From positions 1 through 53,617 of the forward strand of contig JAJXUD010000028.1 in assembly GCA_021783235.1 (NCBI GenBank): 53,617 nt of DNA, written 5' to 3'. The notes beneath the pieces were generated by a model, which did not search any database, was not told where the DNA came from, and saw only the letters and a program-made list of their open reading frames with translations. The position numbers were made by a program, and so were the translations under genes. The stretch comes from Myxococcales bacterium. Lineage in GTDB: Bacteria > Myxococcota > Myxococcia > Myxococcales > JAKAPL01. How positions within the stretch are numbered: the stretch's first letter is position 1; every line of letters starts with the position of its first letter. This document shows, piece after piece, positions 1 to 53,617 of the stretch.

Positions 1-832
1 CGCCCGCCATGCCCTCGTCGAGCAGCTTGCGGAACATCTCGACGCCCGTGATGACCGTCTTCTTCGTCGCCCCGAGGCCGACGATCTCCACCTCGTCGCC
101 CACGTGGATCTTGCCGCGCTCCACGCGCCCCGTCGCCACCGTCCCGCGGCCCGTGATCGTGAAGACGTCCTCCACCGGCATCAGGAACGGCTTCTCCACG
201 TCCCGCTTCGGCTCCGGGATGTAGCTGTCGGCCTCGCGCATCAGCTTGAGGATCTGACCGCACCACTTGCAGTCGTCCTTACCGCAGAGGCACTCGAGCG
301 CCTTCGTGGCCGAGCCGGCCACGACCGGAATCTTGTCGCCCGGGAACTGGTACTTCGTGAGGAGCTCGCGGACCTCCATCTCGACGAGCTGGAGCAGCTC
401 CGGGTCGTCCAGCATGTCCACCTTGTTCAGGAAGACCACGATGTACGGCACGCCGACCTGCCGGGCGAGCAGGATGTGCTCGCGGGTCTGCGGCATCGGG
501 CCGTCGGCCGCCGACACCACCAGGATGGCGCCGTCCATCTGCGCGGCGCCCGTGATCATGTTCTTCACGTAGTCGGCGTGGCCCGGGCAGTCGACGTGCG
601 CGTAGTGGCGCTTGTCGGTCTCGTACTCCGCGTGGTGCGCGTTGATGGTCACGCCTCGAGCGCGCTCCTCGGGGGCGTTGTCGATCTCCGCGTAGCTGCG
701 CGCCTGAGCGAGCCCCCGCTTCGCGAGCACGTTCGTGATCGCGCTCGTCAGCGACGTCTTGCCGTGATCGACGTGGCCGATCGTCCCGACGTTGACGTGC
801 GGCTTCTTACGCTCGAACTTCGCCTTGGACAT
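1..832 (-). CDS. tuf: Elongation factor Tu (partial, C-terminus beyond window)
   Basis: This gene encodes translation elongation factor Tu, the GTPase that delivers aminoacyl-tRNA to the ribosome. About 277 N-terminal residues are visible and the rest runs off the left edge. The G-domain motifs are clear: GHVDHGKT near residue 19, DCPGHADY and NKVD. The start [17 protein letters not shown] fits the family. It is the last gene of a four-tRNA operon, as for tufB of E. coli, so it is probably co-transcribed with the tRNAs. One oddity is a short insertion after the NKVD region holding four cysteines, C181-x-C183-x4-C188-x2-C191, where E. coli EF-Tu has none. It looks like a small metal-binding knuckle. 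Confidence 0.97.
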
Positions 833-887
833 GTTCGCGTTCTCCCTTTGAACTCAGTCTGAACAACCGACCCGCTGCCTCTATTTG

Positions 888-960
<73 letters not shown>

Positions 961-1008
961 AACTTCACCCGCTTCGCTGCAAACCCGCCTCCCTGACGCC
1001 CGACCTGG

Positions 1009-1082
<74 letters not shown>

Positions 1083-1116
1083 CATTCTCTTTCCGTCTCT
1101 CGCTCACCGCCACCGG

Positions 1117-1199
1117 TGGAGGGGGTAGGATTCGAACCTACGTAGGCTGACGCCGGCAGATTTACAGTCTGCTCCCTTTGGCCGCTTGGGTACCCCTCC
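1117..1199 (-). tRNA. tRNA-Tyr (anticodon GTA)
   Basis: An 83-nt class II tRNA on the minus strand with a long variable arm. The acceptor stem is GGAGGGG with CCCCTCC, the anticodon loop is CTGTAAA (anticodon GTA) and the T arm is TAGGTTCGAATCCTA. The long variable arm and the GTA anticodon identify tyrosine. It is second in the operon, as tyrU is in E. coli. Confidence 0.96.
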
Positions 1200-1271
1200 G
1201 GGGGACCTCTTCCTTTCTCTCGCTCGACCGCTCGGACCCGCCGTCGCTCGCGCTCGGACCTCCGCTTGAAG

Positions 1272-1344
1272 AGCTGGCGGTGGGACTCGAACCCGCGACC
1301 TACTGCTTACAAGGCAGTTGCTCTACCAACTGAGCTACGCCAGC
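1272..1344 (-). tRNA. tRNA-Thr (anticodon TGT)
   Basis: A 73-nt cloverleaf on the minus strand. The acceptor stem is GCTGGCG with CGCCAGC, the anticodon loop is CTTGTAA (anticodon TGT, reading ACA) and the T arm is GGGTTCGAGTCCC. It is the first gene of the tRNA-tuf transcript and lies just downstream of a strong promoter. Confidence 0.96.
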
Positions 1345-1382
1345 GCGCACGCCTCCTGCCACCCGTGAAAAGGGAACTGGGG

Positions 1383-1411
1383 CTTGTAGTCGACGCGCCG
1401 CGCCTTGTCAA
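1383..1411 (-). promoter_or_regulatory. Sigma-70 promoter of the tRNA-tuf operon
   Basis: On the minus strand a perfect -35 box TTGACA (1411-1406) and a -10 box TACAAG (1388-1383) are separated by 17 bp. The predicted start, near 1376, is about 30 nt before the first tRNA. The only intergenic gap upstream of the four tRNAs and tuf is here, between rlmB and tRNA-Thr(TGT), so this should drive the whole operon. Confidence 0.75.
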
Positions 1412-1435
1412 GCGCCGTGCCAAGCCCGGCCGCCC

Positions 1436-2161
1436 TCACCGTCTCTGCCGCGCGACCTCGTAGAGGGCGATCGCCGCGGCGGCGCTGGCATTGAGGGAGC
1501 CGAGCCGCGCCCCCATCGGGATTCGGAGCGAGAGGTCGCAGTGGCGACGGACGAGGGGGCGAATCCCCTGCCCCTCGGCTCCGACGACGAGGGCGAGCGG
1601 CCCGCGCAAGTCGGCGTCCCAGAGCGGTCGCTCGCCCTCGGGCTCGGCGGCGGCCACCCAGAGCCCCGCCTCCTTGATCTGGTCGATGGCGCGCGAGAGG
1701 TTGACGACCCGGGCGATGGGGCAGCGCTCGATCGCCCCGGCCGAGGCCTTCGCCACCACCGCCGTCACCCCGACGGCGCGGTCCTGGGGGATGACGACGC
1801 CGTTCGCGCCGAGCGCGTGCGCCGAGCGGACGATGGCGCCCAGGTTGTGCGGATCCTCGACGCTGTCGAGCAGCACGAGCAGCGGCGGCGTCTCCTCTCT
1901 CTTCTCGAGTAGACCCTCCAGGTCGGCGTAGCGGTACTCCGCCACCTCGGCGACGACGCCCTGATGCACGCCGCCCTCGGCGAGCCGGCGGAGCTGGTCG
2001 TGCTCGGCGCGCCGAACCCGAACTCCCCGCGCCTCGGCCTCGGCGACGAGCTCGCCGACGCCGTGTCCCGCGCGGGGGGCGTAGTGAAGCCGCTCCACGT
2101 CCTCGGGCCGCGCCCGCAGGAGTTCCCGGATGGGGTGGACCCCGAAGACGATTCGCGGCAT
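1436..2161 (-). CDS. rlmB: 23S rRNA 2'-O-ribose methyltransferase (SpoU/TrmH family)
   Basis: This 241-residue protein belongs to the SpoU/TrmH family of knotted methyltransferases. RlmB 2'-O-methylates G2251 of 23S rRNA using S-adenosylmethionine. The N-terminal substrate-binding part begins MPRIVFGVHPIRELL. The C-terminal half holds the three SpoU motifs: LLDSVEDPHNLGAIVRSA (motif 1), LALVVGAEGQGIRPLVRR (motif 2) and IPMGARLGSLNASAAAAI (motif 3). The length is normal for RlmB. It starts 3 nt after the stop of the DsbD-alpha-like gene and so is probably the last gene of the rimK transcript. TrmH or another family member is possible, but the N-terminus favours RlmB. Confidence 0.92.
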   Translation of the reverse strand: MPRIVFGVHPIRELLRARPEDVERLHYAPRAGHGVGELVAEAEARGVRVRRAEHDQLRRLAEGGVHQGVVAEVAEYRYADLEGLLEKREETPPLLVLLDSVEDPHNLGAIVRSAHALGANGVVIPQDRAVGVTAVVAKASAGAIERCPIARVVNLSRAIDQIKEAGLWVAAAEPEGERPLWDADLRGPLALVVGAEGQGIRPLVRRHCDLSLRIPMGARLGSLNASAAAAIALYEVARQRR

Positions 2162-2164
2162 GCG

Positions 2165-2578
2165 CTACCTCGCCTCCAGCTTCAAGGTCGCGCGCTGGGT
2201 CCGCCGATCGCAGAGGTCCTTCTTGCAGACGTAGTAGGACATCGAGACCTCGATCGCCTGCTCCCCTGCGGCGGTCGGCGTCAGCCGGTCCGCGAAGCTC
2301 GGCGCGGCGCCGACCGAGACCGCGTCCGCGTAACGGAGCCGTGGCTTCTCGATCTTCACCGCCGGCGGGGCCGAGACGCGGATCGAGAGCGGCGCGTCGG
2401 GGCTGATGTGCGAGCCCTCGGGCACCCGGAAGCGGATCTCGAGCCGCGCCGCCTGGCCGACGGCCACGGCCTCCGGCGACAGTCCCACGTCCGCGCTCGC
2501 CTCGGCGGCGCGCGCCGCCCTGGGCAGGGCGAGCGCGAGGATCAACGGCAGCAGCTTCGTCACGTTCTTCCTCCTCAT
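2165..2578 (-). CDS. Exported DsbD-alpha-like domain protein
   Basis: This is a small exported protein of 137 residues. It begins with a signal peptide (MRRKNV, a hydrophobic stretch, then PRAARA-AEA). The mature part resembles the N-terminal immunoglobulin-like alpha domain of the thiol reductase DsbD: a VGQAARLEIRFRVPEGSHI segment, and near the end a SYYVCKKDLC motif with two cysteines separated by four residues, where nDsbD has its redox pair. The DsbD membrane and thioredoxin parts are absent, so it may receive electrons from another partner or be only a binding domain. Its ATG overlaps the rimK stop (ATGA), implying translational coupling. Confidence 0.7.
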   Translation of the reverse strand: MRRKNVTKLLPLILALALPRAARAAEASADVGLSPEAVAVGQAARLEIRFRVPEGSHISPDAPLSIRVSAPPAVKIEKPRLRYADAVSVGAAPSFADRLTPTAAGEQAIEVSMSYYVCKKDLCDRRTQRATLKLEAR

Positions 2579-3504
2579 TGGCCGCGCGAGGCGAGGCTCG
2601 CACGGCGGGGCGGCTCGACGTCGGGGGCGACTCCGGCCCGCCGCTCGGCGAGCAGCACGATTGGGGTCGCGAGGTCGCGGCCAACGGCCGCCTCGAGATC
2701 CTTCAGCCCCGGCGAGGCGTTGACCTCGAACACCTGCGTCTTTCCCCTCACCTCGATCATGTCGATGGCCGCCACCTCGAGCCGGATGACCCGAGCGCTC
2801 TCGACCGCGAGCCGCTCCTGCTCGTCGCTGAGCCGCACCTGTTCGAGGCGAGCGCCCTTGCCGAGGGTGCGCGCGAGCTGGCCGGGGCGGGTCCGCCGCC
2901 GCACCGCCGCGATCACCCGCCCGCCAACGACGAGCGCTCGCAGATCCTTGCCGCCGCCGCCGCGGACGTACTGCTGCACGATGAGGTTGTGGCCGAGCCC
3001 GAGCACCGCCTCGAGCGCCGCGCTCATCGACTGAACCGATTCGCAGACCATCACGCCGGCCTTCTCGCCCGAGCGGAGGATCTTGATGAGCACCGGCGTG
3101 CCGCCGACGAGGTCGATCATCTCCTTGATGTCGCCCGCGTCGCGCGCCATCACGGTGGCGGGGACCGGGATGCCGTGCGACGAGAGCGCGAGCAGGCAGC
3201 GCAGCTTGTTGCGCGCCTGCGCCACCGCGGAGGTGTCGTTCAGCACCGGCACGCCGCGCAGGGAGAAGTGCTCGAGGACGGCGAGCCCGTAGTTCGTGAG
3301 CGATTCGGCGATGCGCGGGATCACCGCGTCGACGTGGGCGATCCGCTTGCGCCGGTGGTAGAGGTGGGTCGACGCGCCGGCCATCAGGAGCTCGCAGCGC
3401 GCGGGATCGACGACCCGCACCCGGTGGCCGCGGGCGCGCGCCGCCTCGGCAAGCCGACGCGTGCTGTGGATCGAGAGGCTGCGCGAGAGGATGAGCAGGC
3501 GCAT
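2575..3504 (-). CDS. rimK: RimK-type ATP-grasp ligase
   Basis: This protein is 309 residues long, the usual size of RimK, the ATP-grasp ligase that adds glutamate residues to the C-terminus of ribosomal protein S6. It begins MRLLILSRSLSIHSTRRL. The central segment PRIAESLTNYGLAVLEHF corresponds to the RimK signature PRIG.S.T.YG. ATP-grasp elements follow: ARNKLRCLLALSSHGIPVPAT, TPVLIKILRSGEKAGVM, IVQQYVRGGGGKDLRALVV and FEVNASPGLKDLE (metal-binding Glu and Asn). It is the first gene of a minus-strand operon with the DsbD-alpha-like gene and rlmB. The actual acceptor (S6, a tetrahydro-cofactor or another peptide) cannot be told from sequence. Confidence 0.88.
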   Translation of the reverse strand: MRLLILSRSLSIHSTRRLAEAARARGHRVRVVDPARCELLMAGASTHLYHRRKRIAHVDAVIPRIAESLTNYGLAVLEHFSLRGVPVLNDTSAVAQARNKLRCLLALSSHGIPVPATVMARDAGDIKEMIDLVGGTPVLIKILRSGEKAGVMVCESVQSMSAALEAVLGLGHNLIVQQYVRGGGGKDLRALVVGGRVIAAVRRRTRPGQLARTLGKGARLEQVRLSDEQERLAVESARVIRLEVAAIDMIEVRGKTQVFEVNASPGLKDLEAAVGRDLATPIVLLAERRAGVAPDVEPPRRASLASRGQ

Positions 3505-3585
3505 CGGGGCGGTGGCATGATAGGTCGCTGCCCGGCGCCGGTCCAGGCTCTCGCACCGGCCCCGAGGCAGTGGGGGGTGGTCCCG

Positions 3586-4563
3586 ATGAAGCGGCTCGTC
3601 CTCATCTCCATCGCCGCCGCGGCCTGCGGGCGGCCCCCAGTGCCCGCCCTGGGCGACGGCGGCGGCGCCCCGGACGCGGACGCGGGTCCCGACGCCGGGC
3701 TCGCCGACGCGGGAGCGGCGGACGGCGGCCTCGTGGACGGCGGGCGCGACGCGGGGCCCTCTCTCGCGCCCGGCAGCGTCGGCTGGATCGTCGACCAGAG
3801 CTCCTACGCCCGCTTCCTCGACGGCGGCCCGGCAGCCCCCGCGCTCGGCGCGGCCTGGTTCGACCACCCCGCGACCTTCTACTCGTCCGGATCGCCGCCC
3901 CCCTTCCCGCGCGCCACCTGGACCCGCACCTTCACCGCGGTGGACGCGGGGCTTCTCCCAGCGCTCGCGGGCTGCGGCATCCCCGCGCGGGTGGGCGCGG
4001 TCCTCATCGACCTCGAGAGCTGGTCCTTGACGCCAGCCACGGACAAGTCCGACCCCGTGGCCGCCTACGCGACCGCCTGGCAGGCGGTGCAGGCCTACAA
4101 CGCGAGCTGCCGCGACGGCGGCGCGCCGCTCCTCGTCGTGGCGGCGCCGGCCACCGACCTCGTCTCGGTCCTCGACCCCGACGCGGGGCCTGGCCAGAAG
4201 TACCAGGCCTTCCTCTCGCTCGGCCTCGCTTCGGGAATCGCCCCCTCCTGTGACGTCTTCGAAATTCAGTCGCAGGGGAGCGAGATGGACGCCTCCCTGT
4301 TCGCGCAGTTCGTCGACGGCGCCGCGGCGCAGGCCCGGGCAGGAAAGTCCGGCGTCGCGCTCTACGCGGGTATCTCGACGAACCCGAGCGGCCAGCGGGC
4401 CGACGCGGGGGTGATTGACGGCGACCTGCTCTCGACGTTCGGCACCGTCTCGGGCTACTGGCTCAACATCCCGGCACAGGGCCCGGCCTGCCCGAACTGC
4501 GGCGCCGCCCAGCCCGACGTGGCGGTCTCGCTGCTCGAGCAGATGGGCCTCGACGGCGGCTAG
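3586..4563 (+). CDS. Putative lipoprotein with Asp/Ala/Gly-rich linker
   Basis: This encodes a 325-residue exported protein of unknown function. The N-terminus MKRLVLISIAAAAC-GR is a lipoprotein signal with a lipobox cysteine at about residue 15. It is followed by a linker of about 45 residues rich in DAG and DGG repeats, of the kind common in myxobacterial lipoproteins. The globular remainder (from about residue 65, GSVGWIVDQSSYARF) has features of a secreted glycoside-hydrolase-like or beta/alpha fold (VGAVLIDLESW, ALYAGIST), but I do not recognise the family. It is divergent from rimK. Its stop codon shares the sequence CTAG with the stop of the opposing Nudix gene. Confidence 0.75.
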   Translation: MKRLVLISIAAAACGRPPVPALGDGGGAPDADAGPDAGLADAGAADGGLVDGGRDAGPSLAPGSVGWIVDQSSYARFLDGGPAAPALGAAWFDHPATFYSSGSPPPFPRATWTRTFTAVDAGLLPALAGCGIPARVGAVLIDLESWSLTPATDKSDPVAAYATAWQAVQAYNASCRDGGAPLLVVAAPATDLVSVLDPDAGPGQKYQAFLSLGLASGIAPSCDVFEIQSQGSEMDASLFAQFVDGAAAQARAGKSGVALYAGISTNPSGQRADAGVIDGDLLSTFGTVSGYWLNIPAQGPACPNCGAAQPDVAVSLLEQMGLDGG

Positions 4564-5342
4564 CCGTGAAAGACGGCCGACTCGACGATGAGCCCGTCGC
4601 GGCAGAGGAAGCGCTCGGCCACCTCGAGCGGCGCTTGCCCAGGGCACTCGCGAAGGTACTCGACGAAGACGCGCGAGCGGTCGGCGGCGATCGCCCGCTC
4701 GACGTAGCGCAGGCCGGGCAACCGGTCGAAGCAGTCCTGCCACCAGGCGCGCAGCGCGGCCTTGCCGACGACCCTCCCCTTCGTCTCGGGCTTCTGGACC
4801 GCGAGCTTCGGGCTCAGGTGGACCGCGTCGGCGGCGTAGAGCGCGAGCAGCCCGTCGAGGTCGCGGGCGTTGAAGCGGGAGAGCCACTCGCGGCCGATCC
4901 GTGCCAGCGGAGCGGGCCAGTCGCCGAGCGCGCGGCGGACGAGGATCCGGACGTTCTCGGGGGCGTTTTGGCTCTCGGCCTCGCGCACCCAGGCGAAGTC
5001 GAGGATCTCGTCGTTCGGGCGGACGTCCCGTCCGTCCACGTCGGCGACGAAGCAGAAGTTCAGGTGCGTCCCCTTCGCGCCGGCCTCGTGCTCCTCGTAG
5101 CCGACGAGGCCCGGCGGCTCGCCCGGCAGCGCGCCGGGGAGCCTCGGGAAGTGACCGGTGAGGCCCGTCTCCTCGCGGAGCTCGCGCGACGCCGCCTCGA
5201 GCGGCGCCTCGCCGGGCTCGACCTCGCCGCCCACTGGGAGCCAGCGGCCGAGCCGCCGGTGGTGGACGAGCAAGAGCTCCCCCCCGTTCCGGGCGAGGAC
5301 CGAGACCGAAAAGGCTTTGCGCGCGGGCGCGGCGTCGGGCAT
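4560..5342 (-). CDS. Nudix hydrolase fused to an NTF2/SnoaL-like domain
   Basis: This is a two-domain protein of 260 residues. Residues 1 to about 140 form a Nudix hydrolase domain with a complete Nudix box (G-EVEPG-E-APLEAAS-REL-R-EE-T-GL). Such domains cleave nucleoside diphosphates linked to another group. Residues 150-260 (REWLSRFNARDLDGLLALYAADAVHLSP to the end) look like an NTF2/SnoaL-type cone fold as found in small ketosteroid-isomerase-like proteins. I am not aware of this pairing as a standard family. The substrate is unknown. The start ATG at 5342 is chosen because MPDAAPARKAFSVSVLARN begins just before the first Nudix strand. Confidence 0.82.
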   Translation of the reverse strand: MPDAAPARKAFSVSVLARNGGELLLVHHRRLGRWLPVGGEVEPGEAPLEAASRELREETGLTGHFPRLPGALPGEPPGLVGYEEHEAGAKGTHLNFCFVADVDGRDVRPNDEILDFAWVREAESQNAPENVRILVRRALGDWPAPLARIGREWLSRFNARDLDGLLALYAADAVHLSPKLAVQKPETKGRVVGKAALRAWWQDCFDRLPGLRYVERAIAADRSRVFVEYLRECPGQAPLEVAERFLCRDGLIVESAVFHG

Positions 5343-5399
5343 GTAGACCTCCGTCGGCGGCAGTGACGCCACCGGCTCTGGCGGGTGGAGGTCTAGCAC

Positions 5400-6071
5400 A
5401 TGTCCCTCGTTCTCTCTCTCGCGCTCCTCGCCGCCACCCCGAAGCTCGCGCCGAACCTCCCCCCCGCCGCGAAGGCCTTCATCGAGCAGCTCGGCGGCCC
5501 CGAGGCCCTCCCGGCCGTCGCCCCGCAGCGCTGGTTCTGGTCGACGAAGGTGCCGAACGGGCCGACCGGCCGCGAGGTGGACGAGGTGGGCGCGCACCGG
5601 CTGAAGGTCGTCCGCACCGGACCCTATGCCGAAGAGGTCCGCGTCATCGGCCGCCACGCGAAGCGGGAGGTCTCGGGCAAGACCGAGGTCCTGTCGGGCG
5701 CATCGCTGCGGCTCGCGCGGACGCGGGCCGCCCTCGCCTCGTGGAGCTGGGCCCTGCCCGGCGAGGCGAAGATCGAGGACCTCGGCCGCGACGGCAAGGG
5801 ACGGCCGATGGTGAAGGTGACGCCCGTGGGCGGCGCGGCCGCGACGCTCTTCTTCTCGCCGGAGAACGCCCTCGAGGACGCGCAGATCCGGACCGAGGGG
5901 CTCTCCATCGACCTGCACTTCCAGGACTACGGCAGGGTGAACGGCCGCTTCGTCGCCAAGGTCCGCGTCTTCCTCGCCCAGCCGCAGGAGGGCGGCCCCG
6001 GCCCCCAGGCGGCCGGGCCGCTCGTCGAGACGCTCGAGAAGGTGGAGCCGCTCAGCCCTCGGCAGAAGTAG
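5400..6071 (+). CDS. Hypothetical exported protein
   Basis: This is a 223-residue protein I do not recognise. The N-terminus MSLVLSLALLAATPK is a short hydrophobic signal-like segment, so export is likely. The remainder has alternating beta-strand-like stretches (HRLKVVRTGPYAEEVRVIG, GRPMVKVTPVGGAAATLFF, LSIDLHFQDYGRVNGRFVAKVRV), like periplasmic proteins that bind lipids or the outer-membrane assembly machinery. A Shine-Dalgarno sequence GGAGG lies about 7 nt before the ATG. It stands alone between two minus-strand genes. Confidence 0.75.
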   Translation: MSLVLSLALLAATPKLAPNLPPAAKAFIEQLGGPEALPAVAPQRWFWSTKVPNGPTGREVDEVGAHRLKVVRTGPYAEEVRVIGRHAKREVSGKTEVLSGASLRLARTRAALASWSWALPGEAKIEDLGRDGKGRPMVKVTPVGGAAATLFFSPENALEDAQIRTEGLSIDLHFQDYGRVNGRFVAKVRVFLAQPQEGGPGPQAAGPLVETLEKVEPLSPRQK

Positions 6072-6096
6072 GGGCGCGGCGCTGCTTCGAGAATGC

Positions 6097-7263
6097 TCAT
6101 CTGGCGCCGATTCGTGACTCCGAGGCCGGGAGCAGCTCCTCGGCGCCGATTGGCCTCGGAGAGGCGTCGAGGGTCGAGAGCTCGGGCAGCTTCTCGCCCG
6201 CCGGGGCGGCGTGCAGCTCCTCGAGCTTGCGCGCGGTGACGAGCACGCGGCTCTCGAGCGAGCCGACGGCGCCGTTGTAGGCCTCCACCGCGCCCCGGAG
6301 CCCCTTGCCCAGCTTCGCGAAGGCGTCTCCCATCGAGCAGAGCCGCTTGTAGAGCTCGGCGCCGAGGTCGCGCACGCGCCGCGCGTCCTCCTGGACCGCC
6401 TCCTCGCGCCAGCCCTGCGCCACCGCCTTGAGCAGGCCGATGAGCGTCGTCGGCGAGGCGAGCAGGACGCGCCGCTCGGCGGCCCACTCGAGGAGCCCGG
6501 GCTCCCCGCGGACCGCCGCGCTGAAGAAGGCCTCGCCCGGCAGGAACGCGACGACGACCTCGGGCGCCGGCTGGAGCCGCTCCCAGTACGCCTTCGCCGA
6601 GAGCTGCTCGACGTGCTTTCGGACGTGGCGCAGGTAGTCCGCGAGCCGCGCCTCCCGCCTCTCCGCGTCCCCCTCCTCGGCCGCCTCGAGGAACGCCGAG
6701 AGCGGCGCCTTGCTGTCGACGACGACGTTCTTGCCGCCGGGGAGCCGCACGACGAGATCGGGGCGCAAGAGGCCGTCCGCGAGGCTCTTCTGGCTCGCCT
6801 GGGCGTCGAAGTCGCAGCGCTCGGTGAGCCCGGCGAGCTCGACCGCGCGCAGCAGCGTGAGCTCGCCCCAGCGGCCGCGCACCTCGGGGCGGCGCAGGGC
6901 GTCGGCGAGGCCGCGCGTCTGCGAGGCGAGCTGCCCCTGCACCGCGAGCAGCCCCGTGACCTGGCTCGAGAGCGCCGCGTAGGCCCCCTCGCGCTTCGCC
7001 TCGAGGCCGCGCAGCTCGCGGTCGAGCTTCTCGAGCGCCGCGCCGACGGGCGAGACCGCCTTCTCGAGCTCGCCGCGCGCCTGGGCGAGGTCCTCGCGGA
7101 CGACGCCCTGTAGCCGCTGCTCCGAGGCCGCGAGCCGCCCGTCGAGGGCCCGCTCCCGCTCCTCGAGCCGGGCCCGCGCCGCCGCGAGCTCCGAACCGCG
7201 CCAGAGCCAGGCGACCGCCCCGCCGAGGAGGGCTCCCGCGAGGAGGAAGAGAAATGAGACCAT
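6097..7263 (-). CDS. rmuC: RmuC family DNA recombination protein
   Basis: This 388-residue protein matches RmuC, a PD-(D/E)XK-like nuclease-domain protein reported to limit recombination at inverted repeats. An N-terminal membrane anchor (MVSFLFLLAGALLGGAVAWLW) is followed by a coiled coil of about 100 residues, then the RmuC domain: RGRWGELTLLRAVELAGL, LLRPDLVVRLPGGKNVVVDSK (active-site strand ending VVDSK), VVVAFLPGEAFFSAA and LLASPTTLIGLLKAVAQGW. The upstream in-frame ATG at 7296 was rejected because the ATG at 7263 begins right at the anchor. Confidence 0.92.
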   Translation of the reverse strand: MVSFLFLLAGALLGGAVAWLWRGSELAAARARLEERERALDGRLAASEQRLQGVVREDLAQARGELEKAVSPVGAALEKLDRELRGLEAKREGAYAALSSQVTGLLAVQGQLASQTRGLADALRRPEVRGRWGELTLLRAVELAGLTERCDFDAQASQKSLADGLLRPDLVVRLPGGKNVVVDSKAPLSAFLEAAEEGDAERREARLADYLRHVRKHVEQLSAKAYWERLQPAPEVVVAFLPGEAFFSAAVRGEPGLLEWAAERRVLLASPTTLIGLLKAVAQGWREEAVQEDARRVRDLGAELYKRLCSMGDAFAKLGKGLRGAVEAYNGAVGSLESRVLVTARKLEELHAAPAGEKLPELSTLDASPRPIGAEELLPASESRIGAR

Positions 7264-7308
7264 GCGTCCCAGCTTAGCAGCCGCCTCTGTCCCCACCCGC
7301 CGAGGGAG

Positions 7309-7336
7309 TTGACGCGGGCCACACTCGCCTTATCCT
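7309..7336 (+). promoter_or_regulatory. Sigma-70 promoter for the SGGA-repeat lipoprotein
   Basis: A -35 box TTGACG (7309-7314) and a -10 box TATCCT (7331-7336) are separated by 16 bp. The predicted start near 7343 leaves a leader of about 20 nt that contains the Shine-Dalgarno sequence GGGGAGGAAG before the ATG at 7363. Confidence 0.6.
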
Positions 7337-7362
7337 CGAGCCACCTTTCGGGGAGGAAGACC

Positions 7363-8331
7363 ATGCGAAAGTCGATCGTGGCAGCGCTGGGCGCCGGCCT
7401 TCTCGCCTGCGCGCCGGGCAGCGGGGGCGGCAACGCGTCGGGGACGAGCGGCGGCAGCTCGACCACGACCTCTGCGGGCACGAACACCGGTGGCACCACC
7501 GGGGGAGGGAGCACGAGCGGCGCGAGCGGCGGCGCGAGCGGCGGCGCGAGCGGCGGCGCGAGCGGCGGCACGACGTCGGCCGGCTCCACGTCCGGCGGCT
7601 CCACGTCCGGCGGCTCCAGCGGAGGGGCGAGCTACTTCGGCAGCGTGGAGTTCACGGCGACCTCCATGCCGCAGGCGACCTATTACAACGCCCTCGCCGG
7701 CTTCAGCGCCACCGCGCCGAACGCCTGCCTCGGGGGCGTCCCCACGGGCGACTGCTGCTACTTCCCGCCGGACGCCGACGCGGGGCTGCCGCCGCAGGTC
7801 AGCGCGGGCGCCATCACGCTGACCGACGACGGCAACACCATCGGGACCCTGACCTTCGACGGCGGCTACGCGCCGCTCTCGTCGATGACGAACGCCCGCG
7901 GCCTCTCCTGGAAGCCGGGGCACAGCCTCTCCGCCAACGCCTCGGGCTCGATCGTCGGGCCGTTCACGCAGAGCCTCGTCGCTCCCGCGCCGCCCACGGT
8001 GACCTCCCCCGCGCTCCAGAACCTGGGGACGACGTCGATCCCGGCGGGCCAGCCGCTCACGGTGTCGTGGACCCCTGGCGCGGCGGGGGACGTCGTCACG
8101 GCGTCCCTGAACGGCGCCCGCAACGGCGCTTCCGACGGCGACGTCGTCTGCCGTGCCTCCGATGCCGCGGGGACGCTCACCGTGCCGGCCTCGCTGATGG
8201 CGAATTTCCACCCGGGCGACGTCGGGGCGATCGTGGTGGGGCGGACCACGCAGAAGACCGCGCCCTGCGCGAACGCCACCGTCACCATCGGCGCGACGAT
8301 TCCGGTGAGCGGCGTCGTCACCTACCGCTGA
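7363..8331 (+). CDS. Putative lipoprotein with Ser/Gly/Thr-rich repeat linker
   Basis: This is a 322-residue exported protein. The signal MRKSIVAALGAGLLAC-AP ends in a lipobox cysteine at residue 16. Residues 20-90 are a low-complexity tether of S, G, T and A, including four GASG blocks. The C-terminal 230 residues are predicted beta-rich, with conserved cysteines (CLGG, GDCCYF) and a segment LTVSWTPGAAGDVVTASLNG resembling an immunoglobulin-like domain. Function is unknown. The tether suggests a domain displayed away from the membrane. The start is supported by the strong GGGGAGGAAG ribosome-binding site. Confidence 0.8.
   Translation: MRKSIVAALGAGLLACAPGSGGGNASGTSGGSSTTTSAGTNTGGTTGGGSTSGASGGASGGASGGASGGTTSAGSTSGGSTSGGSSGGASYFGSVEFTATSMPQATYYNALAGFSATAPNACLGGVPTGDCCYFPPDADAGLPPQVSAGAITLTDDGNTIGTLTFDGGYAPLSSMTNARGLSWKPGHSLSANASGSIVGPFTQSLVAPAPPTVTSPALQNLGTTSIPAGQPLTVSWTPGAAGDVVTASLNGARNGASDGDVVCRASDAAGTLTVPASLMANFHPGDVGAIVVGRTTQKTAPCANATVTIGATIPVSGVVTYR
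7519..7617 (+). repeat. In-frame 12-bp and 15-bp tandem repeats in the lipoprotein linker
   Basis: Four perfect copies of the 12-mer GGCGCGAGCGGC run from 7519 to 7566. From 7582 to 7617 there are two copies plus a partial copy of the 15-mer GGCTCCACGTCCGGC. Both periods are multiples of three, so copy-number change would alter the length of the surface tether without breaking the gene. Confidence 0.9.
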
Positions 8332-8353
8332 CGAGATCCAGGCCGCGGCCGCT

Positions 8354-9310
8354 TCACGGTCGCTCGATCCGCCAGCACCTTCGCGCGCGCTTGCCCTCGA
8401 AGTCGGGGGGCAGCGCGGTCAGCTCGAGAATCCGACAGGAGGCGAGGGGCCCGGGATCGAGCTGGAAGCCCGGGGCGCTCGTCGAGAAGAAGAGGACGCC
8501 CCCGGGGGCGAGGAGCCGGGCCGCGGGGGCGAGGAACCTCCCCTGGTCGAGCGGCAGCTCGAAGGCGCGGCCTCGCTTGCTGGTCGAGCGAGGCGGCGGG
8601 TCGAGGACGACGAGGTCGAAGGGGCCGAAGCTCCCTCGCGAAAGGCCGCGCTCCAGGACCTCGAGCACGTCCCCGCGCACGAGCGCGTGGCGTGGGGAGG
8701 CCAGCCGGTTCAGCTCGAGGTTGCGCCGCGTCCAGTCGAGGTACCGCTGCGAGAGGTCGACCGAGACGCTCTCGCGCGCCCCCCCGGCCGCCGCGTGGAC
8801 GGTGAAGGCGCCCGAGTAGCAGAAGAGGTTCAAGACGCGGCGCCCCTTCGCGAGCGAGCGGACGAGCGCCCGAGTCTGGCGGTGGTCGAGGAAGAGGCCG
8901 ACGTCGAGGTGGGAGTCGAGGTCGATCTCGAACGCGAGGCCGTGCTCGTGGGCGACGGTCTGGCGCGGTGACTCCTTCGGGCGGGGCGGCGGAGCGGACG
9001 GCGTGGCCCGAGGCCGCCCGAGCAGGGGCCGCTGCCGCGCGTGGGTCTTGACCACGATCCGGCCGGTCGGGACGCCGAGCGCCGCCGGGACGGCCTCGAG
9101 GAGCTCCTGGCGCCTCGACTCGTGCAGCGGATCGTCTGGTCTCCACGGGTACTCGTGGACGACGACCCACTCCCCGTAGCGGTCGACCGCGAAGTGGTAG
9201 CCGGGCAGGTCGCGGTCGAAGAGCCGATAGGCGTCGGTCGGCTCGCGCGCCGCCCAGCGGGAGAGGTGGCGGTCCCGCTTGCGGAGCCGGTTTTCGAGCG
9301 CGCCTGGCAC
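8354..9310 (-). CDS. RlmK/RlmI-like 23S rRNA methyltransferase
   Basis: This 318-residue class I S-adenosylmethionine methyltransferase resembles RlmK, the C-terminal half of E. coli RlmL, which makes m7G2069 in 23S rRNA, and the related m5C enzyme RlmI. Residues 1 to about 125 match the substrate domain (ENRLRKRDRHLSRWAAREPTDAYRLFDRDLPGYHFAVDRY). Motif I is RVLNLFCYSGAFTVHAA, the acidic loop is VSVDLS, and the catalytic motif is DLVVLDPPPRS. The RlmL THUMP domain and N-terminal methyltransferase are absent, so this is a stand-alone RlmK. Which base it methylates is an inference. Confidence 0.82.
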   Translation of the reverse strand: MPGALENRLRKRDRHLSRWAAREPTDAYRLFDRDLPGYHFAVDRYGEWVVVHEYPWRPDDPLHESRRQELLEAVPAALGVPTGRIVVKTHARQRPLLGRPRATPSAPPPRPKESPRQTVAHEHGLAFEIDLDSHLDVGLFLDHRQTRALVRSLAKGRRVLNLFCYSGAFTVHAAAGGARESVSVDLSQRYLDWTRRNLELNRLASPRHALVRGDVLEVLERGLSRGSFGPFDLVVLDPPPRSTSKRGRAFELPLDQGRFLAPAARLLAPGGVLFFSTSAPGFQLDPGPLASCRILELTALPPDFEGKRARRCWRIERP

Positions 9311-9358
9311 GGGGCGACCCTCGCGGGCGCGACGCGCGGTGTCAAGCTGCCTCTCGCC

Positions 9359-9387
9359 TTGACACTCTAGTTTGGATGTTGTCTAAA
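9359..9387 (+). promoter_or_regulatory. Sigma-70 promoter of the nuo operon
   Basis: A perfect -35 box TTGACA (9359-9364) and a -10 box TCTAAA (9382-9387) are separated by 17 bp. The predicted start is near 9394, leaving a leader of about 34 nt before the nuoA GTG. No other gap of useful size exists until after nuoN, so this probably drives all twelve genes. Confidence 0.75.
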
Positions 9388-9427
9388 GCGCGGCGGTCAG
9401 GGGGTATAGAGAGCGGAGGTTCTCCTC

Positions 9428-9856
9428 GTGGGATTTCACTTCGCGAACGTCCTCGTCTTCGCGGGCGCGGCGATCGGCTTCTGCCTCGGCAACCTGCTCA
9501 TCGGCTCGTTGCTCCGGCCCTACTTTCCGAGCCACGAGAAGTCGCTGATCTACGAGTGCGGCGAGCTTCCGGTCGGCGAGGCCTGGTTCAATTTCAACCC
9601 CCGCTTCTACGTCATCGCCTTGATCTTCGTCATCTTCGAGGTCGAGATTGCGCTGATGCTCCCGGTGGCGCTGGTCTACCGGGCCTGGGTGACGGGCAAG
9701 GGCGGCGGCCTCGCCTTCGCCGAGCTGCTCACCTTCACGATCATCCTGCTGGTCGGCCTCGTCTGGGCCTGGGCCCACGGCGACCTCGAGTGGATCAAGC
9801 GGATCGCCCCCGAAAAGAGCGCGCCGGCCACCCCTGCACCGGCGGCGCAGGGCTAG
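9428..9856 (+). CDS. nuoA: NADH-quinone oxidoreductase subunit A
   Basis: This 142-residue membrane subunit of complex I has three transmembrane helices and the diagnostic loop SLIYECGELPVGEAWFNFNPRFY between helices 1 and 2, whose conserved Cys lines the quinone-site region. Helix 2 ends FVIFEVEIALMLP, typical of NuoA. The C-terminal tail is Ala/Pro-rich and probably disordered. It starts with GTG, 8 nt after a GGAGG ribosome-binding site. It is the first gene of the operon. Confidence 0.96.
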   Translation: MGFHFANVLVFAGAAIGFCLGNLLIGSLLRPYFPSHEKSLIYECGELPVGEAWFNFNPRFYVIALIFVIFEVEIALMLPVALVYRAWVTGKGGGLAFAELLTFTIILLVGLVWAWAHGDLEWIKRIAPEKSAPATPAPAAQG

Positions 9857-9868
9857 CGGAGAGCCACC

Positions 9869-10423
9869 ATGCCGAACGACTACGCACACGACCCCGGCGC
9901 CGGCGCGACGGTCCTGACGACGCAGACGAGCATCGTCGAGAACGTCCTGAACCTCGCGCGCAAGAGCTCGGTCTGGTTTCTCCTCTTCGGCCTCGCCTGC
10001 TGCGGCATCGAGCTGATGCAGACCGGCGGCCCGCGCGCCGACCTCGACCGCTTCGGCTCGGTGCCGCGCGCCACCCCGCGCCAGAGCGACCTGATGATCG
10101 TCGCCGGCACGCTCACCTACAAGATGGCGATCCGCTGCCGGCTGCTCTACCAGCAGATGCCGGAGCCCAAGTACGTCCTCTCGATGGGCTCCTGTGCCAC
10201 CTGCGGCGGCCTCTTCCAGTACAGCTACTCGGTCGTGAAGGGGGTCGACAAGATCATCCCCGTCGACGTCTACGTGCCGGGTTGCCCGCCGCGCCCCGAG
10301 GCGCTCACCGAGGGCTTCATGCGGATCCAGGACCTCATGATGCGCGAGCGCTGGAAGGCCAAGATGCGGCCGCGCACCGAGAAGAGGCTCGGCGTGCAGT
10401 ACCAGGTCCCCGAGACGGTCTGA
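9869..10423 (+). CDS. nuoB: NADH-quinone oxidoreductase subunit B
   Basis: This 184-residue protein is the complex I subunit that carries cluster N2, the last iron-sulfur centre before quinone. The four ligands are visible: the tandem cysteines in [11 protein letters not shown], then the cysteines in [18 protein letters not shown] and [11 protein letters not shown]. It sits in the peripheral arm next to NuoD and NuoI. It follows nuoA by 12 nt with a GGAGAG ribosome-binding site. Confidence 0.97.
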
Positions 10424-10435
10424 GCGAGGCGTTCG

Positions 10436-11065
10436 ATGACCCTTTCCCCGGAAGAGATCCACGCGAAGGCCAAGGCGGCGTTCGGCGAAGCCGTCGGCGA
10501 GCTGCAGCCGCCCGCGAAGGACGCCTTCTTCACCGTGACGCCCGCGAAGATCCGCGAGGTCTGCGCCTTCCTGAAGGAAGATCCTTCGCTCGCCTTCGAC
10601 TTCCTCGAGGACGTGACGGCCACCGACCACCACCCGAAGGAGCCGCTGATCCGGCTGGTCTACCACCTCTTCAGCTACCGGCACCGGCACGGCATCGTGG
10701 TGAAGGCCGAGCTGCCGCGGGACGGGGCGTCGCTTCCGTCGCTCGATCCCGTCTGGAAGGCGGCCAACTGGCTCGAGCGCGAGGTCTACGACCTCTTCGG
10801 CGTCGCCTTCGAGGGACACCCGGACCTGCGCCGGATCATGATGCCGGACGACTGGGTGGGCCACCCGCTCCGCAAGGATTACCAGGAGGCGGGCGGCTAC
10901 TTCGACATCACGAACGTCCGCGACAGCGCGCTCGTCGAGTTCCGCCGCATGGACGAGGCGGTCAGGGCGGCCGCCGAGAAGTCCGCGGCCACGAACGCCA
11001 CCCCGGCCACTCCGGCCACCGCCCCCGCCGCCCCCGCACCCGCCGGCGGCGCGCAGGTCCACTGA
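10436..11065 (+). CDS. nuoC: NADH-quinone oxidoreductase subunit C
   Basis: This 209-residue protein is the 30-kDa complex I subunit that packs against NuoD. The family signature appears as [24 protein letters not shown], followed by [13 protein letters not shown]. The last 45 residues are an Ala/Pro/Thr-rich tail beyond the usual end of the family. It is separate from NuoD, unlike the NuoCD fusion of E. coli. Confidence 0.96.
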
Positions 11066-11074
11066 GAGGCTGCG

Positions 11075-12223
11075 ATGGACGAGCTCGTCATCCAGAAACT
11101 CGGGCCGCTCTCCGACGAGGAGATGGTCCTCAACATGGGGCCGCAGCACCCCTCCACCCACGGCGTCATCCGCTTCGTCGTCAAGGGCGACGGCGAGGTC
11201 ATCAAGGTGGCCCTGCCGGTGGTCGGCTACCTGCACCGAGCCATCGAGAAGATCGGCGAGATCGTCACCTTCCCTGGCTTCATGCCCTACACCGACCGGG
11301 CCGACTACCTCGCCGCGATGTTCGCGAACGAGGGCTACGCGCTCGCCGTCGAGAAGCTGATGGGCCTCGAGGCGCCGCCGCGCGCCCAGTACTGCCGCGC
11401 CATCTCCTGCGAGCTCAACCGGATCGCGAGCCACCTCATCTCGGTCGGCACCATGGGACAGGACATCGGCGCGCTGACGCCCTTCGTCCACGCGCTGCGC
11501 GAGCGCGAGACCCTGAACGACCTGATCGAGGAGCTCTGCGGGGCGCGCCTCACCTACCACTACCACCGGATCGGCGGCGTGGCCTTCGACGTGCCGGACG
11601 GCTGGGCCGAGAAGACGCTCCGCTTCCTCGATCGCTTCGAGCGGATCCTCGACGAGTACGACCGGCTGCTCACCTGGAACGAGATCTACGTCAAGCGGCT
11701 CGCGGACCTCGGGGTCATCCCGGCGGAGATGGCCATCGACTACGGCCTCGTCGGCCCGAACCTGCGCGCCTCGGGCGTCGACTGGGACCTGCGGCGCGAT
11801 CTCCCCTACGGCTGCTACCGGGACTTTCAGTTCCAGGTGCCGGTCGGCAAGGGCTGGGTCGGCAAGGTCGGCGACTGCTTCGACCGCTACTACGTCCGCA
11901 TCCTCGAGATGCGCGAGAGCGTGAAGATCGTCCGCCAGGCCCTCGAGAAGCTGCCGGCCGGCGAGACGATGCACCCGAAGATCCCGAAGAAGGTGAAGCC
12001 GCCCGCCGGCGAGGCCTGGGCGCGGGTGGAGAGCGCCCGCGGCGAGATGGGCTACTACGTCACCGCGGACGGCGTCTCCGAGAAGGCCCAGCGCGTCCGC
12101 ATCCGCACGGGATCGTACCTCGCCATGGGCGTGGTCGAGCCGCTCTCGCGCGGCATGATGATCGCGGACCTCGTGGCCCTCATCGCGTCGCTCGACGTCG
12201 TCGCCCCCGAGATCGACCGGTAA
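11075..12223 (+). CDS. nuoD: NADH-quinone oxidoreductase subunit D
   Basis: This 382-residue protein is the 49-kDa subunit that forms the quinone cavity with NuoB. Recognisable segments are [16 protein letters not shown] near the N-terminus (whose His lines the quinone site), [39 protein letters not shown] and the end [11 protein letters not shown]. It descends from the large subunit of NiFe hydrogenases but lacks the nickel ligands, as expected. The length is close to the family norm. Confidence 0.97.
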
Positions 12224-12232
12224 GGAGCGAGA

Positions 12233-13486
12233 ATGCAAACCGCCGCCGACCAGCTCATCCGCTCCCTCTTCCACCAGGACCCCGGCAGCTGGCCCTGGAC
12301 ACAGCTCGTCTACCTCGCGTTCATGCTCGCCGCCGGCATGATCATGACCACCTTCGCGGCGGTCTTCTCGGGCACCCTCTCCTGGTACGAACGGCGCGTC
12401 GCCGCCCGCATGCAGAGCCGCATCGGCCCGAACCGCGTGGGACCGGCCGGCTTCCTCGTCTGGGTGGCCGACGCCTTGAAGCTCATCACGAAGGAGGACG
12501 TCATCCCCGCCGACGCGGACCCGATCCTCTTCCGGATGGGGCCCTACTTCGTCGTGACCGGGCTCGTCCTCACCTTCGTCGCCCTCCCCTTCGGCGACCG
12601 GATCATCGCGGCCGACATGAACCTCGGCCTCTTCTACATCCTCTCCATCACCGCGCTCGTCGTCGTGGGCATCATCATGAGCGCCTGGTCGTCGAACTCG
12701 AAGTGGTCGCTCATCGGCGGCATCCGCTCGGCGGCGCAGGTCATCAGCTACGAGATCCCGGCCGGCCTCGCGGTGATGGTGCCGGTGCTGCTCGCGGGCT
12801 CCCTCTCCACGCAGGGGATCATCCGAGCCCAGGGCGGACCCGCGGGCGGCTCGTTCTTCGAGATCGGCGGCTGGCCCTGGAACTGGTTCCTCTTCGAGAA
12901 CCCGATGGCCTTCGCGGCCTTCTTCATCTTCTTCACCGCGGCGCTGGCCGAGGGGAACCGGACGCCGTTCGACCTGCCCGAGGCCGAGAGCGAGCTCGTG
13001 GCCGGCTACAACACCGAGTACTCGGGGATGCGCTTCTCCTACTTCTTCCTCACCGAGTGGGCGAACGTCTGGGTGATGAGCGCGCTCGGCACCCTGCTCT
13101 TCCTCGGCGGCTGGCAGATCCCGGGGGTCGCCTCCGAGGCGGTCGACCACTCGGGCTGGCTCGTCGTGGCCTCGGTGCTCGTCTTCGTCGTGAAGACGCT
13201 CGCGCTCGTCAACGTCGTCGTCTGGCTGCGCTGGACCCTGCCGCGCATCCGCGTCGACCAGATGATGATCCTCTGTTGGAAGTACCTCGTGCCCGTCGCG
13301 ATGGGCTGCGTCCTCCTCACGGCCGGCTGGATCTGGGGCGAGAGCGTCGTCCCCGTCTCGGTGATCTCGGGCTTCCACCTCGCCTTCTTCCTCGTCGCGG
13401 GGATCGTGCCCCTGGTCCTCTTCGTGCGGCAGACGTTCCAGAACCTCAGGCTGGTCGGCGACCGCGTCGACCTGACGAACTGGTAA
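12233..13486 (+). CDS. nuoH: NADH-quinone oxidoreductase subunit H
   Basis: This 417-residue membrane subunit of complex I has eight or nine helices and connects the peripheral and membrane arms at the quinone entrance. Signatures are YERRVAARMQSRIGPNRVGP, LQ-type loop DALKLITKEDVIPADAD, SSNSKWSLIGGIRSAAQVISYEIP and AEGNRTPFDLPEAESELVAGYNTEYSGMRF. It is somewhat longer than E. coli NuoH (325), mainly from an insert around residues 195-225 (LSTQGIIRAQGGPAGGSFFEIGGWP) and a longer N-terminus. Confidence 0.97.
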   Translation: MQTAADQLIRSLFHQDPGSWPWTQLVYLAFMLAAGMIMTTFAAVFSGTLSWYERRVAARMQSRIGPNRVGPAGFLVWVADALKLITKEDVIPADADPILFRMGPYFVVTGLVLTFVALPFGDRIIAADMNLGLFYILSITALVVVGIIMSAWSSNSKWSLIGGIRSAAQVISYEIPAGLAVMVPVLLAGSLSTQGIIRAQGGPAGGSFFEIGGWPWNWFLFENPMAFAAFFIFFTAALAEGNRTPFDLPEAESELVAGYNTEYSGMRFSYFFLTEWANVWVMSALGTLLFLGGWQIPGVASEAVDHSGWLVVASVLVFVVKTLALVNVVVWLRWTLPRIRVDQMMILCWKYLVPVAMGCVLLTAGWIWGESVVPVSVISGFHLAFFLVAGIVPLVLFVRQTFQNLRLVGDRVDLTNW

Positions 13487-13490
13487 AGCG

Positions 13491-13814
13491 ATGACCGAAT
13501 CGATCGAGCAGCAGCTGCGAGCGACCACCGCCCAGGAGCGGTTCGATTCCATCCCCGACCGAGCCCCGGCAAACGAACGCTCCTCCTCGCGCCGTCTGGC
13601 CGGGAGCGTCATCTGCCTGACGGCGTCCGGGGCGGCCGAGATGTTGTCTCTCTGCTTCCCGGCGCACCCTTGGGTGGTGTTCTCCGCAGGATCCATTCTG
13701 ATCGGGACGGTTCTGGCCCAGCCCAAATCGGATCGTCTTTGGGCCACCGTCTCGTGGCTTCTCTCCTTCGCAACCTTCTGGGCATGCAGCCGCTTGCTCG
13801 GCACGGGGCACTGA
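13491..13814 (+). CDS. Orphan small membrane protein inside the nuo operon
   Basis: I do not recognise this 107-residue protein. Residues 1-35 are hydrophilic (MTESIEQQLRATTAQERFD). Three predicted transmembrane helices follow, around GSVICLTASGAAEMLSLCF, WVVFSAGSILIGTVLA and WATVSWLLSFATFWACSRLL. It starts 4 nt after the nuoH stop and ends 19 nt before nuoI, so it must be co-transcribed. Codon use seems less GC3-biased than in its neighbours. No complex I subunit is normally encoded here; it may be an accessory or assembly factor, or an insertion. Confidence 0.75.
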   Translation: MTESIEQQLRATTAQERFDSIPDRAPANERSSSRRLAGSVICLTASGAAEMLSLCFPAHPWVVFSAGSILIGTVLAQPKSDRLWATVSWLLSFATFWACSRLLGTGH

Positions 13815-13833
13815 AGCTCCAGGAAACCAGGCC

Positions 13834-14730
13834 ATGGCCATCGAGTACGTCGAGAACATCAAGGGCACCGTCGGAAGCTTCTGGCACGGCATGAGCATCA
13901 CGCTCAGCCACCTCTTCCGCCGGCCGGACACGCTGCAGTACCCCGACACCCGGGCGCCGCTGCGCGACACGCTGCCGTCGCGCTACCGCGGCTTCCTCGA
14001 GGTGGACATCGACATCTGCACCGGCTGCCTCGCCTGCGAGAAGGCCTGCCCCATCGGCTGCATCAAGATCCAGGTGGAGAAGGACCCGAACAACCCGAAG
14101 CAGCGCTACATGACGCAGTTCGACCTCGACGAGGCGAAGTGCATGTTCTGCGGCATGTGCGTCGAGCCGTGCCCCACCGGCGCCATCCAGCACACCCGCG
14201 AGTTCGAAGGCTCGGTCATCGACCTTCGCAACCTCACCTTCCGCTGGGTCGATCCCGCGAAGCCGTCGCCGCTCTACAAGGTGCCGAAGGGCACCCAGGC
14301 CTACCTGCGAAAGCCGCTCGGTTCGCTCGTGCGGACCAAGATCAAGGCCTGGGACGACCCGGGACCGGCCTGGCTGCCGCCCGCCCGGGAGGGGACCGCC
14401 GCCCCGGCGACGAAGAAGGCGGTGGGGGCCGCCAACGCGCAGGCGGTCGAGCAGGCGAAGAAGGCGATCGGCGCCGACGCGAAGAGGCTCACCGTGATCC
14501 TCGAGGAGACTCAGGCGGGCACCGATTGCGGCGAGTGCACCTACCCGACCTGCCACGACTACTCGGTGGCGATGGCGAGCGGCAAAGAGGCACGGACGAA
14601 CCTCTGCAGCCCGGGCGGCGCCGAGACGCACGCCGCGACCGATCTCATCATGCTGACCTTCAAGACGGGCGCGGTGCCCGCTGGCGGCGCCCCCGCCCCC
14701 ACGGCCGCCGGGGAGCCCCCCAAGGCCTGA
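13834..14730 (+). CDS. nuoI: NADH-quinone oxidoreductase subunit I with extra C-terminal Fe-S domain
   Basis: This 298-residue protein combines a normal NuoI with an unusual extension. Residues 1 to about 190 match NuoI: two ferredoxin-type [4Fe-4S] motifs with C62, C65, C68, C72 and C103, C106, C109, C113 (ICTGCLACEKACP and CMFCGMCVEPCP), holding clusters N6a and N6b. After an Ala/Lys-rich linker, residues 213-265 hold a further cysteine set, C232-x2-C235-x4-C240-x17-C258, in the context DCGECTYPTC and LCSPGG. This is the pattern of the small four-cysteine Fe-S domain of RnfB and of corrinoid Fe-S proteins (Pfam FeS, PF04060). Standard NuoI ends at about 160-190 residues, so an additional [4Fe-4S] cluster is inferred. 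Confidence 0.93.
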   Translation: MAIEYVENIKGTVGSFWHGMSITLSHLFRRPDTLQYPDTRAPLRDTLPSRYRGFLEVDIDICTGCLACEKACPIGCIKIQVEKDPNNPKQRYMTQFDLDEAKCMFCGMCVEPCPTGAIQHTREFEGSVIDLRNLTFRWVDPAKPSPLYKVPKGTQAYLRKPLGSLVRTKIKAWDDPGPAWLPPAREGTAAPATKKAVGAANAQAVEQAKKAIGADAKRLTVILEETQAGTDCGECTYPTCHDYSVAMASGKEARTNLCSPGGAETHAATDLIMLTFKTGAVPAGGAPAPTAAGEPPKA

Positions 14731-14743
14731 CGAGGTGACGAGA

Positions 14744-15502
14744 ATGGCGCAAGCAGACAGGCGCGGCTCGGCCGCGCAGAAGATCCTCATCGGCCTCGCC
14801 CTGCTCTCGGCGCTGGGCCTCGCGGCGGTCATCGTCGGCCGCATCCTGATCGGCGGCATGCCCGCCGAGGGGTTGCCGGCCGAGCAGCGGACCGGCCTCC
14901 TCTTTCAGGTCGGCCGCCTCTTCGAGCTCGGGCAGCCCTCGGACTTCCTCTGGTACGGGCTCGCCCTCCTGACCCTCGGCTCGGCCGCCGGCGTCGCCTT
15001 CTCGCGCAACATCATCTACTCGGCCTTCTCCCTGCTCGGCGCCTTCCTGGGGGTCGCCGCGATGTACGTCTACCTGGGCGCCCCGTTCCTCGCGGTGACG
15101 CAGGTCCTCATCTACATCGGCGGCGTCCTCGTCCTGATCCTCTTCGCGGTCATGCTCACCTCGCACATCCGCGACGTGAAGGTGACGAACAGCGCGCTCG
15201 GCCTCGGGCCGGGCGCGGTCGTGCTCCTCGCCTGCCTGGGGCTGCTGACCGTCGTCGCCGGCGGTACCCCCTGGAAGCAGCTGCCCGCGGCCCCGCTCAC
15301 CGACCGGACCGCCGACATCGGCACGGCCTTCCTGTCGACCTACCTCCTCCCCTTCGAGATCGCCTCCGTCATCCTGCTCGCCACGCTCATCGGCGCGATC
15401 GTCATCGCCCGCAAGGACGACCCGGCGGATGCCGGGGGGCCGCCCTCGCCGGCCGACGGGCAAAGGACGCGGGCCGAAGCCCCCTCACAGGAGACTCGCT
15501 AG
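14744..15502 (+). CDS. nuoJ: NADH-quinone oxidoreductase subunit J
   Basis: This 252-residue membrane subunit of complex I has five to six helices. The core GSAAGVAFSRNIIYSAFSLLGAFLGVAAMYVYLGAPFLAVTQVLIYIGGVLVLILFAVMLT is typical NuoJ, including the pi-bulge helix region VQ.LVY.G...VL. The N-terminus carries an additional helix of about 60 residues. The ATG at 14744 is preferred over the GTG at 14735, because the GTG lies inside the ribosome-binding site GAGGTG. Its stop abuts the nuoK start. Confidence 0.94.
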   Translation: MAQADRRGSAAQKILIGLALLSALGLAAVIVGRILIGGMPAEGLPAEQRTGLLFQVGRLFELGQPSDFLWYGLALLTLGSAAGVAFSRNIIYSAFSLLGAFLGVAAMYVYLGAPFLAVTQVLIYIGGVLVLILFAVMLTSHIRDVKVTNSALGLGPGAVVLLACLGLLTVVAGGTPWKQLPAAPLTDRTADIGTAFLSTYLLPFEIASVILLATLIGAIVIARKDDPADAGGPPSPADGQRTRAEAPSQETR

Positions 15503-15814
15503 ATGCTCCACGTCGGCCTCGCCCACTTCCTCGTCGTCGCGGCGGCGCTCTTCTCGCTCGGGGCCTTCTGCGTCATCACCCGCAAGAACGCCGTCGGCAT
15601 CCTGATGGGCATCGAGCTCATCCTGAACGCCGCGAACATCAACTTCGTCGCCTTCGAGCACTACTCGGCCGGCGGCCTCCATGGGCAGGTCTTCGCCCTC
15701 TTCGTCATCGTGCTCGCCGCGGCCGAAGCGGCGATCGGCCTCGCCATCGTGCTCGCCCTCTTCCACGCCCTGCGCTCCATCGACGTCACGCGGGCGGCAG
15801 AGCTCAAGGAGTAG
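15503..15814 (+). CDS. nuoK: NADH-quinone oxidoreductase subunit K
   Basis: This 103-residue complex I subunit has three helices. The proton-path glutamates are in place: GILMGIELILNAANINFVAF (Glu of helix 2) and VIVLAAAEAAIGLAIVLALF (Glu of helix 3). The length equals the family norm. Its ATG follows the nuoJ TAG directly, without an intervening base, so translation is probably coupled. Confidence 0.97.
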   Translation: MLHVGLAHFLVVAAALFSLGAFCVITRKNAVGILMGIELILNAANINFVAFEHYSAGGLHGQVFALFVIVLAAAEAAIGLAIVLALFHALRSIDVTRAAELKE

Positions 15815-15817
15815 CGC

Positions 15818-18316
15818 ATGCCCCTCTTCCACGCGATCCAGGCGGCGCTGCTCGGTGGGGGACCGCCGCCGGGCACGATCCTCGCGGAGGGCGTCCGCGA
15901 GGCGACCCGGGTCGAGCTCTCGTGGCTCTGGCTCGTCCCCTTCTTCCCGCTCGTCGGCTCCTTCGTCAACGTGACGATCGGCAAGCGGCTGCAGGACCGC
16001 TTCGGCAAGGCCGTGAACCACGGCATCGCGGTCGGCGCCATGCTGCTCTCGACCGCCCTCGCCTGGGTCGCGTTCGCGCGGCTGCTCGCGCTGCCGGCCG
16101 AGGGGCGCTACCTGCACGACCTCTGCTGGAACATGTTCACGGTCGGCAGCCTGCGCGTCGACCTTTCCTTCGGCCTCGACCCGCTCTCGACGATGATGAC
16201 CCTCATCGTCACCAACGTGGCGACTCTGATCCACGTCTTCAGCATCGGCTACATGGCGGACGAGCCGGCCTACTGGCGCTTCTTCGCCTACCTGAACCTC
16301 TTCGTCTTCTCGATGTTGCTGCTCGTCATGGGCGACAACTTCGTCGTCATGTTCTTCGGCTGGGAGGGCGTCGGCCTCTGCAGCTACCTGCTCATCAGCT
16401 TCTGGTACACCGACGTCGAGAAGGCGAAGGCCGGCATGAAGGCCTTCGTGGTCAACCGCTTCGGCGACTTCGCCTTCATCACCGGCCTCTTCGCGCTCCT
16501 CTGGGGGCTCGGCGGCGCCTGGGGCCCCGCCTCGCGCAGCGAGCTGGGCGTGCGCGACGACTACCGACCGTCGGCCGCCTACCAGCCGTTCCACGCGGGC
16601 GGCGACGCCGCGGAGAGTCTCGCGGCCACCCCGCGCGCGGGCGGGATGCCGGTCGGCCCGACCGTCGACTTCCGCGAGCTGCGCGACGAGCTGCTCGATC
16701 CGTCGACCGGCGTGATGCACCACCTGACGACGACCACGATCTTCGGCTTCCCCTTGCTCGCCTTCGTCTGCATCCTCTTCTTCGTCGGCGCCACCGGCAA
16801 GAGCGCGCAGATCCCGCTCTACGTCTGGCTCCCGGACGCCATGGCCGGCCCGACGCCGGTCTCGGCCCTCATCCACGCGGCGACGATGGTGACGGCCGGC
16901 GTCTACATGGTGACGCGGCTCAACTTCCTCTTCTCGCTCTCCGCCGCCGCCATGACGGTGGTCGCCTGCACCGGGGCGCTGACCGCCATCTTCGCGGCCT
17001 CGATCGGCCTCTTCCAGGTCGACATCAAGAAGGTGCTCGCCTATTCGACGGTGAGCCAGCTCGGCTTCATGTTCCTCGGCGTCGGCGTCGGCGCCTACTG
17101 GGCCGGCTGCTACCATCTGCTCACCCACGCCTTCTTCAAGGCCTGCCTCTTCCTCGGATCGGGCAGCGTCATCCTCGCCTGCCACCACGAGCAGGACATG
17201 CGGAAGATGGGCGGCCTCAAGGAGTACACGCCCATCACCCGCTGGACGTACGCGCTCGCCTGCATCGCCATCTCCGGCTTCCCGGTGATGAGCGGCTTCT
17301 ACTCGAAGGACGAGATCCTCTGGAAGGCGTTCACCACGCAGAACCTCGTCGCGCCCTGGATCGGCCCCCTGCTCTGGGCGGTCGGCCTCGTGGCCGCCGG
17401 CGGCACCTCGTTCTACATGTGGCGCTCGTACTACCTCACCTTCTGGAGCGGGCGGTACCGGGGCGGCCCGGGCCACGACGATCACGGCGCCCACGCCGCG
17501 CCGGCCCTCGCGACCCACAGCCTCGGCGCGGCGCACGCGGGCAGCTTCGGCGCCGACGTGGCGCACGCCGCGGGCCACTCCGCCGCGGCCGCGCCGGGCG
17601 AGGCGGCGGACGGGAGCGGCCACGGCCACGGCCACGGCCACGGCGATCCGCACGGCCACCACGGCGGGCTCCCGCAGGAGTCGCCCGCGGTGATGACCTA
17701 CGTCCTCATCGCGCTGGCGGCGGCGGCCTTCTTCGCGAGCTTCCTCGGCCTGCCGAAGTCGTGGGTGGGCTCGGATCCGCTCCTCGAGCGGTTCCTCGAG
17801 CCGGTCCTCGCCGGCTCGAACGCGCGGCTGCGGTTCGCCGAGCCGGGCGGCGGGCTCGAGACCCTCTTCATGCTCATCTCGGTCGGCGTCGCCACGGCCG
17901 GCTGGCTCGCCGCCCGCTGGATGTACGTCACGGGCGAGAACCCGGCCCCCGCGCGGCTGATGGCCTCCTTCCCGGGCGTCCACCGGCTGGTCTTCAACAA
18001 GTACTACGTGGACGAGATCTACCGGGCGACGGTGGTGCGGGCCGGGCTCGTCCTCGCCGCGGTCTTCTCCTGGTTCGACCGAGTGGTCATCGACGGCCTC
18101 GTGACCCTGGTCGCCTGGATCGTCCGCCTCGTCGCGAACGTGGACGGCTTCATCGACAAGTACCTCGTCGACGGGGCCGTGAGCCTGGTCGCGGCCCTCG
18201 TCCTCGCCGGCGGCCGCCGGCTGCGCCGCCTCCAGACCGGACGGCTCGAGAACTACCTGATGGGCGCGCTCGCCGGCGCCCTGGTCTTCGTCGCCGTCAA
18301 CTACCTGGTCCACTGA
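15818..18316 (+). CDS. nuoL: NADH-quinone oxidoreductase subunit L with His-rich insert
   Basis: This is the largest antiporter-like subunit of complex I, 832 residues against about 610-660 in most bacteria. Conserved parts include NFVVMFFGWEGVGLCSYLLI, KSAQIPLYVWLPDAMAGPTPVSALIHAATMVTAGVYM, KKVLAYSTVSQLGFMF and the C-terminal lateral amphipathic helix region. Two insertions explain the length: about 65 residues around positions 235-300 between helices, and a His/Gly/Ala-rich loop at about 552-617 (repeated GH pairs encoded by GGCCAC hexamers) that could bind metal ions. Otherwise it is expected to be a normal proton-pumping subunit. Confidence 0.96.
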   Translation: MPLFHAIQAALLGGGPPPGTILAEGVREATRVELSWLWLVPFFPLVGSFVNVTIGKRLQDRFGKAVNHGIAVGAMLLSTALAWVAFARLLALPAEGRYLHDLCWNMFTVGSLRVDLSFGLDPLSTMMTLIVTNVATLIHVFSIGYMADEPAYWRFFAYLNLFVFSMLLLVMGDNFVVMFFGWEGVGLCSYLLISFWYTDVEKAKAGMKAFVVNRFGDFAFITGLFALLWGLGGAWGPASRSELGVRDDYRPSAAYQPFHAGGDAAESLAATPRAGGMPVGPTVDFRELRDELLDPSTGVMHHLTTTTIFGFPLLAFVCILFFVGATGKSAQIPLYVWLPDAMAGPTPVSALIHAATMVTAGVYMVTRLNFLFSLSAAAMTVVACTGALTAIFAASIGLFQVDIKKVLAYSTVSQLGFMFLGVGVGAYWAGCYHLLTHAFFKACLFLGSGSVILACHHEQDMRKMGGLKEYTPITRWTYALACIAISGFPVMSGFYSKDEILWKAFTTQNLVAPWIGPLLWAVGLVAAGGTSFYMWRSYYLTFWSGRYRGGPGHDDHGAHAAPALATHSLGAAHAGSFGADVAHAAGHSAAAAPGEAADGSGHGHGHGHGDPHGHHGGLPQESPAVMTYVLIALAAAAFFASFLGLPKSWVGSDPLLERFLEPVLAGSNARLRFAEPGGGLETLFMLISVGVATAGWLAARWMYVTGENPAPARLMASFPGVHRLVFNKYYVDEIYRATVVRAGLVLAAVFSWFDRVVIDGLVTLVAWIVRLVANVDGFIDKYLVDGAVSLVAALVLAGGRRLRRLQTGRLENYLMGALAGALVFVAVNYLVH

Positions 18317-18345
18317 GCAGGAACAGCCGCCTTTCGGAGAACGAG

Positions 18346-19977
18346 ATGGACGCCATCCAGACCCACCTTCTCAGCTACATGATCTTTTCGCCGCTCGCCG
18401 GCGCGACGGGCATCCTGCTCGTCCTCGCGCTGCGGCGGCTCATCGGCTTCCCCCAGGAGCAGGTCGACCGGGCGGCCCGGATGCTGGCCCTCGTCTTCAG
18501 CGCCATCCCGCTCGCCCTCGGCCTCTGGCTCTGGGCGCGCTTCGACGGCGGCGCCATCGGCCCCCAGTTCGTCGAGCACGCGGTCTGGATCCGCTCCTTC
18601 GGCATCGAGTACTTCATCGGGGCCGACGGCCTCTCGGTGGCGATGATCATCCTCTCGTCGCTGATCTCGTTCATCGCGACGATCGCCTCGATGCCCTGGT
18701 TCATCCACGACGACGAGCACGGCCACGGTCCCGTCCACTTCTCGAAGCGGATGGTGCCGGGCTACCTCTCGCTCCTCCTGCTCCTCGAGGCGGCGATGGT
18801 CGGCGTCTTCGCCTCGCTCGACTTCTTCCTCTTCTACGTCTTCTGGGAGCTGATGCTGCTCCCCATGTACTTCCTCATCGGCATCTGGGGCGGCCCGCGC
18901 AAGGAGTACGCGGCCATCAAGTTCTTCCTCTACACGCTCGCGGGCTCGGTCCTCATGCTGCTCGCGCTCATCGGCCTCTACTACGCCTCGACGCCGATGC
19001 CGAACGTGCCGCTGCGGCTCGTCGACGGAACGCCCCTGCAGCACACGTTCAACATGCTCTCGCTCGCCCAGCTCGGCGCCCACCACCTCTGGGAGCACCA
19101 GGCGCCCCTGCTCGGCCTCTCCTTCGCTCGGGTCGTCTGGATCGGCCTCTTCATCGGCTTCGCCATCAAGATCCCGATGTTCCCCTTCCACACCTGGCTC
19201 CCCGACGCCCACGTCGAGGCGCCGACGCCCATCTCGGTCATCCTGGCCGGCGTGCTCCTCAAGATGGGCGGGTACGGAATCCTGCGGGTGAACTTCGGCA
19301 TCCTGCCGGAGGCGACCCGCTACTTCGCCGACGCACTCGCGATCTTCGGCACCATCAACATCGTCTACGGCGCCTTCGTCTGCCTCGCGCAGAAGGACCT
19401 CAAGAAGCTCATCGCCTACTCGTCGGTCTCGCACATGGGCTTCGTGCTGCTCGGCATGGCCGCGCTGACCCCGCAGGCGCTCTCCGGGGCGATGCTCCAG
19501 ATGTGGACCCACGGCATCGTCAGCGCGATGCTCTTCCTCATCGTCGGCGTCATCTACGACCGGGCGCACCACCGCGAGATCGAGGGCTTCGGCGGCCTCG
19601 CCGCGCGGCTGCCCGAGTACACGGCGCTCATGGGGCTCGCCTTCTTCGCCTCGATGGGCCTGCCCGGGCTCTGCGGCTTCATCTCCGAGTTCATGGTCTT
19701 CCAGGGCGCGTTCCCGGTCTACCGGACGCTCACCATCGTCTCGGCCACCTCGGTCATCCTGACGGCCTCCTACTATCTCTGGACCATCCAGCGGATGTTC
19801 CTCGGCAAGCTCAACGAGAAGTACAAGGAGCTCCCCGACGTGAACTGGCGCGAGCGGCTGACGCTCTACCCGCTCGGCGCGCTCGCCATCTTCTTCGGCT
19901 TCTATCCCCAGGCGATCCTCGGCACCTTCAACCGGGCGCTCGAGGCGATGAGCCACACGCTGATGGGGCGGTTCTAG
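18346..19977 (+). CDS. nuoM: NADH-quinone oxidoreductase subunit M
   Basis: This 543-residue antiporter-like membrane subunit of complex I has about 14 helices. Signatures are DFFLFYVFWELMLLPMYFLIGIWGG (helix 5 Glu), KIPMFPFHTWLPDAHVEAPTPISVILAGVLLKMGGYG, KKLIAYSSVSHMGFVLLG and GLPGLCGFISEFMVF. The ATG at 18346 begins MDAIQTHLLSYMIFSPLAGA, matching the first helix. It follows nuoL by 29 nt. Confidence 0.96.
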   Translation: MDAIQTHLLSYMIFSPLAGATGILLVLALRRLIGFPQEQVDRAARMLALVFSAIPLALGLWLWARFDGGAIGPQFVEHAVWIRSFGIEYFIGADGLSVAMIILSSLISFIATIASMPWFIHDDEHGHGPVHFSKRMVPGYLSLLLLLEAAMVGVFASLDFFLFYVFWELMLLPMYFLIGIWGGPRKEYAAIKFFLYTLAGSVLMLLALIGLYYASTPMPNVPLRLVDGTPLQHTFNMLSLAQLGAHHLWEHQAPLLGLSFARVVWIGLFIGFAIKIPMFPFHTWLPDAHVEAPTPISVILAGVLLKMGGYGILRVNFGILPEATRYFADALAIFGTINIVYGAFVCLAQKDLKKLIAYSSVSHMGFVLLGMAALTPQALSGAMLQMWTHGIVSAMLFLIVGVIYDRAHHREIEGFGGLAARLPEYTALMGLAFFASMGLPGLCGFISEFMVFQGAFPVYRTLTIVSATSVILTASYYLWTIQRMFLGKLNEKYKELPDVNWRERLTLYPLGALAIFFGFYPQAILGTFNRALEAMSHTLMGRF

Positions 19978-19995
19978 GCACCCCTCGGAGAGACG

Positions 19996-21537
19996 ATGAA
20001 CCCGCTCGCCAACGCGCAGAACCTGGCCTCGCTGGCCTACTTCGGGCCCGAGACCGTCCTCACGGTCGGGGTTCTCTCCCTCTTTGTGCTCGACCTCGTC
20101 TGGAAGCGCCACCCGAAGCGGGTGGTGCCGCTGACCGCGGCGATGGCGGTCGTCCTCCTGGCCAGCGCGGTGGCGCTCGCGATCAGCCCGCTTCAGCCGG
20201 TGGCGCTCTTCAACCGGATGATCGTCTCGGACGGCCTCGGGACCTTCTTCAAGTGGATCTTCCTCGCCACCGCCGCCTACACCGCCGGGATCGTCGCTCA
20301 CTCCGACGAGATCCCGAGCGAGCGGCTCGGGGAGTTCTACGCCCTGCTGCTCGCCATCCTCCTCGGCATGGACCTGATGGCGGTCTCGAGCGACCTCCTC
20401 ATGGTCTATCTCTCGCTCGAGCTCGTCTCGATGGTGAGCTACGCCCTCGCCGGCTTCCGCAAGCACGACAGCCGCTCGACCGAGGCGGCGCTGAAGTACG
20501 TCATCTACGGCGGCGTCGCCTCCGGCATCATGCTCTTCGGCATCAGCTACCTCTATGGCCTCTTCGGCACCACCGACCTGATGCTCCTCGCGCCGAAGGT
20601 GCGCGCCTTCTCGGGCGGCCTCTTCCTGCAGACGACGCTCGGGCAGAGCCCGGCGGCGCAGCTCGCCATGGTCGTGGCGGTCGTCTTCGTCCTCGCGGGC
20701 GTCGGCTTCAAGATGGCGGTGGCCCCCTGGCACATGTGGTGCCCCGACGTCTACGAGGGCGCCCCGACCCCGTTCACCGCCTTCTTGTCGGTCGGCCCCA
20801 AGGCGGCGGGCTTCGCGGTGGCGGTCCGCTTCTTCGGCGTCGCCTTCACCGAGCTGCGCGGCGATGCCTTCGTCAACACGACCACCGTCCCGTGGCCGGC
20901 CATCCTCGGGATCCTGGCGGCGGTGACGATGACCCTCGGGAACCTGACGGCCCTCGGCCAGACGAACCTGAAGCGGCTGCTCGCCTACAGCTCCATCGCC
21001 CACGCGGGCTACCTGCTCATGGGGCTCGCCGCCGCCTCCGTCCTCGGCTTCCAGGCGGTCCTCGCCTACCTGGCCATCTACCTCTTCATGAACCTGGGCG
21101 CCTTCCTCGTCGTCACGGCGATCGCCCAGCGGACGGGCGGCGAGACCATCGCGGAGTACCGCGGGCTCATCAAGCGGGCCCCCTTCACCGCCATCGCCTT
21201 CACGATCTTCCTCTTCTCGCTCACGGGACTGCCGCCGCTCGCCGGCTTCACCGGCAAGTACCTCCTCTTCGCGGCGCTGCTCGAGCGGGGCGGCGGCTGG
21301 TACGTGGCGCTCGCCGTGGTGGGCGCGATCAACAGCGCCATCTCGCTCTACTACTACGCCCGAGTCGTCAAGGCGATGGTGCTCGACAAGCCCGTGACCG
21401 AGGCGAAGGTCGCGATGCCCGGGACCTACGGCTTCTTGATGCTGGGTTCGGTGGCCGCCCTGTTTCTCTTCGGCCTCTACTGGACGCCGCTCTACACGGT
21501 GACCCAGGCCGCCACCCGCTCGATGCTGCGGCAGTAG
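19996..21537 (+). CDS. nuoN: NADH-quinone oxidoreductase subunit N
   Basis: This 513-residue third antiporter-like subunit of complex I closes the operon. Conserved parts are DLLMVYLSLELVSMVSYALAGF (helix 5 Glu), GVGFKMAVAPWHMWCPDVYEGAPTPFTAFLSVGPKAAGF, LKRLLAYSSIAHAGYLLMG and SLTGLPPLAGFTGKYLLF. There is a small insert (LLQTTLGQSPAAQ) not seen in E. coli. No clear intrinsic terminator follows, only a 75-bp gap to the Rrf2 gene. Confidence 0.96.
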   Translation: MNPLANAQNLASLAYFGPETVLTVGVLSLFVLDLVWKRHPKRVVPLTAAMAVVLLASAVALAISPLQPVALFNRMIVSDGLGTFFKWIFLATAAYTAGIVAHSDEIPSERLGEFYALLLAILLGMDLMAVSSDLLMVYLSLELVSMVSYALAGFRKHDSRSTEAALKYVIYGGVASGIMLFGISYLYGLFGTTDLMLLAPKVRAFSGGLFLQTTLGQSPAAQLAMVVAVVFVLAGVGFKMAVAPWHMWCPDVYEGAPTPFTAFLSVGPKAAGFAVAVRFFGVAFTELRGDAFVNTTTVPWPAILGILAAVTMTLGNLTALGQTNLKRLLAYSSIAHAGYLLMGLAAASVLGFQAVLAYLAIYLFMNLGAFLVVTAIAQRTGGETIAEYRGLIKRAPFTAIAFTIFLFSLTGLPPLAGFTGKYLLFAALLERGGGWYVALAVVGAINSAISLYYYARVVKAMVLDKPVTEAKVAMPGTYGFLMLGSVAALFLFGLYWTPLYTVTQAATRSMLRQ

Positions 21538-21577
21538 CGCGGCCAGGGGCCGATCGCCTCCGCGTCGCACCCTTTGG

Positions 21578-21604
21578 TTGACCGGCCGAAAGCCGCTCTA
21601 TAAG
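21578..21604 (+). promoter_or_regulatory. Possible promoter of the Rrf2 regulator, giving a near-leaderless mRNA
   Basis: TTGACC (21578-21583) and TATAAG (21599-21604) are separated by only 15 bp, shorter than usual. The predicted start near 21611 is 2 nt before the GTG at 21613, and no Shine-Dalgarno sequence precedes that GTG, so translation may be leaderless. The short spacer would fit a promoter controlled by a regulator, perhaps the Rrf2 protein itself. Confidence 0.45.
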
Positions 21605-21612
21605 CTTCCGGG

Positions 21613-22089
21613 GTGCAGCACACCCTCCAGATCTCTCGCAAGATCGACTACGGCCTGCGGGCGGCGATCTACCTCGCCTCCGTGGCCCAAGGGTCGGTCG
21701 TCCCGTTTCGGGAGGTCGCGAAGCTCATGAACATTCCTCAGGATTTTCTCGCGAAGATCCTGAAGACTCTCGTCGACGCGGGGCTCGTGAGCTCGGTGCG
21801 CGGCGCCCGCGGCGGCTACGCGCTGGCCCGCCCCCCGGCCGAGATCTCGTTCCTCGACGTCATCGAGGCGGTGGAAGGCCCGATCCAGGTCAACGTCTGC
21901 CTCGCCGAGGAGGGCCGGGACGCCTGCGGCCTCTCCCCCGCCTGCACCATGTACGCGATCTGGAAGGAGGGGCAGGACCGGATGATCGAGGTCTACCGAG
22001 CCACCCGCCTCGACCGGCTCGCGATGAAGAGCGCGCAGGAGCCGTCGCTCCAGCCGCTCCACCTCCCCGAGACCCCGCGACCCGCATGA
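21613..22089 (+). CDS. Rrf2 family transcriptional regulator, probably Fe-S binding
   Basis: This 158-residue protein has the Rrf2 winged helix: LQISRKIDYGLRAAIYLA, VPFREVAKLMNIPQDFLAKILKTLVDAGLVSSVRGARGGYALARP. After the dimerisation helix there are three cysteines, C96-x8-C105-x5-C111, in the place where IscR and NsrR hold an iron-sulfur cluster (usually C-x5-C-x5-C). A cluster-sensing role for redox, nitric oxide or iron-sulfur status is therefore likely. It lies directly after the nuo operon and overlaps the next gene by ATGA. Rrf2 members often control neighbouring genes, so the membrane protein or nuo could be targets. Confidence 0.9.
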   Translation: MQHTLQISRKIDYGLRAAIYLASVAQGSVVPFREVAKLMNIPQDFLAKILKTLVDAGLVSSVRGARGGYALARPPAEISFLDVIEAVEGPIQVNVCLAEEGRDACGLSPACTMYAIWKEGQDRMIEVYRATRLDRLAMKSAQEPSLQPLHLPETPRPA

Positions 22090-22724
22090 CCCGGACGGTG
22101 GGAGGGGGGCTCTTCGTGCTGCTCGCCCTGGCGGCGCCCTCGCTCGCGGCTCGGGCCACCGAGCTGCGCCTCGATCTGCCCGAGATCTCCTCCCTGACGA
22201 TTCCGGCCGCGCTCCCAGCGCCCCAGGGCGAGGCGCCGAGCTGGTCCGGGGTCGGCTGGCTCGCCTTCGCGACCGACCTCGCCTTCGAGGCCGGGGTGAC
22301 GGCGACCGAGTTCGCGCTGCTCGGCTTCGGGACGGGCTTCGCGTCCCTGGGCGGAGGCGGGCTCACGCCCGGACTCGGCGCCTACCTCGGGCTCGGCCTC
22401 GTGCTCCTCCTGCACCCGCTCGCCGACGCGCTGATCGTGAACGCGTTCGGCCGGATCGACCGGGGCCGCCGGACGGATCTCACCGTTCCCCTGATCGGCG
22501 CCTACGCCGGCTGCCTCCTCGGCACCGGCGCGCTCATCGTCGCGCTCGTCGGCTTCGGGGCCTCGCTGGCGCTCGGGCTCGTCGTGGGCGGCCTCTTGAA
22601 CGCCGCCATCCCCGCGGCGGCGGCGGTGCTCGCGCAGCAGCTCTTCACGCCGCCCGCCCGCGGCGCCAACGACGGCGCGCTCGGCGCGGCCGAGGCGCGG
22701 CCGCTGCTGGCCTGGAGCCTCTAA
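22086..22724 (+). CDS. Hypothetical membrane protein coupled to the Rrf2 gene
   Basis: This is a 212-residue protein of unknown function. A signal peptide (MTRTVGGGLFVLLALAAPSLA-ARA) precedes a hydrophilic stretch. Three or more Gly/Ala-rich helices follow: VGWLAFATDLAFEAGVTATEF, GLGLVLLLHPLADALIV and YAGCLLGTGALIVALVGFGASLALGLVVGGLL. The ATG overlaps the Rrf2 stop (ATGA), so expression is coupled to the regulator. Its 3' end is followed about 95 bp later by the 21-bp palindrome array. Confidence 0.75.
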   Translation: MTRTVGGGLFVLLALAAPSLAARATELRLDLPEISSLTIPAALPAPQGEAPSWSGVGWLAFATDLAFEAGVTATEFALLGFGTGFASLGGGGLTPGLGAYLGLGLVLLLHPLADALIVNAFGRIDRGRRTDLTVPLIGAYAGCLLGTGALIVALVGFGASLALGLVVGGLLNAAIPAAAAVLAQQLFTPPARGANDGALGAAEARPLLAWSL

Positions 22725-22819
22725 GAGCCTGAAATTCCTTCCCGTCGCCCGGGCGATCGACGACTGGCCCCCCGATGCTCCCTCGGAGACGAAGCGCTCT
22801 CCTTCGCCCCGATCGACCA

Positions 22820-23281
22820 TTCCCTCCGAGGCAGAGCACTTTTCCTCCGAGGAAATGGTCGTTTCCTCCGAGGCAAAGCACTTTTCCTCCGAGGGAATGG
22901 TCGTTCCCTCCGAGGTAAAGCACTTTCCCTCCGAGGGAATGGTCGTTTCCTCCGAGGCAAAGCACTTTTCCTCCGAGGGAATGGTCATTTCCTCCGAGGC
23001 AAAGCACTTTTCCTCCGAGGGAATGGTCGTTCCCTCCGAGGCAAAGCACTTTTCCTCCGAGGGAATGGTCGTTCCCTCCGAGGCAAAGCACTTTTCCTCC
23101 GAGGGAATGGTCGTTTCCTCCGAGGCAAAGCACTTTCCCTCCGAGGGAATGGTCATTTCCTCCGAGGCAAAGCACTTTTCCTCCGAGGAAATGGTCGTTC
23201 CCTCCGAGGGAAAGCACTTTCCCTCCGAGGGAATGGTCGTTCCCTCCGAGGGAAAGCACTTTCCCTCCGAGGAAACGGTCG
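22820..23281. repeat. Tandem array of 22 near-palindromic 15-mers at 21-bp spacing (eleven 42-bp units)
   Basis: The region between two convergent genes is filled by a regular array. The core is TTYCCTCCGAGGNAA, a 15-bp near-palindrome that is perfect in several copies (for example TTTCCTCCGAGGAAA and TTCCCTCCGAGGGAA). Cores start at 22820 and recur every 21 bp without a slip. They are joined by 6-bp spacers that alternate AGCACT and TGGTCG (twice TGGTCA). Thus the true unit is 42 bp, present eleven times. Decayed copies flank it (about 22777-22819 and 23282-23297). Base composition is visibly lower in GC than the neighbours. Because 21 is a multiple of three and the unit has no stop codon, several frames on both strands are open, but no ribosome-binding site or family supports a protein. 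The remaining flanks (22725-22776, 23298-23365) hold only a short hairpin at 23338-23351. Confidence 0.95.
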
Positions 23282-23365
23282 TTTCCTCGAGAGGGAGAGC
23301 TCGTCGTCGGCGAGGGGATGGCCCCCCTGCACACGCCCGAGCGTTCGCTCGACCGGGAAGAGGGG

Positions 23366-25465
23366 CTACTTCCGCTCGGCCGCGAGCTTGTCGCGGTAGG
23401 CCTTCATCATGGCCTCCTGCTCGGGCTTCGGCACCGCGGAGTAGCGCGCGAACTCCATGGTGAACTCGCCCTTCCCCTGCGTCGCGGACCGGAGGTCGGT
23501 CGAGTAGCCGAACATGTTGTTCAGCGGGACGAGGGCCACCGCCGTGAAGCCGCCCTCGGCGCTCTCGGTCGTCTGGATGGTGCCGCGCCGCTGGTTGAGC
23601 TGCCCGACGACCGTCCCCTGGAACTCCTCCGGGGCCTGGACCTCCACCTTCATGATCGGCTCGAGGATGGTCGGCTTCGCCGCGTCGTAGCCCTCGCGGA
23701 AGCCCATGATGGCCGCGGTGCGGAAGGCCTGCTCGCTCGAGTCGACCGCGTGGAAGGCGCCGTCGTTGATGACGCAGCGGACGCCCGACACGGGGAAGCC
23801 GATGAGGCTGCCCTTCCGCATGGCCTCCTGGAAGCCCTTGTCGCAGGCCGGGATGAACTCGCGCGGGATCGTGCCGCCCGTGATCTCGTCGACGAACTCG
23901 TAGTGCTCGACCGCGTCCGCCGGCAGCGGCTCCATGAAGCCGCAGACGCGGGCGAACTGGCCCGAACCGCCCGTCTGCTTCTTGTGGGTGTACGCGAACT
24001 CGCCGCGCTGCGTGATGGTCTCGCGGTAAGCCACCTGCGGCTTGCCGGCGATCACCTCGCAGTTGTACTCGCGCCGCATCCGCTCGATGTAGATCTCGAG
24101 GTGGAGCTCGCCCATGCCGCTGATGATCGTCTGGGCCGACTCCTCGTCCCGGTGGACCCGGAACGTCGGGTCCTCCTTGGTGAAGCGGTTCAGCGCCTTC
24201 GAGAAGTTGGCCTGGCCGTTGCGGTCCTTCGGGGCGACCGCGAGCGAGATGACGGCGTCGGGCACGTGCATCGAGGTCATCGTGTAGCTGACCTGCCCGT
24301 CGGTGAAGGTGTCGCCCGAGGAGCACTCGACGCCGAAGAGCGCCACGATGTCGCCGGCGTAGGCCTCGCCCACGTCGTTCATCTCGCTCGAGTGCATCCG
24401 GACGATGCGGGGGATCTTCACCCTCTTCTGATTCGCCTGGTTCAGGATGAAGTCGCCCTTCGCGATGCGCCCCTGGTAGATGCGCATGTAGGTGAGCTGA
24501 CCGTAGCGGCCGTCCTCGAGCTTGAAGGCGAGGCCGACGAACGGCTTCGCCGGATCGGAGACCAGCACCACCTTCTGCTCGTTGTTCTTCTGGTCGTGCG
24601 CCTCGTTGACGACCTCGGTCGGGTTCGGCAGGTAGTCGCGAACGCCGTCGAGGAGGAGCTGAACGCCCTTGTTCTTGTAGGCCGAGCCGCACATCACCGG
24701 CGTCATCTTGAGCGCGATGGTGGCGCGCCGGATGGCCGCCTTCAGCTCGTCGTTCGAGATCTCCTCGTCGCCGACGAACTTCTCGGCGAGCTGGTCGTCC
24801 ACCTCGGCCACCTGCTCGACGATCTGCCGGCGGGCCGCGATGGCGCTGTCCTTGTAGTCGGCGGGGACCTCCTCGACGCGGATGTTCTCGCCGTTGTCGC
24901 CGTCGAAGTAGAAGGCCTTGCCCGTGATCGGGTCGATGATGCCCTGGAAGCGGTCCTCCGCGCCGATGGGGAGCTGGAGCATCACCTGGTGGTGGCCGAG
25001 CTTCTCCTTGAGCTGGGTCGCGACGCGCTGGTAGTTGGCGCCGGCCCGGTCCATCTTGTTGACGAAGGCGATGCGGGGCACCCGGTAGCGCTTCATCTGC
25101 CGGTCGACCGTGATCGACTGGCTCTGAACGCCCGAGACCGAGCAGAGCACCAGGATGGCGCCGTCGAGGACGCGCAGGGCCCGCTCGACCTCGATCGTGA
25201 AGTCGACGTGGCCCGGGGTGTCGATGATGTTGATGTTGTGGTCGCCCCACATGCAGTAGGTGGCGGCCGACTGGATGGTGATCCCCTTCTCGCGCTCGAG
25301 GTCCATCGAATCCATCTTGGCGCCGACACCGTCCTTGCCGCGGACCTCGTGGATCTCGTGGATCCGGCCGGTGTAGTAGAGGATGCGTTCGGTCAGCGTG
25401 GTCTTGCCCGAGTCGATGTGGGCGCTGATGCCGATGTTGCGGACTTTCTCGATGGGGACGGCCAT
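23366..25465 (-). CDS. fusA: Elongation factor G
   Basis: This 699-residue translational GTPase moves tRNA and mRNA through the ribosome after peptide-bond formation. Motifs are [19 protein letters not shown] (G1), [10 protein letters not shown] (G2), DTPGHVDF (G3) and NKMD (G4). The domain IV tip region and the end [28 protein letters not shown] are normal. It begins [18 protein letters not shown], with Asp-Ser in the P-loop (HIDSGKTT), a form found in the EF-G subgroup of many delta-proteobacteria and also in EF-G2-type paralogues; HIDAGKTT is commoner. It is a single-gene unit here, separated from the str operon genes. Confidence 0.96.
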
Positions 25466-25553
25466 GGTTTTCCTTCGGCTCTCCGGGAGGGCTAGAGGTC
25501 GTCTTTCAACACTGGGGCGGGGCTAACTACTTCCAATGGACGCAAAAGGCAAG

Positions 25554-25576
25554 CGAGGGGGGTCCCCCACCCCTCG
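25554..25576 (-). terminator. Probable intrinsic terminator after the large lipoprotein gene
   Basis: Read on the minus strand just past the lipoprotein stop, a 7-bp stem CGAGGGG/CCCCTCG, extendable by G-C pairs inside, is followed by a T-containing tract (CTTGCCTTTTG). The tract is imperfect, so termination is probable rather than certain. Confidence 0.5.
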
Positions 25577-25585
25577 GCTCGAGGC

Positions 25586-27400
25586 CTACGGCACCGAGAA
25601 CATCGTGCAATTACCGACGCTTCCGGCGTCGAAGCCGCAGCTTCCGCCATCGGCGCCGGGGATCTCCCACTCCTCCAGACAGACGTAGTAGCTCCCCTGG
25701 GCCGAGGGGGTGAAGTAGGCGGATCCGCCGTCCGGGACGAGGCCGTAGGCGAGCCCCGAGGGCTGCGTCGCGGCCACGTCCCAGCCGTAGGCGTAGTTCG
25801 CGCTGTCGTCCTGGGAGGGGACGAACTCGACCGTCACCCCCGGACCGATTCCGCCGTCCTCGAGCGGGACCGGCGAGGCGGCGGGCTTCGGGACGGCCGT
25901 CGCCTGGGCGAGCACCGTGACGATCTGCCCGCCGTCCGGCGCGCCCGGGTCGTCCGACTGGATGACGAGCGAGCCCACCGGGTCGTTCAAGAGCCCGTCG
26001 TCCGCGTAGGCCACCGTGACCAGAAGACCTGCGTCCGGCTGCACGGTGGCGGGCAGCGGCTGGGCCGGCACCGCCGAGAAGGTGCCGAGGGGGTTCGTCG
26101 CGTTGCCGGCAGGGAAGCCGAGCTGGGAGATGGTCAGCGCCGAGTTGCCGCAGTTGCCGAGCGTCAGCAGCGCCTGCGCGCTGCCGCAGAAGGGCACGGG
26201 CTGGAGCTGAACCGGCTCGGGAGCGGCGCAGAGCCTCCCCCCCGAGTGAGCGACGACCGCGGCCGTCACGCTGCCGCTCCCCGCGGCCGAGCTGTAGCCG
26301 ATTCCGAGCTGGTCCTGGAAGAAGCCCGTGCCGGGCGAGGTGAAGGCCACGACGCAGACGAGCTGCGAGGCGCCGCCGTCGGCGCCGACCGGCAGGAGCA
26401 GCGTCCCCGCGTCCCAGCCCTGCGCGACCGCGAACGGGGGGGCGCCGTTCGCGAGCAGCGGCGCGTCGAGCGTCACCGGAATGGCGCCCGTGTTCGTCAC
26501 CTGGAAGCTCTCGGTCACGGTGGCACCCTGGGGCACCGCGCCGAAGTCGTAGCTCTCCGGGTTCAGCGCGACCGTCGAGGCGAGCCCTGCGCCCTCGAGC
26601 TGGTAGACGAACGTCCCAGGCGTGCTCGTGTTCGTGCCCGAGGGATCGTTCGTCACGAGCGTCAGCGTCGCGCTGTCCGGGGGGTTCGTGGTCGTCGGGG
26701 TGTAACGGATCGTCAGCGTGAGCGGGCTTGCGGGCGAGACCGAGATGGGCAGCGCGGGCAGCCCCGGCAGGCTGAAGGGACCGGCGCCGCCGTCGGCGCC
26801 CGCGATCGTCACCTGCGTGATCTCGAGCGGCGGGCAGCCCTCGTCCGAGACGACGAGCGTGTCGTCGCCGTGGCTGCCGACGAGGACCCCGTCCCAGAGG
26901 AGCACGCTGCAGTCCTGCCGAGAGACCGGCTTGCCGGCCTGGCTGTAGCCGCAGACCGCCGAGTAGCTCGGGGCGCTCGCGCCGCCCTGCCCGGTGCCGA
27001 TGAGCGAGGCCGAGATCTCGGCGGGGCTGCCGTCGCCGTCGACCACGATCTTGCCCGAGGCCGGTCCCTGGCCTGGCGCGGTGAAGGCGAGGGGGAGCGC
27101 CGATCGGCCGCCCGAGGCGAGCGTGAACGGGGTCGGCGGCAGCCCCGTCCCGGCGAAGCCCGTGCCCGAGACCGAGATCGACGTGACCTGGACGTCGACG
27201 TCCGAGACGTTCGCGAGCGAGAGGCTCTTCGGAACCGCCGCCCCCGGGCAGCCGCCGCCGAAGTCGACGGCCTTGCCGGTGACGTCCACGGTCCCGTCGT
27301 AGAGGGCGATGGCGCCCTGCGCGGCGTTCGTCTTGTTCTGCGGACGGCAGCAGGCGGAGAGAGTCAGGAGAGCGGCAGACCAGACGAGGGCTCGTTCCAT
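25586..27400 (-). CDS. Large lipoprotein with ASH/choice-of-anchor-type beta domains
   Basis: This 604-residue exported protein starts MERALVWSAALLTLSAC-C, a lipoprotein signal with lipobox cysteine at about 17. The mature part consists of several beta-sandwich repeats of about 100 residues with the phrases LSLANVSDVDVQVTSISVSGTGF, SYDFGAVPQGATVTESFQVTNTGAIPVTLD and LTLGNCGNSALTISQLGF. These are typical of ASPM-SPD2-Hydin (ASH) or choice-of-anchor D domains (FG.V..G......V.N.G..P). Such proteins are abundant in myxobacteria, with unknown roles at the surface. The later ATG (27400) was chosen over the one at 27418 because it begins the signal peptide. Confidence 0.82.
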   Translation of the reverse strand: MERALVWSAALLTLSACCRPQNKTNAAQGAIALYDGTVDVTGKAVDFGGGCPGAAVPKSLSLANVSDVDVQVTSISVSGTGFAGTGLPPTPFTLASGGRSALPLAFTAPGQGPASGKIVVDGDGSPAEISASLIGTGQGGASAPSYSAVCGYSQAGKPVSRQDCSVLLWDGVLVGSHGDDTLVVSDEGCPPLEITQVTIAGADGGAGPFSLPGLPALPISVSPASPLTLTIRYTPTTTNPPDSATLTLVTNDPSGTNTSTPGTFVYQLEGAGLASTVALNPESYDFGAVPQGATVTESFQVTNTGAIPVTLDAPLLANGAPPFAVAQGWDAGTLLLPVGADGGASQLVCVVAFTSPGTGFFQDQLGIGYSSAAGSGSVTAAVVAHSGGRLCAAPEPVQLQPVPFCGSAQALLTLGNCGNSALTISQLGFPAGNATNPLGTFSAVPAQPLPATVQPDAGLLVTVAYADDGLLNDPVGSLVIQSDDPGAPDGGQIVTVLAQATAVPKPAASPVPLEDGGIGPGVTVEFVPSQDDSANYAYGWDVAATQPSGLAYGLVPDGGSAYFTPSAQGSYYVCLEEWEIPGADGGSCGFDAGSVGNCTMFSVP

Positions 27401-27430
27401 GCCGCTGGACGCTACCACCGCGTCCCAGGT

Positions 27431-28492
27431 TCAAACCACCTCGATCGTGCCCGCCTCGCCGTCCCGTTTGGTCGCCTCGATCTCGCCAATCTCCGCGCCG
27501 ACGAGCCCCTCGCGGGCGAGCGCCTCCCGGTAGCCGAGGGCATCCTCCGGGGCAAGCGCGACGAGCAGCCCGCCCGAGGTCTGGGCATCCGCGAGGAGGA
27601 GCCGGCTGGTCTCGGAGACCCCCGCGTCGAAGCGGGTGAAGCCTCGCGCCCAGTCGAGGTTGCGCCGGCTGCCGCCGGGGAAGCTCCCGTTGACCGCGAG
27701 CTCGCGGGCCCCCTCGAGCAGGGGGACCGCCGACGCGCGCAGGCGCGCCGCGACGCCGCTGGCCGCGAGGAGGTTGTGCAGGTGGCCGAGCAGCCCGAAG
27801 CCCGTCACGTCGGTGCAGGCCGCGGCCCCATGCTCGAGCATGAGCTCCGAGGCGCGCCGGTTGAGCCGGGCCATCGAGGCGACCGCCTCCTCGATGGCGG
27901 CCGGGCTCGCGATCCCCTTCTTGATCGCGTTGCTGACGACCCCCGTCCCGATCGCCTTGGTGAGCAGCAGCCGGTGGCCCGGCCTCGCGCCGCGGTTGAG
28001 CACGGCCTTCGCCGGGTCGACGAGCCCCGTGACGGCGAGACCGAACTTGGGCTCGGGGTCCTCCACGGTGTGGCCCCCGATCACGGCGACGCCCGCCTCG
28101 TCGGTCTTCGAGAGGCCTCCGGCGAGGATCCGCTCGAGCGTCTCGAGCGAGAGGACCTTCGACGGAAATCCGACGAGGTTCAGCGCCGTGACGGGCCGCG
28201 CCCCCAAGGCATAGACGTCGCTCAGCGCGTTCGCCGCCGCGATCTGGCCGTAGGTGAACGGGTCGTCGACCACCGGCGAGAAGAAGTCGACGGTCTGCAC
28301 GAGGCAGACTCCCTCCGCCACGCGGTAGATCGCCGCGTCGTCCCCGGGCCCCTCCCCGAAGAGAAGGGCCGGATCGTGTCGCCGGTGCAGGCTCTCGAGG
28401 ACCTCGCCGAGGTCCTTCGCGGGGAGCTTGCAGGCTCAGCCGCCGCCGGAGGCGAGCGACGTCAGGCGCGGAGGGGGGGAGGGCTCGTTCAT
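27431..28492 (-). CDS. selD: Selenide, water dikinase (selenoprotein; in-frame TGA at codon 19)
   Basis: SelD makes selenophosphate from selenide and ATP, the selenium donor for selenocysteine synthesis. The gene is read through a TGA: from ATG at 28492 the frame runs MNEPSPPPRLTSLASGGG-U-ACKLP, with TGA at 28438-28436 (residue 19). The following frame continues without a stop for 334 codons to 27431. U19 stands where E. coli SelD has catalytic Cys17, and K22 matches Lys20. Later motifs are GDDAAIYRV, VQTVDFFSPVVDDPFTYGQIAAANALSDVYALG, GGHTVEDPEPKFG and CTDVTGFGLLGH. Full length is 353 residues, normal for the family. A gene finder that treats TGA as a stop would give a truncated protein starting near 28321. 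selB lies 5 kb away. Confidence 0.94.
28398..28435 (-). promoter_or_regulatory. Candidate bacterial SECIS element in selD
   Basis: Directly 3' of the selenocysteine TGA, an 8-bp perfect stem AGGACCTC/GAGGTCCT closes a GGC loop (28416-28398), 20-38 nt after the TGA. Bacterial SECIS elements are hairpins in the coding sequence immediately downstream of UGA, with the apical loop about 16-37 nt away, and are bound by the C-terminal domain of SelB. The position fits; the exact loop chemistry needed by this SelB is unknown. Confidence 0.65.
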
Positions 28493-28500
28493 GAGCGCGC

Positions 28501-28506
28501 AATATA
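28501..28506 (-). promoter_or_regulatory. Possible -10 box of selD
   Basis: TATATT on the minus strand (28506-28501) lies 8 nt before the selD ATG. The predicted start would be 1-2 nt from the ATG, so the message may be leaderless. No good -35 box is seen 17 bp upstream. Confidence 0.3.
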
Positions 28507-28578
28507 AGCGAGGCGGCGGGTGGGCGCACGCCCGCGCGGTGGCGCCTTCCGACGGGGCCGGTTAGTTTTCAAGGGAAC

Positions 28579-29646
<1,068 letters not shown>

Positions 29647-29695
29647 CGCTCCCCGCGACCGCCGCCGCGCAGCGTGGCGAGGAGCCCTTCGGGAG

Positions 29696-29770
29696 AAAAA
29701 AAAGAAGCGCCATACGCAATTGAAGTGGCGGGGGGGGACCGACTTCAATCAAGCGTATCGCGCTTCCGGC
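29696..29770 (-). ncRNA. Predicted sigma-54-dependent small RNA: one long hairpin with a C8 loop
   Basis: The predicted 75-nt RNA starts at 29770 (+1 of the sigma-54 promoter) and ends in U8 (29703-29696). It folds into a single hairpin: 7 bp (29766-29760 with 29710-29704), a G-G mismatch, 6 bp (29758-29753 with 29717-29712), a small internal loop, 8 bp (29749-29742 with 29726-29719), then two G-C pairs. These close an apical loop of U-C8-G. The hairpin plus U8 is also its own intrinsic terminator. A cytosine run exposed in a loop suits pairing with Shine-Dalgarno sequences. From known biology it resembles Pxr of Myxococcus xanthus, a sigma-54-transcribed developmental small RNA with a cytosine run in a loop, encoded beside an NtrC-type regulator and its kinase. 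Homology to Pxr is an inference. Confidence 0.85.
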
Positions 29771-29781
29771 ATGCTACTAAA

Positions 29782-29796
29782 GCAACCCTCGTGCCA
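29782..29796 (-). promoter_or_regulatory. Sigma-54 (-24/-12) promoter of the small RNA
   Basis: The minus strand reads TGGCACGAGGGTTGC (29796-29782). This matches the sigma-54 consensus TGGCACG-N4-TTGC exactly, with GG and GC separated by 10 bp. Counting from C at -12 puts +1 at 29770, which is the first base before the hairpin. No open reading frame follows in that direction, only the antisense of the clpX-like gene beyond the U8 tract. Confidence 0.9.
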
Positions 29797-29863
29797 CCGA
29801 ATGACAGTCCACAAGTCTTTGAAATCAGACGATTCAACCGGTCACCCGCCCGGGCGAGGCGGC

Positions 29864-29907
29864 TGCATTTGCATCCGCGCATTGCAGAAATGCAACAAAC
29901 ATTGCAA
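29864..29907 (-). promoter_or_regulatory. Candidate upstream activating sites (TGCA-type repeats) for the sigma-54 activator
   Basis: About 95 to 140 bp upstream of the predicted small-RNA start lie clustered TGCA motifs: TGCATTTGCAT (29864-29874), an inverted repeat TTGCA-GAAA-TGCAA (29882-29895) and ATTGCAA (29901-29907). Enhancer sites for NtrC-type activators are inverted repeats at this distance. The stretch is unusually AT-rich for this genome and begins right after the end of the activator gene. Confidence 0.6.
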
Positions 29908-29914
29908 GGGTGCG

Positions 29915-31318
29915 TCAGTTGGCGCCGCGCTGGCGCCGAGGGTCCGTCCCCGACATTCCGAGCCGCTTCATCTTCCGCCAGAGCGTCGCGGGGTGAATCC
30001 CGAGCTCCCGGGAGACGGCGGCCATGTCGAAGGCGTGGCGAGAGAGCGCCGCCCCGATGGCCTCCCGCTCGGCCTCGTCGACGATCCGGGCGAGGGAGCG
30101 GCCGTCGCCCTGGCGCACCTCGGGCGGCGGGGGCCCCTCGACGGGGCCGAGCGGGAAGTCGTCCGCCTGAAGCAGCTCCCTCTCGGCGAGCGCGGCGGCC
30201 TGCTCCACGGCGTTCTCGAGCTCGCGCACGTTGCCGGGGAAGTCGTGTCCGACGAGCCGCGCGACCGCCCCCTCGGTGAGCACGCGACGCGTTCCGCTCC
30301 TCGCGTTGTAGCGCTCGACGAAGTGCTGCGCGAGCAGCGGGATGTCCTCCTTGCGGTCCCGAAGGGGCGGGACATGGAGCGGAACGACGTTGAGCCGGTA
30401 GAACAGGTCCTCGCGGAACCGGCGCTCCGCGATCTCCTGCCGCAGGTCGCGGTTGGTCGCGGCGACCACGCGCACGTCGATCTGGACGCTCTCGCTCTCG
30501 CCGACGCGCCGGATCTCGCCCTCCTGAAGCGCCCGGAGCAACTTGGCCTGGAAGCTCGGCGAGGTCTCCCCCACCTCGTCGATGAAGAGGGTGCCGCCGT
30601 CCGCCTCCTCGAAGAGGCCGCGCCGCGCCTTGATCGCGCCGGTGAAGGCGCCCTTCGCGTGGCCGAAGAGCTCGGACTCGAGCAGGGTGTCGGTGATGGC
30701 GGCGCAGTTGACCGCCACGAAAGGCTTTTGCGCCCGGGGGCTCGCCGCGTGGACGGCGCGCGCAACGAGCTCCTTGCCGGTGCCGCTCTCCCCGGTCACG
30801 AGGACGGTGGCATCGCCGGCGGCGACCCGCGCGACCTTGGCGAGCAGGTCGCGGACCGCGTTCGATCGGCCGATGATGGCCTGCGTCCCGAAGCGCTCGC
30901 GAAACTCGCCCGCCCAGAGCCCGACCTCCCGGAGGAGCTGCCGCCGCTCGAGCGCCCGCGAGAGCCGGATGAGCAGCTCCTCCTGCTTGAACGGCTTCGT
31001 GACGTAGTCGGCGGCCCCGTGCCTCATCGCCTCGACGGCGCTGTCGATCGTGCCGTAGGCCGTCATCATGACGACCTGAATCCCCGGGGCGGCCTGGAGG
31101 GCGCGCCGCAGGAGCTCCAGGCCGTCCATCGGCTCCATCTTGAGGTCGGTCAGGAGGAGATCGAAACCCTCGCCCGCGAGCTTCGCGAGGGCGGACTCCC
31201 CATCCGGGGCCTCGTCCACGTCGAAACCCTCGTGCGAGAGCATCAGGGCGGTCGTCGCCCGCATGTTCCTCTGGTCGTCGACCACGAGCACTCGGGCTCG
31301 CCGCTTCCCAGGAATCAT
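29915..31318 (-). CDS. NtrC-family sigma-54-dependent response regulator
   Basis: This 467-residue activator has three domains. Residues 1-125 are a receiver with phosphoacceptor D58 ([13 protein letters not shown]) and Thr/Lys switch residues (MMTAYG, YVTKPF). The central AAA+ domain has Walker A GESGTGKE, the sigma-54 contact loop GAFTGA (in [12 protein letters not shown]), Walker [12 protein letters not shown] and the arginine-finger region [21 protein letters not shown]. The C-terminus is a Fis-type helix-turn-helix ([23 protein letters not shown]). The intact GAFTGA shows that it can activate sigma-54 polymerase. Its ATG overlaps the kinase stop (ATGA). The sigma-54 small-RNA promoter lies just beyond its 3' end, the likely target. 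In position and type it matches PxrR of Myxococcus. Confidence 0.95.
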
Positions 31319-33063
31319 GGCTTCGCTCCCGGCTGCTCGGGAAGGTGGAGGCTGAAGACGGCGCCCCGGGGGGCTCCGGACGCGACGGTGACGCCACCGC
31401 CGTGGCCTTCGAGGATTCGCCGCACCACCGCGAGGCCGAGGCCCGTCCCGGTGGCCTTCGTCGTGAAGAACGGCTCGAAGATCCGGTCCCGCAGGTGCGG
31501 ATCGACGCCGGGACCGTCGTCCTCGACGTCGACGACCACGGCGGCCGCGCCGTTCCACTCCCCGCGGCGAACGACGACCCGCAGCCGCCCCCGATCGCCC
31601 ATCGCCTGCACCGCGTTGACGAAGAGGTTCAGGAGCGCCTGCCGGATCTGCCGCCGATCCATCGCGACCCGGTCGATGCCGGGCTCGACCGCGAGATCGA
31701 GGTCGATGCCAGGCATGGTGATGGAGGCGGCGGCCGCGTCCTCGATCACCTCGGCGACGGGAACGCTCTCGACCGCGAGCTCGTGCGGCTTCGCGAAGTC
31801 GAGCAGATCGCCGATGATCCGGTTGATCCGGTCGGCCTCCTCCTCGAGGATCGAGAGCAGCGTGCCGATCTCGCCGTCCTCGGACCAGCGGCGCCGCAGG
31901 CCGCCGAGGACGTTGAAGATCGCGCCGAGCGGGTTTCTGACCTCGTGGGCCACCGCCGCGGCGAGCTCGCCGAGGGCCGCGAGCCGCTCCCGGCCGACGA
32001 GCTGGGCCTGAGTGGTCTCGAGCTCCGCGTACGAGCGGCGCAGGTCCTCGTTGAGCCGCGCGTTCTCGACGGCGGCGGCGAGGTGGCTCGCGACCGCCTG
32101 GACGCGATCGATCTCCTTCTCGCTGAAGCGACGGAAGGTCCGCGTCTCGTCGAACAGGAGCGAGCCGATGGGCTTGCCGCCGTGGATCATCGGGACCGCG
32201 AGGAGCGACTTGTCGCCGAACCGCTCCACCAGAGTGGGGTTGGCGCGCGGGTCGGTCGTCGCGTCGTAGACGGCGATCGGCCGCCGCTCCGAGAGGGCGA
32301 GCTGGGACAGCGAGCCCACCGGCCCCGCCGGGATGCGAAGCGTGCGCCGGGCCTCTTCCTGCTCGCCGATCCCCGCGGCCCCCCGCAGATCGCCGCTCTT
32401 GGGATCGACGAGGAGGACGAAACAGCCGCTCGCGTCGATGAGGGCGGTGAGCCGACGGGCCGCCGAGTCGAGGACCGTGGAGAGCGGCTCCCCCCGGCTC
32501 AGGGCGCTCGCGACGTCCTGGATCACCGAGAGGTCGGCGATTCGATCGGTCGCCTCGCGGTACTGCCTCGCCTTCTCGATCGAGAGCCCGAGGTGGCGCG
32601 CGGTCGCCTCGGCTTGCCGGACGTCCGAGGAGCTCCAGCGCCGCGGCCGGAAGCCTCCGAGGAGCATGCAGCCGACGGGGCTCGAATGGCCGTTGACCCG
32701 AACGATCAAGACGGACGAGATCCCGAGCTTGACCGCGCGCGGCAGCGTCATCGGGAAGTCGCCGAGATCGCTGATGACGATCGCCGCGTCGCCGCGAAAG
32801 ACATGCGCGGTCGGCAGATCGCTGTCGATCGGGATGGGATCGATCGTCAGCTCGGGCGGAAAGCCCACCTCGCAGATGAGCTGCCGGCGTTCGGGATCGG
32901 CGAGCATCACGACCGCCCCGTCCGCCCCGCAGCTCTCGGCCGCCAGGCGGGCGCTCTGCGCGATCACCTCGCGCTCGTCGAGCGACGGGATCTCGAGGAG
33001 CTCGGGCGCCTCGCGGCCCAGGAGCACGCCGGCCAGCTCGCCCTCGTCGCCGGGAAGGGTCAT
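31315..33063 (-). CDS. GAF-domain sensor histidine kinase, partner of the NtrC-type regulator
   Basis: This 582-residue protein has no transmembrane helix, so the sensor is cytosolic. Two GAF domains occupy about residues 30-165 and 175-335 (phrases GADGAVVMLADPERR and DASGCFVLLVDPKSGDL). A coiled coil then leads to the HisKA domain with H373 in LAAAVAHEVRNPLGAIFN. The ATPase has N box QALLNLFVNAVQAMG, G1 VDVEDDGPGVDP and G2 GTGLGLAVVRRILEGHGG. It overlaps selB upstream and the regulator downstream by ATGA, so the three are translated together. It corresponds by context to PxrK of Myxococcus. The ligand of the GAF domains is unknown. Confidence 0.94.
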   Translation of the reverse strand: MTLPGDEGELAGVLLGREAPELLEIPSLDEREVIAQSARLAAESCGADGAVVMLADPERRQLICEVGFPPELTIDPIPIDSDLPTAHVFRGDAAIVISDLGDFPMTLPRAVKLGISSVLIVRVNGHSSPVGCMLLGGFRPRRWSSSDVRQAEATARHLGLSIEKARQYREATDRIADLSVIQDVASALSRGEPLSTVLDSAARRLTALIDASGCFVLLVDPKSGDLRGAAGIGEQEEARRTLRIPAGPVGSLSQLALSERRPIAVYDATTDPRANPTLVERFGDKSLLAVPMIHGGKPIGSLLFDETRTFRRFSEKEIDRVQAVASHLAAAVENARLNEDLRRSYAELETTQAQLVGRERLAALGELAAAVAHEVRNPLGAIFNVLGGLRRRWSEDGEIGTLLSILEEEADRINRIIGDLLDFAKPHELAVESVPVAEVIEDAAAASITMPGIDLDLAVEPGIDRVAMDRRQIRQALLNLFVNAVQAMGDRGRLRVVVRRGEWNGAAAVVVDVEDDGPGVDPHLRDRIFEPFFTTKATGTGLGLAVVRRILEGHGGGVTVASGAPRGAVFSLHLPEQPGAKP

Positions 33064-35012
33064 CCCCTCCCCTCGCCGCGCAGGACCCGCTTGTCCCCGA
33101 GCCGGAGCGTCACCTTCTCCTGGTCGAAGTACTCGCCGAGGGGGATGGTGAACTTGCGGGTCGCCCCGGTCAGCTCCTTGAACTCCGGCGTCGTGATCCC
33201 ACCCTTCTCGCGCAGATGGCCGACGAGCCGTGCTCGCAGCCCCCCGATGGCCGCGGCGTCGAAGTAGAGGTCGTCCTTCACCTTCACCACCTTCCCCTCG
33301 GCGCAGAGCTGGCGCAAGAGCCCGACGAGCCGGTCGGGCCCGAGCCCGAGGGCCTGCGCGAGCTCGGCGGTGGTCGGGGGAGAGAGTCCGGCGCTCGCGA
33401 GCTCCCGCCAGAGCCGCTCGCGGACCTCGGCCCCCTCCGCGCGGACCTCGCCTGCCCGCTCCGGCGAGCGGACGATGTCGGCCGTGGCCACCGCGCGTCC
33501 GCCTTCGACGAGCGCTCCCAGGATCCGCTGGAAGAGGCGCGGGTCGAGCTCGCGCGCGAGTCGCTGCCGGAGCTCTTCCTTGGGGAGGCCGGGCGCGAGC
33601 AGGTCGCGCCGGTGGTGCTCGGCGACGAGCACGGCCGCCCGCTCGACCAGCGTCGCGAAGGTCTTGCCGGAGACGTACGCGCGCCGGTCCGGCCGCAAGT
33701 CCCGATCGAAGAGGAGCGCCTCGCCTCTCGAGCCCAGCACCGCGAGCGCCTGGGCGAGCGGCTTCGGGGGGAGCGCGGTCCTCCGGGCGAGATCCGCCTC
33801 GGTGAGCCCCGCGGCCCCGGCGTCGTCGAGGAGCCAGCCGACACGCGCGCCGGCGTCGCCGTCCCGCAGCAGCTCGAGCCCGGCGGTGGCCTCGGGCCGG
33901 AGGGGCCTGCGCTTGCGTGGCGAGATCGCGAGCAGCAGCCCACCGCCGCTCGTCTGGCCGCCCGAGGCCTTGCCGAAGCCGCGCAGGACGAAGCGCTGCC
34001 CCGGCAAGGCCACGAGGGGCCGGCCGAGCCGGAGCTGAGCGAACCCCTTCTGACCGGGCGCGATCGCCGCGCGATCGAGCGGCACCACGGTCACCGGGAC
34101 CACCGCGGTCCCGAGGTGGCAGAGCAGCTTCTGTCGCGCCTTGAGCGGCCCCGGCGCCCCCGCGAGCTGCTCGACCTCGGCGTCGAGCATCAGCGTGGGT
34201 TCGAGCTCGCCCTCGCGGACGAGCACCTTCCCCCGGGACAGCTGATCCACCTCGACGCCGGGCAGGTTGACGGCGGTCCGCTGGCCCGCGCGCGCCTCGG
34301 CCACCTCGCGCCCGTGGAGCTGCAGCCCGCGGATCCGCAGCCCCACCGGGCCGCCCGGCGAGAGCTCCACCGGCTCTCCGGGACGCAGGGTGCCGGACAG
34401 CAGCGTGCCCGTCACCACCGTGCCGAAGCCCTTGAGCGTGAAGACGCGATCGATCGGCAGGTAGGCGGGGCCGTCGGCCGGTCGGTCGGGCGCACCCTCG
34501 GCGGCTCGTGCGATCGCGGCCTTCAGCGCCTCGATGCCCTGTCCGCTGCGCGCCGAGACCTCGACGACCTCGGCCCCCTCGAGGAAGGATCCTGCCACCG
34601 CCCCCGCGAGGTCGGCCCGCACCATGGAGCGCCAGTCCTCGCCGAGGCCGGGCAAGAGATCGGCCTTGGTCAAGGCAACGACGCCGGCGCGGACTCCGAG
34701 CAGCCGGCAGACGTCCACGTGCTCGCGCGTCTGCGGCATCACCCCCTCGTCGCTCGCGACGACGAGCAGCACGACGTCGATGCCGCCGGCGCCCGCGACC
34801 ATCGCCCGGACGAACCGCTCGTGCCCGGGGACGTCCACCACGCCCGCGACGAGCCCGCCGGGAAGCTCGAGGTGGGCGAAGCCGAGCTCGGTCGTGATCC
34901 CGCGCCGCTTCTCCTCGGGAAGCCGGTCGGTGTCGACGCCCGTGAGGGCGCGCACGATCGCCGTCTTGCCGTGATCGACGTGGCCCGCGGTCCCGATGAC
35001 GATCCGCTTCAC
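33060..35012 (-). CDS. selB: Selenocysteine-specific elongation factor
   Basis: This 650-residue GTPase delivers Sec-tRNA to UGA codons marked by a SECIS hairpin. The EF-Tu-like part has G1 GHVDHGKT, G3 [12 protein letters not shown] and TKAD. The SelB-typical start [35 protein letters not shown] is intact. The C-terminal part is a set of winged helices ending [41 protein letters not shown], the SECIS-binding end of SelB. It confirms that this genome decodes UGA as selenocysteine, as required by selD. It is the gene upstream of, and overlapping, the histidine kinase. selA and the tRNA-Sec gene are not in this window. Confidence 0.96.
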
Positions 35013-35036
35013 TGTCCGTCCCCCGAGCGCCCTCGA

Positions 35037-35435
35037 CTAGACCCCGGTCGAACCCGGATCAGTCTCGAAGCGTCCGTCCTCGATGACGTCGTAGTCCCAA
35101 GGAAAGACGACGAGCTCGGCACTCTCGAGGGCAAACCAATCGGGCCGGGGGCCCTGTTCCCGCACCACCAAGGTGGCCGACTTCGCCTGCTTCGCGCCCG
35201 CCGCGAGCGCCTGCTCGCAGGCGAGCTTCAAGGTCTCGCCGCTCGCGACGACGTCGTCGACGACGAGGACCCTCTTGCCCTTCACCTCGGTGGGCATCTT
35301 GCCGAAGACGCGCGGCCGGCGGCGCACGACCCGGTCGCGGCTGCGGCGCGAGATTCGGACGGGGAAGAACTCGCGGTTGAGGAGCCCCGCGACGACGCCG
35401 CCCACGAAGACGCCCCCCTTGGCGATGCCGATCAC
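35037..35435 (-). CDS. Phosphoribosyltransferase-domain protein; start uncertain
   Basis: This is a type I phosphoribosyltransferase fold, related to xanthine/hypoxanthine phosphoribosyltransferases or PRTase-like regulators. The PRPP motif is RVLVVDDVVASGETL, and the early loop is VIGIAKGGVFVGG. The GTG at 35435 is the only canonical start codon in frame and gives 132 residues. The same frame stays open and looks like the family's N-terminal helix further upstream (FRELTWQRFDELARALAKSIARDPPDV), up to a stop at 35594-35592. A strong ribosome-binding site AAGGAGGT sits at 35560-35553, yet no ATG, GTG or TTG follows it in frame. The true N-terminus may use a rare codon, or a base may be wrong. 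It lies 24 nt upstream of selB. Confidence 0.75.
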   Translation of the reverse strand: MIGIAKGGVFVGGVVAGLLNREFFPVRISRRSRDRVVRRRPRVFGKMPTEVKGKRVLVVDDVVASGETLKLACEQALAAGAKQAKSATLVVREQGPRPDWFALESAELVVFPWDYDVIEDGRFETDPGSTGV

Positions 35436-35571
35436 GACGTCGGGCGGGTCGCGCGCGATGGACTTGGCGAGGGCCCGGGCGAGCTCGTCGAAGCGTTGCC
35501 AGGTGAGCTCCCGGAAGCCCTCTCCCGCCGGGCTCGAACGGTCGCGAGCGACCTCCTTGCGAGGGCGCGGC

Positions 35572-36804
35572 TTAGAGGACGATCTGATAGCTCACCTCCC
35601 CGAGCAGGGCCCCCGGCACGGTCGCTCGCTCGACACCGGCGGCGTCCTCCGCCGGGGAGACGAGGAAGCGCGCGCCGAGCCCAACCCGACCCATCCCCAC
35701 GGGGACCGCGAGGCCCGCGAGCGCCGCGGCCAAAGGCGAGATGCCGCTCGCGGTGGCCGTCGCGAGCGCGAAGGAGCCGGCGGACGCGGACCGGTCGAAG
35801 CGGACGTAGGCGCCGCCGAGCCCGATCCCGAGACGACCGATGAGCCAGCTCGCGAGCCGGGCGTCGTAGGCGGCCTCGGCGTAGACCGGCACCTCGAGCA
35901 TCGCGAGCCCCACCGACAGGCTCGAAGCCGCGCCCGGGACGCGCGCCGGAAGGCTCACGAGCCCGAGGTCGAAGACGTCGATCCCGACGCCGATTCGCCA
36001 GTGGTTCGAGACGGCGGCGAGCAGATCGAGGCCGCCGGACACCGAGGTCGAACCCAACTGCGGCTGCGAGACCGAGCCCGCCCGAATCGCGAGGACGAGC
36101 ACGGGGGCCTTCTCGGTCGCGGGGCCCGGTAGCTGCCGCTCCGCCTCGAGCGGCCCCTCCGCCTTCGCGGCGGCGGCTGCCTCCGAGAGCCTCTCGCCCG
36201 GCGGTGAGGCCTGGGGCGGCGACGCCGCCGCCGGAGCCGCAGGAGCGGCGGGCCCCGGGGAGGCCTTCGACGAGGACTTCGGGGCCGCCTGGGGTCCGGA
36301 CGAGACCAGCGGCTGCGGCGAGAGCGTGCCCGGCGACCGCTGCGCCAGCGGCACCGCCGCGGGCGCCGGACGCATCGGCTCGCTCGTCAGAGCCACCGCG
36401 ATGGCCCCGCCGAGGGCACGCATGCGCACCGTGTGCGTCCCCGGCCCGAGCTGGATCGACCGCTTGGTCGGCGGGCCGGGCGAGAAGCCGAAGCCCCCGA
36501 GGTAGCGCCCTCGCGGCGAGGCGCCGAGTTCGAAGCGGTCGACCTCGGCTCCGTCCAGATCGAGCGCGGCCTCGGTCTTCCCCACGCTGAGACCGCGCGA
36601 GTGGCGGCGCAGTTCGAGGTGGAGCATGAGCGGGCCGGAGAGCTTCGCCTGGAGCGAATGGCCCTTCTCGACGAGGTGGTAGACGGCGAGCGGCTCGCCG
36701 CTCACGGTCAAGAGCCGCTTGCCGCCCTCGACCCGCACCGGCGCGGCGGCCGCGGGCAGGGCCGTGGCAAGGCTGAGAAAGACGCAGAGTGGGATCGCGC
36801 GCAT
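35572..36804 (-). CDS. Exported protein with probable C-terminal outer-membrane beta barrel
   Basis: This is a 410-residue protein of unknown role. It has a signal peptide (MRAIPLCVFLSLATALPAAAA) and an N-terminal beta domain of about 120 residues. A Pro/Ala/Ser-rich linker spans about 140-220. The C-terminal part of about 180 residues has short alternating strands with Gly/aromatic pattern (WRIGVGIDVFDLGLV, LASWLIGRLGIGLGGAYVRF, MGRVGLGARFLVSPAED) and ends in a hydrophobic strand SYQIVL, like an outer-membrane barrel. It may be the first gene of the transcript leading into the phosphoribosyltransferase and selB, though a functional link is not evident. Confidence 0.7.
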   Translation of the reverse strand: MRAIPLCVFLSLATALPAAAAPVRVEGGKRLLTVSGEPLAVYHLVEKGHSLQAKLSGPLMLHLELRRHSRGLSVGKTEAALDLDGAEVDRFELGASPRGRYLGGFGFSPGPPTKRSIQLGPGTHTVRMRALGGAIAVALTSEPMRPAPAAVPLAQRSPGTLSPQPLVSSGPQAAPKSSSKASPGPAAPAAPAAASPPQASPPGERLSEAAAAAKAEGPLEAERQLPGPATEKAPVLVLAIRAGSVSQPQLGSTSVSGGLDLLAAVSNHWRIGVGIDVFDLGLVSLPARVPGAASSLSVGLAMLEVPVYAEAAYDARLASWLIGRLGIGLGGAYVRFDRSASAGSFALATATASGISPLAAALAGLAVPVGMGRVGLGARFLVSPAEDAAGVERATVPGALLGEVSYQIVL

Positions 36805-36876
36805 TCGGGTCGATGCTAGCCCGCGCCCCCCGGCCGGGCAAGCGAGCCACCCGATCTGCTATCCTGAGGCGCGCAA

Positions 36877-37740
36877 GTGAGCCTCCTGATTCTCCTCCTC
36901 GCGGCCGCCCCCGCCTGGCCGCAGCCACGCGATCCGACACCGCCACCCGCGCTGTTCCAGTGGCTCGCCCGCTGGCCGGCCGGGCGGGAGCGGCTCCTGC
37001 GTGCGAGCGCACTCCTCCTCGAAACCCCCTACGGCCACGCCCCGCTCGGAGAGGGCGAGCCGAACGGCGCCCCGCGCATCCGCTTCGATCGGGTCGACTG
37101 TCAGACCTTCGTCGAGGAGAGCCTCGCGCTCGCCGAGGCGCGCGGCGCCGACGATCTGCTCGCCGTCCTCGACGACGTGCGCTACCTCGGCCCACCGGCC
37201 TACGCCGAGCGCGACCACTTCATGATGTCGCAATGGGTGCCGCGCAACGAGCGGAAGGGCTACCTGCGCGACGTCACCCGCGCGATCGCCGGCCCGCTCG
37301 CCGTGCTCGCGCGGAAGCGGGTGACCGCGCGCTCCTGGCGCGACCGAAGGAGCTCTCGCGACATCGAGCTGCCGCCGTCGAGAGCCCCCGTCGGCGACTT
37401 CACCCTCGCAGTCGTGCCGCTCGCCCGCGTGCTCGAGGTCGAGCCCAGGATCCCCGCCGGCACGATCCTGCTCGTCGTGCGCGCCGACCGCCCCGGAAAC
37501 CCCGACCGCGTGACCCACCTCGGCTTCCTCGTCCGCCATGGCGGCAAGCCCTTCTTGCGCCACGCGAGCACGGTCTTCCACCGCGCCGTGGACGAGCCAC
37601 TCGACCACTTCGTCGCCCGCAACTCCCGCTACGATTGGTGGCCCGTGACGGGCTTTTCCCTGCTCGAGCCGGTCGACGCGGCCGCCCATGTCGCCGCGCT
37701 CGGCGCGGCCGGGACCGCGCGGGCGGCCGGCCGGGAATGA
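36877..37740 (+). CDS. DUF1460-type exported cysteine amidase/peptidase
   Basis: This 287-residue protein has a signal peptide (MSLLILLLAAAPAWP) and resembles the DUF1460 family (PF07313), NlpC/P60-like N-acetylmuramoyl-L-alanine amidases acting on peptidoglycan fragments. The catalytic Cys75 is in RVDCQTFVEESLALA, and the downstream histidine is in DRVTHLGFLVRHGG. The segment LRHAST follows as in the family. It starts with GTG at 36877. The stop overlaps the ATG of the metallophosphoesterase (ATGA), so both are coupled and may act together on the envelope. Confidence 0.82.
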   Translation: MSLLILLLAAAPAWPQPRDPTPPPALFQWLARWPAGRERLLRASALLLETPYGHAPLGEGEPNGAPRIRFDRVDCQTFVEESLALAEARGADDLLAVLDDVRYLGPPAYAERDHFMMSQWVPRNERKGYLRDVTRAIAGPLAVLARKRVTARSWRDRRSSRDIELPPSRAPVGDFTLAVVPLARVLEVEPRIPAGTILLVVRADRPGNPDRVTHLGFLVRHGGKPFLRHASTVFHRAVDEPLDHFVARNSRYDWWPVTGFSLLEPVDAAAHVAALGAAGTARAAGRE

Positions 37741-38591
37741 AGCCTCCCGCGAGGCCGTTCGCAGCCTCGATGCCGAAGGCCGCGCGCCGCCTCCGCCCCG
37801 AGCGCGATCCCTCCGCCCCGGCCGGCCCGCTTCGGCCCCGGCCGGGCAGGAGCGCCGCCCTGCGCCGGCCGATGGTCCGCTTCATCGAGGTCCCCGTCGA
37901 GGGGCTCGACGCGCGGCTCGACGGCGTCCGGATCGCCCACCTCTCCGACGTCCACGTGAGCGCGCTGACGCGGCCGCGGCTCCTCGAGCGCGCCGTCCGG
38001 CGGATCGCCGAGTGTGGCGCCGAACTCGCGCTGCTCACGGGCGACTACGTCTGCCTGAGCCCCAAGCCGCTCCCCCGGCTGGCCGAGGCGCTGCGCCGCC
38101 TCGCCGTCCCCTCGCTCGCGACCCTCGGCAACCACGACCACTGGGCCGGCGCCGAGGCGGTCGAGCGGGCGCTCGTCTCCGCCGGCATCGACGTCCTGCG
38201 CAACGAGCACCGGACCGTCCTGCTGCGCGGCGCGCCGCTGCACGTCGTCGGCATCGACGACGGCAGCACCCGCCACGCCGACATCGAGCGGGCCTTCGCG
38301 TCCGTCCCCGCCGACGGACTGCGCGTCGCCCTCACCCACGACCCGCGCCAGGCCGACCGCGCCGCCCCCCTGGGGGCCGCGCTCATCCTCGCGGGCCACA
38401 CCCATGGCGGCCAGGTGAACGTGCCAGTGATCACCCGCCGCCTCATGCGCCGCCGCGGCTTCGACCGCCTGGGCGGCGAGTACCGGGTCGGCGACGCGCT
38501 CCTCTACGTGAGCCGCGGCCTCGGCGCGTCCCTGCCCGTGCGGCTGCGCGCGCCGAGCGAGATCGCCATCCTGACCCTGCGTCAGGCGTGA
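37737..38591 (+). CDS. Metallophosphoesterase, YkuE/YaeI-like
   Basis: This 284-residue calcineurin-like phosphoesterase has all metal motifs: AHLSDVHVS (D-x-H), LLTGDYVC (GD), LATLGNHDHW (GNHD) and LAGHTHGGQVNVP (GHTHGG). It resembles YkuE and the LpxG-type UDP-2,3-diacylglucosamine hydrolases, which act at the membrane. An N-terminal basic, Pro/Arg-rich segment of about 50 residues precedes the domain. The ATG at 37737 overlaps the stop of the DUF1460 gene, and a later in-frame ATG (VRFIEV segment) is an alternative start. Confidence 0.88.
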   Translation: MKPPARPFAASMPKAARRLRPERDPSAPAGPLRPRPGRSAALRRPMVRFIEVPVEGLDARLDGVRIAHLSDVHVSALTRPRLLERAVRRIAECGAELALLTGDYVCLSPKPLPRLAEALRRLAVPSLATLGNHDHWAGAEAVERALVSAGIDVLRNEHRTVLLRGAPLHVVGIDDGSTRHADIERAFASVPADGLRVALTHDPRQADRAAPLGAALILAGHTHGGQVNVPVITRRLMRRRGFDRLGGEYRVGDALLYVSRGLGASLPVRLRAPSEIAILTLRQA

Positions 38592-38685
38592 ACGCGGGAG
38601 GGCCCGTCGGGCCGGACCCGCTGCGCCCCGGCAAAGGCCCGGTCGATCCGGCCGCGGACCGCGTGGACGCTCCGATTGGCGATCC

Positions 38686-39546
38686 TCACCGCTGCCCCCA
38701 GTGGAGCTTCTGACGGAGGATCTCGAAGAAGTCGAGGTCGGGGTTCTTGACGAGCCGCACCTGGTTTGCAGCGCGACTCACCACGACGAGGTCGCCCACC
38801 TCGAGGTTCTCGCCGATCTGGCCGTCGAGCGAGAGGAGGAGCTCGCCATGGGCGGCGCGGACCTCGATCTGCAGGCAGCAGCGGGCCGGGAGCACGATGG
38901 GCCGCTGTGAGAGCGTGTGCGGGCAGATGGGCGTCACCACGATGGCGTCCATCGTCGGAAAGAGGATCGGCCCTCCGGCCGCGAGGCTGTAAGCCGTGCT
39001 CCCCGTCGGCGTCGCGACGATGACCCCGTCGGATCGGAAGCTCGAGATGGTGGCACCGTCGATGCTGGTCCGCAGGTCGACCATCCGAGCGCTCGCGCCC
39101 CGGTTGATCACGGCGTCGTTCAGCACCTCGACGTCGACGAGGCCCTTGCCGCCGCGGCTCAGCTCGACCCGCAGCTTCTGGCGCGGCTCCACCGGAAGCT
39201 CGCCCGCGAGCGCCCGCTCGAGCAGGTCGATCGCCCGGTCGCGCGGGATCTCGGTGATGAAGCCGAGCTGGCCGCCGGCGTTGACGCCGAAGATGGGGAC
39301 GGGGACGCCGTCCAGGAGGCGGACCGCGTGGATGAGCGTGCCGTCGCCGCCGGCGACGACGCAGAGGTCCGCCTCGCGCAGCCGCGCCGGAGCCGCCGCC
39401 TCGACGCCGAGATCCCGCGCGAGGCCCTCCTCGACCAGGGCCGTCAGCGAGCGCGCGCGAAGGAGCGCCTGGATCTCGCGCGCCAGGGCGACCGGCTCGC
39501 CGCCACCGGGCTTCCCCACCAGCGCGACGGCGCGAGCATTCGGCAT
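38686..39546 (-). CDS. nadK: NAD kinase
   Basis: This 286-residue protein phosphorylates NAD to NADP. The motifs are VVAGGDGTLIHAVRLL (GGDG), GVNAGGQLGFITEI, EVLNDAVINRG and SDGVIVATPTGSTAYSLAAGGPI, all conserved in order. The length is typical. It starts at ATG 39546 with MPNARAVALVGKPGG. It is on the minus strand next to heme genes, with no overlap. Confidence 0.95.
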   Translation of the reverse strand: MPNARAVALVGKPGGGEPVALAREIQALLRARSLTALVEEGLARDLGVEAAAPARLREADLCVVAGGDGTLIHAVRLLDGVPVPIFGVNAGGQLGFITEIPRDRAIDLLERALAGELPVEPRQKLRVELSRGGKGLVDVEVLNDAVINRGASARMVDLRTSIDGATISSFRSDGVIVATPTGSTAYSLAAGGPILFPTMDAIVVTPICPHTLSQRPIVLPARCCLQIEVRAAHGELLLSLDGQIGENLEVGDLVVVSRAANQVRLVKNPDLDFFEILRQKLHWGQR

Positions 39547-39576
39547 GCCGGGGACACTAACGCCGGGCCTGGGCGA

Positions 39577-40893
39577 TCACAATGACAGCAACCGCTCGGC
39601 CGCCGCGAGGCCGCTCTGCGCCGCGGCCTCGGCCGAGACGCCGCGAAGGCCCGCCCCCGCGAGCGCGAGGGTCGGCCAGCGCGCGATCTCCGCCTCGATG
39701 CGGGCGAGCCGCTCGGCGTGCCCCACCGCAATCTGGGGGATGCCCACCCGGTGGCGGAAGACGCGGGCGAAGACCGGCGTCCCCGAGAGGCCCATCGCCC
39801 GCTCGAGGTCGCGGCGGCAGAGATCCACGAGCTCTCCGTCCGGCAGATCCACGAGCTCCGGCCGGCGCGCGCCGCCGACGAACGAGGCGAGGAGCGCGTG
39901 CCCCGCGGGCGCCCGACCGAGGAACATCGAGGACGAGAAGAGCGTACCGAGCAGCCGCAGCCCGTCGTCGCCGGCGAGCATCCCGAAGCCGCGGGCCGGC
40001 AGCCGCAGTTCGTCCTCCCGCACCCCGAGGTCGACGATGGCAGCGGGGGCCAGCTCGAACTCGCCGAGCGGGGACGCGAGCGCCGGCGAGAGCTCGCGGA
40101 CCAGCGCCGCCGAGAGCGGCGGCGGCAACGCCAGCACGGCGGCGTCGAACGAGGCGCGGCCGCCCGCCCAGCCCAGCTCGAAGCCGCCGCCGGCGCGCGC
40201 GAGCGACGTCACGCGCGCGCCGAGCCGCAGGCGGGGGCCCAGGGAAGCCGCGAGCGCCTCCGGCAGACTCCCGAGGCCGCGAGCGAGCGACCAGCTGGTG
40301 CGGCGAGGAGCCGCGCGGGCGCGGCGCCGCGCGGCCCGGACGGTGGAGAGCACCCCGACGAGGAGGCTGCGGTGCCGCTCGACGATGGAGCCGAGCGCCT
40401 CGAAGGCATGCCGGCCAGAGAGCCTGCCCGGGTCGCCCGCGTAGCTCCCCCCGGCCATGAGCCGCGCCGCGACGGTCCCGGCCTCTCGGCCGAGGTGGGC
40501 CACGAGGAGCTCCTCGAGGGTCGGGTCTCCCTCGAGCCGCCTCGCGAAGAACGGCTCGAGCACGGCCCGCGTCGCTCCCCCGAGGGAGAAGATGCCGAAG
40601 CTCGGCGCCCTCCGCGTCGCGCCGCGCAGGTGGACGAAGCGGGTGGCCGGCTTCTGCGCGGGGACGATCTCGGCCTCGAGCCCGGACCCGACCGCGAGCT
40701 CGCGGAGGAGCTCGGCCGATCCGAGGAGCGAATGCGGCCCGTTCTCGGCGAGGAAGCCGGCCTCGGCGTGGGAGCCGATCTTGCCGCCGGCGCGCCCCTC
40801 GGCCTCGAAGAGCTCCACGTCGGCGCCGCGGTCGAGCAGCCGCCGGGCAGCCGAGAGCCCCGCGATTCCGCCGCCGACGACGGCGACCTTCAC
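39577..40893 (-). CDS. hemG: Protoporphyrinogen oxidase (HemG/HemY, FAD type)
   Basis: This 438-residue flavoprotein oxidises protoporphyrinogen IX (or coproporphyrinogen III) in heme synthesis. The FAD dinucleotide motif is VAVVGGGIAGLSAARRLLDRG, followed by EAEGRAGGKIGS, and the C-terminal FAD contact is WPTLALAGAGLRGVSAEAAAQSG. In myxobacteria this enzyme has been called hemG although it is the oxygen-dependent HemY type. The GTG start at 40893 overlaps the hemH stop (GTGA), so the last two steps of heme synthesis are coupled. Confidence 0.9.
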   Translation of the reverse strand: MKVAVVGGGIAGLSAARRLLDRGADVELFEAEGRAGGKIGSHAEAGFLAENGPHSLLGSAELLRELAVGSGLEAEIVPAQKPATRFVHLRGATRRAPSFGIFSLGGATRAVLEPFFARRLEGDPTLEELLVAHLGREAGTVAARLMAGGSYAGDPGRLSGRHAFEALGSIVERHRSLLVGVLSTVRAARRRARAAPRRTSWSLARGLGSLPEALAASLGPRLRLGARVTSLARAGGGFELGWAGGRASFDAAVLALPPPLSAALVRELSPALASPLGEFELAPAAIVDLGVREDELRLPARGFGMLAGDDGLRLLGTLFSSSMFLGRAPAGHALLASFVGGARRPELVDLPDGELVDLCRRDLERAMGLSGTPVFARVFRHRVGIPQIAVGHAERLARIEAEIARWPTLALAGAGLRGVSAEAAAQSGLAAAERLLSL

Positions 40894-41855
40894 GCGGCCG
40901 TCTCCGCCGCGAGCGCCGGCCGCACGAGCCCAGCGAGCGCGGCCACCAGCTCGCGGCTCGCGCCGGGCGCCCGGGCCCGGACGAAGGCCGCCGCGCCGCC
41001 CCGCTCGGCCGCCTCCTTGGCGAGGACGTCGAGGTCGTAGAGCGTCTCGAGGTGCTCGGAGACGAAGGAGATCGGCACGGCCACGAGCTCCCGCCCGCGC
41101 GCGATCTCCGCGACCGTCTTCACGGTGTCGGGCCCGAGCCACTCCCGAGGCCGGACGCGGCTCTGGTAGGTGAGGCGCCACTCGGCGTCGGCGAGCCCCA
41201 CCGCCGCCGCGAGGGCGCGGGCGCTCTCCTGCATCTCGCGTTCGTAAGGGTCGCCGGCCCGGATGTCGCGCATCGGCAGGCCGTGGGCGCTGAAGACGGC
41301 GAGGCGCGGTGCGCGGCCGGGCAGCTGCCCGAGCGCCTCTCGCACCCGGACGGCCTGCGCCTCGACGTAGGCGGGATCGGTCCCGTATCGCTCAATCTCT
41401 CGCAGCGGGCGCTCGGCCGGCCAGGCGCGCCGCAAGGCCTCGAACGCCGAGCCCGTCGTCGGCCCCGCGTACTGCGGGTAGAGCGGCAGCGCGACGGCTC
41501 GCTCGGCGCCCCAGGCCAGCGCGTCGCGGACGGCCTCGCGGATGGATGGGTGGCCGCACTGCATGGCCGGCAGGCAGAGCGGCTCCTCGCCGACGGCGCT
41601 GCCCAGCGCCGCTTGGAGCGCGCGTGCCTGCTCGAAGGTGCCCGCGACGAGCGGCGAGCCGCCGCCGATGAGCGCGTACTTCTGCCGCGACGACGGCGCC
41701 CGCAGGCTCGAGATGAGGAGCGCGAGGAGGTGCCGCAGCGGCGCCGGCACGTGGAGGATGCGCGGATCGGCGAAGAGCTCGTAGAGGTAGGGGCGCACCT
41801 CGGCGAGGTCGCGCGGGCCGCCCAGGTTCAGGAGGAAGATGGCCGTCTTGGACAC
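40890..41855 (-). CDS. hemH: Ferrochelatase
   Basis: This 321-residue enzyme inserts ferrous iron into the porphyrin. The start VSKTAIFLLNLGGPRDLAEVRPYLYELFADP is the family N-terminus; GTG at 41855 is chosen for it. Catalytic elements are VFSAHGLPMRDI (His) and ISFVSEHLETLYDLD (Glu). The motif LPLYPQYAGPTTGSAFE is conserved. It lies upstream of, and overlaps, the oxidase gene. Confidence 0.94.
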   Translation of the reverse strand: MSKTAIFLLNLGGPRDLAEVRPYLYELFADPRILHVPAPLRHLLALLISSLRAPSSRQKYALIGGGSPLVAGTFEQARALQAALGSAVGEEPLCLPAMQCGHPSIREAVRDALAWGAERAVALPLYPQYAGPTTGSAFEALRRAWPAERPLREIERYGTDPAYVEAQAVRVREALGQLPGRAPRLAVFSAHGLPMRDIRAGDPYEREMQESARALAAAVGLADAEWRLTYQSRVRPREWLGPDTVKTVAEIARGRELVAVPISFVSEHLETLYDLDVLAKEAAERGGAAAFVRARAPGASRELVAALAGLVRPALAAETAA

Positions 41856-41960
41856 GACGATTTCATAACACGCGGCGCGCCGTCCGGCGCGCTTGAACTC
41901 GGCGGGGGCGGGGATTAAGAAGCGGGACGACCCCAAACCCCGCAGGTCCGGGAGGCAGGC

Positions 41961-42290
41961 ATGGCGAGCGAGCACATCAAGGAGTTTCGCGACGACAACT
42001 TCCAGTCGGAGGTCCTACAGAGCGACAAGCCGGTGCTCGTCGATTTCTGGGCCTCGTGGTGCATGCCATGCCGGGCGATCGCCCCCGCGGTCGAGGAGCT
42101 CGCCGCGAGCTACGAGGGCAAGGTCAAGGTCGGCAAGCTGAACGTCGACGACCACCAGACCGTGCCGCAGCAGTACGGCATCCGCAGCATCCCGACCCTC
42201 TTGCTCTTCAAGGGCGGCAAGGTCGTCGACCAGATCGTCGGCGCGGTTCCCAAGGGCAAGATCGAAGACGCGCTCAAGAAGACGCTCTAG
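41961..42290 (+). CDS. trxA: Thioredoxin with WCMPC active site
   Basis: This 109-residue cytosolic thioredoxin reduces protein disulfides. The fold is standard ([33 protein letters not shown]), with cis-Pro in RSIPTLL. The active site reads C34-M-P-C37 in place of the canonical CGPC. A change at the second position alters redox potential in studied thioredoxins. It stands alone, divergent from hemH, with a GGGAGG ribosome-binding site before the ATG. Confidence 0.93.
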
Positions 42291-42344
42291 CTCGATCCCC
42301 CACGACCCGAGGGAGGAGCGACCGGGCCTGCGATGGCCGTGCCC

Positions 42345-43529
42345 TCAGCCCACCCGCGCCTCGCGCGGGCGGGAATCCAGCCAATCCCATGCCCCGCAGG
42401 CCGGGCAGCGCCACGAGACCTCCCTCGCGGGCTGGCCGCACTGGCGGCAGCGGCCGAGCGCGGTGTCGGCGCCGAGGGCGTGAAGCAGCCGCTCGTACTC
42501 CGCCCGCAGCTCGCCCTCCACGCCGCCCTCGAGGAGGAGCCGGCCGAGCTCCTGCCGCGCCTCGAGGAACCCGGGGGCACAGCCGAGCAGCGCGCGCAGC
42601 TCGGCGACGGCCTCCTCCTGGCGGCCGGCGGCACGCAGGAGCTGGGCGCGAGCGAGCCGCGCGTCGGGCAGCGGATCGTCCGGCAGCGCCCTGCCCTCGA
42701 GCCAGCGGTCGATCTCGGCGAGCAGCGCGGCCCGGGCCTCGCGGCCCTCGTGGAGCGGCACCAGCCAGGGGAAGACGAGGCCGGCGGCCTCGGGCGCGGT
42801 CCGGACCGCCTCGAGCGCCTCGACGCGCGCCCCCGCGAGGTCGCCACGGGCGATTCGAACGGCGGCCCTGGCCCAGTGGGCGTGCGCCGAGCCCGCGTCC
42901 GCCGCGAGCGCCTCGACGGCGGCCCGCTCGCCCAGGTCGACCTGCCCCTCCCCGAGCCGTAGCCGCGCGGCCTCGGCCCAGAGGTGGGCGCCGAGCGGAT
43001 CGGCCCCTGGCGCCGCGAGCGCCCGCTGCTGGCGGGCGGCCTCCTCGAAGCGTCCCTGGGCCAGGTAGACGTCGCGCAGCTCGGCCCCGAGCGCCTGGTC
43101 ACCCGAGCCGCGAGGCTCCTCCTCGAGCGCCGCCTCGAGCGTCTTCGCGGCCTCGTCCCAGAGCCGCGCCTCGCGGTAGTCGCGCCCCAGCTCGAGCAGC
43201 GCCTCACGCCGCCGCTCACCGTCGAGCAGCCCCGAGAGGAGCAGGTTCCGGTGGAGCTGGATGGCGCGCTCCAGCTCCCCCTTGCGCCGAAAGAGCGTCC
43301 CGAGCGTGAAGTAGGCCTCCGGAGTGCCCGAGGGGGCGACCTTCGTCAGCATCGCGATGGCGCCGTCGGGATCGCCGGAGAGAAGGTAGCGGAGCCCCTT
43401 CAGGTAGACCGCGGCCGACCGATCGAGCCGCCGCCAGCGCGACCAGGCCCAGGCCACCGCTGCCCCCCCGGCGGCGGCGAAGAGAATCGGGAGCCAGAGC
43501 CCCCCGAGGACGGTCGCGGTCGCGGACAT
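42345..43529 (-). CDS. lapB: LapB (YciM)-type TPR protein with rubredoxin-like tail
   Basis: This 394-residue protein matches LapB, which tunes lipopolysaccharide synthesis by controlling turnover of LpxC. An N-terminal membrane helix ([19 protein letters not shown]) is followed by about nine tetratricopeptide-like repeats. The first runs [20 protein letters not shown] and the next [23 protein letters not shown]. The C-terminus has a metal knuckle, [22 protein letters not shown] (two C-x2-C pairs), packed on the repeats in E. coli LapB. The length is normal. Confidence 0.92.
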
Positions 43530-43611
43530 GCGGTTCGGCGCACGCTATCCGTCCCTCGCCCCGGCGCGCAACGGGAGAGACGCTTCGACGGATCGGCCCC
43601 GGTCCCCCCGG

Positions 43612-43641
43612 TGGACTTCCCTGGTGGAAACGGAATATAAG
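43612..43641 (+). promoter_or_regulatory. Possible sigma-70 promoter of typA
   Basis: A -35-like TGGACT (43612-43617) and a -10 box TATAAG (43636-43641) are separated by 18 bp. They would give a start near 43648, about 23 nt before the typA ATG. Confidence 0.4.
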
Positions 43642-43670
43642 ACGCGCCCTTTTGTCTCTTCAGGACACTC

Positions 43671-45515
43671 ATGACCGACCGGCTCCAGATCCGAAACCTC
43701 GCCATCGTGGCCCACGTCGACCACGGCAAGACCACCCTCGTCGACCACATGCTGCGCCAGGCGGGGGTCTTCCGGGCGAACGAGGCCGTGGCCGAACGGG
43801 TGATGGACAGCAACGACCTCGAGCGCGAGAAGGGCATCACGATCCTCGCGAAGAACACCGCGGTCACCTTCGGAGGGGTCAAGATCAACATCGTCGACAC
43901 GCCCGGCCACGCCGACTTCGGCGGCGAGGTGGAGCGAGCGCTTCGGCTCGTCGACGGCGTCCTCCTGCTCGTCGACGCCGCCGAGGGCCCGCTGCCCCAG
44001 ACCCGGTTCGTGCTCTCGAAGGCGCTCGCGCTGGGCCTGCCGGCCGTGGTCGTCATCAACAAGATCGACCGGCACGACGCTCGCCCGAAGGAGGTCTTGG
44101 ACCAGGTCTACTCGCTCTTCATCGACCTCGGCGCCCACGACCACCAGATCGACTTTCCGGTGCTCTACGCGGTGGCCCGCGAGGGGCGCGCCTCGACCTC
44201 GCTGCAGGTGCCCGGCGAGGACCTCCGGCCGCTCTTCCACGCGATCCTCAGCCACCTCCCCCCGCCGCCCCCGTCGACCGGCGAGAAGCTTCAGATGCTC
44301 GTCGACAACCTCGACTACGACGACTACGTGGGCCGCCTCGCCATCGGCCGCCTCAGCGCCGGCGTCGCGCGCGAGGGCATGCCGGTCGCGGTGGTCCGCG
44401 ATGGCGGCCGGATCGTGCGCGGCAAGGTGATGAAGCTCTACTCGTTCGCCGGGCTCGGGCGGGTCGAGATCCCCGAGGCCTCCGCGGGCGAGATCGTCTC
44501 GCTCGCGGGCATCGAGGAGATCGGCATCGGCGACACGGTCGCCGACGCCGAGGAGCCCGTGGCGCTGCCGCGCATCACCGTCGACGAGCCGACCATGTCG
44601 ATGGTCTTCCGCGTCAACGACGGCCCCTTCGCCGGCCAGGAGGGCAAGTACGTCACGAGCCGAAACCTCAAGGAGCGGCTCGAGCGCGAGGCCTACCGCA
44701 ACGTCTCGATTCGGATCGAGCCGACCGAGACCCCCGACGCCTTCAAGGTCATCGGCCGTGGAGAGCTCCAGCTCGCCGTCATCGTCGAGACCATGCGCCG
44801 CGAGGGCTACGAGCTGACCGTCTCGAACCCCGAGCCGATCACGAAGGAAGTGGACGGCAAGCTCCACGAGCCGCTGGAGCTCCTCGTCTGCGACGTGCCC
44901 GACGTCGCGATCGGCGCCGTCACCGAGCGACTCGGGCCCCGCAAGGGCCGGATGGTCGAGATGAGCGCCCTCGGCTCCGGCCGCTCGCGCGTCAGTTACC
45001 GGGTCCCCGCCCGCGGGCTCATCGGCTTCCGCACCGAGTTCCTCACCGTCACGCGCGGCGAGGGGATCTGCTCCTCGCAGTTCGACGGCTACGAGCCGTG
45101 GCAGGGTTCCATCCCGAAGCGGCTCAACGGTGCCCTGGTTTCGGCGACCGACGGCGAAACCGTCGCCTACGCCCTCTTCCACCTCCAGGAGCGCGGCTCG
45201 ATGTTCCTCGGACCGGGGGTCCCGGTCTACCCCGGCATGATCGTCGGCGAGCACAGCCACCCGAGCGACATCGACATCAACGTGACGAAGGGGCGCAAGC
45301 TCACGAACATCCGCGCCGCCGGCCGCGACGAGAACGTCATCCTCACCCCGCCGCGGCAGATGTCGCTCGAGCGCAGCCTCGAGTGGCTCGGCCAGGACGA
45401 GCTGCTCGAGGTGACGCCGAAGAACCTCCGGCTGCGCAAGCGCGAACTCGACCCGCACGTCCGCTACCGGGCGGAGCGCGACCGCAAGCGCGACGCGGGC
45501 CTCATCGAGGACTAG
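43671..45515 (+). CDS. typA: Ribosome-associated GTPase TypA/BipA
   Basis: This 614-residue translational GTPase is related to EF-G and helps ribosome assembly and stress growth. Motifs are [21 protein letters not shown] (G1), [14 protein letters not shown] (G2), [16 protein letters not shown] (G3) and [12 protein letters not shown] (G4). The C-terminal signature domain ends [27 protein letters not shown]. The length is normal. The next gene starts 4 nt after its stop. Confidence 0.96.
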
Positions 45516-45519
45516 CCCA

Positions 45520-46953
45520 GTGCCGCCGCGGGGGCCGAGCCGGCCGGTCGGGTCGCCGTGGGCGCCGCTCCGGGGTCAGGCGGCCCTCGCGCTGCTCGCG
45601 CTCTCTCTCGGCGCACGCCTCCTCGTCGGCAGCCCGCCCGTCCTGCACGATTGGGACGAGCGCTACCACGCCCTCGTCGCGAAGCACCTCGCAGCCAGAC
45701 CGCTCGAGCCCTCGCTCGTCCCGGGGGGTGCCGGGGCGCCGGGCGAGGGCTGGACCACGACCTCGATCTTCTTGCACAAGCCTCCGCTCGCGCTCTGGAC
45801 CATGGCGGCGGGACTCCGGCTGCTCGGCCGCTCCGAATGGGCGCTGCGCGCGGGCTCGGCCCTCCTCGGCACCGCCGCCGTCGCCCTCACGCTCTCGCTC
45901 GGCGCCGAGCTCTTCTCGGAGACCGCCGCCCTCCTCGCCGCGCTCTCGGTCGCGATCGCCCCGGAGCTGCTCTGGCTCACCTCGGGCGGCAAGGCGACCG
46001 ACCAGGTGGACGCCCAGCTGGTCTTCTGGGTGACGCTCTCGGCCTTCGCGCTGTGGCGGGTCGCGCGGCGACCTGGCCCGGGGGCCGTCGTACTCGCCGC
46101 CGTCGCGCTCGGCGGCGGCATCCTCACGAAGTCGTGGCCGGCGCTGGCGGCGCTGCCGGCCGCCCTCACCGTCTGCCGCGGCCGGAGGCCGGCCTCGGCG
46201 ATCGGGCTCGCCGCCCTCGGCGGCGTCGCGGCGGCCGAGCCATGGAAGCTCTACGCCGCGGCGCGCTGGCCCCTCGCGGCGGCGGCGGAGCGCGCCTACG
46301 CCCTCCGCCACTTCGTCGAGCCGCTCGAGGGGCACGCCGGCGGAGCCGGCTTCTACGCCGTCGAGGCGTTCCGCTGGCTCGGTCCCGCGGCCTGGCTCGC
46401 GCCCCTCGCCGCCTTGCCAGCTCTCTGGCGCCCCGATCGGGAGGGCGAGCGCTTCCTGCTCCTCTGGATCCTCGTGCCGCTGGCCGTCTTTGGCGGCGCC
46501 GCGACCAAGATGAACGGCTACCTGGCCCCGGAGATCCCGGCGCTCGCCCTGCTCGCCGCCGGCGTCGCCTCTCGATGGCGCGGGGCCGAGCGCTCAGCCC
46601 GCCGCCTCGCCGCCTCGGCGCTCCTCGCCTCGGTCGCCCTCTGGCCCCTCGCGGCGTCGGCCCTGGCGCTCCCGCGGATGCTCGCCGTCCCGGCGGGCTA
46701 CGCAGCGTTTCGAGCGCGTGCCTCCTCGCTCGCCCGAGGCGACGTGGTCTTCAACCTCCGCTGGGCACCGCAGGCGATGTTCTACTCGGATGCCCGCGCC
46801 ACCGAGGATTGGCCGACGCCCGAAGGGATCGCGCGCCTCCGCGCCGCGGGCCTCCGCCCGCTGCTCGCGCGTTGCCCCGAGACGCCGAGGCCGGCCTCAG
46901 CGCCCATGGCCGCGATCGCGGACCTCCCCCTTCCCGCGGGCTGCGCCCGCTAG
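45520..46953 (+). CDS. ArnT/PMT-type GT39-like membrane glycosyltransferase
   Basis: This 477-residue polytopic protein has about ten or more helices and a GT-C fold. The first periplasmic loop has the acidic motif HDWDERYHALVAKHL, and SIFLHKPPLALW is the KPP motif of ArnT-like transferases that move sugars from polyprenyl phosphate to lipid A or other acceptors. The second acidic stretch GKATDQVDAQLVFW also fits. The substrate is unknown. It starts with GTG 4 nt after typA and so is probably co-transcribed. Confidence 0.85.
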   Translation: MPPRGPSRPVGSPWAPLRGQAALALLALSLGARLLVGSPPVLHDWDERYHALVAKHLAARPLEPSLVPGGAGAPGEGWTTTSIFLHKPPLALWTMAAGLRLLGRSEWALRAGSALLGTAAVALTLSLGAELFSETAALLAALSVAIAPELLWLTSGGKATDQVDAQLVFWVTLSAFALWRVARRPGPGAVVLAAVALGGGILTKSWPALAALPAALTVCRGRRPASAIGLAALGGVAAAEPWKLYAAARWPLAAAAERAYALRHFVEPLEGHAGGAGFYAVEAFRWLGPAAWLAPLAALPALWRPDREGERFLLLWILVPLAVFGGAATKMNGYLAPEIPALALLAAGVASRWRGAERSARRLAASALLASVALWPLAASALALPRMLAVPAGYAAFRARASSLARGDVVFNLRWAPQAMFYSDARATEDWPTPEGIARLRAAGLRPLLARCPETPRPASAPMAAIADLPLPAGCAR

Positions 46954-46966
46954 CAGGGCCAGGCCG

Positions 46967-47416
46967 TCAGTGGTACGTCGCGCCCGGCTGCGAGGCCCCG
47001 CGGTGGCCGGCCTTCACCTGCTGGAACATCTGCCTCGCCCCCTTCTCCTCCTCCACGTCGAGGATGTCGGACAGGCTGATGACGCCGAGCAGCTCTCGAT
47101 CGTCGCCGAGGCAGACGATTCGGCTGATCTGCCGCTCCCCCATCCGCTTCTCCGCCAGGCCGACCTCGTCCGTCGGATTGCAGTAGACGACGTCCTTCGT
47201 CATCGCATTCGAGACGTTCGTGCTCGCCGACAGATCCTGCGCGACGACGCGCAGGGCGATGTCGCGATCGGTGATGACGCCGATCACCCGCCCGTCAGCC
47301 TCGCAGACGGGCAAGAAGCCGACGTCGAACTCTCTCATCTTTCGCGCCGCGTCGAGGACGGTGTCGCCGGGCGACGCCCACTCGACTTCGCGCTCCATCA
47401 ACTCTTCGCAAAGCAT
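46967..47416 (-). CDS. Two-CBS-domain protein
   Basis: This 149-residue protein consists of a CBS pair that binds adenosyl nucleotides. CBS1 is LMEREVEWASPGDTVLDAARKM to VIGVITDRDIALRVVAQ. CBS2 is AMTKDVVYCNPTDEVGLAEKRM to ELLGVISLSDIL. A Gln/Gly/Ala tail follows. It is preceded by an AAGGAGG ribosome-binding site. Such small proteins are often stress-induced regulators of partner enzymes; no partner is adjacent. Confidence 0.9.
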   Translation of the reverse strand: MLCEELMEREVEWASPGDTVLDAARKMREFDVGFLPVCEADGRVIGVITDRDIALRVVAQDLSASTNVSNAMTKDVVYCNPTDEVGLAEKRMGERQISRIVCLGDDRELLGVISLSDILDVEEEKGARQMFQQVKAGHRGASQPGATYH

Positions 47417-47542
47417 GAATCCTCCTTCGCGTTCAATCGTACACGCTTGATCTGGGGTCGATGAGCCGGGGATTCAAGACGGGCGTGGGGGAAAGCGCCT
47501 CCCGCCCGGCGGCTCCGAACAGGCTCACGGCCTCGAACGCCG

Positions 47543-48490
47543 TCAGGCAGGGACGCGCAGCCCCGGGGCCGCGATGGCGCCCTCGAGCGCCTCGCCGGGC
47601 GACAGCTCCGTCTCGGGCCAGAGCAAGGAGCGGATCGCCGAGGCGCCCGCCGGCACCCGAGCGGCACGTCCGACGACCGAGCGCTCGATCCGCCCTTCGA
47701 CCCGCGCCCCGACCCCGACCCAGCTGCCCTTCTCCCTCCGCGCCCCGTCGAGCCCGAGCGCGCCGAAGCGGCGCAGCGGCAGCTCGCCAGAGGCGGCCGC
47801 TAGGTTCGCGTCGAGGTAGCGGCGCGGCGTCCCGAGGTCGTCCCAGAAGCCGCGATCCTCGTGCGCGATCACGGGCCGGCCCGCCCCGAGGAGCGGACCG
47901 TAGCCCTGCTCGTGCAGGCCGCTCGGGCCGTCGGGGAGGAGCGAGAGGATCTCCGGCTCGAGGACGTGGACGCCCGTGAAGAGCCATGGGGAGGTGCCGG
48001 ACGGCGGCGGCCCCTCGCCGGCAATTCGGGCAACCCGGCCGTCGGGCCGGACGTGGACCGGCCGGTAGCCCGCGTCCCTCGGCATCGGCCGGACCACCAT
48101 CGTCGCCGCCGCTCCCGCGGCCCGATGGGCGCGCAGCGCGGCCTCGAGATCGACGTCGAAGAGGATATCGCCGTTCAGGAGAAAGAAGGTCCCGCCGCGC
48201 AGGAACGGCGCGACCCGCCGCAGGCCCCCGCCGGTCCCGAGGAGCTCGGGCTCGCGCGAGATCTCGAGGCCGAGGCCGAGGAGACGCGCGCCCTCGCGGG
48301 CCGCCTCCGCCATCCGCTCGGGCAGTTGGTGCGTGTTGACCGCGACCTCGGCCACCCCCGCGCCGGCGAGGAGCGCGAGGTCGTACCAGACGAGCGGACG
48401 GTCGAGCACCGGGCAGGCGGGCTTCGGCAGGAGCTCCGTCAACGGCCGCAGCCGCGTGCCGAGCCCCGCGCAGAAAATCATCGCCCTCAC
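47543..48490 (-). CDS. murU: Sugar-1-phosphate nucleotidyltransferase, MurU-like
   Basis: This 315-residue protein has the nucleotidyltransferase signature AMIFCAGLGTRLRPLTELLPKPACPVLDRPLV and the metal motif FLLNGDILFDVD. It resembles MurU, which makes UDP-MurNAc from MurNAc-1-phosphate in the cell-wall recycling route that avoids de novo synthesis and gives fosfomycin tolerance. A left-handed-helix-like C-terminal part (RRFGALGLDGARREKGSWVGVGARVEG) makes it longer than Pseudomonas MurU (about 220). It lies downstream of a kinase of the AmgK type, which supports the pathway assignment. Confidence 0.83.
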   Translation of the reverse strand: MRAMIFCAGLGTRLRPLTELLPKPACPVLDRPLVWYDLALLAGAGVAEVAVNTHQLPERMAEAAREGARLLGLGLEISREPELLGTGGGLRRVAPFLRGGTFFLLNGDILFDVDLEAALRAHRAAGAAATMVVRPMPRDAGYRPVHVRPDGRVARIAGEGPPPSGTSPWLFTGVHVLEPEILSLLPDGPSGLHEQGYGPLLGAGRPVIAHEDRGFWDDLGTPRRYLDANLAAASGELPLRRFGALGLDGARREKGSWVGVGARVEGRIERSVVGRAARVPAGASAIRSLLWPETELSPGEALEGAIAAPGLRVPA

Positions 48491-48571
48491 GGGCTAGTGT
48501 GCCCCGTCACAATCAGCGGAACGATCGATCCGGCCGCCAAAGGCGACCCGGCCGGGAGTCCGCCGCGGCAG

Positions 48572-48590
48572 GGAGGGCGGCACGCCCTCC
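48572..48590. other. Hairpin in the amgK-murU gap
   Basis: GGAGGGC and GCCCTCC form a 7-bp stem with a 5-nt loop. No T tract follows on either strand, so it is not an intrinsic terminator. It may protect or attenuate the message between the two genes. Nothing else is recognised in the 140-bp gap. Confidence 0.4.
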
Positions 48591-48630
48591 GTCGAAGGGC
48601 CAGCGTGCCCCGAATGCCGAGACGTGCCGT

Positions 48631-49713
48631 TCATACTGGCGGGGTACGGCAGCGCAGCTCCGGGTGGATGGTCCGCAACAGATCGAGGAGCGGCCGCTCG
48701 TCGGGAAGCCGCTCGAGCGCCCTCCCCACGTAGGCAAAGGAGAGCGGCACGTGCGGCAGAAACGACGGGTTCTTCTTCACCCGGTCGATGAACTCGAACC
48801 GGCCGCCGTCCTTGAGCTTGCGCTGCACGGTGAGCAGGTCGAAGGCCCGGCGGAACGGCTCGTCGGCCTCCGGCCGAGCGCCCGCGCGGGCGAGGCCGTC
48901 GAGGTAGCGGCGCAGCATCTTCTCGACGAACGGCTCGGGCAGCTCGACGTAGCTGTCGCGCAGGAGGGCGACGAGGTCGTACTGGCGGGGGCCGAGCAGC
49001 GCGTCCTGGAAGTCGATGACCACGAGGCCGCGCGGCGTCACCATGAGGTTGCGGCTCTGGTAGTCGCGGTGAGTGAAGCCGCGCGGGAGGTCCGCGAGGA
49101 CACGGCAGATCCGGTCGCCCGCGCCCGCGAGCAGCGCCTCCTCCGCGGGAGAGAGCGTCCGCCCCGTGCGCGCTCGCAGCCCGTACTCGAGGTAGTGGTC
49201 CCACTCCCAGCGGAGCAGGTCGAAGTCGAAGGCGCGCGTGAAGGCGATCGACTCGCGCGACAGCTCGGCCTCGGGCCGCGCCTCGGCGCGGGCGCGCATC
49301 GCGACGAGCAGGTCGATGGCCTCGCCATAGAGCCTCTCGCGCGCCGCCTCGCCCCGTTGCAGCAGAGCAGCCTCGAGCGTCACGTCGCCGAGATCCTCGA
49401 GGAGCAGGACCCCCTCGTCCAGGGCGACGCGGAGGATCTTCGGCACCGGCGTGCCTCCTCGCTCGAGCCAACGGTGGACGTCGAGGAACGGCAGCTCGGC
49501 GGGCGCCGCGCCGGGCTTGCTCGCCTCCTCGCTCTTGCCGGCGTCGGGCGGCAGCACCATCGCGACGAGCGAACTCCCGGGCGCGGCGAGCCGGTAGTAC
49601 GAGCGGCTCGAGGCGTCGCCCTTCAGCTTCTTGGCCGTGAAGTCCGCGGCGGGGCGGCCCAGGGTCTCTGCGGCGAGGCGGGAGAGGGTGGAGACGATCG
49701 GGGTCTCGGGCAT
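48631..49713 (-). CDS. amgK: Sugar kinase of the AmgK (aminoglycoside phosphotransferase-like) family
   Basis: This 360-residue protein is an aminoglycoside-phosphotransferase-fold kinase. The catalytic loop is [13 protein letters not shown] and the metal motif [23 protein letters not shown]. It resembles AmgK, the anomeric kinase that phosphorylates MurNAc and GlcNAc at C1 for MurU. The N-terminal lobe has [13 protein letters not shown] and [12 protein letters not shown], both family phrases. ATG at 49713 was preferred over upstream codons because [19 protein letters not shown] is the usual start. murU follows in the same direction. Confidence 0.86.
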
Positions 49714-49842
49714 GGCCGTCCGTGTTAGCCCGCGCCGCGTCCGGGCGTCAACGCTCGCGGCCCACCATCGAACTCGGGGACGCCTCGACGGATCAGGGGG
49801 CCTCCTGCCGCTCATGCCCCATTGACCGGCGGGGCGACCGGA

Positions 49843-49854
49843 GGGTAGCTACCC
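49843..49854. promoter_or_regulatory. Perfect 12-bp palindrome at the kamE start
   Basis: GGGTAGCTACCC lies 3 bp before the kamE GTG and overlaps the ribosome-binding site GGAGGG. A weak TTGACC (49822-49827) lies upstream. It could be an operator or an RNA hairpin that hides the ribosome-binding site. Confidence 0.35.
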
Positions 49855-49857
49855 GCC

Positions 49858-50613
49858 GTGCCCGAGACCAAGCATCGCGAGCTCATTCGACCCTACGGCG
49901 ACCGGCGAGACGACGGCGTCGTCCAACTCTCCTTCGCCCTCCCCGTGCCGCCCTCCGAGAAGGCCAAGGAGGCGGCCGTCCTCTTGATGAAGAAGCTCGG
50001 CTTCCAGCAGGCGCTCGTCGCGACGATGGAGCCCTGCGGCGAGGGCTTCAGCTTCTTCGTCGCCTACGGCCGCACCCACGCGGCGGTGGACTTCGCCGCC
50101 ATCGAGGTGCCCGAAGTGGTGGTCCGAAAGCTCTCCTTCGACGACCTCAACGCCGCCATCGAGCGCGAACTCGGCCGCAAGATCGTCGTGGTCGGCGCCT
50201 GCACCGGCTCCGACACCCACGCCGTCGGCATCGACGCCATCATGAACATGAAGGGCTTCGCGGGCGACTACGGGCTCGAGCGATACCCCGGCTTCGAGGC
50301 GCACAACCTCGGCAGCCAGGTCGAGAACGAGGTCCTGCTCCAGAAGGCGAAGGAGTGGAACGCCGACGCCGTCCTGATCTCCCAGGTCGTCACCCAGCGC
50401 GACCTCCACAAGGAGAACGCGCGGCAACTCATCGACCTCGCGAAGGCCCACGGGCTCCACGGCAAGACCGTCCTCGTCCTCGGCGGCCCACGCATCGACC
50501 ACAAGCTCGCGCTCGAGCTCGGCTTCGACGCCGGCTTCGGCCCCGGCACGAAGGCCTCGGACGTCGCGAACTACCTCTTCGCCCGGATCACCCAGAAGAA
50601 GGAGGCGGCATGA
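49858..50613 (+). CDS. kamE: Beta-lysine/D-lysine 5,6-aminomutase, B12-binding beta subunit
   Basis: This 251-residue subunit binds adenosylcobalamin and PLP in the radical 1,2-amino shift of lysine fermentation. The cobalamin motif DTHAVG contains H121, and K132 lies 11 residues later in MNMKG. In the Clostridium enzyme the cobalt ligand His133 and the PLP lysine Lys144 are also 11 apart, so both functions are conserved. The large catalytic subunit KamD, normally encoded directly upstream, is not here; the upstream gene is amgK on the other strand. It overlaps kal by ATGA. Confidence 0.92.
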
Positions 50614-50999
50614 AAGCCAGCCTGCGGATTCGCATGAGCTCTCACGACGCCCACTACGGCGGCGAGCTCGTCGACGGTGCCCGATTGCTCGGCCTCTTCG
50701 GCGACGTCGCCACCGAGCTCTGCATCCGGCGCGACGGCGACGAGGGGCTCTTCCGCGCCTACGAGAGCATCGAGTTTCTCGCCCCCGTCCACGCGGGCGA
50801 CTACCTCGAGGTCGAGGGCGAGATCGTCTCGGAGGGGAAGACCTCCCGGAAGATGCGCTTCACCGCGCGCAAGGTGATCAGCCCCGCCGGCGCACCGAAC
50901 GCCCCATCGGCCTGCGACGTCCTGCCCGCGCCCGTGGAGGTCTGCCGCGCGGTGGGCACCTGCGTCGTCCCCGCGGCGCTGCAGAGGGCAACCAGGTGA
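50610..50999 (+). CDS. kal: 3-aminobutyryl-CoA ammonia-lyase (hotdog fold)
   Basis: This 129-residue single hotdog-domain protein ([20 protein letters not shown]-type start, then [29 protein letters not shown]) matches Kal. Kal removes ammonia from L-3-aminobutyryl-CoA to give crotonyl-CoA in lysine fermentation. Identification relies on the fold and on its place between kamE and kce. Its start overlaps the kamE stop. Confidence 0.88.
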
Positions 51000-51012
51000 C
51001 GCGGAGGCCGAC

Positions 51013-51846
51013 GTGAGCGAGCCGGCCATCGTCACCGCGTGCCTCGTCGGCGCCGAGGTCAGCCGCGAGCAGACGCCCTACCTTCCCATCACCGCCGACG
51101 AGATCGCGGCCGAGGCCGCCGCCTGCCGGAAGGCCGGCGCGGCCATGGTCCACCTCCACGTCCGCGAGCCCGACGGCAAGCCCTCGCAGTCGGCCGAGCT
51201 CTTCGCCGCCGCCATCCGCGAGATCCGGCGGCGCACCGACGTGATCGTCCAGGTCTCCACCGGCGGCGCCGTGGGCATGGGCGTCGACGAGCGCTGCGGG
51301 CCGCTCACCCTGCGCGGCGAGCTGCGCCCCGAGATGGCGACCCTCACCACCGGGACCGTCAACTTCGGCGACGACGTCTTCTCGAATCCCCGCCCGCTCA
51401 TCCGCGACATCGCCCGCCGCATCCGGGAGTGCGGCGCCGTCCCCGAGATCGAGTGCTTCGACGCTGGCATGGTCGACGAGGCCCGCGCGCTCGCAGGGGA
51501 GGGACTCCTCGCCCTCCCGGCCCACTTCGACTTCGTCCTCGGCGTCCCCGGCGCCCTCGCCGCCACCCCCGAGGCCGTCCGCTTCCTCGTCTCCCGCCTC
51601 CCCGAGGGCTGCAGCTGGACGGTCGCCGCCATGGGTCGCCACGAGCTCCCCTTCGCGAAGCTCGCCCTCGAGCTCGGAGGCAACGCCCGCGTCGGCCTCG
51701 AGGACAACATCTACCTGTCGAAGGGCGTGCTCGCGAAGGGCAGCCACGAGCTCGTCGCGAAGGTGGCCGAGGTCGCGAAGGAGCTCGGGCGCCCCCTCGC
51801 CACGCCCGACGAAGCGCGCCAGCGGCTCCGGATTCCAGCGCTCTAG
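51013..51846 (+). CDS. kce: 3-keto-5-aminohexanoate cleavage enzyme (BKACE family)
   Basis: This 277-residue TIM-barrel enzyme cleaves 3-keto-5-aminohexanoate with acetyl-CoA into 3-aminobutyryl-CoA and acetoacetate. The zinc ligands are H47 and H49 in MVHLHVREPDGKPS, with the later glutamate in VGLEDNIYLSKGVLA. Other family phrases are STGGAVGMGVDERCGPL and PEIECFDAGMV. It starts with GTG 13 nt after kal. kdd, which makes its substrate, is not next to it. Confidence 0.92.
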   Translation: MSEPAIVTACLVGAEVSREQTPYLPITADEIAAEAAACRKAGAAMVHLHVREPDGKPSQSAELFAAAIREIRRRTDVIVQVSTGGAVGMGVDERCGPLTLRGELRPEMATLTTGTVNFGDDVFSNPRPLIRDIARRIRECGAVPEIECFDAGMVDEARALAGEGLLALPAHFDFVLGVPGALAATPEAVRFLVSRLPEGCSWTVAAMGRHELPFAKLALELGGNARVGLEDNIYLSKGVLAKGSHELVAKVAEVAKELGRPLATPDEARQRLRIPAL

Positions 51847-51912
51847 CCGTTCCAGGAAGGCGCGGCCCTTCGGCTGGCGCGAGCAGGACCTCGTCAGCCA
51901 GGTGGAGCCTCG

Positions 51913-53388
51913 TCAGCGACCGGCACCCGGGCCAGTGGGGCGGCCGATCAGCGTCCAGGCGCCCGCCGAACCGATCGTCCGCCAGCCCGCAAATGCCGCC
52001 GGGAACGGTGGGGGACCGAAGACGAGGATCGTGTCGAAGAGGGCGAGCTCCGCCGGCGTAGCGTGGGAGAGATCCGAGGGCGGCACGCCCGGGACCCGCT
52101 GCGCGACGGGCTGCTGATCGGCGTCGGCGAAGAAGTTCTGTCCGATGCCGCCGCGCGTCCCGGTGACCCAGCCTCCCAGGTGCTCGAGGTAGAGGTGCTT
52201 GCTCCCGAGGATCCGGTCGCCCGCCGTCGAGAAGTAGCCGTCGGCCCGGCCCGAAGCGGCCGCGGTCATTTCGCCCAGGCCGTCGAGGGCGCGCTCGAAG
52301 CGCCAGTGGAACAGCGCGGTCTCCCCGAGGGAGAGCGCGGCGAGGGCGATGAGCGACCGCCGGAGCCAGGCGGGGACGGTGGGCCACTCCACGAGGAAGG
52401 CGGCGAAGGCCGCCACGAGCGCCGGCAGGCGGACGCTGACGAGGCAGACCCCGGAGAGGGTCTTCGGAGCGAGCGCGTACAGCGCCGCCATGCCGGCGAA
52501 GATCGCGAACGGCGACCTGGTTCGCCAGCCGCGCCGCAGGGCCCAGACGAGGAAGAAGATCGCCGTGGTCACGAGCGGGAAGAGGGCGACGAGCCGGCCC
52601 TCGGGGCGGTAGTTCTTGAAGAACCAGTTGAGGTGCGACATCGCCGCGTACTCGGTGGCCGGGGCCCCGCCGGGCGAGACGACCCGCGAGAGGAGGGTCC
52701 CGATCCGGGGCGAGGCGAGCGCGAGCGGCGCGATGAAGCACGCCGCCGCCTCGGCGGCGCTCCTCGCCGTCGTCCTCCGGGCGAGAATCGCGCAGCCGGC
52801 GAGCGCCAGCAGGACCCCGAAGAGGAGCAGGTGCCCCTCCGCGACGACGCAGGCGAGGGCGTTCACGGCGGCGATCCCCGCGACGGTCGGCCGGGTGAGC
52901 GTCCGAAGGAAGAGCGCGAGGCCGAGGAAGAGCAGCGGCTCGGTGAAGTAGAACGGAAGGAAGCCGTACCAGTAAGAGATGCCGAACGAGAGCGGCAAGA
53001 GGCAGGGCAGGACGCCGAGCGGGCGACCGAGCGCCCGAAGGACGGCGGCCCAGGCGACCGGGTGGAGCACGAGCGCGACCCAGAGGAGCATCCGGGCCGC
53101 GACGGCGCCGTTCCAGAGCAGGGCGAGCGGCAGGCCCAGCCAGTCGACGAGCCCGTAGCCCAGCTGGAAACGCCAGCGGTAGACCGCGGCCACCGCCGCG
53201 TCGCCGCGCATCAGGGCCGCGAGCGTCTGGATCTGGGCCGCGTGGGCGGGCAGGTCGACGCAGGGCGGATGGCCGTGGACGAGCCAGGCCGACAGCAGCG
53301 CCCACCCGATCGATCCCGCGATCGCCCAGCGGATTCCCGAGGAGGGCCGCGGGAAGGGCCGGTCGACCAAGCCGACGTCATCGCTCAT
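51913..53388 (-). CDS. Polytopic membrane protein, possible GT-C glycosyltransferase
   Basis: This 491-residue protein has about ten or eleven predicted helices, such as WVALVLHPVAWAAVLRALG and GHLLLFGVLLALAGCAILA. The large loop after helix 1 contains HPPCVDLPAHAAQIQTLAALMRGD, an acidic-first-loop arrangement as in GT-C transferases. A soluble domain of about 130 residues ends the protein (FSTAGDRILGSKHLYLEHLGGWVTGTRGG). I cannot name a family. Function and substrate are unknown. Confidence 0.75.
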   Translation of the reverse strand: MSDDVGLVDRPFPRPSSGIRWAIAGSIGWALLSAWLVHGHPPCVDLPAHAAQIQTLAALMRGDAAVAAVYRWRFQLGYGLVDWLGLPLALLWNGAVAARMLLWVALVLHPVAWAAVLRALGRPLGVLPCLLPLSFGISYWYGFLPFYFTEPLLFLGLALFLRTLTRPTVAGIAAVNALACVVAEGHLLLFGVLLALAGCAILARRTTARSAAEAAACFIAPLALASPRIGTLLSRVVSPGGAPATEYAAMSHLNWFFKNYRPEGRLVALFPLVTTAIFFLVWALRRGWRTRSPFAIFAGMAALYALAPKTLSGVCLVSVRLPALVAAFAAFLVEWPTVPAWLRRSLIALAALSLGETALFHWRFERALDGLGEMTAAASGRADGYFSTAGDRILGSKHLYLEHLGGWVTGTRGGIGQNFFADADQQPVAQRVPGVPPSDLSHATPAELALFDTILVFGPPPFPAAFAGWRTIGSAGAWTLIGRPTGPGAGR

Positions 53389-53617
53389 CGGCCGATTGTC
53401 GGCGAGCGCTCGCCGCCGTCAAGGCGTCGCGCCGCGCTTCCTTGGGAAGACCGCTCGGCCCTCGAGCGCTCCGCGGAGAGCCCCGCTTCGTCCAGGAGCT
53501 ACCCCGAGATTTGAAAGCTAAGTTGGCGAGAGGACGGGGATGGCGGGAGATGCTTGGTTTTGCTGAACCAGCCTGCGAGGCGAAGGGCGGGCCTGCGCTC
53601 ACGTAGGATGGCGCCCA
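53389..53617. other. Right-edge intergenic sequence
   Basis: I see no convincing gene here. A less GC-rich stretch around 53500-53570 (ATTTGAAAGCTAAGTTGGCG) may hold a promoter for the minus-strand membrane protein or belong to a gene beyond the edge. Confidence 0.4.

Follow-up and report, generated by a model that had tools for sequence, protein, structure and literature searches.

The FeS domain of RnfB carries a single [4Fe-4S] cluster and is flexibly tethered and very mobile; this domain (FdI/B8) has been proposed to act as an electron shuttle by swinging between the ferredoxin core and RnfA/E, and its cysteines have been mutated to probe the electron pathway (PMC9588780; PMC11889175). 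How electrons enter bacterial complex I-like enzymes devoid of an NADH module is a long-standing question, for which candidates have come from co-expression only; in the best-studied 11-subunit enzyme ferredoxin has been proposed as the electron carrier, the donor being unproven (PMC11238625). Cyanobacterial NDH-1 is likewise devoid of the EFG subunits; in it, ferredoxin docks in a positively charged NdhI/NdhH pocket and reduces N6a (PMC7021789). In this work we analysed a stretch of 53,617 nucleotides from a Myxococcales bacterium (the window), in which a nuo operon encodes a NuoI protein with a C-terminal domain of the RnfB type. Open reading frames and Pfam matches give the gene order nuoA-B-C-D-H-I-J-K-L-M-N between positions 9428 and 21537.

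9428..9856, + strand: nuoA, open reading frame of 142 aa, Pfam PF00507 (E 2.2e-27)
9869..10423, + strand: nuoB, 184 aa, PF01058 (E 5.5e-28)
10436..11065, + strand: nuoC, 209 aa, PF00329 (E 1.5e-45)
11075..12223, + strand: nuoD, 382 aa, PF00346 (E 5.3e-87)
12233..13486, + strand: nuoH, open reading frame of 417 aa, used as a query and 52-62% conserved in the operons of relatives
13834..14730, + strand: nuoI, 298 aa in one open reading frame, with N6a/N6b ferredoxin core, linker, FeS domain and tail
14735..15502, + strand: nuoJ, 255 aa, PF00499 (E 2.1e-36)
15503..15814, + strand: nuoK, open reading frame of 103 aa, kept in the operons of relatives
15818..18316, + strand: nuoL, open reading frame of 832 aa, from comparison with the operons of relatives
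18350..19977, + strand: nuoM, start approximate, in a frame inside the open reading frame that ends at 19977, from tblastn to the operons of relatives
19996..21537, + strand: nuoN, open reading frame of 513 aa, from comparison with the operons of relatives

Neither open reading frames nor Pfam profiles revealed nuoE, nuoF or nuoG in this operon, which is of the 11-subunit complex I type, without the NADH module, and is not accompanied by any linked gene for a ferredoxin or another donor. NuoB has all four cysteines (C44, C45, C109 and C139) that we take, from knowledge of complex I, to be the ligands of N2. Inspection of NuoD found the quinone-site motifs GPQHPSTHG and PYTDRxDY, and cysteines at positions 107, 112, 155, 247 and 268, without the [NiFe] CxxC pairs at both ends, a pattern that would suit quinone and not H2 at this site. 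The gap between nuoH and nuoI holds a 107-codon open reading frame (13491-13814) that has hydrophobic stretches and matches no Pfam family. Directly downstream of nuoN lies a gene of the Rrf2 family, a family of Fe-S regulators (21613-22089), and such a gene also adjoins nuo genes at three other loci (L039, L042 and L050). Elsewhere in the window, region 49858-51846 recalls lysine fermentation: it encodes a BKACE beta-keto acid cleavage enzyme and the small subunit of a B12-dependent aminomutase (OAM_dimer plus B12-binding).

The cysteines of NuoI are at positions 62, 65, 68, 72, 76, 103, 106, 109, 113, 232, 235, 240 and 258, and are distributed over two of the three parts of the gene listed here.

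14017..14172, + strand: canonical motifs C62-C65-C68-C72 and C103-C106-C109-C113 (N6a and N6b), Fer4 PF00037 (E 2.1e-11) and Fer4_7 (E 2e-9)
14374..14472, + strand: linker, residues 181-213, fast evolving in the amino-acid comparison of the family
14467..14640, + strand: RnfB-type FeS domain, residues 212-269, with C232, C235, C240 and C258 as [4Fe-4S] ligands predicted from PF04060 and alignments

The protein is a divergent NuoI: it has two CxxCxxCxxxCP motifs, it matches the NuoI profile TIGR01971 (E 2.2e-28; 98.3 bits, where the cut-off is 113), and its gene is flanked by nuoH and nuoJ. A preliminary description of this sequence had noted the additional motif C232-x2-C235-x4-C240-x17-C258 followed by SPGG and had proposed an RnfB-like FeS domain at the C-terminus. 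The motif is indeed present within 14467-14640 (codons of C232 and C258 at 14527-14529 and 14605-14607), and the proposal is upheld by three kinds of match. Residues 229-259 match Pfam FeS PF04060 above its curated cut-off of 23 (30.6 bits, E 2.7e-7; 35 bits for the isolated FeS segment). The NCBIfam rnfB profile TIGR01944 reaches 54.9 bits, with residues 200-268 as the best stretch; this is, as expected, below the whole-protein cut-off of 68.7 for that model. Finally, a profile of the FeS domain matches the RnfB chains 8ahx_B (E 2.7e-6) and 7zc6_B (E 3.5e-6) in the PDB, and more weakly the corrinoid iron-sulfur protein 4djd_C (E 0.12). These matches confirm, at the level of sequence, a bona fide PF04060/RnfB-type FeS domain, which would bind one [4Fe-4S] cluster. 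A chance arrangement of cysteines is ruled out by the profile scores and by conservation, and a fused or misassembled open reading frame is ruled out by the single high-GC3 frame and by the occurrence of the same fusion in 20 proteins from independent assemblies.

The rest of the genome was examined family by family with profile and family searches. NuoF is present in a single copy in the whole genome, on contig C2 within nuoE-F-J-K-L-M-N, while nuoG-H-I of this second set are on contig C126 and nuoA-B-C-D on contig C122. The genome therefore also encodes a 14-subunit NADH-type complex I that is separate and apparently complete, with its own divergent NuoA-D, NuoH, NuoI and NuoJ-N; its NuoI is ordinary, and the FeS fusion is restricted in this genome to the NuoI of the 11-subunit complex. 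The family search found no other PF04060 protein, hence no second protein with an RnfB domain and no RnfB. The genome encodes two 2-oxoacid oxidoreductases of the POR_N family, which typically reduces ferredoxin, and a source of reduced ferredoxin is thus plausible. Two further loci were seen in the surveyed genomes: a group-4-hydrogenase/Mbh-like cluster whose parts resemble NuoD, NuoI and NuoB, those like NuoI and NuoB being fused in a 284-aa open reading frame (L055, G000:C3, about 17557-18634), and a polyferredoxin of 161 aa that has four Fe-S motifs and is encoded beside a c-type cytochrome gene (L140, G000:C13:12049-12438).

The fusion recurs among relatives. In 195 genomes of the phylum, searched with NuoI and with the FeS-domain profile, and across all GTDB species, scanned with the single peptide pattern TDCG[DEA]C[GTE]Y, we found 20 distinct NuoI proteins with the FeS domain, from Myxococcota-type genomes; incomplete MAG contigs may conceal a few more, and as the scan beyond the phylum consisted of one pattern, we do not assert that Myxococcota alone have the fusion. 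The sources are the window's own family (f1, 3/3 genomes), families f2, f4, f6, f12 and f29, Polyangiaceae records and one 'Proteobacteria' MAG. Each of the 20 has a PF04060 match. Six of them, from families f2 and f4 (L014, L015, L016, L017, L019 and L024), carry a tandem pair of FeS domains about 75 residues apart, in which all eight cysteines are conserved. The four cysteines, the PGG and the motif A-x-TDCG-x-C-x-Y are invariant in 26/26 aligned domains, and the linkers are unalignable across these proteins. A further, divergent case (L124 / L098, G165:C383) has a linker of about 200 residues before an FeS domain with CEGFCGYPSC, and in its first ferredoxin motif, CIGDLQCQRVC, the second cysteine is replaced by Asp. 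Three hits of the motif scan (L079-L081) proved not to be NuoI, and distant domain matches in G008, G157, G164, G188 and G193 belong not to NuoI but to sensor proteins that are RnfB-like or hydrogenase-like.

The complete operons retrieved that encode such a NuoI (L042, L043, L044, L045, L049 and others) all have the composition nuoABCDHIJKLMN, and none of them contains nuoEFG or a linked ferredoxin or donor gene. NuoF-type genes are present in 18 of the 19 genomes tested, always on contigs other than that of the fused nuoI. This agrees with a second complex I like the one found alongside the window's operon, although EFG might be shared between complexes in those genomes. In some genomes nuoI is split from the nuo operon and keeps the FeS domain: it lies alone among ABC-transporter genes and others in G057 (L040), beside mscL in G058 (L039), and next to dapA at the Polyangiaceae loci L070, L071 and L074. 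Other close relatives have the same operon type and a NuoI without the domain, with short or Ala/Pro-rich tails (family f3, G107, G156, G163, G192 and others); in family f3, presumably Anaeromyxobacter-like, the domain profile found no FeS domain on NuoI in any of 24 genomes.

The three members of the window's family share 88-92% of amino acids in the NuoI core and 76-87% in the FeS domain; for the linker the figure is 45-73%, and for the tail 57-70%. In NG86 estimates from these three members, and thus from few sites, dN/dS ranges from 0.12 to 0.37 in the FeS domain and from 0.30 to 0.65 in the linker. The order is nonetheless evident: the FeS domain is under purifying selection and the linker is not constrained. 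A quick IQ-TREE phylogeny of the NuoI core (188 columns) has several weakly supported branches, and long ones join at its root; in it, the 58 Myxococcota NuoI of the 11-subunit type are split from standard NuoI by a strongly supported branch, and the presence of the domain requires at least seven changes within this clade. All NuoI FeS domains have a TDCG motif, where RnfB has NCGxC or QCGxC, and the shared A-x-TDCG suggests one origin of the fusion followed by repeated loss.

The reading that we favour, with moderate confidence, is that of an 11-subunit proton pump without NADH module, in which the tethered single-[4Fe-4S] domain of NuoI, of the RnfB FdI/B8 type, would shuttle electrons from ferredoxin to N6a. 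The FeS domain would receive electrons from a soluble carrier in its reduced state, most likely ferredoxin supplied by 2-oxoacid:ferredoxin oxidoreductases; swinging on its linker like the mobile FdI/B8 domain of RnfB, this domain would pass them to N6a of the same NuoI, and from there they would flow through N6b and N2 to quinone, driving proton pumping. In relatives with two domains, these could form a two-step relay or two docking arms. The cluster, its mobility, the donor and the direction of electron flow are what we infer here. The linker between core and domain has about 32-51 residues across relatives and is mostly neutral to basic. The FeS domains are all acidic (-3 to -10 over 55 residues, -3 being reached by 28% of control windows), to be set beside the positively charged pocket at which ferredoxin docks on NDH-1; this is a weak argument for the mechanism because the lineages are related. 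This reading bears on two other claims of the preliminary description. The domain had been thought to add a tenth-type cluster, but in the absence of nuoE, nuoF and nuoG from the operon clusters N1a, N1b, N3, N4, N5 and N7 are missing, and the FeS domain would provide a fourth cluster, after N6a, N6b and N2, at what is probably the sole entry point of the complex. The suggested entry from ferredoxin stands as the best hypothesis, but probably as the main route and not as an alternative to NADH. The missing NADH module, the second complete complex I and the tandem domains of relatives are additions to that description.

Many close relatives have an NADH-less complex without the domain, which is therefore inessential for electron input to such enzymes. 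These complexes do work, so direct reduction of N6a is possible, and the FeS domain could be a docking or specificity arm for a donor (ferredoxin, oxidoreductase or hydrogenase), with a cluster that is mainly structural and a donor that itself reduces N6a. Such an arm would have a parallel in the cluster-less small subunits NdhV and NdhO, through which cyanobacterial NDH-1 docks ferredoxin (PMC7021789). Nevertheless, elsewhere this type of domain is an electron carrier, and the four ligands are invariant where the surface residues vary, so that we regard a docking arm as rather unlikely. The patchy occurrence of the domain, with its seven changes on the tree, and the Rrf2-type gene directly downstream (21613-22089) would also suit a redox or oxygen sensor, an acidic tail whose labile cluster blocks or frees the N6a pocket and thereby regulates the complex. 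However, PF04060 is not known to act as a sensor on its own, and a relay explains the tandem duplication at least equally well; regulation of this kind appears distinctly improbable.

It could also be supposed that the window's complex is completed by NuoEFG taken from the other complex I, the FeS domain bridging or supplementing the chain from N5 to N6a, since genes for NuoE, NuoF and NuoG exist elsewhere in the genome and NuoF in 18/19 genomes with the fusion. In the window's genome, however, those genes accompany a complete and divergent set of their own (NuoA-D, NuoH, NuoI and NuoJ-N), and NuoEFG genes never share a contig with the operon of the fused NuoI, which makes borrowing very doubtful. 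As for a neutral fusion without function, the domain is lost or missing in several lineages, but its cysteines are invariant across families and it is under purifying selection; this idea is largely refuted and we give it almost no credence. Electron transfer from ferredoxin to N6a through the tethered domain remains the reading that we prefer. Its extension to the lineage is more tentative, a possibility that we rate almost as readily wrong as right: a variant of complex I in which one or two tethered RnfB-type [4Fe-4S] domains take the place of the NADH module and act as an internal ferredoxin, so that the enzyme would be a dedicated ferredoxin:quinone oxidoreductase with swinging-arm entry.

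The open-access literature searched gave no account of a NuoI that carries an FeS domain, and what appears to be new is the lineage-wide combination of an enzyme type and a domain that are each known already. If the proposal is true, tethered swinging-arm electron entry, so far described for Rnf/Nqr, extends to complex I. With an electron-carrier domain fused to NuoI, where the entry cluster itself resides, the entry point would be named and four cysteines are available to probe it; close relatives without the FeS domain and others with two are natural controls. The best-studied 11-subunit enzyme has the same nuoABCDHIJKLMN without EFG as the window, but its NuoI is not described with an extra FeS domain (PMC11238625). 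Cyanobacterial and chloroplast NDH-1 likewise lacks the NADH module and has the chain Fd-N6a-N6b-N2-quinone; there, cluster-less oxygenic-photosynthesis subunits dock a free [2Fe-2S] ferredoxin, and there is no tethered FeS domain (PMC7021789). NuoI of family f3 has a core 62-70% identical to that of the window and is encoded in the same operon, but has an Ala/Pro-rich tail in place of the linker and FeS domain. The large subunit of the corrinoid iron-sulfur protein (PDB 4djd, 9fzy) has an N-terminal [4Fe-4S] domain of the same type, but this protein reduces corrinoid cobalt and is unrelated to complex I. The FeS domain of RnfB (FdI/B8; PDB 7zc6 and 8ahx, and the Rnf complex of A. woodii) is of the same domain family, with CxxCx4C...C-x-PGG in about 55 residues, and in both proteins the domain is attached, flexibly in RnfB and presumably so in NuoI, to a 2x[4Fe-4S] ferredoxin core. 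NuoI with this domain connects the Rnf parts list with that of complex I, but the two proteins differ in order and context: RnfB has a membrane helix, then the FeS domain, then the ferredoxin core, and is encoded with rnfACDGE, whereas the window NuoI, flanked by nuoA-N genes, has the ferredoxin core first, the FeS domain last and no membrane helix; and the RnfB domain sends electrons out of RnfB into RnfA/E, whereas its NuoI version belongs to a presumably quinone-reducing proton pump.

Follow-up and report, generated by a model that had tools for sequence, protein, structure and literature searches.

The 53.6-kb stretch of DNA analysed here as a whole (the window) contains a gap of 268 bp between convergent genes (29647-29914), in which a long hairpin with a run of cytosines in its loop follows a promoter of the sigma-54 type. 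This raises the question of whether the gap encodes a small RNA and, if so, of what kind. The original prediction was a sigma-54-driven small RNA (sRNA) made of a single hairpin, with a predicted +1 at 29770, a C8 loop and a U8 end in the convergent gap, and the coordinates of these elements are right (Table 1). It had missed the enhancer palindrome (29895-29882), the genes for a sigma-54 activator and a histidine kinase upstream, and the kinship to Pxr with PxrK/PxrR. Judged by its sequence, the hairpin can be assigned with high confidence to a PxrR-driven sigma-54 sRNA.

Table 1. Features of the predicted sRNA locus and of the adjoining regulator genes (window coordinates).
Feature	Position	Strand	Basis
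Predicted Pxr-like single-hairpin sRNA, about 75 nt	29696..29770	-	length as predicted from promoter and U tract
Interrupted hairpin stem, pairs 8+6+9+3	29703..29767	-	folding; compensatory changes in relatives
C8 apical loop within conserved GGUCCCCCCCCGCC	29730..29737	-	identical in 11/11 closest copies
U8 tract, intrinsic terminator tail	29696..29703	-	T-rich tail kept in relatives
Sigma-54 promoter, -24/-12 box TGGCACGAGGGTTGC	29782..29796	-	sequence motif
Enhancer (UAS) palindrome TTGCATTTCTGCAA, consensus TTKCA-N4-TGMAA, predicted PxrR site	29882..29895	-	motif match
NtrC-type sigma-54 response regulator (receiver, AAA+, Fis-type HTH), PxrR ortholog	29915..31318	-	domains, scores, tree
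GAF-domain histidine kinase, PxrK counterpart	31315..33063	-	domains, gene order

The box TGGCACGAGGGTTGC (29796-29782, minus strand) is the only exact match to the -24/-12 consensus in the 53.6-kb window by pattern scan, with 0.03 expected, as is consistent with the exact promoter first claimed for this strand. Counting from C(-12) at 29782, the predicted +1 is G29770, and the first base of the stem, 29767, follows three bases on. A scan of the window found no sigma-70-type promoter near the hairpin. The start of the enhancer palindrome lies 99 bp upstream of the -24 box, and the palindrome is the one match in the window to TTKCA-N4-TGMAA (0.02 expected, pattern scan), which is predicted to be a PxrR-type enhancer; the motifs are those of a sigma-54 promoter with an upstream enhancer, as in the Pxr system. 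The hairpin folds with a minimum free energy of -37.0 kcal/mol, compared to a mean of -17.5 for shuffled sequences (z -7.0), and none of 200 shuffles is as good. Its C8 loop is closed by a U-G pair, and the bulges that interrupt the stem are probably the reason why a simple terminator scan missed it.

When 60 relatives were searched with the plain DNA sequence, copies of the hairpin were found in the window's family and in a second family of the order, that of Anaeromyxobacter (PSR-1, oryzisoli, soli, terrae and oryzae). As the original prediction anticipated for relatives, the stem arms covary while the -24/-12 box and the C loop are kept. Among 25 single-hairpin copies from several families, 9 of the 12 basal-stem pairs have changed on both sides, 91.3% of basal-stem cells are paired versus 32-56% when slid, and the covariation score is reached by none of 500 shuffles. 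The stem drifts and the loop is nearly invariant, with C7-C10 in 53 of 54 distinct promoter-linked copies. Wherever a -24 box is detected in relatives, it lies 27-31 nt from the hairpin, with the intervening sequence free. Additionally, TTKCA-N4-TGMAA precedes 29 of 33 related loci, canonical pxr included, and is found upstream of single-hairpin and canonical forms. A pattern of enhancer and promoter only matched 76 of 142 genomes, compared to 9 matches in all for the reversed control; in the window's own 4.6-Mb genome its single place is the window locus, and elsewhere it revealed C-loop hairpins missed by the RNA models (L236, L237). With promoter, enhancer, spacing, pairing and C loop conserved in many genomes, the prediction of a sigma-54-driven single-hairpin RNA is strongly supported. 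Two contigs end within the hairpin (L232 at the G014:C115 end, L233 at the G061:C291 end), one of them within roughly 30 consecutive C; as contigs break at this point, hairpin copies may be under-counted.

The nearest known system is Pxr of Myxococcus xanthus (RF01812) with PxrK and PxrR (SpdS/SpdR, MXAN_1077/1078), an RNA that prevents fruiting-body formation in this organism while food lasts. The pxr gene lies downstream of pxrK/pxrR, depends on both and has a predicted sigma-54 promoter, and the SL1 loop of the RNA is essential (PMC5684412, PMC10217877, PMC5568312). Further traits of the Pxr system are PxrR-dependent expression and processing of the RNA from an L to an S form. Whereas Pxr has three hairpins, SL1-SL3 (two in some Cystobacter paralogs), and a C7 loop, the window sRNA has a C8 loop and one hairpin ending in U8, which combines SL1 and terminator in a fused stem, unlike Pxr. 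In M. xanthus, Pxr accumulates only if SL3 is present (PMC5684412); this stem-loop is absent from the window sRNA, as is SL2. The RF01812 covariance model gives the window hairpin 17.8 bits (E 0.32; cut-off 80), with agreement limited to the SL1 part, and Rfam at gathering threshold detects tRNAs only in the window. Given a score below the cut-off and no SL2 or SL3, the sRNA is not a member by the present Rfam definition, but is Pxr-like by descent and system.

Evidence for this descent comes from RNA models built on either side. Two models of the single-hairpin form without any Myxococcaceae sequence (R1, R2) land on RF01812 pxr places in Myxococcaceae, such as G093:C5:120109-120178 versus 120119-120227. 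A third model, restricted to SL1 and built from Myxococcaceae pxr (R3), has its best match at the window hairpin, with E 1.7e-4 in the window and E 0.015 in the whole 4.6-Mb genome, where a second match (C67) is nearly as good at 18 bits. This second match lies inside a transporter-like coding region and was rejected as a chance match. One locus, L118, is intermediate, carrying a Pxr-type SL1 atop a long basal stem. These model matches identify the hairpin as an SL1 with the GGU(U/C)C7-8 loop, homologous to that of Pxr, and taken together with the regulator orthology and the enhancer palindrome they make the relation of the sRNA to Pxr firm. Pxr and the single-hairpin form have in common an SL1 with a poly-C loop, as well as tandem copies in some species.

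The regulators point to the same kinship. The PxrK- and PxrR-encoding genes are located immediately upstream of the sRNA on the minus strand, giving the order histidine kinase, response regulator, sRNA, so that the sRNA gene lies directly downstream of pxrK-pxrR. Of 195 genomes in the phylum, 130 contain a PxrR match at E <= 1e-150, with orthologs at 488 bits or more (54-75% identity) and the next paralogs at 418 bits or less. In the tree, the window response regulator falls with Myxococcaceae PxrR in a clade of 19 rows (support 100/99) whose members share a recognition helix, and it forms a reciprocal best match with its counterpart in G188, a genome from outside the order. By these comparisons, it is an ortholog of the regulator upstream of pxr. 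Gene order, NtrC-type activator, enhancer motif and sigma-54 promoter are common to Pxr and the window locus, and we regard the predicted sRNA as a minimal form of the Pxr system rather than as an RNA of a new kind.

From the computed anatomy, SL1 homology, regulator orthology and conserved enhancer and promoter, we infer a transcript, the direction in which the signal acts, binding by PxrR, target pairing and a physiological role as follows. PxrR would be phosphorylated by the kinase PxrK and, bound at TTKCA-N4-TGMAA about 100 bp upstream, would activate sigma-54 polymerase at the -24/-12 box. The RNA of about 75 nt would then be made, its single hairpin serving both as the terminator and as the functional part, equivalent to Pxr SL1 with its C loop. 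This exposed loop would most likely pair with G-rich stretches of target mRNAs, often ribosome-binding sites, and these mRNAs would be repressed while the kinase signals growth or plenty. Such a PxrK-PxrR-Pxr module, with a single-hairpin sRNA whose C loop most likely pairs with G-rich mRNA, is very probably what the locus encodes. Sigma-54-activated sRNAs of two-component systems include Vibrio Qrr with LuxO and GlmY/GlmZ with GlrR, and in these, as predicted for the window, transcription of the sRNA from a -24/-12 promoter is driven by an NtrC-type regulator. Hfq is the partner of Qrr and GlmZ; neither the Qrr nor the GlmY/GlmZ families have an Rfam match in the window.

By homology, the C8 loop would be the working part of the RNA, as Pxr of M. 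xanthus loses its function when the fifth base of the SL1 loop is changed from C to A (PMC5684412, PMC10217877). The initial proposal that the C loop pairs with Shine-Dalgarno regions is plausible because this single change in the homologous loop inactivates Pxr (PMC5684412), but no conserved target emerged to bear it out: the expected targets at G-rich ribosome-binding sites yielded no homologous gene recurring among 40 sampled G7-before-ATG sites. In ten out of ten genomes, G7 runs located 3-11 nt before ATG exceed the reversed control, about twofold (40 versus 23 in the window's own genome), an excess that Shine-Dalgarno bias alone could explain. RepG of Helicobacter pylori is an sRNA targeting G-repeats in mRNA leaders (PMC8295292), and its likeness to the window sRNA is one of working mode at most, given a different host, no known sigma-54/NtrC control and no expected homology.

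Base pairing with G-rich leaders is, with moderate confidence, the likeliest mode of action. It is unlikely, though worth weighing, that the PxrR-controlled sRNA instead offers its C loop to a protein, as a decoy or scaffold. A nearly invariant C7-C10 loop on a drifting stem is what a protein site would look like, the very stable stem leaves only the loop exposed, and the 40 sampled sites gave no conserved mRNA target. However, pure C runs are, to our knowledge, not a common protein site in bacteria. The precedent of RepG for targeting G-repeat leaders (PMC8295292) and the roughly twofold G7 excess in ten genomes also argue for pairing with mRNA, even if Shine-Dalgarno bias could suffice for the latter.

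Two other readings of the locus were considered. That the hairpin is a cis-acting leader or attenuator controlling a downstream gene could be suggested by Anaeromyxobacter, in which a receiver-domain-like ORF starts about 30 nt after the hairpin. In the window, however, the next gene is convergent. Moreover, the sequence beyond the hairpin varies from family to family, U tracts come after the hairpin, and G002 carries three tandem copies downstream of pxrR, each with its own sigma-54 box (L087, G002:C158, 2116-2764). With the downstream gene convergent here and variable elsewhere, this reading is rejected as very improbable. Least credible, and barely so, is a chance pairing of a promoter-like box with the terminator of the response-regulator operon, without any separate RNA: the hairpin does lie 3' of the response-regulator gene and would also terminate it, but promoter, enhancer and spacing are kept across families even where pxrR is elsewhere in the genome, and the C loop is conserved.

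The distribution of the PxrR-controlled sRNA bears on its origin. Canonical three-stem Pxr (RF01812) occurs in only a single family of the order (f4, taken to be Myxococcaceae), while the single-hairpin form is present in Anaeromyxobacteraceae, the window's family and others. A separate terminator-like hairpin comes after the C-loop hairpin in f8 and f9. The sRNA is not adjacent to pxrR in f8, f9, f2 and f3, with pxrR elsewhere in the genome in f8 and f9, and in f7 (G008) it again comes after pxrR. Inspection of the neighbourhood in G158, G163 and G164 revealed a PxrR ortholog with no recognisable sRNA beside it. Separation of sRNA and pxrR, and orthologs lacking an sRNA neighbour, count against the proposed module. 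The AT-rich genome G188, outside the order, has a complete module, made up of the kinase and regulator genes, two perfect TTTCATATATGAAA sites, TGGCATTATATTTGC, and a long hairpin whose loop includes a C9 run. A match in Pirellulaceae was rejected, as it has no long stem.

Previous work treats Pxr as having arisen recently in one myxobacterial suborder, with the origin of pxr placed within Cystobacterineae, now the order Myxococcales (PMC5568312, PMC8538405, PMC11928866). In contrast to the fruiting M. xanthus, the window's family is uncultured and the related Anaeromyxobacter forms no fruiting bodies (PMC8538405), so the role of the sRNA in Anaeromyxobacter cannot be fruiting-body control, and general control of the growth state is the more likely conserved role. 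Many metabolic genes have been reported under Pxr regulation during growth (PMC11928866). It is conceivable, if somewhat short of probable, that Pxr in its ancestral and self-sufficient form was the single C-loop hairpin, a growth-state riboregulator that predates fruiting-body control and extends beyond Myxococcales, with SL2/SL3, processing and a developmental role being later additions in Myxococcaceae. A one-hairpin counterpart in non-fruiting Anaeromyxobacter, along with the complete G188 module, would date the origin of Pxr further back, uncouple its core function from multicellular development and narrow its active part to one loop. Furthermore, the common enhancer motif provides a direct handle on the PxrR regulon, and the small, easily mutated RNAs of cultured Anaeromyxobacter make the question of Pxr-type targets testable.

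Other hairpins were encountered in the same searches. Anaeromyxobacteraceae contain a second type (L097, L099, L100, L149), characterised by the core GGGGACCCCCC(C)GCACCTC, with a sigma-54 box and located away from pxrR; the enhancer is also present at three of these four loci. In two other families of the phylum, L143 (G156:C133) and L144 (G147:C17) consist of adjacent paired hairpins with C7-C9 loops and without the PxrR enhancer, and hairpins of this type are perhaps a wider class of C-loop RNAs.

Elsewhere in the window, a four-tRNA gene cluster is located at 888-1344 (minus strand). The gene convergent with the sRNA, at 28579-29646 (plus strand), encodes a ClpX-like AAA+ protein of 355 amino acids, seemingly shorter than usual ClpX. 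The gene for SelD (selenide, water dikinase) at 27431-28528 (minus strand) has an in-frame TGA near 28438, in the motif GGG-TGA-ACK, at which the ORF list shortens SelD; read through, this TGA is as expected for a selenocysteine-containing SelD.
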